A stretch of DNA of 34,100 bases from Candidatus Woodwardiibium gallinarum (GTDB taxonomy: Bacteria; Bacillota; Clostridia; Oscillospirales; CAG-382), in assembly GCA_904419545.1 (NCBI GenBank), contig CAJFRY010000020.1, positions 1 through 34,100 on the forward strand, given 5' to 3'. Numbering within the stretch: the stretch's first letter is position 1; the number at the start of each line of letters is the position of its first letter. The notes under the pieces were generated by a model that did not search any database, was not told the origin of the DNA, and was given only the letters and a program-made list of their open reading frames with translations. The position numbers were made by a program, and so were the translations under genes. Shown piece by piece: positions 1 through 34,100 of the stretch.

Positions 1-120
1 TGCCAGCAGGAAGCCGCTGAGTATTGAGAACATCCCGCTGGACGATATTGAAACAGCGTTCAGCGGGGATACATATACCTCTGCCGAGTGTTCATCTTTA
101 AAGATATCCGCTCCACCAAA

Positions 121-157
121 CGGAGCAAGCTTTGTATCGCTTTGCTCCGATTTTTTA
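121..157 (+). terminator. Intrinsic terminator with possible competing hairpin
   Basis: CGGAGCAA at 121-128 pairs with TTGCTCCG at 142-149, followed by a run of six T. The GGAGC part of the 5' arm (122-126) can instead pair with GCTCC at 110-114, so a smaller upstream hairpin would exclude the terminator. It probably ends a transcript entering from the left edge. Confidence 0.6.
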
Positions 158-282
158 TTTTATAAAACAGAGTGCACGAACGCTGCCGCTCCTCCTCTTT
201 TACAAAAGTCAAACGTGGTTCCGGGTCGCTCTCACAAACACACATTGCACGAATACCTGTGACAGAGGTTAATGATCATAGG

Positions 283-323
283 AAAACGAGAGTTCAGGCG
301 TTCAGGTCTTCGGCTCTCGTTTT
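283..323. repeat. Inverted repeat, possible bidirectional terminator
   Basis: AAAACGAGAG (283-292) is an exact reverse complement of CTCTCGTTTT (314-323), giving a 10-bp stem with a 21-base loop. The A-rich and T-rich ends would allow termination on either strand, but the loop is long. Confidence 0.45.
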
Positions 324-432
324 AATTCTGTGTATTCCCGGTTTGCGTTTCGCTGTTCTATTCATTCCGTTCGGCGTAATCGTCCGCCTGTAAATACAAT
401 CGGTCGTTGATTTCCAAACAATAAATTGATTA

Positions 433-461
433 TTGAAAATACAAACAATGCGGGCTATAAT
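433..461 (+). promoter_or_regulatory. Sigma-A promoter of the XRE-family regulator
   Basis: TTGAAA (433-438), 17-base spacer, TATAAT (456-461). The 8-base palindrome CACCGGTG at about 470-477 sits where transcription would start and could be an operator, plausibly for the regulator itself (inference). Confidence 0.75.
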
Positions 462-499
462 ATCATTACACCGGTGATCATCAATACGGAGGCTGAATT

Positions 500-1663
500 A
501 TGCAAATTCTGATTGGAAACAAAATTCGAGAATTGCGTCATCGTGACGGACGAAAACAGGAAGATCTGGCGGACGCACTTGGAGTCACCTGTCAAGCGGT
601 TTCCCGGTGGGAGGCGGCCGGCGGTTATCCCGACCTGGAAATCATCCCTGCCATTGCAAATTATTTTCACATATCCATAGACGAGCTTTTCGGATACAAT
701 TCCGATCGTGACGAAAGAATCAAGAGCATCCTTGAACGAGCCACAAAAATTTTGACAAATCAAGGCTTTAAAATGTATACCGGCAGTTTGCCTCAAGAGG
801 TTGAAGATTGCGTAAATATGTTACGTGCGGCATCAGAGGAATTTCCGAATGAATCTAAAATATTGCTGAAATTTGCTCAGTCTCTGACTATGTGGGGATG
901 GAACAAATACGGAGCAAAGGGAAGCGTAGATGACGAATCGGGAATGTTTATGGAAGATACGGAATACTGCTCGCAAAACGTTTTTTGGCAGGAAGCCGTA
1001 CGTGTATATGAGAGGATATTGAAATCCGAACCATCAGCTGATGACCGGGAAACAGCTATCTATCAATTGACAGTGCTGTATTGCAGAATGGGAGAACACG
1101 AAAAAGCAAAGGCGCTTGCCAACGAACAAAATTCGCTTATAATTTGTAAGGAAAAGTTATTGTCTGCGGCCACTGTCGGTGCGGAAAAAGCGAGGTATCA
1201 GAGCGAGGAGATTATGGCGCTGCTTTCGTGGCTGGACTTTGCGGTTTCGCATGCCATTGCTTCAAATTTTAAGCTTTCCGCCTCTGAATACGGAAAACAG
1301 GTTATGTTATCGCTCATAAATGTATATGAAATAATATTCATTGACGGAAAATGCGGAAAATATCATTGGAATATCGCTTACTTGTATCTGACTTTGTCCC
1401 ATAAAGCTTCTGAAGGAGATGATAGAAAAAACGCACTCTTTTATTTTGATAAAGGATTCGAGCACTGCAAAGAATATAAACGGATTTGCAACGAAGGGAA
1501 TTACAAATACACCGCCCCTCTGGTTTCAAATCTGGAAAGTCTGAACACCGGAGATCTCGCTCCGATGGAGCAGGGCTTTTGGAAAAAGGAACTGAAATTA
1601 TACCCGCAAAGTATACTTGACGAAATCCGAAAAAATACGAAATACGCCGAATGTTTTGAATAA
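500..1663 (+). CDS. XRE-family transcriptional regulator with helical-repeat C-terminus
   Basis: A 387-residue protein. Residues about 5-62 form a Cro/C1-type helix-turn-helix (QEDLADALGVTCQAVSRWE), which places it in the XRE family of DNA-binding regulators. The remaining roughly 300 residues are largely helical and resemble TPR-like sensing domains of Clostridia regulators that join an HTH to a long helical region; no catalytic motif is visible. GGAGG at 488-492 lies 7 bases before the ATG. It is a single-gene unit with its own promoter (433-461) and terminator (1672-1700). A palindrome at the predicted start of transcription suggests autoregulation. The ligand and target genes cannot be read from the sequence. 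Confidence 0.85.
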   Translation: MQILIGNKIRELRHRDGRKQEDLADALGVTCQAVSRWEAAGGYPDLEIIPAIANYFHISIDELFGYNSDRDERIKSILERATKILTNQGFKMYTGSLPQEVEDCVNMLRAASEEFPNESKILLKFAQSLTMWGWNKYGAKGSVDDESGMFMEDTEYCSQNVFWQEAVRVYERILKSEPSADDRETAIYQLTVLYCRMGEHEKAKALANEQNSLIICKEKLLSAATVGAEKARYQSEEIMALLSWLDFAVSHAIASNFKLSASEYGKQVMLSLINVYEIIFIDGKCGKYHWNIAYLYLTLSHKASEGDDRKNALFYFDKGFEHCKEYKRICNEGNYKYTAPLVSNLESLNTGDLAPMEQGFWKKELKLYPQSILDEIRKNTKYAECFE

Positions 1664-1671
1664 TATACCAA

Positions 1672-1700
1672 CGCCCCGCCAAAGCGACGGGGCATTTTTT
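1672..1700 (+). terminator. Intrinsic terminator after the XRE regulator
   Basis: GCCCCG (1673-1678) pairs with CGGGGC (1688-1693), followed by A and six T, just after the stop codon at 1663. Confidence 0.85.
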
Positions 1701-2040
1701 ATCCATAAAGCACGGGTTGCGATCAAATCGAACAAATCAAAACAGACAACAACATATGCTCCGTTGGGGAAGCAAAGGAAAATAGAATTGGGAAGTCTGC
1801 GGCTTTGCAGCGCCGGTTCAAGATGAGCACTGACGCGGACATTCACAAGAGTTTCAAGCTTGCATTTCGGTTAAAACCGGGACTTACTTAAAGATGAGAC
1901 AAAGAGAGCCGTTGCAATTCACATGGTTACGGTTATGCACTGCGGTTCCTTGGTTCCTTTTGTAAAACCAAAAGACAGAAGTCGGAGATGTGATGCAGAG
2001 AAGGCATACCGTAAAACCGGTTCGCGGCTTAATGGAAAAA
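1701..2040. other. Intergenic stretch, no gene seen
   Basis: About 340 bases between two terminators. Several frames are open on both strands, but none has a ribosome binding site or a recognisable product. No promoter of good quality was found. It may be decayed sequence or a dispersed repeat; a genome-wide self-comparison would tell. Confidence 0.4.
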
Positions 2041-2073
2041 ACGCGCCTCACGAAAACATGAGGCGCGCTTTTT
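2041..2073. terminator. Bidirectional terminator downstream of the minus-strand operon
   Basis: GCGCCTCA (2043-2050) pairs with TGAGGCGC (2059-2066) around an 8-base loop. There is a T run after it on the plus strand and an A run before it, so it can stop transcripts of the minus-strand genes that end at 2085. Confidence 0.8.
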
Positions 2074-2084
2074 CAATCCGCGGA

Positions 2085-2639
2085 TTACCGAAGCAGCCCG
2101 AGCTGACGCAGATCCCGTCGAACCCGCAGCAGCGAAGTCGGGTGCAGACATTGCTCATCATAGACGAGCATATCCTCGTGGCTGATGTAATACAGCCACG
2201 CGTTCCGTTCGACAAAGAACCTCGGATTCATCGGATACGTCGTACCGGACCATGCACGCAGCGACAACGGTACTTTGAGCAGCGCAATTGTATGCCGATT
2301 GATGTCATAAAACCGGCGTCCGTTGGTTGGGTCGGCGCCCTTCAGCGCAAATCTCTGCATAAGCTGTAGGTAAGGCAGACAACAGGTGTAGTACTGCAGC
2401 ATCTCAACAGGCGCACGCGCCAAAGCATCAAGCTGCTGTCCGATGATCCGCTCCTTCATCTCCGGCTCGACATCGGAGCCGAGAACCGTTTCCATAATGA
2501 TGTTCCTTTTGGTCTGCACCGCTTTTTCGGAAATCGGTTCGTTCATTTCAAAGCTGAAGCGGTCGGAGTACTTTGCGGCAATATCGATGAATGCGAAATA
2601 TGCCTCATCATTCAAAGCCGCAGTCGCTAAGGTCTTCAT
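2085..2639 (-). CDS. Uncharacterised 184-residue protein, second gene of a two-gene operon
   Basis: I do not recognise the family. The start chosen is the ATG at 2639 because AAGGAGG lies about 9 bases upstream; a longer reading frame reaching 2681 overlaps the preceding gene and lacks that signal. The protein is soluble, without signal peptide or membrane segment, with a helical N-terminal half and an aromatic, Arg-rich C-terminal part (about residues 110-184). It starts 20 bases after the upstream gene at 2660-2935, so the two are probably co-transcribed from the promoter at 2982-3010 and end at the hairpin at 2041-2073. Co-occurrence with the upstream gene in other genomes would be the best clue to its role. 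Confidence 0.7.
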   Translation of the reverse strand: MKTLATAALNDEAYFAFIDIAAKYSDRFSFEMNEPISEKAVQTKRNIIMETVLGSDVEPEMKERIIGQQLDALARAPVEMLQYYTCCLPYLQLMQRFALKGADPTNGRRFYDINRHTIALLKVPLSLRAWSGTTYPMNPRFFVERNAWLYYISHEDMLVYDEQCLHPTSLLRVRRDLRQLGLLR

Positions 2640-2659
2640 CGTTTTGTATACCTCCTTGC

Positions 2660-2935
2660 TTAATGATCGTCCAAAATCCATTGCATACCCGTACTATTCC
2701 GGTATTTCAGAAGCAGCGACATCGCCTCGCCGATTTCCTGTCCGAGCGCATTCGGTTCTTTTTGTTTGTTCATCCCAAAATCAACAAGCGCACGATAAAG
2801 TACGCGAATATATTCATCCACCACTACTCGATTCCCGACCAGCCGCGACTCCGAAATTTTTTTGAATTTCATATTTTCAAACCGGTGGCATTCTTCCAGC
2901 AGTCCCATCAGATACCTGAAACTCATTTTCGCCAT
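2660..2935 (-). CDS. Uncharacterised small protein, first gene of a two-gene operon
   Basis: A 91-residue product from the ATG at 2935, with AAAGGA about 10 bases upstream. The longer frame from 3013 is rejected because the -10 and -35 boxes of a consensus promoter (2982-3010) lie inside it. The protein is helical and soluble, with a Lys/Arg-rich middle and no recognised motif. It is followed after 20 bases by the 184-residue gene. It is divergent from the lipoprotein gene that starts at 3151, with the two promoters back to back. Family and function are unknown. Confidence 0.65.
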   Translation of the reverse strand: MAKMSFRYLMGLLEECHRFENMKFKKISESRLVGNRVVVDEYIRVLYRALVDFGMNKQKEPNALGQEIGEAMSLLLKYRNSTGMQWILDDH

Positions 2936-2981
2936 CCCGATACATCCTTTCATGTTTTGTGTGCGGCATTGAATATTTTTT

Positions 2982-3010
2982 ATTATACTTTGAAAATCAA
3001 CATTTGTCAA
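2982..3010 (-). promoter_or_regulatory. Consensus promoter of the unknown two-gene operon
   Basis: On the minus strand TTGACA (3010-3005), 17-base spacer, TATAAT (2987-2982). Both hexamers are perfect sigma-A consensus, so the operon should be strongly expressed unless repressed. Confidence 0.85.
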
Positions 3011-3085
3011 CAAAATTGGTCAATACAATGCAATTTTCCCTGTCCTTTAACTGTTAAGCGTTTTTTGCAAAAAAACGTTTTGGTA

Positions 3086-3113
3086 TTGACAAACGTAAAA
3101 AATTGTGTATTAT
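3086..3113 (+). promoter_or_regulatory. Promoter of the GHL10 lipoprotein gene
   Basis: TTGACA (3086-3091), 16-base spacer, TATTAT (3108-3113), 38 bases before the start codon. The region between this and the divergent promoter contains an A/T-tract inverted repeat (3059-3077). Confidence 0.7.
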
Positions 3114-3150
3114 AAAGTTTATAAAAGAATATCAGGGAAGGATGGATTGT

Positions 3151-6100
3151 ATGTTGAACACGCACAAAACCGTTGCACGTCTGCTTTCGATGCTTCTGGC
3201 CTTCTTCCTGCTCGCGGCAGCGCTTGTCGGCTGCGAAAATCCTTCGGAACAAATCGAAAGCGGTCCGGATGAAAGCGAACCCGTTCTGCTCCGAATCGGC
3301 AATGCGGAAATAACCGTTGCCGCTTACAACGCAGCGCCTGCGGGCAACGCAGCGGCATTGTTCGATTGCGGCTATCAAAACGACGGTGCCTATGAATACT
3401 TTGTCGACGCCGCCGAAGGACGCATCCTTGTCGCCGTCAAATCCGCACTTTCAGAAGATACGCGTACTTTTTCCGTACAGGAAATTTTGCGCGCAGGAGA
3501 AGGGGAATCCCTGTACATTCCGGTCAACGGCTTCGTACTCAGCCTGCCGGATGAAAACCTTCCCGACGAGCTCAAAGCCGGATCGAGTGTAACCGTGGAC
3601 GGCTATCAGCCGCCGGATTATGAGCGTACCGAAATCTGTGCCGTGCTCACAGAGGACCGCGAATATCCGCGCCGTGTCAACCTAATCGATCCGATAGAAA
3701 CGCCCGACAGTAATTCCGGGATTGTCTACATCACCGGCAAATACAAAACCGAACCGACTGTGCCGGCCGACTCTGTCGCGCTGCTGCTCGACGGCACGAC
3801 CGGCGGCCGCTTAACAGTCGAAAGCGTTTTGGAAGCAGGCAGTGTATTGGCGGAAAACAGTACTTATCTGCTTTTCTGCGGTGCATATAACGCAGGATTC
3901 GCCAAGACAATTTATCATGAAGGAGATAAACTGTATATGACCAGAACCGAAAATCTGTCCCGCTATGCGGACGATACAGCCGTGCGCATCCGCGACAAGG
4001 TATATAAGGTCGGCGCAACGGGACTGAATCCGGCCGAAATCACTGAAGACGGCGCCTATCTCTTTGATGGGGCATGCAGCCTGCTGGCTACGTCCGTACC
4101 GTCCGGCAAAGCTTTTCGGAGCTATGTTCTTTCGGACGGCAAGGTACTCTATGCTGCGGAACCGAATGAAAACATTATAATTCCGACAAATGCCGCCGTG
4201 CTTACACTCGTAGGTGATGCAGCGGCGGATGAAATCTCTGTCGGGTCCGATGCCGAAATGATTTTGTACGAAGCTCCTGAAATTCCAAATGCATTTGTAA
4301 AATTCGGCACTGAGATCTGCGCAGTCGATTCGATCAACACGCCGTCCGCAGGCGGTCTGGCGCTGTACGCACCGGGCAATGCCATCCATACGTTTGACGA
4401 GGGCAGCCTGTTTCTTGCCATCGAAAACGGAACCGTCGCTTCGGTCGGAACAGAACCGCCCGAAACCGACGGCTATGTGCTTTGCGCAAGCCCGGACGAC
4501 GGAAGGTGCGCATCATTGGCAGCTAAAGCTGTCGGCGACGGCGCCTGGGCGGTCACGGAGCCTGTCACCTACAGCCTGACGACGCTCCATTACACCCAGA
4601 TCAACGGCGATCGCTTTACAGATTATTTGGTAATTTACAACGGCGCGACGGGCAGCACGACAAATACGAATATTTACGGATATGAAATCATCGTATCGGC
4701 TGACGGCATTGCCGTTTCCGCTTCTCCTGCCGGCAATGCGACAATTCCGGAGGGCGGCTTTGTCGTTTCGGGTCACGGTGTCAATGCGACAGCGCTTCAA
4801 AACGCATATCGCCCGCTGGCCAAAGTTACCCTGGACAGAGCCAAAAAAACCGTTACCATTTTAAGTACGCCTGCGGAGACCCTGCAGACGGCAACCATCA
4901 ATTTGCAAGCCCAGCAAACCAGACTGCAGGAGGCCAAAAACGCGTTTTTAGACCTTTCCTATACCACTATTGACGAACGCATCGCCCGTGCGGAAACACT
5001 TCTGGACGAAGCAGCCTCCCTGCAGGAGGAGGGCGATACGGCACGCGCTTACATACGAGCCGTCAACGCGGCAGATCTGATTTCATCTCTCCATTCGGAA
5101 ATGTATGAATCCCACGCCGTAGAAAACCGTGCTGTATGGTATCGCTCCAACGAAAAAAGCGACGCGGAAGTTGAAGCGACCGTAAAACGTCTCGCTGCGA
5201 TGAACGTCAATGCCGTATATATTGAAACCTGGTACAACAGCCAAACCATCGGCATGACCGATATTGAGCTTATCAGCCACAATACCGGCGTACACGGCGA
5301 TTACGACGTGCTGGAGGGATTCATCCGAATCGGACATGAATACGGACTGGAAATCCATGCCTGGGTAGAAAATTTCTTTGTGGGCACAACGGCACAGTCG
5401 GAGGATACGCTCGCCGCGAAATCCAAGGATTTGGGCTGGCGCTGCGTCGACAAAAACGGTACTGACAATTTTCCGAACGAATATGGGAATTTTGTGTTTT
5501 TGAACCCATATAAACGCGAGTGCCGCGATCTGATTCTGGAAATCTATCGCGAGCTTCTTGAGAATTATGACCTCGACGGGCTGCATCTGGATTACATCCG
5601 CTTCAGCGAACCGCAGCGTAGCGATACAACGATCGACTTTGGCTACAACGAGGACATTATTGCGGGGTTTCAGGCTGCATACGATACCGATGTCGATCCG
5701 CATACGCTTGCACGCGGCAGTGAAATGTGGGTAAACTGGTGCAAATTCCGCGAGGACATCATCAATTCCTTTGTAAAGGAAGTTTACGACCTCGTGCGGG
5801 AGATCAATCCCGAGATCTGGCTCTCCGCCGCCTGCTATCCCGCATTTGAAACCGTGCATCAGTACAATTTCCAGAATTTCCGTAATTGGGTGGCCAATGG
5901 CTGGATGGATGAGATTTTTTCTATGTCCTACTCCATTGATCTCGCATATCCAATCGAAAACGCCTCCGCGTTTGTCAGGGCAATCGGAGACGATGCTTTC
6001 TATTCTGCCGGTTTATCTGCGTTCAGCACAACGGAATGTGATATTCTGCTCGGGCAGACCGACGGCTGCTTCCGCGCCGGCAGCAACGGCGTCAACTTTT

Positions 6101-6525
6101 TCTCGTGGGGCAGTCTGTATTCCCATTCGGAGGGCTATGAAGAGGCGTTGTCCGCTTCGGTCTACCGCAACAAGTCGGTACAAACATACTCGCTCAATCA
6201 TATGCTCAAGGCGGGCGCCGATGAGCTTATCGGCAAGCTGGAACGTGTTTACGGCGTTCTCGCGCCTGAAAACGCGGCGCTTTATGACGCGCTTAAACCG
6301 TTGCTGGCAGCGCTCTCCGAGCGTGCGGATACGCTCGAGGAGGATGCGGCATTTGCCGAGCGGCTCTCCTATTGTGAAGTCGAATTGGAAGCGCTTGACG
6401 AGCTGCTGAATGTCGTAGACGAACAGGGCGGGGATTCATCCGCTGCCGATTCGCTCCGAGTGGAACTGGAGCGCCTTGCAAAATATCTCAGGCAATCGCA
6501 GAACCGATTGAAAGACCGCGTATAA
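3151..6525 (+). CDS. Lipoprotein with family-10 glycosyl-hydrolase-like (GHL10) domain
   Basis: A 1124-residue secreted lipoprotein. The signal peptide ends in lipobox LVGC with Cys28, so the protein should be tethered to the outer face of the membrane. Residues about 661-1000 form the GHL10/DUF187-type TIM barrel, with AVWYRSNE at its start, the YIETWYNSQ strand, and the acidic motif LDGLHLDYIRF near residue 807. The family is assumed to act on surface or cell-wall glycans, but substrates are poorly known. The N-terminal 600 residues contain three related segments (near 121, 342 and 531, each with an IPxxxxVxS-like core). The last 120 residues are helical. ATG 3151 is chosen because AGGGAAGG precedes it by 9 bases and the lipoprotein signal begins there; the longer frame from 3103 overlaps the promoter. 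It is monocistronic and ends at a strong terminator. Confidence 0.85.
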   Translation: MLNTHKTVARLLSMLLAFFLLAAALVGCENPSEQIESGPDESEPVLLRIGNAEITVAAYNAAPAGNAAALFDCGYQNDGAYEYFVDAAEGRILVAVKSALSEDTRTFSVQEILRAGEGESLYIPVNGFVLSLPDENLPDELKAGSSVTVDGYQPPDYERTEICAVLTEDREYPRRVNLIDPIETPDSNSGIVYITGKYKTEPTVPADSVALLLDGTTGGRLTVESVLEAGSVLAENSTYLLFCGAYNAGFAKTIYHEGDKLYMTRTENLSRYADDTAVRIRDKVYKVGATGLNPAEITEDGAYLFDGACSLLATSVPSGKAFRSYVLSDGKVLYAAEPNENIIIPTNAAVLTLVGDAAADEISVGSDAEMILYEAPEIPNAFVKFGTEICAVDSINTPSAGGLALYAPGNAIHTFDEGSLFLAIENGTVASVGTEPPETDGYVLCASPDDGRCASLAAKAVGDGAWAVTEPVTYSLTTLHYTQINGDRFTDYLVIYNGATGSTTNTNIYGYEIIVSADGIAVSASPAGNATIPEGGFVVSGHGVNATALQNAYRPLAKVTLDRAKKTVTILSTPAETLQTATINLQAQQTRLQEAKNAFLDLSYTTIDERIARAETLLDEAASLQEEGDTARAYIRAVNAADLISSLHSEMYESHAVENRAVWYRSNEKSDAEVEATVKRLAAMNVNAVYIETWYNSQTIGMTDIELISHNTGVHGDYDVLEGFIRIGHEYGLEIHAWVENFFVGTTAQSEDTLAAKSKDLGWRCVDKNGTDNFPNEYGNFVFLNPYKRECRDLILEIYRELLENYDLDGLHLDYIRFSEPQRSDTTIDFGYNEDIIAGFQAAYDTDVDPHTLARGSEMWVNWCKFREDIINSFVKEVYDLVREINPEIWLSAACYPAFETVHQYNFQNFRNWVANGWMDEIFSMSYSIDLAYPIENASAFVRAIGDDAFYSAGLSAFSTTECDILLGQTDGCFRAGSNGVNFFSWGSLYSHSEGYEEALSASVYRNKSVQTYSLNHMLKAGADELIGKLERVYGVLAPENAALYDALKPLLAALSERADTLEEDAAFAERLSYCEVELEALDELLNVVDEQGGDSSAADSLRVELERLAKYLRQSQNRLKDRV

Positions 6526-6588
6526 TATGTTATCTGTTCCGGCCGCACGGGATAACCGATATGGTTCCCCGCATTTTATGCGGGCGGC

Positions 6589-6627
6589 AAACAGGGAATC
6601 GGCTTCAAGCCGATTCCCTGTTTGTTT
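6589..6627 (+). terminator. Strong intrinsic terminator after the lipoprotein gene
   Basis: A perfect inverted repeat of 17 bases per arm (6589-6605 and 6607-6623), followed by a T-rich tail. It separates the lipoprotein gene from the pst operon. Confidence 0.9.
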
Positions 6628-6660
6628 TCCCGAAAAAACGCCGCATTTAAGCATTTTTTG

Positions 6661-6687
6661 CCGCCTGTCACACAGATGGGCGGTTTT
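6661..6687 (+). terminator. Possible second hairpin before the pst promoter
   Basis: CCGCC (6661-6665) pairs with GGCGG (6679-6683), followed by four T. The 5-bp stem is short, so this is a weak candidate that may simply reinforce the terminator upstream. Confidence 0.35.
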
Positions 6688-6731
6688 CTCTGCCGATTGT
6701 ACCATTTTCGACAGATTTAACGCATCGGCGC

Positions 6732-6760
6732 TTTTGAACTTTACAAAGCATCGGTATAAT
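6732..6760 (+). promoter_or_regulatory. pstS: Candidate promoter of the pst operon
   Basis: A perfect -10 TATAAT (6755-6760) is preceded at 17 bases by a poor -35 TTTTGA (6732-6737), as expected for an activator-dependent promoter. TTTAAC (6716-6721) and TTTACA (6740-6745), each followed closely by GCATCGG, look like repeated elements. They could be PhoP-type binding sites, but their spacing does not fit the classical 11-base periodicity, so that is only inference. Confidence 0.55.
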
Positions 6761-6813
6761 AAACGGCGTAAAAGACAATGAAAAGGTCAAGAATAAGGAA
6801 AAAGGAGCAAAAA

Positions 6814-7671
6814 ATGATGATGAAAAAAATCTTTACCCTTGCGCTTGCAGCCGTTTTGGCCGGAACCGCACTGGCTTCCTGCGCCGCCAAGGGCTTTGAC
6901 AAGGACGGCGCCATTACCGTCATTTCCCGTGAAAAGGGAAGCGGTACAAGAAGCGCATTCATTGAATTGTTCGGCGTGGAAGTGGATGATGAAGACAAAA
7001 CCGTCGAAACTGCCGACATCACCGACAAGACGAATGTTATGATGACCAGTGTCTCCCAAAATGCCAACGCCATCGGCTACATTTCGCTCGGCTCGCTGAA
7101 CGACAGCGTCAAAGCGCTGAAAATTGACGGTGCGGCCGCGACGGTGGAAAACATCGAGAACGGCAGCTACAAAATTTCTCGTCCCTTCAACATTGCAACC
7201 AAAAGCGACCTTTCCGAGACGGCGAAGGATTTTGTCGATTTTATCCTCTCCGACGAAGGCCAGAAGGTCGTCGAGGATAACGGCTATATCCCTGTGGCGT
7301 CCACCGGTGCGTACAGCGGCTCCAAACCTTCCGGAAAAATCAGCATCGGCGGCTCGTCCTCCGTTACGCCGGTGATGGAAAAACTGAAGGAAGCATATAA
7401 CGCCGTAAATCCCAATGCTACGATTGAAATCAATATGACTGACTCCTCCAGCGGTATGACGAGTGCGGCCGAGGGTGTTTGCGATATCGGCATGGCCAGC
7501 CGTGAGGTCAAGCAAAGTGAACTGGATAAGGGGCTTGTCTCCACGACGATTGCAACAGACGGTATCGCCGTCATCGTCAACAATGAAAACACCTACGACG
7601 ATCTGACCGCCGATCAGGTGCGCCGCATCTACATCGGTGAAATTACAACCTGGAGCGCATTGGAAGAATAA
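6814..7671 (+). CDS. pstS: Phosphate-binding lipoprotein PstS, permuted domain order
   Basis: A 285-residue extracytoplasmic phosphate-binding lipoprotein of the Pst ABC importer. Lipobox LASC puts the acylated Cys at residue 23. The halves are in an unusual order. The segment that normally forms the C-terminal part of PstS (ITVISREKGSGTRSAF, then NAIGYISLGSLNDSVKALK, then DEGQKVVEDNGYI) comes first. The segment that normally opens the mature protein (KISIGGSSSVTPVMEKLKEA, SSSGM, DIGMASRE, then TDGIAVIVNN) comes last. Phosphate-contacting Ser, Thr and Arg motifs of both halves are kept. ATG 6814 has AAAGGAG 6 bases upstream. It is followed by a GNRA hairpin and pstC. Permuted homologues seem to occur in other Clostridia (from memory), so it is probably functional. 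Confidence 0.9.
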   Translation: MMMKKIFTLALAAVLAGTALASCAAKGFDKDGAITVISREKGSGTRSAFIELFGVEVDDEDKTVETADITDKTNVMMTSVSQNANAIGYISLGSLNDSVKALKIDGAAATVENIENGSYKISRPFNIATKSDLSETAKDFVDFILSDEGQKVVEDNGYIPVASTGAYSGSKPSGKISIGGSSSVTPVMEKLKEAYNAVNPNATIEINMTDSSSGMTSAAEGVCDIGMASREVKQSELDKGLVSTTIATDGIAVIVNNENTYDDLTADQVRRIYIGEITTWSALEE

Positions 7672-7686
7672 AGAATAGCGACAGAG

Positions 7687-7712
7687 TTTGGCGGATAGAG
7701 ATATCCGCCAAA
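7687..7712 (+). promoter_or_regulatory. Intergenic mRNA hairpin between pstS and pstC
   Basis: An 11-bp perfect stem (7687-7697 with 7702-7712) closed by a GAGA tetraloop of the stable GNRA type. No T run follows; the pstC ribosome binding site GGAGG begins 2 bases later. It is more likely an mRNA-stabilising or translation-tuning element that raises PstS over the membrane subunits than a terminator. Confidence 0.7.
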
Positions 7713-7722
7713 CGGAGGTTAT

Positions 7723-8574
7723 ATGAAAAAGTTCAAAGAACGTTTTATGCAAGTCCTGTTTCTGCTGTCGGCACTGGTTTCCATTCTTGCCGTTGCGCTC
7801 ATCTGCATATTCCTGTTCGCCAACGGCATCCCCGCCATTCGTGAAATCGGCCTTTGGGATTTCCTGTCCGGCACTTCCTGGAAACCCGAACAGAACATTT
7901 ACGGCATCCTGCCGATGATTATCGGCAGCATATACGTCACCGCAGGCGCTATGCTCATCGGCGTTCCGATCGGTATCCTTACGGCTTTGTTTCTCGTCCA
8001 TTTCTGCCCGCCGAAGCTGTATCGCTTTCTGAAGCCTGCCGTAGACCTTCTCGCAGGCATACCTTCGATTGTATACGGCTTTTTCGGACTGATGGTGATC
8101 GTACCTGCTATCCGCAACGGTCTTGGCGGCAGCGGCTCAAGTATGCTGGCCGCGTCGATCGTATTGGGAATCATGATCCTGCCGACAATTATCAATGTAT
8201 CCGAATCTGCCATTCGCGCGGTTCCGGAAAGCTATTATGAAGGCTCGCTCGCGCTCGGCGCCAGCCATGAGCGCAGTGTGTTTTTTACAGTACTGCCTGC
8301 GGCGAAGTCCGGCGTATTTGCCGCCGTAATTTTGGGTATGGGCCGCGCTGTCGGGGAAACGATGGCGGTGATTATGGTTGCCGGCAACCAAACGGCGATG
8401 CCGGGAAGTCCGCTGCAGGGGCTGCGAACGCTGACGGCTAACATTGTGATGGAAATGGCCTATGCGGCCGATCTCCACCGCGGAGCCCTGATTGCAACGG
8501 CGGTCGTGTTGTTTGTCTTTATTCTGATCATCAACCTTTCCTTCTCTCTGATGAAAAGGAGGGCAAAGCTGTGA
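7723..8574 (+). CDS. pstC: Phosphate ABC transporter permease PstC
   Basis: A 283-residue membrane protein with about six membrane segments, one of two permease subunits of the PstSCAB phosphate importer. The permease coupling region carries the EAA-like motif around YYEGSLALGASHERSVFF, which contacts the ATPase Pst[16 protein letters not shown] and GRAVGETMAV are typical of PstC/PstA. The start has GGAGG just upstream. Its stop overlaps the GTG start of pstA (GTGA at 8571-8574), so the two are translationally coupled. Length is normal for the family. Confidence 0.95.
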   Translation: MKKFKERFMQVLFLLSALVSILAVALICIFLFANGIPAIREIGLWDFLSGTSWKPEQNIYGILPMIIGSIYVTAGAMLIGVPIGILTALFLVHFCPPKLYRFLKPAVDLLAGIPSIVYGFFGLMVIVPAIRNGLGGSGSSMLAASIVLGIMILPTIINVSESAIRAVPESYYEGSLALGASHERSVFFTVLPAAKSGVFAAVILGMGRAVGETMAVIMVAGNQTAMPGSPLQGLRTLTANIVMEMAYAADLHRGALIATAVVLFVFILIINLSFSLMKRRAKL

Positions 8575-9452
8575 GTGACAACCCGAAGAAATCCGCACGG
8601 CGCCTGCAGTCACGCATTCTGCGGTTCTGTGTTTATGCCGCGGGCGCCTGTACGCTGTCCGTGCTTTTGATGCTGGTCCTCTATATCCTTGTCAAAGGAT
8701 TGCCGCATCTTACACCCGAGTTGTTCAGCCTGCATTACAATTCCGAAAACGTTTCGCTTTTTCCGGCGTTGGTCAACACCGTTACGATGACGTTTCTTTC
8801 GCTGCTCATCGCCGCGCCGCTGGGTATTTTCTCGGCCATTTATCTGGTCGAATACGCCAAACGCGGGAACAAATTTGTCGGCGTTGTGCGTATTACGGCG
8901 GAAACGCTCTCGGGCATTCCGTCGATCGTATACGGACTGTTCGGCTTTCTGATGTTCGTTATTGCGCTGGACTGGGGCTATTCTCTTCTGGCGGGCGCGT
9001 TTACGCTGGCGATCATGATCCTTCCCGTCATTATGCGCACGACCGAAGAAGCACTCAAAAGTGTGCCGGACAGCTATCGTGAAGGCAGCTTCGGACTGGG
9101 CGCAGGGAAGCTGCGGACAGTGTTCCGCATCGTGCTTCCCGCTGCGATGCCCGGCATCCTCGCCGGGATCATTCTGTCTGTCGGCCGCATCGTAGGCGAA
9201 ACCGCAGCACTTATCTACACGGCAGGCACCGTTGCACAGGTTCCCGATACCTTATTGGGTTCCGGCCGCACGCTCTCGGTGCATATGTACTCGCTCTGGA
9301 GCGAGGGCCTGAATTCCGAGCAATCCTACGCGACGGCGGTTGTACTTCTGGTGATCGTCGCCTCGCTCAACGCCCTGTCGTCAGCTCTTGCCAAACGACT
9401 GACGGGACAGAAAAAAGAAAGGAAAAAGCGCGATGCACGCAGCAAAGCTTAA
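8571..9452 (+). CDS. pstA: Phosphate ABC transporter permease PstA
   Basis: A 293-residue permease and partner of PstC. It starts with GTG inside the pstC stop, with AAAAGGAGGG 9-18 bases upstream. Six hydrophobic segments are visible. Family motifs include [14 protein letters not shown], the coupling loop [18 protein letters not shown], and [15 protein letters not shown]. The cytoplasmic tail is very basic ([12 protein letters not shown]) and overlaps the start of pstB by 20 bases. With PstC it forms the channel through which phosphate is moved at the cost of ATP hydrolysed by PstB. Confidence 0.95.
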
Positions 9453-10188
9453 AACCGAACATCTCAACCTGCATTACGGCGCATTCCACGCGCTCAAGGA
9501 TGTGACCATCGACATTCCGGAAAAGGAAATTACGGCCTTTATCGGCCCGTCAGGCTGCGGAAAATCAACGCTGCTGAAAACGCTCAACCGTATGAACGAC
9601 CTTGTCGAGGATTGCCGGATCGACGGCCGCGTCCTCTTGGACGGCAGCGACATCTACGCCGATATGGATACAAACGTGCTGCGCAGGCGGGTAGGGATGG
9701 TCTTCCAAAAGCCCAACCCGTTCCCGATGAGCGTTTATGACAACATTGCCTACGGTCCGCGCACGCATGGAATCAAATCCAAAGCGATGCTGGACGACAT
9801 TGTCGAGCGCTCGCTTACCGGCGCGGCGATATGGGACGAACTGAAGGACCGGCTCAAAAAGAGCGCGCTCGCACTCTCGGGCGGACAGCAGCAGCGGCTC
9901 TGCATTGCGCGGGCGCTTGCCGTCGAGCCTGAGGTACTGCTGATGGATGAGCCGACCAGCGCGCTCGATCCGATCTCGACCGGTAAAATTGAAGACCTGG
10001 CGATGGAACTGAAAAAGCAATACACCATTGTCATTGTCACGCATAATATGCAGCAGGCCTCCCGCATCAGCGACCAAACCGCCTTTTTCCTCCTCGGCGA
10101 GGTGATTGAGATGTGCGATACCGACCGTATGTTTTCCGCGCCGTCCGATCAGCGTACAGAAGATTACATTACCGGCCGCTTCGGCTAA
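9433..10188 (+). CDS. pstB: Phosphate ABC transporter ATP-binding protein PstB
   Basis: A 251-residue ABC ATPase that drives phosphate import. It has Walker [10 protein letters not shown] (residues 38-46), the PstB-specific sequence [17 protein letters not shown], signature LSGGQQQR, Walker [13 protein letters not shown] and switch His in VTHNM. All catalytic residues are intact. It overlaps pstA by 20 bases, with an AAAGGA-type ribosome binding site in the pstA tail. phoU follows after 20 bases, so the importer and its regulator share a transcript. Confidence 0.97.
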
Positions 10189-10208
10189 TCAAGGAGGTAT
10201 TTTGACGC

Positions 10209-10853
10209 ATGCGCAACAGATTTGACGAGCAGCTCGACCTGCTTAACAACAGCCTCATTTCTATGGGTGCACTCTGTGAAACCGCCATCGCCGGCACAAT
10301 TAAGGCGCTGCTGTGCCACGACCTTCGTCTGGCGGAAGAGGTAATCGCTACCGACAAGGAAATTGACCAAAAGGAAAAAGAAATTGAAGCGCTCTGCCTG
10401 AAGCTGATCCTGCATCAGCAGCCGGTGGCGCGCGATCTGCGGCAGATTTCCGCCGCTCTGAAGATGATTACGGATATGGAGCGCATCGGCGATCAGGCCG
10501 CAGACATTGCCGAGATTGTGACCTTTACCGACTTGGCCGAATCCACCAACGGCAGTCATATTGCGGAAATGGGCGCAGCCACGACCAAAATGGTTACAGA
10601 GGCCGTGGAGGCCTTTGTTCGCCGCGACAAGGTAATGGCGCAGGCCGTCGTAGATTATGATGATGTCGTTGACGGCTTGTTTTCTTCGGTAAAGCATGAT
10701 ATAATGCATATGATCGCTGCAGACCCCGCACGCGGAGAGCAGGCCGTCGACATCCTGATGATTTCAAAATATCTGGAGCGTATCGGCGACCATGCGGTGA
10801 ATATTGCGGAATGGGTCATCTTTGCAATCACCGGAAAGCACGAAAACGAGTAA
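10209..10853 (+). CDS. phoU: Phosphate signalling protein PhoU
   Basis: A 214-residue all-helical protein with two PhoU repeats (about residues 18-105 and 120-205), each with the metal-binding ExxxD-type pattern (DMERIGDQAADI and KYLERIGDHAVNI). In known systems PhoU links Pst transporter activity to the PhoR kinase and keeps phosphate uptake in check. AAGGAGG lies 11 bases before the ATG. The response regulator gene follows closely, completing a sensor-transporter unit. Confidence 0.95.
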   Translation: MRNRFDEQLDLLNNSLISMGALCETAIAGTIKALLCHDLRLAEEVIATDKEIDQKEKEIEALCLKLILHQQPVARDLRQISAALKMITDMERIGDQAADIAEIVTFTDLAESTNGSHIAEMGAATTKMVTEAVEAFVRRDKVMAQAVVDYDDVVDGLFSSVKHDIMHMIAADPARGEQAVDILMISKYLERIGDHAVNIAEWVIFAITGKHENE

Positions 10854-10875
10854 ATCGGATTCGGAGGGATATACA

Positions 10876-11547
10876 TTGATCTATTGTGTAGAAGACGACA
10901 GCAACATTCGGGAGCTGCTGCTTTATACGCTTCATAATTCCGGCTTCGAGGCCAAGGGAATCGAGGACGGCGAGGCACTGTTTGCGGAAATGGCGCGCGA
11001 GAAGCCGTTGTTGATCCTGCTGGATGTCATGCTCCCGGGCGAAAACGGCATCGAAATACTTAAGCGCATCCGGCTGGATATGTCCACACGCAGTATCCCC
11101 GTTATTATGCTGACCGCCAAAAGCTCGGAATACGACAAGGTGATCGGTCTGGACTCCGGCGCAGACGATTACGTATGCAAGCCCTTCGGGATGATGGAAC
11201 TGATTTCGCGCATCAAAGCGGTTCTGCGCCGCACCTCCGCGCCGGAGGTAAGCGATATGCTGGTCTGCGGCAATGTTGTCCTCAACGTCAGGGGACACAG
11301 CGTGACCGTGGACGGAAGGCCGGTTGAGTTGACGCTCAAGGAATTCGAGCTTCTCAAGTTGCTGATGAAAAATCCCGGCGTGGTTCTCAACCGCGACACG
11401 CTGCTCGGCAGCATTTGGGGCTATGATTTTGACGGCGAAACACGTACGGTGGACGTACATGTCCGCACGCTGCGCAGCAAGCTCGGCGAGAAGGGCGACA
11501 TCATCGAAACGGTGCGCGGCGTCGGCTATAAAATCGGTAATTCCTGA
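10876..11547 (+). CDS. phoP: OmpR/PhoB-family response regulator (PhoP-like)
   Basis: A 223-residue response regulator. The receiver domain has the acidic pair DD at residues 7-8, the phospho-acceptor Asp50 (ILLDVMLPGENG), T-A-K switch residues (MLTAKSS), and ends near residue 120. A winged-helix domain of the OmpR class follows (LTLKEFELLKLLMKNPG, then RTVDVHVRTLRSKLG). TTG at 10876 is taken as the start because GGAGGG lies 7 bases upstream and the receiver begins directly there; the longer ATG frame (10804) runs back into phoU. The stop overlaps the kinase start. Position after pstSCAB-phoU makes a phosphate-starvation role very likely. Confidence 0.92.
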   Translation: MIYCVEDDSNIRELLLYTLHNSGFEAKGIEDGEALFAEMAREKPLLILLDVMLPGENGIEILKRIRLDMSTRSIPVIMLTAKSSEYDKVIGLDSGADDYVCKPFGMMELISRIKAVLRRTSAPEVSDMLVCGNVVLNVRGHSVTVDGRPVELTLKEFELLKLLMKNPGVVLNRDTLLGSIWGYDFDGETRTVDVHVRTLRSKLGEKGDIIETVRGVGYKIGNS

Positions 11548-13262
11548 TGAAAAAGCGAATTTTCTGGAGTATTTTGCTTTCCTGCTTCCTCACGCTTCTG
11601 GTCACGGCTGCCTTCGTGACCAGTGTGCTCTACGTCAATTCGTGGGAAGAATACAAACGCGAAATCGAGACCGAGGTGTTGTACGTCGGAGAAGCCGTCA
11701 ACGTGATGGATGCATCGGACGGTGAGGCATCGCGTTATCTGGAAGAAGTCGGCCGCAGCACGAAAAACCGCATCACGCTCATTGCCGCCGACGGTAGCGT
11801 GCTCTTTGACAGCTATGCCGACGAGGAGGATTTGGACAACCATCTCAGCCGTCCCGAAATCGCCGCCGCATTAGCCGACGGCAGCGGTCAGGCCGAGCGC
11901 CTATCCGATACCTTCGGAGAGCGCAGTTATTACAGCGCGCTGCGCTTAGAGGACGGCAGCGTCCTGCGCATCGGCGGTACCGCCAAAAGCGTGCTGGGCA
12001 TCGTCGGCAACGCGCTTGCATGGATCGTGATCGTCTCGGTATTTGTTCTGCTGATCACCGTACTCGCCGCCAGCCTGCTTACCGGCACGATTATCAAACC
12101 GATCAATAAAATCGACCTCAATGCGCCGCTGGCCGCTCCCGCCTACGACGAACTCTCACCGCTCCTGCTGCGGATGGAAAAGCAAAACGCCCGCATCAAC
12201 AAGCAAATCCGCGAACTGCGAAAGCAACAGGAGGAATTCAACTATATAACCGGCAATATGGGCGAAGGCCTTGTGATTTTTGACGATCATGGCACAGTTC
12301 TCACGCTCAACAGCAGTGCAGAATCGATTCTTGGCTGTGACGGTCCGTCTGCATCCAAAGCAGATACGCTGCCGGACGGCCGGTCCTACCTCAAGCTCAG
12401 CCGCGACCTGCATTATATCCGCACGGTGGAAGCTGCGCTGGACGGCAGACCGGCAGTTGTTACGATGGAGCGCAGCGGCAGACAGTACAGGCTTTTCGCC
12501 ACACCGGTCGAACGCAGGGAGGACAGCCGGTACGCCGCGGTGCTGTTCATCGTCGATATTACCGACCGTGAACGCGCAGAACAGCTCCGCAAAGAGTTTT
12601 CGGCCAACGTTTCGCACGAACTGAAAACGCCGCTGACGACGATCATGGGCTACGCCGAGATTATCGGCAACGGCATCGCGCGTGCGGAGGATATCCCGGA
12701 ATTTGCCGGAAAGATCCGACAGGAGGCTGCGCGGCTGCTGTCGCTGATCGAGGACATCATAAAGCTCTCGCGGCTGGATGAAAACGAATTGACGAGCCGC
12801 TTCGAGCGTGTGGATTTGGCCGAGGTGTGCCGCAGTGTGGTCAAGAAGCTTTCCGACAAAGCACGCAATGCGAATGTATCCTTGTCCTTCACCGGGTCGT
12901 CGTGTGCCGTCAGCGGCATTGAGAGCATCCTGCACGAGATTATTTTCAATCTGACCGATAACGCCATCATCTACAACCGCGAGGGCGGAGAGGCGCATAT
13001 CTCTCTGACCGAATCGGACGGACAGGCGACGCTGGTCGTCGAGGATACCGGTATCGGCATCGCACACGAGCATCTCGACCGCATTTTCGAACGCTTTTAC
13101 CGCGTGGACAAGAGCCATTCGCGTGAGACGGGCGGAACGGGACTGGGGCTGTCCATCGTCAAGCACGGCGCGCTCCTGCACGGCGCCTCGATCCGGCTTG
13201 AAAGCGAACCGGGGCAGGGTACGAGAGTCACACTGGTCTTCCCGTGCGCCGAAGCTGAATAA
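11547..13262 (+). CDS. phoR: PhoR-like sensor histidine kinase
   Basis: A 571-residue membrane kinase and partner of the preceding regulator. It has an N-terminal membrane helix (about residues 4-29), an extracytoplasmic sensing region (30-147), a second helix (about 150-175), a PAS domain (about 232-330), a HisKA domain with phosphorylated His357 in SHELKTPLTT, and a C-terminal ATPase domain with N box DNAIIYN and G boxes DTGIGI and GGTGLGLSIV. This matches the PhoR architecture of Gram-positive bacteria. The start ATG overlaps the upstream stop (TGATG). It is the last gene of the phosphate block, with a terminator directly after. Confidence 0.93.
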   Translation: MKKRIFWSILLSCFLTLLVTAAFVTSVLYVNSWEEYKREIETEVLYVGEAVNVMDASDGEASRYLEEVGRSTKNRITLIAADGSVLFDSYADEEDLDNHLSRPEIAAALADGSGQAERLSDTFGERSYYSALRLEDGSVLRIGGTAKSVLGIVGNALAWIVIVSVFVLLITVLAASLLTGTIIKPINKIDLNAPLAAPAYDELSPLLLRMEKQNARINKQIRELRKQQEEFNYITGNMGEGLVIFDDHGTVLTLNSSAESILGCDGPSASKADTLPDGRSYLKLSRDLHYIRTVEAALDGRPAVVTMERSGRQYRLFATPVERREDSRYAAVLFIVDITDRERAEQLRKEFSANVSHELKTPLTTIMGYAEIIGNGIARAEDIPEFAGKIRQEAARLLSLIEDIIKLSRLDENELTSRFERVDLAEVCRSVVKKLSDKARNANVSLSFTGSSCAVSGIESILHEIIFNLTDNAIIYNREGGEAHISLTESDGQATLVVEDTGIGIAHEHLDRIFERFYRVDKSHSRETGGTGLGLSIVKHGALLHGASIRLESEPGQGTRVTLVFPCAEAE

Positions 13263-13267
13263 GGAAT

Positions 13268-13325
13268 CCGGAAAAACGCTCTGAAGGGAATACCTGCGGA
13301 GCGTTTATTCTTTTCCGGCTTTTTT
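13268..13325 (+). terminator. Terminator of the pst-pho operon
   Basis: Nested hairpin: CCGG (13268-13271) with CCGG (13315-13318), enclosing AACGCTC and GAGCGTT arms, followed by C and six T. Confidence 0.8.
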
Positions 13326-13335
13326 GGAAAACCAC

Positions 13336-13364
13336 TTGACATCCGAGCGGATTTATAGTAAAAT
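13336..13364 (+). promoter_or_regulatory. Promoter of tRNA-Gly
   Basis: TTGACA (13336-13341), 17-base spacer, TAAAAT (13359-13364), ending 17 bases before the tRNA. Confidence 0.8.
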
Positions 13365-13381
13365 AACACCATTGTAAATAC

Positions 13382-13455
13382 GCAGGTGTGGTTCAATGGC
13401 AGAACGTCAGCTTCCCAAGCTGAAAACGAGGGTTCGATTCCCTTCACCTGCTCCA
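13382..13455 (+). tRNA. tRNA-Gly (anticodon CCC)
   Basis: Cloverleaf of 74 bases. Acceptor stem GCAGGTG pairs with CACCTGC. The D arm is GGTTCAATGGCAGAAC. The anticodon stem TCAGC/GCTGA encloses loop TTCCCAA (anticodon CCC, reads GGG). The T arm is GAGGG-TTCGATT-CCCTT, with a G-T pair. CCA is encoded (13453-13455). Confidence 0.97.
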
Positions 13456-13477
13456 GCGGCGAATCGCCGCGCACAGA

Positions 13478-13512
13478 CCGCGCGCTGCGTTTCGTGCGCG
13501 GTTTTATTTTTT
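13478..13512 (+). terminator. Terminator of tRNA-Gly
   Basis: CCGCGCGC (13478-13485) pairs with GTGCGCGG (13494-13501, one G-T pair), followed by TTTTATTTTTTT. Confidence 0.85.
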
Positions 13513-13638
13513 TATTTCACGATTAGACTGCATCTTTTTGTAAACGTTGAGATAAGCGAATTTGGACAAACGCGAAAGCATAGAGACACCCCCTGAAGAC
13601 CTGCCGCCTGTCCATCTTTTTTGAGGAGAATATAAACT

Positions 13639-14727
13639 ATGGATCACGAAAGGCAAACGGAAACGGAAAGCATCACTTTCCCCATCAATCTTTATTTGCA
13701 TTCGATCAAGCATCTGGACACGCTTGACCTGTGCCGCGGCGATAACGACTATAGGAAAGTATATATTGCCGACGACGGAAATGAAACGATCGTAATCAAA
13801 CAATATTCGAGCGACTTTATAGATAAAAATAGGATTGAAGGCTGGCGTCGGCTAATGGACGCGTACAGAGCACTGGGGATTTACTGTCCGACGATGCTCC
13901 CGAATTTGAATGGAGAATGGATTCACACATACAGCATAGAAAAAAAGACATATTACGTCTTCGCCGAAACATATGCCAAGTATGACACCGCCGAACACAT
14001 CGGTCAGGAAAAGTGGCAAGACAGGGCCGGAAAGCCCGTTTATCTCGCGGATATGATGCGTTCACTGGGGAAAGTGGCGAATGCGCGGCTGAATGTCGTT
14101 GATTTTCCATCTTCCTATTGCCTTTTTGAGCCTTTTTCGCCTTCGGATACAACAGACGAAGTTACCGAGTGCGCTGTCAGATTTGCGGACTATGTAGATA
14201 AGGAGCTTCCCCAGTTTCGCGAAAAAACGCAGACATTGTTGTCGTTGTTTCATAAAAACCGAGAGGCGCTGGCAAACGTATATGCGCTTCTTCCCACATC
14301 CTGCTTTCAGGGCGATCTCAATGCTTCAAATATTTTGCTGGATAAGGACCACAGGTTTGCCGGTCTGATCGATTTCAATCTCTGCGGACGAGAACCCGTG
14401 TTGAATTATGCCGTTCGGGAATCATTATGGAACGCCAAAGAAAACTGCTTATTCGGTGCCAACGGCAGCCGGTTGTATTTCTACAGCCAAGCCCTTGATG
14501 ACAGAAGAATGGATCTGTTTTATCAAAATATGGCGCATATACAGGAATATTATACCTTCAATGCGATGGAGCAATGGGCATTCCCTTTCCTTTTTCGTTA
14601 TGTGAATTCTTTTTGGTGGAACCATATCTTTGAAATTGAAATGGTCAAGGATGACGATGAAAAGATTCTTCAAATCTTTAACTGGCTTTCAAGGCAAATG
14701 ACGCGCGATGACATCCGGCTGCCGTAA
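13639..14727 (+). CDS. APH-fold phosphotransferase family protein
   Basis: A 362-residue protein of the aminoglycoside phosphotransferase/choline kinase/CotS-like fold. The N-lobe carries IVIKQYSS with the ATP-anchoring Lys. The catalytic loop is QGDLNASNIL (Asp226, Asn231), followed by the metal-binding Asp in GLIDFNLCG. The loop has Gln224 where His is usual (HGD). Substrate cannot be told: relatives phosphorylate aminoglycosides, amino-sugars, homoserine or spore-coat components. GAGGAG lies about 11 bases before the ATG. The gene is alone after the tRNA. No clear terminator or promoter was seen. Confidence 0.8.
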   Translation: MDHERQTETESITFPINLYLHSIKHLDTLDLCRGDNDYRKVYIADDGNETIVIKQYSSDFIDKNRIEGWRRLMDAYRALGIYCPTMLPNLNGEWIHTYSIEKKTYYVFAETYAKYDTAEHIGQEKWQDRAGKPVYLADMMRSLGKVANARLNVVDFPSSYCLFEPFSPSDTTDEVTECAVRFADYVDKELPQFREKTQTLLSLFHKNREALANVYALLPTSCFQGDLNASNILLDKDHRFAGLIDFNLCGREPVLNYAVRESLWNAKENCLFGANGSRLYFYSQALDDRRMDLFYQNMAHIQEYYTFNAMEQWAFPFLFRYVNSFWWNHIFEIEMVKDDDEKILQIFNWLSRQMTRDDIRLP

Positions 14728-15298
14728 CCCGGCTGTGCTTCCCATTTTTGTCAAAAACGCAGGGAAATGTTCTTTGTCCGAAATGCCTGCCGGTTCGGAA
14801 CATCCAACCGAGCAAAAAAAGGGATGCGGAAGCTTTCCGATTTTGCCGGATTTGGTCGCGTGCGGGAACGGAGTCCAAGAGAACGGCTAAGCGGAAATTG
14901 GGGATGCCAATTTCGAAAACCGCAAAGCTCTGTTTGAAAAAGGGACGCCCGTGTCGCGGCAATACTTGCCGGAGACGGTGTGTTTCCCTTTAGGCCGACA
15001 CACGGTAATTTGATATGCTGTCGGACCCAGCGGGATAAAGCCGAAAAAGCGTATCCGGCGCTTTGGCGGACCACAAAATGCAATCGCTTTTTGCCGTCAA
15101 AGCCGGAAGACGGGTCATCCGCGGCGGCGAATGCGAAATCCGGCTCTGCGACGGCTTTTTGCTTTCCGGCCAGACGGATTCTCCGAAGAATCCGCAGGAT
15201 GAGCTGTTCCGATGTTCGCCGGAGAAAGTCCGCAGCGCAGCTATGCATTCGCAGCACACGGTGACATTGTGCTGACGCTTTTGCAAATGCCGAGACGT
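14728..15298. other. 570-bp stretch without a supported gene
   Basis: It lies between the convergent ends of the APH-fold gene and the YitT-like gene. Several frames are open on both strands for 60-230 codons, but none has a ribosome binding site, domain motif or natural composition. Short inverted repeats occur, for example GGATTC with GAATCC near 15176-15193. A decayed gene or a dispersed intergenic repeat are the likeliest explanations. Confidence 0.45.
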
Positions 15299-16162
15299 TC
15301 ACAGGTCGGCACTGTCGTGCCGCTTGAAGCCCTCTCCGAACACCTCGTTCGCGCTGGAAACAATCATAAACGCCTGCTTGTCTATGCGACGGACGACGTC
15401 GCGAACAGCGGGATAAAGCGATTTGCGCATCACGCATAAGATAATCTTCTTTGACCGGCCTGTGAAGGCTCCCTCGCCGTTGAGCAGCGTGATGCCGACC
15501 TCCAGCCCGAGCAGCGCTTCGGCAATGTCGCCCTCGCGGTCACTGACGATATAAACCTGCTTGGCTTCGTCCGGTCCATAGAGGACGATGTCCATCAGCG
15601 TCGTCGAAACAATCATTGCAATGGCGGCGTATAAAGACAGATTGATATCCGACAGTACGACGCCTGCCGCCAGCAGGATTATAACGTCGGTGTACAGATA
15701 CGCGCGGCCGGTGCGGATATAGGGATAGCGCTTGCGGATGAGCTTGACGATGATGTCGGTCCCGCCTGTGGTCGCTCCCGCCTTGAAAATCAGACTGATG
15801 CCGACGGCGCTCATCGCGCCGCCCGCAAACGCGGCCAACAGAAGATCATCGGTCAACGGAGGCAGCGCGGCAAATACGTCGATGAGCAGCGAAGCGAGTG
15901 TCGTCGCCGCAAGCGTCGTCGAGAAGAAACGGAAGCCGAATACTTTGATTGCAATCAGAAACAGCGGTATGTTCAGAATAAACGCCGTGGTACCGGTCGG
16001 AAACTCGAACACGCTGTTGAGGATGACCGCAATGCCGGTCACGCCGCCGGGCGCCAGATGGTTGGGACTCAGGAACAAGCCCATACCCGCAGCATAAACC
16101 ACCGCCCCGGCGGCAATCAGCACGCACTTTTTCACAATCGATTTTCCTTCTGTCTTATCCAT
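15299..16162 (-). CDS. YitT-family membrane protein (DUF161 plus DUF2179)
   Basis: A 287-residue protein with about five to six membrane segments in the first 200 residues and a soluble DUF2179 domain at the C-terminus (about 205-285; QVYIVSDREGDIAEALL). N-terminal motifs LFLSPNHLAPGGVTGIAVIL and GATTGGTDIIVKLI are typical of YitT proteins. The family is common in Firmicutes and its transport role is unproven. AAAGGAG precedes the ATG at 16162 by about 12 bases. It is divergent from the Nudix gene with only 56 bases between the two starts. Confidence 0.9.
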   Translation of the reverse strand: MDKTEGKSIVKKCVLIAAGAVVYAAGMGLFLSPNHLAPGGVTGIAVILNSVFEFPTGTTAFILNIPLFLIAIKVFGFRFFSTTLAATTLASLLIDVFAALPPLTDDLLLAAFAGGAMSAVGISLIFKAGATTGGTDIIVKLIRKRYPYIRTGRAYLYTDVIILLAAGVVLSDINLSLYAAIAMIVSTTLMDIVLYGPDEAKQVYIVSDREGDIAEALLGLEVGITLLNGEGAFTGRSKKIILCVMRKSLYPAVRDVVRRIDKQAFMIVSSANEVFGEGFKRHDSADL

Positions 16163-16218
16163 CGTGCTTTTTCTCCTTTAATTTTAATAAATATTTTACT
16201 GAAAGTGAGGAAAATGAA

Positions 16219-16701
16219 ATGAGAGCTCCGTTTCAAATTTTGGCCATACCGTACCGACGGTCGGGAAATCAAACTTTGTATTGCGTATTCCGCCGCGCGA
16301 AACCCGTGCAATGGCAGTTCATTGCAGGCGGCGGCGAGGATGACGAAAAACCGCTTGAAGCGGCAAAGCGGGAAATTTGGGAGGAGAGCGGGATCACCGC
16401 GGATACGGTTTTCGCACTCACGTCGACAAGCTGCATTCCAACGTCCATTTTCCCGAACCTCCGCTCGTACAATTGGCCGCCGGATACATATGTGATCCCG
16501 GAATATGCCTTCGCGTTCCCGTGCGAAGAGACCGTAAAGCTGTCGGCCGAGCATACAGACTTTGCCTGGCTGTCATATGAGGAAGCGGTCGAACGGCTGA
16601 CCTGGGACTCCAACAAAACGGCGCTTTATGAGCTGCACTGCAGACTGGCGGACGGAAACGTCGATATCGGAACTGAAGAGCGAGAGCTATGCACACGCTG
16701 A
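16219..16701 (+). CDS. Nudix hydrolase
   Basis: A 160-residue pyrophosphohydrolase. The Nudix box is complete at residues 37-59: Gly37, Glu43, then Arg51-Glu52, Glu55-Glu56 and Gly58, matching GX5EX7REUXEEXGU. The overall form (FQILAIPYRR at the start, IPEYAFAFPC after the box) is similar to dihydroneopterin-triphosphate pyrophosphatase-like members, but the substrate is not certain. GTGAGG lies about 8 bases before the start. It overlaps the next gene by 13 bases, so the two are coupled. Confidence 0.9.
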   Translation: MRAPFQILAIPYRRSGNQTLYCVFRRAKPVQWQFIAGGGEDDEKPLEAAKREIWEESGITADTVFALTSTSCIPTSIFPNLRSYNWPPDTYVIPEYAFAFPCEETVKLSAEHTDFAWLSYEEAVERLTWDSNKTALYELHCRLADGNVDIGTEERELCTR

Positions 16702-17336
16702 TTCATCAAGCCGACCGATTGCTGAAGGGCCGGAATTTTGAATATGCATTCTGTGGCGGAATGGCAATCGATTTGTTTTTGGGCCGCGAAACGCGCAGGC
16801 ACGGCGACGTCGACGTATCGATCTACTGGCCGGACCGTGACGCCGTCCTTGCATATATGCAGTCCGCCGGCTTTGAAGTCTACGAAATGCTCGGCGGCGG
16901 CAAGGCGCATCGCATTACCGACCTGCGGGACCAGCGCAGGGTGAAACGAAATTTCTTCTGCTGCACGGCGGACTGCGAGTGGGTGGAATGGAATGAAACA
17001 GGGGAAGATGAGGTATTCGCCGTCTGTTTTCAGCCAATCGGGCAGTCTGAACTGAATTTTATCGAATGTATATGCAACAGCAGAACCGATACCGATTTTC
17101 TGTATGCGAGGGACAACGGCATCAGGCGCGCCTTAAGCAAAGCCATTCTGCTTCGCGAAGACATACCGTATCTTTCACCTGAACTTTGCTTGCTGTATAA
17201 GTCCACCGATACCGAACGAAAGGGATATCAGCAGGATTACGACAACGCCATTTCCCAGATGGACGCAGAACAAAAGCAATGGCTCCGTCAAGCGCTCAAT
17301 GCCTTATATCCGCAGGGGCATAAATGGGCGCCGTAA
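16689..17336 (+). CDS. ANT(2'')-like nucleotidyltransferase
   Basis: A 215-residue protein of the nucleotidyltransferase fold, most like the aminoglycoside-2''-adenylyltransferase group. CGGMAIDLFLGRETRRHGDV contains the GG nucleotide-binding turn and Asp40, and Asp42 follows, giving the metal-binding DxD pair. LYKSTDTERKGYQQDYDNA matches the conserved C-terminal region. Relatives include resistance enzymes but also many housekeeping proteins of unknown substrate, so resistance is not implied. It overlaps the Nudix gene. Confidence 0.75.
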   Translation: MHTLIHQADRLLKGRNFEYAFCGGMAIDLFLGRETRRHGDVDVSIYWPDRDAVLAYMQSAGFEVYEMLGGGKAHRITDLRDQRRVKRNFFCCTADCEWVEWNETGEDEVFAVCFQPIGQSELNFIECICNSRTDTDFLYARDNGIRRALSKAILLREDIPYLSPELCLLYKSTDTERKGYQQDYDNAISQMDAEQKQWLRQALNALYPQGHKWAP

Positions 17337-17435
17337 AGGATTGTATCAGATACACTGTTTTTTTATAGTATGTGGCGGTCTGACATTTCTTATGTCGATT
17401 CCATGCTAAAGATTTGAAATCGGAAGGAAATTTGT

Positions 17436-18458
17436 ATGGGCCGAACTATCGATTTTCTGCTGCATAACGCCTGTGCAGGTATCCGTTACCGGCTGCGTCG
17501 CGAGCTGCTCGGCGAACCGGCGGACAGCGCGGCTATGACCGCATTGCAGGAAGAAGTCCAAGCGCAGCCGAACGTACAGCGCCTCCTTGCACGCCGTCAC
17601 GCGGACGGCTGGTTAGGGAAGGAGTTGCACGGCGGAGAGGGACTCGACGGCAGCGTAGATGCGCTGCTTCGCGCGGGGGTGGAACGGACAAGCCCTATCC
17701 TGCAAAACGTCATTCCCGCCGTTCTGCACCCGTCATCGGATCCCGCGTATCGGACGACTTTTCGCGGTGGTGCGGCGCTCGACGACAGCGGACTCGGCGG
17801 CGACCGCTCGGTCAAGGCGCAGGTGCTCGCACGTCTCGGTGCGGAAAATAACGATCTTGTCCGCAAAGAACTTGCAGCGGCATTAAGCTGTTTCTCCGAA
17901 GCGCTGGAATACTGTTCGATCGATGACATCACACGGAGCGATGCGCAAGGGAGGCGCTACTATCTCCCAAACGTGCGCTTCCCGGGCGCCAACCATCTCT
18001 GCCTGCTCGCCTATACGTACCGATGGCGCAGCGATTTGAATCTGCATCTGCTCAAAAGCGCATTTGCACACTGTACGGCGCTGATGCGCGACGTACAGGG
18101 CACAATCTTCTGTAAACACGGCCATTTGATCGGTCCGTTCGGCTTCAACTGGCACTTGGACGCGTTTTCCGAGGAACGTATCGGCGTCCCCTACGCATTG
18201 CTCTGGTTCGTTCGCGATCTCGAACGGATGGCCGGCCTCGAAATTCTGCACGATGACCTGCGCAGTGCGTACGATAAGCTGTGGAAATTTGCCGAAAGTG
18301 GTGCGCTCTGTGAACGGCAGACAGAGGCGTCGCTGCGCTGCCTGCGCCGCTTCGCCGTCGAACCGAGCTGGCAAAAGCCCGAAGCACGCCGCTGTGACCT
18401 TCTGTTTCTACCGCTACCCGCCCTGTATGACGCCGGATATGATGTAAATCAATTGTAA
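17436..18458 (+). CDS. Uncharacterised 340-residue protein, possibly helical-toroid fold
   Basis: No family recognised with confidence. The protein is soluble, helical and rich in Leu, Arg and Cys, without signal or membrane segments. The spacing of helices and a segment such as RHADGWLGKELHGGEG recall the alpha/alpha-toroid of prenyltransferase-like proteins, but this is a guess. GGAAGG lies about 7 bases upstream of the ATG. It sits alone between the nucleotidyltransferase and the ABC exporter promoter, which begins 8 bases after its stop. Confidence 0.7.
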   Translation: MGRTIDFLLHNACAGIRYRLRRELLGEPADSAAMTALQEEVQAQPNVQRLLARRHADGWLGKELHGGEGLDGSVDALLRAGVERTSPILQNVIPAVLHPSSDPAYRTTFRGGAALDDSGLGGDRSVKAQVLARLGAENNDLVRKELAAALSCFSEALEYCSIDDITRSDAQGRRYYLPNVRFPGANHLCLLAYTYRWRSDLNLHLLKSAFAHCTALMRDVQGTIFCKHGHLIGPFGFNWHLDAFSEERIGVPYALLWFVRDLERMAGLEILHDDLRSAYDKLWKFAESGALCERQTEASLRCLRRFAVEPSWQKPEARRCDLLFLPLPALYDAGYDVNQL

Positions 18459-18465
18459 AAAATGC

Positions 18466-18494
18466 TTGACAAAATGAACCAAATCATGTATACT
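18466..18494 (+). promoter_or_regulatory. Promoter of the ABC-2 exporter operon
   Basis: TTGACA (18466-18471), 17-base spacer, TATACT (18489-18494), 45 bases before the start of the ATPase gene. Confidence 0.85.
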
Positions 18495-18538
18495 GGTCTT
18501 CCTTCGCCTTTGCGGAGGAGAAAGGAAGCATATGTGCC

Positions 18539-19513
18539 ATGATTGAGTTGAAAAACGTCTGTAAGCATTATAAAGTCGCCAAACGCAGCAGCGGCTTGTC
18601 CGAAGCTGTCAAGTCACTTTTCAGGCGCGAATACACGAGTATCCAAGCGCTCGACAATATTTCCTTCACCGTTCGCGACGGCGAAGCGGTCGGCTATATC
18701 GGTCCGAACGGCGCGGGAAAAAGCAGCACAATCAAAATTATGAGCGGTATCCTCACACCCGACAGCGGCACCTGTTTCATCAATGGCCGCGTCCCGTGGA
18801 GGGACCGGACGGCACATGTGCAAGAGATTGGTGTAGTGTTCGGCCAGCGATCCCAGCTCTGGTGGGACGTACCCGTGGCCGACAGCTTCGATCTGCTCCG
18901 CGACATCTACCGGGTGGACGGCAGCGCGTATCGCCGCACGCTCGGACGGCTCACCGAGCTGCTGGACCTGGGCGAACTGCTCCGCACGCCGGCGCGGCAG
19001 CTTTCGCTGGGGCAGCGGATGCGCTGCGAGATCGCCGCTTCGCTCCTGCATGAACCGAAAATCCTTTTTCTGGACGAGCCCACCATCGGACTGGACGCCG
19101 TTTCAAAAGCGGCGGTGCGCAGCTTCATCCGCGCGGTCAACAAGGAACAGGGAACGACCGTCCTGCTTACTACACATGATATGCAGGACATCGAAGCGCT
19201 CACCGAACGCATCCTGCTCATCGGAAAAGGGCGCATCCTGCTGGACGGCACACTCGACGAGCTGAAACGCCGCCGCCCGTCACAACGCAAACTTACGGTT
19301 GCCTACAACGGGGACAAGCTGCCTGCCATAGAAGGATTATCGATTCTCAAAGACGAGCACAGCCGTGCTGAACTGTTGCTGGACACCGAGCTTCTTTCTG
19401 TTTCGGAAGCTATCGCGCGTATCTCCGCGCAGGCGGAAATCAAGGACGTTTCGGTTGCCGGTGAAAGCGTGGAAGAGCTGGTCGTTTCGCTTTATCGGGA
19501 ATATCGGATATGA
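18539..19513 (+). CDS. ABC-2 type exporter ATP-binding protein (COG4586-like)
   Basis: A 324-residue ATPase of a three-gene exporter. It has Walker A GPNGAGKSS, Q-loop region VVFGQRSQLWWD, signature LSLGQRMR, Walker B ILFLDEPTIGLD and switch His in TTHDM. The FGQRSQLWWD motif and the insert before Walker A (RREYTSIQALD) fit the group that pairs with two ABC-2 membrane subunits. The last 80 residues form a regulatory tail. The start ATG follows a purine-rich GGAGGAGAAAGGA leader. It overlaps the first permease by 4 bases. Substrate unknown. Confidence 0.9.
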   Translation: MIELKNVCKHYKVAKRSSGLSEAVKSLFRREYTSIQALDNISFTVRDGEAVGYIGPNGAGKSSTIKIMSGILTPDSGTCFINGRVPWRDRTAHVQEIGVVFGQRSQLWWDVPVADSFDLLRDIYRVDGSAYRRTLGRLTELLDLGELLRTPARQLSLGQRMRCEIAASLLHEPKILFLDEPTIGLDAVSKAAVRSFIRAVNKEQGTTVLLTTHDMQDIEALTERILLIGKGRILLDGTLDELKRRRPSQRKLTVAYNGDKLPAIEGLSILKDEHSRAELLLDTELLSVSEAIARISAQAEIKDVSVAGESVEELVVSLYREYRI

Positions 19514-20313
19514 AAGCCTATCTTTCCTTTTTCCGCATCCGCTTTCTGGCTGGCCTGCAATACCGAACCGCCGCATGGGCGGGCATCGCGACCCAGTTCG
19601 CGTGGGGCGGAATGAACCTTTTGATGTACGCCGCGTTCTACAAGACCGGTGCGGACGCGTTCCCGATGGAATTCGCGGCACTGTCGGACTATATCTGGCT
19701 CCAGCAGGCGTTTCTGGCGCTGTTTATGACTTGGTATTTCGACGGCGAAATCCTTGATGCCGTCGTCACCGGCTCGGTGGCCTACGAGCTCTGCCGTCCG
19801 GCCGACCTGTATGCGATGTGGTTCGTCAAGGGACTGGCCGTGCGCACCTCAAGGGCGCTGCTGCGCTTTGCGCCCATTCTGCTGGTCGCGGTGTTTCTGC
19901 CGGCGCCTTACAGCCTCGGACTGCCGGCCGGTCCGCTTGCCGCGCTGCTGTTCGTGTTTTCTATGGCGCTGGGACTTTGCGTCATTGTCGCACTGTCGAT
20001 GCTGATCTATATTTCGGCGTTCTATACGGTTTCACCGCTTGGCGTTCGTGTGCTTGCCGGAACACTGATGGAATTTTTCGCCGGCGGTGTGCTGCCGCTG
20101 CCCTTTTTCCCGGATGCTTTGCGGACAATTCTGTATGCACTCCCGTTTGCCTCCATACAAAACACGCCGTTCCTGATTTATACAGGTCATCTCCGCAGTC
20201 GGGAAGCGCTGCTCGAGCTGCTCCTGCAGGCAGTATGGCTCGTGCTGCTGGTCGCCCTCGGCCGGTTCTGGATGCGGCGGGCGATACGCCGGACCGTTGT
20301 CCAAGGAGGTTAA
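19510..20313 (+). CDS. ABC-2 type exporter permease, first subunit
   Basis: A 267-residue membrane protein with about six hydrophobic segments, in the ABC-2/COG4587-like family. Motifs such as YIWLQQAFLALF and a conserved AYELCRPADLYAMWF loop are typical of this pair of permeases. It overlaps the ATPase stop (ATGA at 19510-19513). The second permease starts 4 bases after its stop. No periplasmic domain or signal peptide is seen. Confidence 0.88.
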   Translation: MKAYLSFFRIRFLAGLQYRTAAWAGIATQFAWGGMNLLMYAAFYKTGADAFPMEFAALSDYIWLQQAFLALFMTWYFDGEILDAVVTGSVAYELCRPADLYAMWFVKGLAVRTSRALLRFAPILLVAVFLPAPYSLGLPAGPLAALLFVFSMALGLCVIVALSMLIYISAFYTVSPLGVRVLAGTLMEFFAGGVLPLPFFPDALRTILYALPFASIQNTPFLIYTGHLRSREALLELLLQAVWLVLLVALGRFWMRRAIRRTVVQGG

Positions 20314-20317
20314 GGAC

Positions 20318-21094
20318 GTGAAGCTGTACGGAAAATACCTTGCAATGCTGCTTAAAAGCCAGCTTACGTATAAAGCGTCCTTCGTGATGACGGCGGTCGG
20401 ACAGTTTTTTGTTTCGTTCACAGCGTTTCTGGGCGTTTTTTTCCTGTTTTCCCGCTTTCACGAGGTCGAGGGCTTTATCTTCGCCGAAGTCCTTCTCTGT
20501 TTTTCGATCATACTGGCAGCTTTCTCGCTCGCCGAATGCTTTGCGCGGGGCTTCGACGTGTTTCCGCGGCTGATCCGCACCGGCGATCTGGACCGCATCC
20601 TGCTGCGGCCGCGGAATGTGGTCTTTCAGGTGCTGACCTCAAATATGGATTTCACCCGCCTCGGACGGTTGCTGCAGGCCGGGCTGATGCTGGCCTATGC
20701 GCTGCCGGTCAGCGGTATCGTCTGGACGGCAGACAAGCTGTTCGGGCTGGGTATGATGCTGCTCGGAGGGACGGCGACATTCATAGCGCTTTTCATCCTT
20801 TATGCCGGTATCAGTTTTTTTACGATCGACGGCATTGAGTTTATGAACATTTTTACCGACGGTGCGCGGGAATTCGGTAAATACCCGTTTTCCATTTACG
20901 GTGAAGGGGTGCTGAAGCTGCTGACCTATGTCATCCCGCTCGCGCTGTTCCAGTATTATCCGCTGCTGTACCTGATCGGCCGTTCAGACGACATACGGCT
21001 GCTCTTCCTGCCGCTGGCCGGATTCGTGTTTCTTTTGCCCTGCTATGCGGTTTTCCGTTTGGGACTGCGAAAATATAAATCAACCGGCTCGTAA
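20318..21094 (+). CDS. ABC-2 type exporter permease, second subunit (COG3694-like)
   Basis: A 258-residue membrane protein with about six hydrophobic segments. FPRLIRTGDLDRILLRPRN is a conserved loop of this family and mirrors the CRPADLY loop of the first permease. GTG 20318 is preferred over an upstream TTG (20297), because AAGGAGG (20303-20309) lies 8 bases before it and the TTG falls upstream of that site. It closes the operon and is followed by a terminator. Confidence 0.87.
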   Translation: MKLYGKYLAMLLKSQLTYKASFVMTAVGQFFVSFTAFLGVFFLFSRFHEVEGFIFAEVLLCFSIILAAFSLAECFARGFDVFPRLIRTGDLDRILLRPRNVVFQVLTSNMDFTRLGRLLQAGLMLAYALPVSGIVWTADKLFGLGMMLLGGTATFIALFILYAGISFFTIDGIEFMNIFTDGAREFGKYPFSIYGEGVLKLLTYVIPLALFQYYPLLYLIGRSDDIRLLFLPLAGFVFLLPCYAVFRLGLRKYKSTGS

Positions 21095-21102
21095 AACGGG
21101 CA

Positions 21103-21135
21103 GGGGAGGCCGCCGAAGCGGCTTCCCCGTTTTTT
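21103..21135. terminator. Terminator of the exporter operon, shared with the convergent gene
   Basis: GGGGAGGCCGC (21103-21113) pairs with GCGGCTTCCCC (21118-21128) with one G-T pair and loop CGAA, then G and six T. The convergent gene at 21134-22150 ends inside its T run. Confidence 0.88.
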
Positions 21136-22150
21136 ATGCTTCCAGCGCGCCGATCATCCCGCGGACCGCAGTAAGCACATCCGCATCATTTTTGCGGAGC
21201 CGGGCAATTGTCCACTGTGCAAGCATACAGAAGCCCGCTTCCTCGCATTCGAACAGGCGCTTGGACCAGTCGCGGCCGTCCGCTAAGCCGATGAGCGTCC
21301 ACTGGCAATTGTGCGAGCTATCGTAGGCGGCGTCGATGATGCGGCAGAAGGGATCCAATCTGCTGTCCTGCAGCTCGGTCGTAATGCGGTGTCGGAACAC
21401 CTCGGCCACGTTGTGACAATGATCAAAATTCCAGCCGATCTGCTTCATCCGCTCAAAACGAGCCCGCAGCTCTTCAAACGGTTTTTCGCGCAGTCCGAGG
21501 GGCCAGTAAGCAAACCGGCTTTCCATGTCCTCCCAGACTTCTTCCTCCAAAATAGATTGCAGTACGCCTTCCACCCGCCGCAGTCCGTCCAAAAGGGATC
21601 GGCGCCGCGCGGTTTTGCCACGCAGAAGGACGAGGTGGTCGACCTCATCCCACTCGGGCGGCCGGGACGGCGGCTGCTGCGCGCCGCCGGGCTCGGCCAT
21701 CAGCGGATGGTCGCCGTCATAACCGATGAAGACGACACAATTGTTTTTCGCATACGGCTTCAGGAACGCGATGGCCGGTGTTCCCGCGTCAATCGACTTC
21801 CGTAGCGCTGCGGGGAAGTCTGCTGCCGCTTTTTCGTACGCATAACCGGCCAGCTCCAAACAGAAATCTTCTGCAATTGTATAGGGGTTCTGCCGTGTGC
21901 CGTCGAAATTTTCGGAGAATGACGCGCGGCCGCAAAGCACTTCAAAATAAAAATACCAGTCTTCCTGAAGGCCGCCGGCCCCCTTACGGCAATTTCCGCA
22001 CCCGCTACATTTCTCGGAATCCCGCTTTTCACAGTCGTAATCATCAGGCGCGGAGCAATCTTCGAGATACGTATGCACCGCAGCGAGCGCCGAATGAAAG
22101 CCAAGATGTGAAAAAACCGTAAATGGCACTTGAAAATCCAGCTTTTTCAT
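21134..22150 (-). CDS. Uncharacterised protein, possible inactive C39-peptidase-like/BtrH-like N-domain
   Basis: A 338-residue soluble protein. Start 22150 is chosen because AGAGGGGA lies about 7 bases upstream; the longer frame from 22186 runs into a broken tRNA. The first half resembles BtrH-N/peptidase C39-like proteins: FHSALAAVHTYLE stands where the nucleophile helix would be, and NNCVVFIGYDGDH stands where the His strand (HAVVVxGYDD) would be, but Cys and His of a protease are not in those places. A Cys-rich insert (CEKRDSEKCSGCGNC, about residues 41-55) could bind metal. The C-terminal 150 residues are helical and unrecognised. Resemblance to C39 is my inference and needs a fold search. 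It is transcribed from the promoter at 22274-22302 through the tRNA-Leu fragment. Confidence 0.6.
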   Translation of the reverse strand: MKKLDFQVPFTVFSHLGFHSALAAVHTYLEDCSAPDDYDCEKRDSEKCSGCGNCRKGAGGLQEDWYFYFEVLCGRASFSENFDGTRQNPYTIAEDFCLELAGYAYEKAAADFPAALRKSIDAGTPAIAFLKPYAKNNCVVFIGYDGDHPLMAEPGGAQQPPSRPPEWDEVDHLVLLRGKTARRRSLLDGLRRVEGVLQSILEEEVWEDMESRFAYWPLGLREKPFEELRARFERMKQIGWNFDHCHNVAEVFRHRITTELQDSRLDPFCRIIDAAYDSSHNCQWTLIGLADGRDWSKRLFECEEAGFCMLAQWTIARLRKNDADVLTAVRGMIGALEA

Positions 22151-22180
22151 TGATAGTTCCCCTCTGTTCTTTCTGTGATG

Positions 22181-22229
22181 TCCCACTAGAACCTGAATCT
22201 AACGCGTCTGCCAATTCCGCCATACCCGC
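22181..22229 (-). pseudogene. 5' part of a truncated tRNA-Leu (anticodon CAG)
   Basis: On the minus strand: 5' acceptor strand GCGGGTA, D arm with the Leu-type GGCGGAATTGGCAGACGC, anticodon stem TTAGA/TCTAG with loop TTCAGGT (anticodon CAG at 22195-22193), and first bases of the variable arm TGGGA. The T arm and 3' acceptor strand are missing; the sequence changes to CATCACAG and, about 30 bases on, to the ribosome binding site of the downstream gene. It cannot mature into a tRNA. Confidence 0.8.
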
Positions 22230-22273
22230 ATTTTATGTTGTGGGCTGTTGATCCTTCGTCAGGCAGCTTTGCC

Positions 22274-22302
22274 ATTATACCATAGCAAAACGCAAATTTC
22301 AA
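22274..22302 (-). promoter_or_regulatory. Strong promoter of the tRNA-Leu remnant and downstream gene
   Basis: On the minus strand TTGAAA (22302-22297), 17-base spacer, TATAAT (22279-22274). With the tRNA broken, the only coding sequence it can serve is the gene at 21134-22150. Confidence 0.85.
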
Positions 22303-22374
22303 TTATAGGTATCGATAGTTATCGCGCCGAAAAAATGTCAAAGAAACTTTTTTAGATAAATTTGCCGCACCCTC

Positions 22375-22403
22375 TTGACAAACACATATGAGCGTGCTAT
22401 CAT
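22375..22403 (+). promoter_or_regulatory. Promoter of the metal-efflux operon
   Basis: TTGACA (22375-22380), 17-base spacer, TATCAT (22398-22403). The operator overlaps the spacer and the -10. Confidence 0.8.
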
Positions 22404-22423
22404 ATGAATAGAAAAACATATGA
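22385..22423 (+). promoter_or_regulatory. Candidate ArsR-type metal operator with a third half-site
   Basis: CATATGA (22385-22391) and TCATATG (22400-22406) form a perfect inverted repeat with an 8-base spacer over the promoter. A further CATATGA copy lies at 22417-22423. The position suits repression by the encoded ArsR-family protein, released by metal. Confidence 0.7.
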
Positions 22424-22440
22424 ATGGAGGCGCATCTGAA

Positions 22441-22800
22441 TTGAAGCACGACCACGTCGGCATACTGGAGAAGGTACGGCACGAGCTGCCGACCGACGAA
22501 CTGCTCTGCGATCTGTCCGATCTGTTCAAGCTGTTCGGCGACACCACGCGCATCAAGATTCTGTATTCGCTGTTCGAATCCGAGATGTGCGTCTGTGCCA
22601 TAGCCGATCTGCTGGGAATGACGCAGTCGGCCATTTCGCATCAGCTTCGGATTTTAAAGGATGCCAATCTTGTCGGCAACCGTCGGGAGGGCAAAACGGT
22701 TTACTATTTCCTCTCTGACGACCATGTGCGTACAATCATTGCACAGGGCTTTGAGCACTTGATCGAAGAATCAAATGAAATCGGCACCATTGAGAGATAG
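22441..22800 (+). CDS. ArsR/SmtB-family metal-sensing repressor (CadC/CzrA-like)
   Basis: A 119-residue winged-helix repressor. TTG 22441 is preferred because ATGGAGG lies 10 bases upstream; an ATG at 22420 lacks a site and falls in the operator. Two metal sites are readable. A CadC-type CVC pair follows ESEM in the alpha-3 region. The alpha-5 site has the exact D-x-H-x10-H-x2-E spacing (DDHVRTIIAQGFEHLIE) of SmtB/CzrA Zn sensors. The recognition helix is MTQSAISHQLRILK. It should repress the efflux operon it starts, and release DNA on binding Zn or Cd (established family behaviour). Confidence 0.93.
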   Translation: MKHDHVGILEKVRHELPTDELLCDLSDLFKLFGDTTRIKILYSLFESEMCVCAIADLLGMTQSAISHQLRILKDANLVGNRREGKTVYYFLSDDHVRTIIAQGFEHLIEESNEIGTIER

Positions 22801-22815
22801 AAAGGGGAATATAAG

Positions 22816-23034
22816 ATGAAAAAAACATTTGCATTGGAGGAGTTGGACTGCGCCAACTGCGCCGCCAAGCTGGAGCGTGCCGTTTCCAAGCTTGAGGGCG
22901 TGCAGGGCGTGACGATCAGCTTTCTGACCCAGAAGCTGACGCTTGAAGCGGCCGACGAGGCGTTCGACAGCGTGTTCGAGCAGGTGAAAAAGACCTTCAA
23001 GAAGCTTGAGCCGGATTGTCGCATCAAACACTGA
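22816..23034 (+). CDS. HMA-domain metallochaperone
   Basis: A 72-residue single heavy-metal-associated domain. The metal-binding CxxC is Cys12 and Cys15 (DCANC). The beta-alpha-beta pattern with EGVQGVTISFLTQKLTLE is complete. AAAGGGGA lies upstream. Its product probably delivers Zn or Cd to, or serves as the detached N-terminal metal-binding domain of, the ATPase next door, which lacks its own. Confidence 0.93.
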   Translation: MKKTFALEELDCANCAAKLERAVSKLEGVQGVTISFLTQKLTLEAADEAFDSVFEQVKKTFKKLEPDCRIKH

Positions 23035-23059
23035 AATTTGCGGAAAGAAGCGTGAGCAT

Positions 23060-24928
23060 ATGAGCAGAAAGCAAAAACGCACCCTCGCGCGTATTCTCAT
23101 CGCCGCTGTGCTGGCAGCCGGTGCGTGGCTTGCGCCGCTGGACGGCGTTTGGAAGCTGGCCGCGTTCGCTGTGCCGTATCTGGTCATCGGCTACGATGTC
23201 CTGTGGGGGTCGCTGCGCAACATCCTGCACGGACAGGTGTTCGATGAAATGTTTTTGATGTCCGTTGCTACGTTGGGCGCCTTCGCCATAGGCGAATATC
23301 CGGAGGCAGCGGCCGTAATGCTTTTTTACCAGGTCGGCGAGCTGTTCCAGAGCATTGCGGTGGGGAAGAGCAGACGCTCCATCGCTGCGCTGATGGACAT
23401 CCGCCCCGACCACGCCGTCGTCCTGCGCGGCAAAGAAGAGGTAACGCTGCCGCCGGACGAGGTGCAGCTTGGTGAAATTCTGATGATCCGTCCCGGCGAC
23501 CGCGTACCGCTGGATGGTGAAATCATTGAAGGGAGCACAACAGTCAACACCTCCGCGCTGACTGGCGAAAGCCTGCCGGTCGACAAAAGCGCAGGAGACA
23601 AGGTCGTCAGCGGCTCTGTCAATCTGACCGGCGTCGTGCGCGTGCGGGTGGAAAGCATTTATGCCGAAAGCACCGTCGCACGGATTCTCGAACTGGTCGA
23701 ACGCGCTGCGGAAAAGAAAGCGCGCGCCGAAAACTTCATCACACGGTTTGCTAAATACTATACCCCCTGCGTTGTCATCGGTGCCGTGCTGCTGGCGCTG
23801 CTGCCGCCGCTGTTAAATCTGGGCGAATGGAACATCTGGATCGAACGGGCGTTGATCTTTCTGGTCATCTCCTGCCCGTGCGCGCTGGTCATCTCCGTGC
23901 CGCTGACTTTTTTCGGAGGGATCGGAGGCGCTTCGCGCGAAGGCATTCTCATCAAAGGGGCCAATGATCTGGAAACGCTTGCGCAGGTCGATACCGTCGT
24001 ATTTGACAAGACCGGTACGCTGACCAAAGGTGTTTTTGCGGTCAACGCCATCCATCCCGAGCATCTGACCGAAGCAGCGTTGCTGGACATCGCCGCTGCA
24101 GCCGAAAGCTATTCCTCGCATCCGGTCGCCGAATCGATCGTCGCGGCGCATCACGGACATATCGACAAATCCCGTGTCGGGAAAATCACCGAGCTTGCCG
24201 GATTGGGGCTGGAAGCCGTCATCGACGGTGAACCGCTCTATGTCGGGAACGCCGCGCTGATGGAAAAAGTCGGCGCCGAGTGGCATGAATGCCATCTGAG
24301 CGGCACGGTGATCCATCTCGCTCGCAAGGGCGAATATCTCGGCCATATCGTCATCAGCGACGAACTGAAGCCGGATGCGGCGGCAGCCGTCGCCGCGTTG
24401 CGCACGCTCGGTGTGAAAAGAACCGTTATGCTGACCGGCGACAATGAAAAAGCAGCACAGGCAGCGGCAAAGGAATCAGGCGTGGACGAATACCACGCCG
24501 GCCTTCTGCCCGCGCAGAAGGTCGAGCATGTCGAGGCATTGCTCCGAACCGGCTGTAAGCTCGCGTTTGTCGGCGACGGCATCAACGACGCGCCGGTGCT
24601 CACCCGTGCCGATGTCGGTATCGCGATGGGCGCGCTGGGAAGTGACGCCGCCATCGAATCCGCCGACGTGGTCCTGATGGACGACAAGCCCTCCAAGCTG
24701 CCTGCCGCCATCCGGCTTTCCAGGCGGACGATGCGCATTGTTAAGCAGAACATTGCGTTCGCACTGTTGGTTAAGGGCGCGCTGCTGCTGCTCGGCGCCG
24801 TCGGCATCGCCAATATGTGGACAGCGGTTTTCGGAGATGTCGGCGTGACAGTGCTGGCCATTCTCAACGCGATGCGCGCGATGAAAAAGCTGCCGCCTAT
24901 GAATGACAAAATACGCCAAAACACTTGA
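23060..24928 (+). CDS. P1B-type heavy-metal ATPase (Zn/Cd-type exporter)
   Basis: A 622-residue efflux ATPase. Start 23060 is the first ATG after GGAAAGAAG; a longer frame from 23006 overlaps the metallochaperone gene. Transmembrane metal site CPC is at residues 272-274 (SCPCALVIS), the phosphorylated Asp is 316 (DKTGTLTKG), then the HP motif (SSHPVAES), MLTGDN and GDGINDAPVL. The final membrane helix carries the Lys and the Asp (LLVKGALLL, FGDVGV) that mark the Zn/Cd/Pb class. It lacks an N-terminal HMA domain, which is encoded separately upstream. Its stop codon overlaps the -35 of the next promoter. Confidence 0.93.
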   Translation: MSRKQKRTLARILIAAVLAAGAWLAPLDGVWKLAAFAVPYLVIGYDVLWGSLRNILHGQVFDEMFLMSVATLGAFAIGEYPEAAAVMLFYQVGELFQSIAVGKSRRSIAALMDIRPDHAVVLRGKEEVTLPPDEVQLGEILMIRPGDRVPLDGEIIEGSTTVNTSALTGESLPVDKSAGDKVVSGSVNLTGVVRVRVESIYAESTVARILELVERAAEKKARAENFITRFAKYYTPCVVIGAVLLALLPPLLNLGEWNIWIERALIFLVISCPCALVISVPLTFFGGIGGASREGILIKGANDLETLAQVDTVVFDKTGTLTKGVFAVNAIHPEHLTEAALLDIAAAAESYSSHPVAESIVAAHHGHIDKSRVGKITELAGLGLEAVIDGEPLYVGNAALMEKVGAEWHECHLSGTVIHLARKGEYLGHIVISDELKPDAAAAVAALRTLGVKRTVMLTGDNEKAAQAAAKESGVDEYHAGLLPAQKVEHVEALLRTGCKLAFVGDGINDAPVLTRADVGIAMGALGSDAAIESADVVLMDDKPSKLPAAIRLSRRTMRIVKQNIAFALLVKGALLLLGAVGIANMWTAVFGDVGVTVLAILNAMRAMKKLPPMNDKIRQNT

Positions 24929-24954
24929 CAAAGAATAAAAAAGGCGGTTATAAT
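24925..24954 (+). promoter_or_regulatory. Promoter of the Suf operon, overlapping the ATPase stop codon
   Basis: TTGACA (24925-24930), 18-base spacer, TATAAT (24949-24954). The TGA inside TTGACA (24926-24928) is the stop codon of the P1B ATPase. Confidence 0.8.
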
Positions 24955-24973
24955 ATAAAAAAGAACAAGGAAT

Positions 24974-24998
24974 CGCGTCCCGCGGCCTGCGGGACGCG
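24974..24998 (+). promoter_or_regulatory. Leader hairpin before sufC
   Basis: CGCGTCCCGC (24974-24983) pairs with GCGGGACGCG (24989-24998), loop GGCCT. It lies in the 5' untranslated part of the suf mRNA. No real T run follows (CTTCTT), so it may be a weak terminator for the ATPase transcript or a stabilising leader stem. Confidence 0.6.
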
Positions 24999-25043
24999 CT
25001 TCTTCGGTTAAGCCGACAGAATGAAAAGGGCGGACAACAAAAC

Positions 25044-25775
25044 ATGCTGACACTTGAAAACATCCGCTGGAGCGCACCGGACGGTAAACCGGTGCTCACC
25101 GGCATCCATTATACGTTTGAAGACGGCAAGCTTATCGCCGTCACCGGACCGAACGGCAGCGGCAAGACCACGCTTGCGCGCATCATCGCCGGGTTGGAAA
25201 AGCCGCTTTCCGGCCGCATCCTGCTCAATGGCGAGGATATCACAGAGTTGAATGTGACCGAGCGCGCGCGCAAAGGCATTAGCTACGCATTTCAGCAGCC
25301 GGTTCGCTTCAAGGGACTGACCGTCCGTCAGCTCATCGAAACAGCGGCCGGCGGTAAGATTGATGAATGTGGGTTGTGCGACGTCCTCAGCAAGGTGGGG
25401 CTTTGCGCGCATGAATATTGCAACCGCGAGGCGGACGCTACCCTGTCCGGCGGGGAAATGAAGCGCATAGAGATCGCTACCGTGCTTGCGCGCCATACCA
25501 ACCTGACGGTATTTGATGAGCCGGAGGCCGGCATCGACCTCTGGAGCTTCTCCAGCCTGATCCAGACCTTTCAGGACATCCGCCGTGAACTGAAGGGAAC
25601 GATGATCATTATTTCACATCAGGAGCGCATCCTGCGTGCAGCGGACGAGATCCTGCTGGTAGACGGCGGTTCCGTCGCCGAATCGGGGCCGGCAGAGCAT
25701 ATGCTGAACAACGTGCTAAGGGCAGACAGCGCCGTCCGCGCCTGCCACAAACAGGAGGCGGTTTTCCATGAATGA
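25044..25775 (+). CDS. sufC: SufC-type ATPase of a minimal Fe-S assembly system
   Basis: A 243-residue ABC ATPase that powers Fe-S cluster assembly. It has Walker A GPNGSGKTT, the SufC-type sequence ISYAFQQPVRFKGLTV, signature LSGGEMKR, Walker B LTVFDEPEAGIDL and switch His ISHQE. Archaea and strict anaerobes often have only SufC with one SufB/D-like partner, the pattern seen here. It overlaps the next gene by 8 bases and has no linked SufS, SufU or SufE. Confidence 0.9.
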   Translation: MLTLENIRWSAPDGKPVLTGIHYTFEDGKLIAVTGPNGSGKTTLARIIAGLEKPLSGRILLNGEDITELNVTERARKGISYAFQQPVRFKGLTVRQLIETAAGGKIDECGLCDVLSKVGLCAHEYCNREADATLSGGEMKRIEIATVLARHTNLTVFDEPEAGIDLWSFSSLIQTFQDIRRELKGTMIIISHQERILRAADEILLVDGGSVAESGPAEHMLNNVLRADSAVRACHKQEAVFHE

Positions 25776-26682
25776 AACAACAAAAAAGCTGCTTCGGCTG
25801 ATTACCGGCGGCAAAGCCGACTTCGGCGGTGCATACAGCATTCGCGAAAACGGAAAATGCGCGGATATGCGCAGCAGTGAAAACATCAAAATCGAAAAGA
25901 AAACCGACAAGCCGGGACTGGATATCCGCATCCGCCCGGGAACAAAGGGCGAAACGCTGGCAATTCCCGCCTGCGTAACGCATGGCGGTGTGGATGATCT
26001 GGTCTATAACGACTTTTATATAGGCGAAGGGGCGGACGTCGTCATCGTCGCCGGATGCGGCGTTCATACGGAGCACGGCGAGCCTGCCCGGCACAACGGC
26101 ATCCATCGTTTCTTCCTCGCGCGCGGCGCACATGTCAAATATGTGGAAAAGCACATCGGCACCGGCGGCGACGGCATCCGCAGCATTGACCCCGTCACCG
26201 AGGCGGAACTGGAAAGAGACGCTGTTCTCGAAATGGATACGGTGCAGATCGGCGGCGTAGACCGCTCGGTCCGCAAGACCGAGGCCGCCCTTGAAGCGGG
26301 CGCAAAGCTGCTCATCCGCGAACGTATCCTGACCGAGGGACGGCAGGAAGCGACAACGCATTTCCGCGTGGAGCTGAACGGAGCCGGCTCGGGTGTGGAT
26401 CTCGTTTCACGCTCGGTCGCGCGCGACGATTCCCGCCAGTCCTACGAGTCCGTAATTTTCGGCAACGCTCCCTGTACCGGGCACTCGGCCTGTGATGCGA
26501 TCATCGCCGGCAACGGAATCGTCGACGCTTCCCCTTCGCTCAATGCGCGCAATGGCGACGCACAGCTTATCCATGAGGCGGCCATCGGGAAAATTGCGGG
26601 CGAACAGCTCTTAAAGCTCCAAACGCTCGGTTTGACCGAGCAGGAAGCCGAAGCCAAGATCATCGAAGGCTTTTTGATCTGA
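25768..26682 (+). CDS. sufB: Short SufB/SufD-family protein
   Basis: A 304-residue SufBD-core protein, well short of typical SufB (about 460) or SufD (about 420). The beta-helix core is visible (IYGEGADV-like turns, KHIGTGGDG, FRVELNGAG). The C-terminal region carries CTGHSACDAIIAGNG and HEAAIGKI, the conserved scaffold-site region. It lacks the N-terminal extension of classic SufB, as in the SmsB partners of minimal Suf systems. It probably forms the SufC-bound scaffold alone. Confidence 0.88.
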   Translation: MNETTKKLLRLITGGKADFGGAYSIRENGKCADMRSSENIKIEKKTDKPGLDIRIRPGTKGETLAIPACVTHGGVDDLVYNDFYIGEGADVVIVAGCGVHTEHGEPARHNGIHRFFLARGAHVKYVEKHIGTGGDGIRSIDPVTEAELERDAVLEMDTVQIGGVDRSVRKTEAALEAGAKLLIRERILTEGRQEATTHFRVELNGAGSGVDLVSRSVARDDSRQSYESVIFGNAPCTGHSACDAIIAGNGIVDASPSLNARNGDAQLIHEAAIGKIAGEQLLKLQTLGLTEQEAEAKIIEGFLI

Positions 26683-26706
26683 AAACCAAGGAAGAGGGAA
26701 AGGCAT

Positions 26707-27489
26707 ATGACGGCTATGATGTGGAGAGGGATCCTCATCCCGTTCTTAGGTACGGCGCTCGGCGCCGCATGCGTATTTTTTATGCGAAAGGAATTGGGCG
26801 ATTCACTGCGCCGCGCAATGACCGGCTTTGCCGCCGGCGTAATGACGGCGGCTTCGATCTGGAGTCTGCTGATCCCTTCGCTCGAGCAGTCGGACGGAAT
26901 GGGTGCGTGGTCTTTTGTGCCGCCGGTGGTTGGATTCTGGATTGGAATCCTGTTTCTTTTGCTGCTCGACCGCGTAATTCCGCACCTGCACCAAAAAAGC
27001 GAACAGGCGGAGGGGCCCAAAAACCGACTGCGCCGCACGACGATGCTTACGCTCGCGGTGCTTCTGCATAATATACCGGAGGGAATGGTCATCGGCGTGC
27101 TTTACGCGGGACTTGCTTCGGACAGCGCGCAGCTCACTGCAGCCGGCGCGCTGACGCTTTCTCTCGGTATCGCCATCCAGAACTTTCCGGAAGGCGTAAT
27201 CGTGTCGATGCCGCTGCGTACCGAAGGCTTCAGCAAGCCGAAAGCGTTTGGCTACGGACTGCTGACCGGCGTCGTTGAACCGCTTGGCGCGCTGCTGATG
27301 ATTCTTGCGGCCCACATCCTTGTGCCCGCGCTGCCTTATTTGCTCGGATTTGCCGCCGGTGCAATGATTTACGTCGTGGTAGAAGAACTGATTCCCGAGA
27401 TGTCAGCGGGCGGACATTCCGACCTCGGAACACTGTTTTTTGCGCTCGGCTTTACAATGATGATGGTTTTAGATGTGGCTTTCGGTTGA
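26707..27489 (+). CDS. ZIP-family metal transporter
   Basis: A 260-residue membrane protein with about eight segments. Family hallmarks are HNIPEGMVIG and QNFPEGVIVS, the paired metal-binding helices of the GufA/ZupT-type ZIP group, and VVEELIPE near the end. ZIP proteins bring divalent metals such as Zn, Fe or Mn into the cytoplasm. It begins 24 bases after the sufB-like gene, so it is probably co-transcribed with it and could supply iron. Its stop lies inside the next promoter's -35. Confidence 0.9.
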   Translation: MTAMMWRGILIPFLGTALGAACVFFMRKELGDSLRRAMTGFAAGVMTAASIWSLLIPSLEQSDGMGAWSFVPPVVGFWIGILFLLLLDRVIPHLHQKSEQAEGPKNRLRRTTMLTLAVLLHNIPEGMVIGVLYAGLASDSAQLTAAGALTLSLGIAIQNFPEGVIVSMPLRTEGFSKPKAFGYGLLTGVVEPLGALLMILAAHILVPALPYLLGFAAGAMIYVVVEELIPEMSAGGHSDLGTLFFALGFTMMMVLDVAFG

Positions 27490-27514
27490 CAAAACGTGCA
27501 GAAGAGATTATAAT
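27486..27514 (+). promoter_or_regulatory. Promoter of the ABC exporter pair, overlapping the ZIP stop codon
   Basis: TTGACA (27486-27491), 17-base spacer, TATAAT (27509-27514). The TGA in TTGACA (27487-27489) is the stop codon of the ZIP gene. Confidence 0.9.
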
Positions 27515-27565
27515 AATAAAATTAGTACGTTTGACGATTTCGGCATTTCGGTGAGGTATCCCCCC

Positions 27566-29290
27566 ATGAATATTATGTTTTCCTATCTTCGTCCTTCTTA
27601 CGGAAGGATGTCGGTCGGCATTGCAATCAAAATACTCGGCACGCTCGTGGAATTGATACTGCCGTACATATTGAGCCATATTCTCAAAAACGTTGTCGTC
27701 AAGGAGGACGTCGGGCTGATCGTTTTATGGGGCGCAGTGATGATTCTCTGCGCCGGGGGAGCGCTCTGGTGCAACATCATCGCCAACCGAATCGCAGCGC
27801 GTGTAGCCTGCGATTTTTCGCTGAGCATGCGACAGGATCTTTTCGACAAATCCATCCGCATTTCCGCCGCACAAACCGACGCAATTACACTGCCGTCTCT
27901 CGAATCACGCATCACAACAGACACCTACAACGTACACAGCTTTGTCAGTATGATGCTGCGGATGGGGATTCGTGCGCCGATGCTGCTGATCGGCGGCATC
28001 GCCATCACGTTGCTGATGGACAGCTATCTTGCGCTGGCGATGATAGCCATTCTGCCGTTTATCTTTGTCACGGTTTATTTCATTTCCAAAAAAGGCGTGC
28101 CGCTCTACACGAAGGTGCAACGCTCGGTGGATAAGATGATCCGAATTGTTCGCGAGGATGTACAGGGTATCCGCGTTATCAAAGCGCTCTCGAAATCCGA
28201 TTACGAACACCGCCGATACGACGCCGCCAACAAGGTGCTCATCGGAGACGAAAAATGGGCCGGTATCGTAATGGGGATTGTCAACCCCGTAATGACGTTG
28301 CTGATGAATGTAGGCATCGTGGCCGTAGTCGCGTTAAGTGCGTCGCGCGTGGCCAACCATCTTTCCGACCCGGAGACAGTCATCGCGTTTATGCAGTATT
28401 TCACGCTGATTTCCATGGCAATGATGTCGGTGACGCGTATTTTCGTGATGCAAACCAAATGCGCCGCCTCTGCCAAGCGTATCGGTGAAGTGCTTGCCGT
28501 CGGCGAGGATATGGCGCAGCAGAGCGAAAAAACCTTTCCGCGCACAGAATCGGACGCACATATTGTATTCGATCACGTCAGTTTTTCCTATAAGGGCGCG
28601 GGCAACGACCTCACCGATATCAGCTTTTCGGTACCGCGCGGCGGCTCGCTGGGCATAATCGGCGCTACAGGCAGCGGCAAATCCACTGTTGTCCGGCTGC
28701 TGCAGCGGTTCTACGATGTCGGCTCCGGCAGCGTGCGCATCAACGGACGTGACGTCCGCACCATTCCGCGCGAGGAGCTTTCCTCGATGTTCGGCGCGGC
28801 AATGCAGAATGACTTCTTATATTCCGACACGATTGAAGAAAACATTCGTTTTGGCCGTATGCTTTCACACGAGCAGATCGTCGAAGCTGCCAAAACCGCG
28901 CAGGCCGACGATTTTATCACTGCATTTCCGGAAGGGTACGGGCATGTGCTTTCCCAGAAGGGAACCAACGTCTCCGGCGGGCAAAAACAACGCATCCTCA
29001 TTGCCCGCGCGCTGGCGGCGCACCCGGATATCCTTGTACTGGATGACAGTTCGTCAGCACTCGATTATAAAACAGACGCCTGCCTGCGCCGCGCGCTGGC
29101 GGAACAAATGAAAGGAACGACCATTGTCACCGTTGCACAGCGTGTCAGTTCTGTGAAGGACTGCGACGTAATTCTTGTTCTCGAAGAAGGACATATCATC
29201 GGTTTGGGCAGTCATGAAGAACTGATGAAGCATTGCAGCGAGTATCGGGAAATCAGCGAATCGCAGATGGGAGGTGCGTTGGTTGAATAA
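27566..29290 (+). CDS. Heterodimeric ABC exporter, degenerate-site subunit
   Basis: A 574-residue half-transporter with six membrane helices and a C-terminal ATPase. It has Walker A GATGSGKST (366-374), signature VSGGQKQR and Walker B LVLDDSSSALD. The residue after the Walker B Asp is Asp494 instead of catalytic Glu, and the switch His is Gln525 (TVAQR). Its own site should therefore hydrolyse poorly, as in BmrC/TM287-type subunits. ATG 27566 is chosen because GTGAGG lies 9 bases upstream; the longer frame crosses the promoter. The partner overlaps by 8 bases. Probable role: multidrug or lipid/peptide export. Confidence 0.9.
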   Translation: MNIMFSYLRPSYGRMSVGIAIKILGTLVELILPYILSHILKNVVVKEDVGLIVLWGAVMILCAGGALWCNIIANRIAARVACDFSLSMRQDLFDKSIRISAAQTDAITLPSLESRITTDTYNVHSFVSMMLRMGIRAPMLLIGGIAITLLMDSYLALAMIAILPFIFVTVYFISKKGVPLYTKVQRSVDKMIRIVREDVQGIRVIKALSKSDYEHRRYDAANKVLIGDEKWAGIVMGIVNPVMTLLMNVGIVAVVALSASRVANHLSDPETVIAFMQYFTLISMAMMSVTRIFVMQTKCAASAKRIGEVLAVGEDMAQQSEKTFPRTESDAHIVFDHVSFSYKGAGNDLTDISFSVPRGGSLGIIGATGSGKSTVVRLLQRFYDVGSGSVRINGRDVRTIPREELSSMFGAAMQNDFLYSDTIEENIRFGRMLSHEQIVEAAKTAQADDFITAFPEGYGHVLSQKGTNVSGGQKQRILIARALAAHPDILVLDDSSSALDYKTDACLRRALAEQMKGTTIVTVAQRVSSVKDCDVILVLEEGHIIGLGSHEELMKHCSEYREISESQMGGALVE

Positions 29291-31145
29291 GGGTGGACCG
29301 GCACGTGATATACGCGCCAACGGCCCGGCAGGCGCGGGAAACGGCCCCGCTGCGGGCCCGGCAAAAAAACTTGACCGTAAAACAAAGAAGGGCCTCTTGC
29401 TCCGGCTTGGAGGTTATATCCTTCAATACTGGCCGCTGTTCCTGCTGGCTGTCTTGCTGACGCTTGCCTCCAACCAGCTTTCGCTGATGGGGCCAAGCTA
29501 TTCCGGCGAGGCCATTGATGCCATTGCGGCGGAAAGCGGCGTCAATTTTGAAGCAGTCTGGACGAATGTCGGCCGGATGCTGGTCTGCTACGCCGCATCG
29601 GCCGTTTTATCCTATGTGCTTGCCATTTTAATGATCCTGCTCAGCCAACGTATTGTTTATACAATGCGAAAACAGCTTTTCGAAAAACTCACCTCGCTGC
29701 CAGTCAGTTACTTCGATACACATACCACCGGCGACATCATCAGCCGCATCTCTTACGATATTGATACCGTCAACGCATCGCTTTCAAACGACTTGGTACA
29801 GGTGATGACGAGTATTTATACCGTGATTGGATCGCTGATTTTTATGTGGCAGATTTCAAAGCCGCTCATCGCGGTATTTGCCATTACGGTGCCGATTTCC
29901 ATCTTTTTCACCAGGTTCCGTGCCAAACGTGTGCGTCCGCTGTTTCATCTGCGTTCGCAAAAGCTCGGCGAGCTCAACGGTTACGCGGAAGAGATGCTTT
30001 CCGGCGGCGCAACAATCCGGGCTTACGGACGTGAGGATGAAATCAGCAGCCGCTTCGCTGCGCGGAACCGTGAAGCCATGGACGCGTATTACAACGCCGA
30101 ATATTACGGTGCCGCGCTCGGCCCGTCGGTCAATTTTATCAATAACCTGTCGATCTCTCTGGTGATGATCTTCGGCGGTATGCTTTATATGTTTTCGCAG
30201 AGCGGTACAGCCGTTCCCGGCTCACTGTTCTTCATTACGCTCGGCGGCGTGGCGCAGTTCGTACAGTATTCGCGCAAATTCGCCGGCCCGATCAATGAAT
30301 TTGCCAACATTCTTAATGAATTCCAGTCGGCATTCGCCGCAGCGGAACGCATTTTCCGTATTATCGATGAGCAGCCCGAAATCGCGGATGTTCCGGGTGC
30401 GCTTCCGTTGTCCAATGCAGAGGGAAGGGTGGAGGTGGAAGACGTCAACTTCGGTTATACGCCCGAAAAGCCCATCCTCAAATCGCTTTCGGTTCGTGCC
30501 AATCCGGGCCAAACAATTGCCATCGTCGGCCCGACAGGCGCAGGCAAAACAACCATCATCAATCTGCTGATGCGTTTTTATGATGTCAACAGCGGCCGTA
30601 TTCTGGTTGACGGGCACGAAATCCGTGAGGTGCAGCGTGATTCGCTGCGCCGTGCATACACAATGGTTTTACAAGACACTTGGCTGTTCTGCGGCACGAT
30701 TTTTGAAAATATCGTTTACGGCCGCGAAAATGCGACTATGGAGGAAGTACGTGCAGCAGCCAAATCCGCGCGGATCGATTCATATATCGAACGCCTGCCT
30801 GACGGTTATAACACAATGCTGTCCGACGACGGCGTAAACATATCCAAGGGACAGCGCCAGCTTATCACCATTGCGCGCGCCATGCTGTCGAATACGAGCA
30901 TGCTCATCCTTGATGAGGCGACCTCCAATGTCGACTCGCGGACGGAAATCAAAATCCAGCAGGCGATGAACGAATTGATGCGCGGCCGCACCTGCTTCGT
31001 GATTGCACACCGGCTCTCCACAGTGCGGGATGCCGATCTCATCCTTGTTCTAAAAGACGGCCGCGTGATCGAAAGCGGCACGCATGATGATCTGGTTCGT
31101 CTCGGCGGATTTTACGGTTCATTGTACAATTCACAGTTTGAATAA
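29283..31145 (+). CDS. Heterodimeric ABC exporter, catalytic-site subunit
   Basis: A 620-residue half-transporter. After a Gly/Ala-rich, positively charged N-terminus it has six membrane helices and an ATPase with Walker A GPTGAGKTT (416-424), Walker B LILDEATSNVD with catalytic Glu545 and switch His in VIAHRLST. Its signature is ISKGQ (520-524) instead of LSGGQ, so it completes the degenerate site of its partner while the partner's VSGGQ completes its active site. TTG 29283 is chosen because GGGAGG lies 8 bases upstream; a GTG at 29274 overlaps that site. Confidence 0.9.
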   Translation: MNKGGPARDIRANGPAGAGNGPAAGPAKKLDRKTKKGLLLRLGGYILQYWPLFLLAVLLTLASNQLSLMGPSYSGEAIDAIAAESGVNFEAVWTNVGRMLVCYAASAVLSYVLAILMILLSQRIVYTMRKQLFEKLTSLPVSYFDTHTTGDIISRISYDIDTVNASLSNDLVQVMTSIYTVIGSLIFMWQISKPLIAVFAITVPISIFFTRFRAKRVRPLFHLRSQKLGELNGYAEEMLSGGATIRAYGREDEISSRFAARNREAMDAYYNAEYYGAALGPSVNFINNLSISLVMIFGGMLYMFSQSGTAVPGSLFFITLGGVAQFVQYSRKFAGPINEFANILNEFQSAFAAAERIFRIIDEQPEIADVPGALPLSNAEGRVEVEDVNFGYTPEKPILKSLSVRANPGQTIAIVGPTGAGKTTIINLLMRFYDVNSGRILVDGHEIREVQRDSLRRAYTMVLQDTWLFCGTIFENIVYGRENATMEEVRAAAKSARIDSYIERLPDGYNTMLSDDGVNISKGQRQLITIARAMLSNTSMLILDEATSNVDSRTEIKIQQAMNELMRGRTCFVIAHRLSTVRDADLILVLKDGRVIESGTHDDLVRLGGFYGSLYNSQFE

Positions 31146-31149
31146 AAAA

Positions 31150-31189
31150 TGCCGGGGAAAGCAATTCAGCTGCTATCCCCGGCAATTTT
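31150..31189. terminator. Bidirectional terminator between convergent genes
   Basis: TGCCGGGGA (31150-31158) pairs with TCCCCGGCA (31176-31184), with an inner AGCA/TGCT pair. A runs before and T runs after it serve both strands. Confidence 0.9.
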
Positions 31190-31205
31190 TGTTTGAAGCA
31201 ACGGT

Positions 31206-32537
31206 TTATGCGGCTTCTTCCGCCTCATTTTCCGCTTTTTCGTTGACCCTGACAACGATTTCATGCGCCATCAGGTCATCAGCTTTGGTAACGGTTATCG
31301 CAAGATTTGCATAATCAAACGTATAGCCCTGCGCAGGGATGCTGCCGATTTGCTCAGTCATCCATCCATTGACAGTCGTCGCTTCAATGTCTTCAACCGG
31401 CTCCAAATTGAAAAATTCAAAGAAATCTTCGATATTGGTTGAGCAGAGCACACGGTAAGTGCTTTCATCAATTTGAACGATATCCTCGACAGCCTCATCA
31501 CGCTCGTCCCAGATCTCACCGACGATCTCTTCGAGAATATCCTCCATCGTAACAATGCCGGCCGTCTCGCCGTACTCGTTGACCACCACGACGATATGGT
31601 TGTGCTCCTTCTGCATATCCTTAAACAATGCGTCCAGATGCGCCGTCGTCGGCACAAAGGCAGGCTGGAACATTACGTCCTCGAGCTTAAAATCGGGACG
31701 GGTATGCTTGAGCAGATAGTCACGGGTATGCAGTATGCCGATGATGTTGTCCTTCGTGTCGGCATATACGGGAATACGGGAATAGCCTTCGGCCTCAATC
31801 GTTTCCAGAATGTCATCGCTGCTCGCGTCCTGAGGAATGAGGACAATGGACCTGCGCGGAGTCATCACGTCTTCAGCGGTCATCCCGTCGAGCTTAAAAA
31901 CATTTTTGATATACTCAATATCGTTTTGATTCAGGCTTCCTTCATCAGCGCCCGCATCCAGCAAAAGCACGATGTCCTCCTCGGAAACCGGCTCATCTTT
32001 CTCATGGGGATCGATACCAAACAGTCGGAGGACACCGTTTGTGGAAACGGTCAGCAGCCATATGATCGGTTTCAGGATAACCGCAAGGGCGGAAATCAGT
32101 CCGCATACGGCTTCGGCAAGCTTATCCTTATGCTTCATTGCCACGCGCTTGGGAACAAGCTCACCGAGCACAAGGGTAAAGTAGGAAAGAATAAGCGTAA
32201 TCACAATAACAGCAGCGGTATTGACCAAACCGGCCTGAGAAGCCGATATATCAAAGGTCTCCACAAAAAAGCCGGAAAGCCTTTCCGCAAAGTTATCCGC
32301 CGCAAACGCGGAGCCTAAAAAGCCCGCGAGGGTGATGCCGATTTGAATGGTAGAAAGAAACCGTGTCGGCTCTTCAATCATTTTCAGCATCTTGACGGCT
32401 TTCTTGTCACCGTCTTCAGCCCTGGCCTTTACTTTCTTTTCATTCAGGGAAATGACCGCGATTTCTGTCGCGGCAAAGAAAGCGTTTAACAGAATAAGTA
32501 TAAGCTGCAAAAGCAATTGTCGAACAATATCTGACAT
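31206..32537 (-). CDS. CNNM/CBS/CorC-HlyC membrane protein (hemolysin-family)
   Basis: A 443-residue protein with a DUF21/CNNM membrane domain (about 1-185, LGELVPKRVAMKH), paired CBS domains (about 205-330, MTPRRSIVLIPQDA and VVVVNEYGETAGIVTMEDI), and a C-terminal CorC-HlyC transporter-associated domain (about 345-430). Relatives are linked to magnesium or cobalt handling and nucleotide sensing; the hemolysin name is historical. TGGAGG lies 8 bases before the ATG. A leader of about 180 bases separates it from the promoter, with no riboswitch recognised. Confidence 0.92.
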   Translation of the reverse strand: MSDIVRQLLLQLILILLNAFFAATEIAVISLNEKKVKARAEDGDKKAVKMLKMIEEPTRFLSTIQIGITLAGFLGSAFAADNFAERLSGFFVETFDISASQAGLVNTAAVIVITLILSYFTLVLGELVPKRVAMKHKDKLAEAVCGLISALAVILKPIIWLLTVSTNGVLRLFGIDPHEKDEPVSEEDIVLLLDAGADEGSLNQNDIEYIKNVFKLDGMTAEDVMTPRRSIVLIPQDASSDDILETIEAEGYSRIPVYADTKDNIIGILHTRDYLLKHTRPDFKLEDVMFQPAFVPTTAHLDALFKDMQKEHNHIVVVVNEYGETAGIVTMEDILEEIVGEIWDERDEAVEDIVQIDESTYRVLCSTNIEDFFEFFNLEPVEDIEATTVNGWMTEQIGSIPAQGYTFDYANLAITVTKADDLMAHEIVVRVNEKAENEAEEAA

Positions 32538-32725
32538 AAATCAAGCCTCCAAAATAATCCAAAATGCGTTTGACGACTGCGAATGGTATCAATTCAAAAC
32601 TGCGATGAAGAGGCGCAGTCTGTCCAAAACACATTTGCCGCATCTGAAAGGCTTTTGCGCAGCAATACACGTACTACTTCGTGGAAGCGGATCCACAAAA
32701 CCATCTCCTTTCCATTTTAAGAATT

Positions 32726-32754
32726 ATATTATCACAAAAATATCGTTTTGTCAA
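32726..32754 (-). promoter_or_regulatory. Promoter of the CNNM/CorC gene, -35 in the IS end
   Basis: On the minus strand TTGACA (32754-32749), 17-base spacer, TAATAT (32731-32726). A TATAAT at 32728-32723 would give a 20-base spacer. The -35 lies just inside the presumed left edge of the insertion sequence, so this may be a hybrid promoter created by insertion. Confidence 0.65.
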
Positions 32755-33863
32755 GATGAGACTGTTTGCTTTTACGGTTGTACTTGTAGGTTTGTCAAAC
32801 AAGTTGGACAGGGAGAGATTCAAAGAAAGCAGCAAGTTTTTCTTTCGGAGAGAGCCAGCCAAGAGGGCGCAAAGGTAAGTCGTTGGAGCGGTTTTGGCGA
32901 GTAGTGAGCTGCGCACCAAAATCGGCAAGAGAGAAGAAACGGTGCGTGTTGTAGAAACGCTTCCGGCCTTCCCGATGGCTGCGTTCTACTTTGCCGTTGT
33001 GACGGGGGGATTAGCTTGTGCCGGATTCCAAGCCGTGCAGCGGTCAGTTCAAAGCGTGTGGGCAGCTCTCGTTTACTGTTGGAGAAGCGGTTGGTAAATT
33101 CAAATCCGTTGTCTGTCTGCACACACTCTACCCGCACACCGCGGCGCTTGAACCATGCTGCCATTTTTTCCAGGAAATCGGCGGAAGAATAGGTACTCTG
33201 TTCCGGGTAGGCGCCCAGATAGCGCAGGCGTGTGTATTCGTCGATTGCGGTATACGGATACAGGCGTTCATCCGGGTTTGCTAAATATTTCAGCGGCACC
33301 ACTTTCACATCCACCTGTACGCGCTGGCCGGGATACTGCATCTGCTCGTATGGTTTTGCTTTGTAAGGCGTTTTGGGTTTGGGCTGCGGGAACATTCCCA
33401 GTTTGCGCATGACCCGGAACGAGCTTTTCGGACAGCGGGTATACCCACGTTTTCGAAGCCGGTTCCAGAGTTCCACCATTCCCGGTGTTGGATTCCGTCT
33501 TCGCATATCTCGGATGAGCTTTAGTTCCGCCTCTGTATGCTGGTTTGGATGGTGATGCGGGCGTTTGGACTGACGGGCCAGAGATGCCACGCTTCCATCC
33601 CAGCGTGCCTTCCGGAAGTAGATATACGACCGGCTTTTGTTGTATTTCCAGCTCGCACGGCTTACGCCATATTTGGCTGCATACTGCATTAGGGATTGCC
33701 GATACCGCATGTCTTGTGTTATACTTTTACTCATAAGGGACAGGGCTCCTTTTTGGGTTATTTGGTGTTGCAACTTAACTATACCCTATGAAGGCTCTGT
33801 CCTTCTACTTTTTTATTTTCTATTCTTTCTCTACTGTCCAATTTCTATTGTGGCTCTACAAAA
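32746..33863 (-). mobile_element. IS481-like insertion sequence, damaged
   Basis: About 1.1 kb holding one DDE-type transposase gene. Terminal sequences share TTTTGT (32746-32751 and the complement at 33858-33863). A further TTGGACAG lies near both ends (32804-32811 and the complement 33834-33841). Exact ends are estimated, and no target duplication was identified. Confidence 0.55.
32795..33734 (-). pseudogene. IS481-like transposase, frameshifted
   Basis: It begins at ATG 33734 (MSKSITQDMRY), with AAAGGAG about 11 bases upstream. An N-terminal HTH region (about 10-110) is followed by an integrase core (QVDVKVVPL, IDEYTRLR, QTDNGFEF). After HKLI the frame is lost at a run of six C (plus strand 33004-33009), where about 11 bases appear deleted. 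The correct sequence resumes in another frame as RHNGKVERSHRE (the catalytic Glu region), then FFSLADFGAQL, and ends at a TGA at 32797-32795. The protein should be inactive. Confidence 0.8.
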
Positions 33864-33890
33864 TGTTATGCGGAAAATTTGATTTACCTA

Positions 33891-33919
33891 TTGAAATTCG
33901 GAAAAGCGTGTGGTATAAT
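33891..33919 (+). promoter_or_regulatory. Strong promoter facing the tRNA-Leu-like sequence
   Basis: TTGAAA (33891-33896), 17-base spacer, TATAAT (33914-33919). The transcript would cover only the tRNA-like region before the terminator at 34003-34023. Confidence 0.75.
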
Positions 33920-33935
33920 AAAAAAAGTATATGAT

Positions 33936-33977
33936 GCCAGCGTTTGGCAGACGAAACAGACTCAAAATCTACTTCGC
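33936..33977 (+). other. tRNA-Leu-like sequence, probable integrase attachment site
   Basis: GCCAGCG followed by a Leu-type D loop (TTTGGCAGACG) and the segment CGAAACAGA-CTCAAAA-TCTACTTCG, a 9-base arm pair with 7 of 9 matches around a 7-base loop like that of tRNA-Leu(CAA). No T arm or matching acceptor strand is present. Inverted arms around a 7-base centre equal to an anticodon loop are typical of tyrosine-integrase att sites in tRNAs. Confidence 0.5.
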
Positions 33978-34002
33978 CGTTTCATACCACTGTGGCGGAA
34001 CC

Positions 34003-34023
34003 CCTTGATTTATCAAGGTTTTT
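34003..34023. terminator. Terminator at the right edge
   Basis: CCTTGA (34003-34008) pairs with TCAAGG (34013-34018), loop TTTA, followed by five T. It overlaps the possible stop of a minus-strand gene (34015-34013). Confidence 0.75.
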
Positions 34024-34099
34024 GACAACTCAATATGTAAATGGTTTTTAATGTCCCTCCACGATGTCCCTCCGATTTCTCGGACAGGACATCGGGAGT
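34013..34099 (-). CDS. Possible 3' end of a gene (integrase tail?), partial
   Basis: On the minus strand a frame enters from the right edge and ends with TGA at 34015-34013. It contains SEKSEGHRGGTLKT and ILSCQKP. From memory, similar tails end Firmicute phage-type integrases next to a tRNA-Leu att site, but 28 residues cannot prove it. Two copies of ATGTCCCTCC (34051-34060 and 34064-34073) lie in it. Confidence 0.3.
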   Translation of the reverse strand, partial: TPDVLSEKSEGHRGGTLKTIYILSCQKP

Positions 34100-34100
34100 A

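Follow-up and report, generated by a model that had tools for sequence, protein, structure and literature searches.

Architecture of the locus

The window analysed here is a stretch of 34,100 nucleotides from Candidatus Woodwardiibium gallinarum, which corresponds to the whole of contig C20 (CAJFRY010000020.1) in a draft assembly of 69 contigs. On its minus strand, a gene for a protein of 338 amino acids is preceded by a promoter and by the first half of a tRNA-Leu(CAG). Next to them lies a divergent gene for an ArsR-family repressor (22375-22800, plus strand), followed by one for a heavy-metal P-type ATPase; the TTGACA-17-TATCAT promoter of the repressor gene carries repeated CATATGA motifs, likely its operator. 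The features relevant to the tRNA-derived segment are the following:

22182-22303, minus strand: 122-bp partial copy of the tRNA-Leu(CAG) locus, 95% identical to G000:C27:4261-4382 of the same genome
22297-22302, minus strand: -35 box TTGAAA, the same in the intact tRNA locus
22274-22279, minus strand: -10 box TATAAT, after a spacer of 17, the same in the intact tRNA locus
22230-22267, minus strand: predicted transcribed leader before the tRNA half, with a start near 22267 placed from the -10 box
22182-22229, minus strand: 5' 48 nt of tRNA-Leu(CAG) by sequence match (5' strand of the acceptor stem, D arm, anticodon arm and the beginning of the variable arm)
22151-22181, minus strand: 31-nt spacer from the copy to the start codon, with a Shine-Dalgarno-like GAGGGG at 22164-22159
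21134-22150, minus strand: protein gene, 338 aa, start codon ATG at 22150
21103-21128, plus strand: predicted terminator-like hairpin between a convergent ABC-transporter operon and the 21134-22150 gene

The tRNA half and its intact counterpart

When the genome (2.32 Mb, 69 contigs) was searched with this region, a single other strong match was obtained, on contig C27, where an intact tRNA-Leu(CAG) of 87 nt, such as the first-pass annotation had suggested looking for, is indeed found (C27:4222-4308). The match covers 122 bp (22303-22182, minus strand), of which 116 are identical, with an E value of about 1e-50 in the same-genome search, far above chance. It comprises the promoter, the leader and the 5' 48 of the 87 nt of the tRNA, starting 1 nt upstream of the -35 box and ending in the variable arm. 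The reading of this stretch as the first half of tRNA-Leu(CAG), devoid of T arm and 3' acceptor, was thus well founded, since GCGGGTATGGCGGAATTGGCAGACGCGTTAGATTCAGGTTCTAGTGGG (22229-22182, minus strand) differs by a single base from the initial 48 nt of the intact gene. The limits originally given to the arrangement (22145-22302) were nearly right, although the copied segment proper spans 22182-22303, and positions 22151-22181 are the gene's own 5' side. Outside the copy the similarity vanishes: the adjoining 40-bp flanks are identical at 7/40 positions on either side, and BLAST of the window against C27 gave no match besides the 122 bp.

Six differences separate the two copies, five of them within promoter and leader (74 nt), with none in the promoter hexamers, and one within the tRNA part (48 nt). 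The latter is a C to T change at 22202 of the window copy, through which a C-G pair in the anticodon stem becomes U-G. In relatives this position is nearly always C, or T with A opposite, and therefore the window copy is the altered one.

No T arm or 3' acceptor strand follows after 22182. ARAGORN and Rfam call no tRNA at 22182-22229, as expected for a half, and report only a tRNA-Gly in the window. The 3' half of tRNA-Leu(CAG) is absent from the window when up to 3 mismatches are allowed, and no displaced copy of it was found elsewhere in the assembly, where the 3' half of the intact locus together with its flank returned, besides itself, weak matches located mostly at other tRNA genes. A nearby, intron-split 3' half had been named beforehand as evidence against a truncated tRNA; as it was found neither in the window nor displaced in the assembly, a split or intron-bearing tRNA is ruled out. 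Likewise, no partner with which the half acceptor stem could pair again (TACCCGC or either 6-mer) occurs in the leader or in the gene. The stretch 22182-22229 is, in short, a tRNA gene fragment: it equals part of a tRNA whose complete copy lies elsewhere in the genome, it has lost arms and it escapes the tRNA finders.

The downstream gene

The start codon of the 21134-22150 gene is fixed at ATG 22150 by its homologues, whose proteins share the same initial methionine. The product belongs to no Pfam or NCBIfam family. The gene is absent from 59 relatives and occurs in 3 other genomes among 391 of the class. In GTDB, homologues were located at ten loci, mostly of Clostridia or Oscillospiraceae and one of Anaerolineae, some of the contigs being the same as in the 3-genome set. 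This patchy spread suggests horizontal transfer, and the gene was probably acquired in this way. Its G+C content (57%, and 65% at third positions) is ordinary for the contig, which speaks against a very recent arrival from a genome of different composition. Carriage by a phage or plasmid was rejected, since neither the gene nor the junction matched any plasmid, phage or viral contig.

An AlphaFold2 model of the product, built from 5 sequences, reached a mean pLDDT of 75.6 and resembles chains of CtaG, AziU3 and CcbD over most of its length (Z 11-12, rmsd 4.5-5.7; best Foldseek E value, 7.9e-4). According to the model, a papain/C39-like N-terminal domain followed by a helical domain is predicted. 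Since designed bundles, too, match the helical domain with a similar Z, the whole-length matches hint at fold, not at function. A named enzyme family was considered and is not established for this protein, as the structural matches point only to a papain/C39-like fold and there is no Pfam or NCBIfam assignment. In this family (the window protein and those of L069, L070, L071, L072 and L073), many members share a C-x-x-C-G-N-C motif, which in the window protein is CSGCGNC at residues 48-54. Furthermore, where papain-like enzymes have the catalytic cysteine, at the start of the first long helix, the window protein has none. An Oscillospiraceae genome (L071) harbours two adjacent genes in tandem (1862-2965 and 2998-4155, both on the plus strand) that resemble remote paralogues of this family; each contains a motif of the C-x-x-C-G-x-C type.

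Promoter and predicted expression

The consensus promoter that the first-pass annotation had placed ahead of the gene is borne out: TTGAAA-17-TATAAT (22302-22274, minus strand) agrees with the consensus at 11 of 12 positions, is the top promoter-like match on the minus strand in the region and constitutes the only good sigma-70 match upstream of the 21134-22150 gene on its strand. Most likely, therefore, judging from the sequence, the copied tRNA promoter drives this gene. Transcription would start near 22267 on the minus strand and proceed through about 117 nt of leader, half tRNA included, into the gene and on to the hairpin between the convergent operons. Translation would then begin from the gene's own ribosome binding site, GAGGGG before ATG 22150, into which the tRNA fragment leads, as had been described. 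The 38-nt leader and the 48-nt tRNA fragment would form a passive 5' untranslated region, which is the simplest reading of the tRNA half.

Transcripts that run from a tRNA promoter into a protein gene have precedents in E. coli, such as thrU-tyrU-glyT-thrT-tufB and metY-nusA, whose tRNAs are whole and are released from the co-transcript by processing. Unlike them, only half a tRNA is present here, and from its sequence it should not be processable.

Origin of the arrangement

The duplicated segment brings a promoter directly upstream of the 21134-22150 gene, and the homologous genes at ten loci, all of them distant (27-40% identical), have no tRNA-derived leader. We consider promoter capture, that is, a partial duplication of the tRNA-Leu(CAG) locus upstream of a patchily distributed and probably horizontally acquired gene, as the best explanation, with a probability of roughly 70%. 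A recent illegitimate duplication would have copied the 122 bp, which begin right before the -35 box and end where the variable arm sets in. The copied piece would have been joined 31 bp ahead of the gene, the C27 locus being of the donor type; both the direction of copying and the mechanism of joining are inferred.

Regarding its timing, the best matches in 59 relatives, belonging to the same family or order, comprise essentially the tRNA part and begin for the most part at column 58 of the 122 or beyond; in the 29 relatives' loci that were fetched, tRNA-Leu(CAG) is intact and the leaders are unrelated. Since the leaders of relatives go unmatched, whereas the two in this genome are 95% alike, the copying took place after the split of the genus, which is represented by one genome. 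Synteny gave no polarity to the two loci: the tRNA-Leu(CAG) neighbourhoods in other genera have no chromosomal neighbours in common with either contig.

A different course of events, in which a complete second tRNA-Leu(CAG) once stood here and lost its 3' half, either to a deletion or when the gene was inserted, so that its promoter became fused to the gene, would lead to the same end product, and the copied unit does contain what a duplicated tRNA gene should bring along, its promoter and the beginning of the tRNA. However, neither the 3' half nor the 3' flank of the intact locus has left a remnant in the window, nor is there an intact copy beside the window's flanking genes in the fetched tRNA-Leu(CAG) loci of relatives, none of them close and all with poor synteny. 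We regard this course as unlikely, albeit worth keeping in mind. That a mobile element integrated site-specifically at the tRNA and left a 5' fragment behind is far more doubtful. The intact tRNA-Leu(CAG) has indeed the appearance of an attachment site, followed by a gene cluster that encodes ArdA, and the stretch directly 3' of it, first gene included, is 91% identical to the stretch after the same tRNA in another genus. Nevertheless, this apparent element joins the tRNA at its 3' end, where integration would duplicate a short 3' piece and could not by itself yield a 5' half together with 74 bp of promoter and leader. What is found here is the 5' end with its promoter. The intact copy is on another contig, the stretch between the two being unassembled, and no integrase was recognised by eye in the list of open reading frames of the window, in which there is only a transposase of the IS type with an rve domain (32820-33773). 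With integrated elements, a complete tRNA copy typically lies at one end and a partial copy at the other (PMC9897764) and, given that the joint on C27 is at the 3' end, integration is not supported as the direct cause. The first-pass annotation had proposed, as one of two readings, that an integration or a deletion fused a tRNA promoter to the gene; fusion by rearrangement is supported, in the form of a 122-bp partial duplication, while integration as its direct cause is not. An assembly artefact that joined two unrelated sequences is conceivable in a 69-contig draft, but the copies differ at six bases and overlap with neither flank, and hence no simple k-mer join explains the copy; a misassembly at this point is unlikely, and we give it hardly any weight.

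A possible regulatory role for the tRNA half

The E. coli thrS operator and the T-box riboswitches are mRNA leaders that mimic tRNAs and, in principle, the tRNA half might similarly have been kept as a regulatory leader controlling translation or transcription, as the first-pass annotation had proposed in its second reading. Selection could have acted, for instance, on a stabilising 5' structure or on a mimic coupling translation to tRNA supply, and a tRNA gene fragment would in that case have been turned into a regulatory 5' untranslated region. In favour of it, the tRNA part is nearly unchanged (1/48, compared with 5/74 in promoter and leader), a difference that is not significant (Fisher p = 0.40). 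Against it, a regulatory fold is rejected, for the leader folds no better than shuffled sequences (z +0.76 for 145 nt and -0.65 for 91 nt). A leader conserved at homologous genes is rejected as well, since none of the ten loci has a tRNA-like stretch upstream of the gene, and at these loci Rfam gave no plausible match, only a few sub-threshold ones, mostly to microRNA families, that amount to chance. In the window's own leader there is neither an RNA family match nor the unusually stable structure by which a T-box or tRNA-mimic leader would be recognised. Moreover, the 21134-22150 gene has no recognisable tie to leucine metabolism. In bacteria, leucine identity resides in A73, in the tertiary contacts between D and T loops and in the large variable arm (PMC9976931), and all of them are missing or cut in the fragment, which lacks the 3' acceptor strand, the T arm and the full variable arm and, with them, the parts for leucine identity and RNase P recognition. 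What the fragment shares with the thrS operator and T-boxes is therefore a tRNA-derived or tRNA-related sequence in the 5' untranslated region, but here there is no conserved structure, no link to a cognate amino acid or synthetase and no Rfam T-box match. Altogether we deem such a role, and selection for it, very improbable; the fragment presumably has no function at all.

Relation to known rearrangements

The kinds of event invoked here, partial tRNA genes and promoter capture by duplication, are already known. The prokaryotic partial tRNA genes described in one survey arise by element integration or by CRISPR spacer uptake (PMC9897764). The present case resembles them in being a truncated copy of a tRNA gene that is complete elsewhere in the genome, but differs in that a 5' half with its promoter is fused to a protein gene, with no recognisable integrated element. 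On the other hand, horizontally transferred genes are reported to be activated by spontaneous duplication and promoter capture, in work on tandem duplications selected in the laboratory (PMC11111574). Both cases would have in common an acquired gene that gains expression through a duplication joined by illegitimate recombination; here, however, the copy is dispersed, 122 bp long and found in a natural genome, and activation is inferred. This locus would provide a clean natural case in which a small dispersed duplication brought a copy of a stable-RNA promoter to a gene gained in a lineage, and in which a single genome allows both the donor-type locus and the copy to be read. The case also calls for caution in annotation, as half-tRNAs beside genes can be promoter baggage and not regulatory RNAs.

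Apparent mobile elements around tRNA-Leu(CAG)

Regarding mobile elements, the IS-type transposase with an rve integrase core in the window is encoded on the minus strand, near the contig end. The intact tRNA-Leu(CAG) (L039, G000:C27 1-4308; also L019) is the apparent attachment site of a mobile element, with an antirestriction gene of the ArdA-domain type downstream; the first gene 3' of the tRNA encodes 264 aa with no Pfam match. The contigs of many relatives stop within a few hundred bases on the downstream side of a tRNA-Leu match (for example G004:C6:333, G033:C26:368, G022:C30:111, G012:C36:166, G035:C69:135, G016:C13:42 and G052:C10:120), as would be expected if the 3' side of this tRNA were a variable integration hotspot that breaks assemblies.
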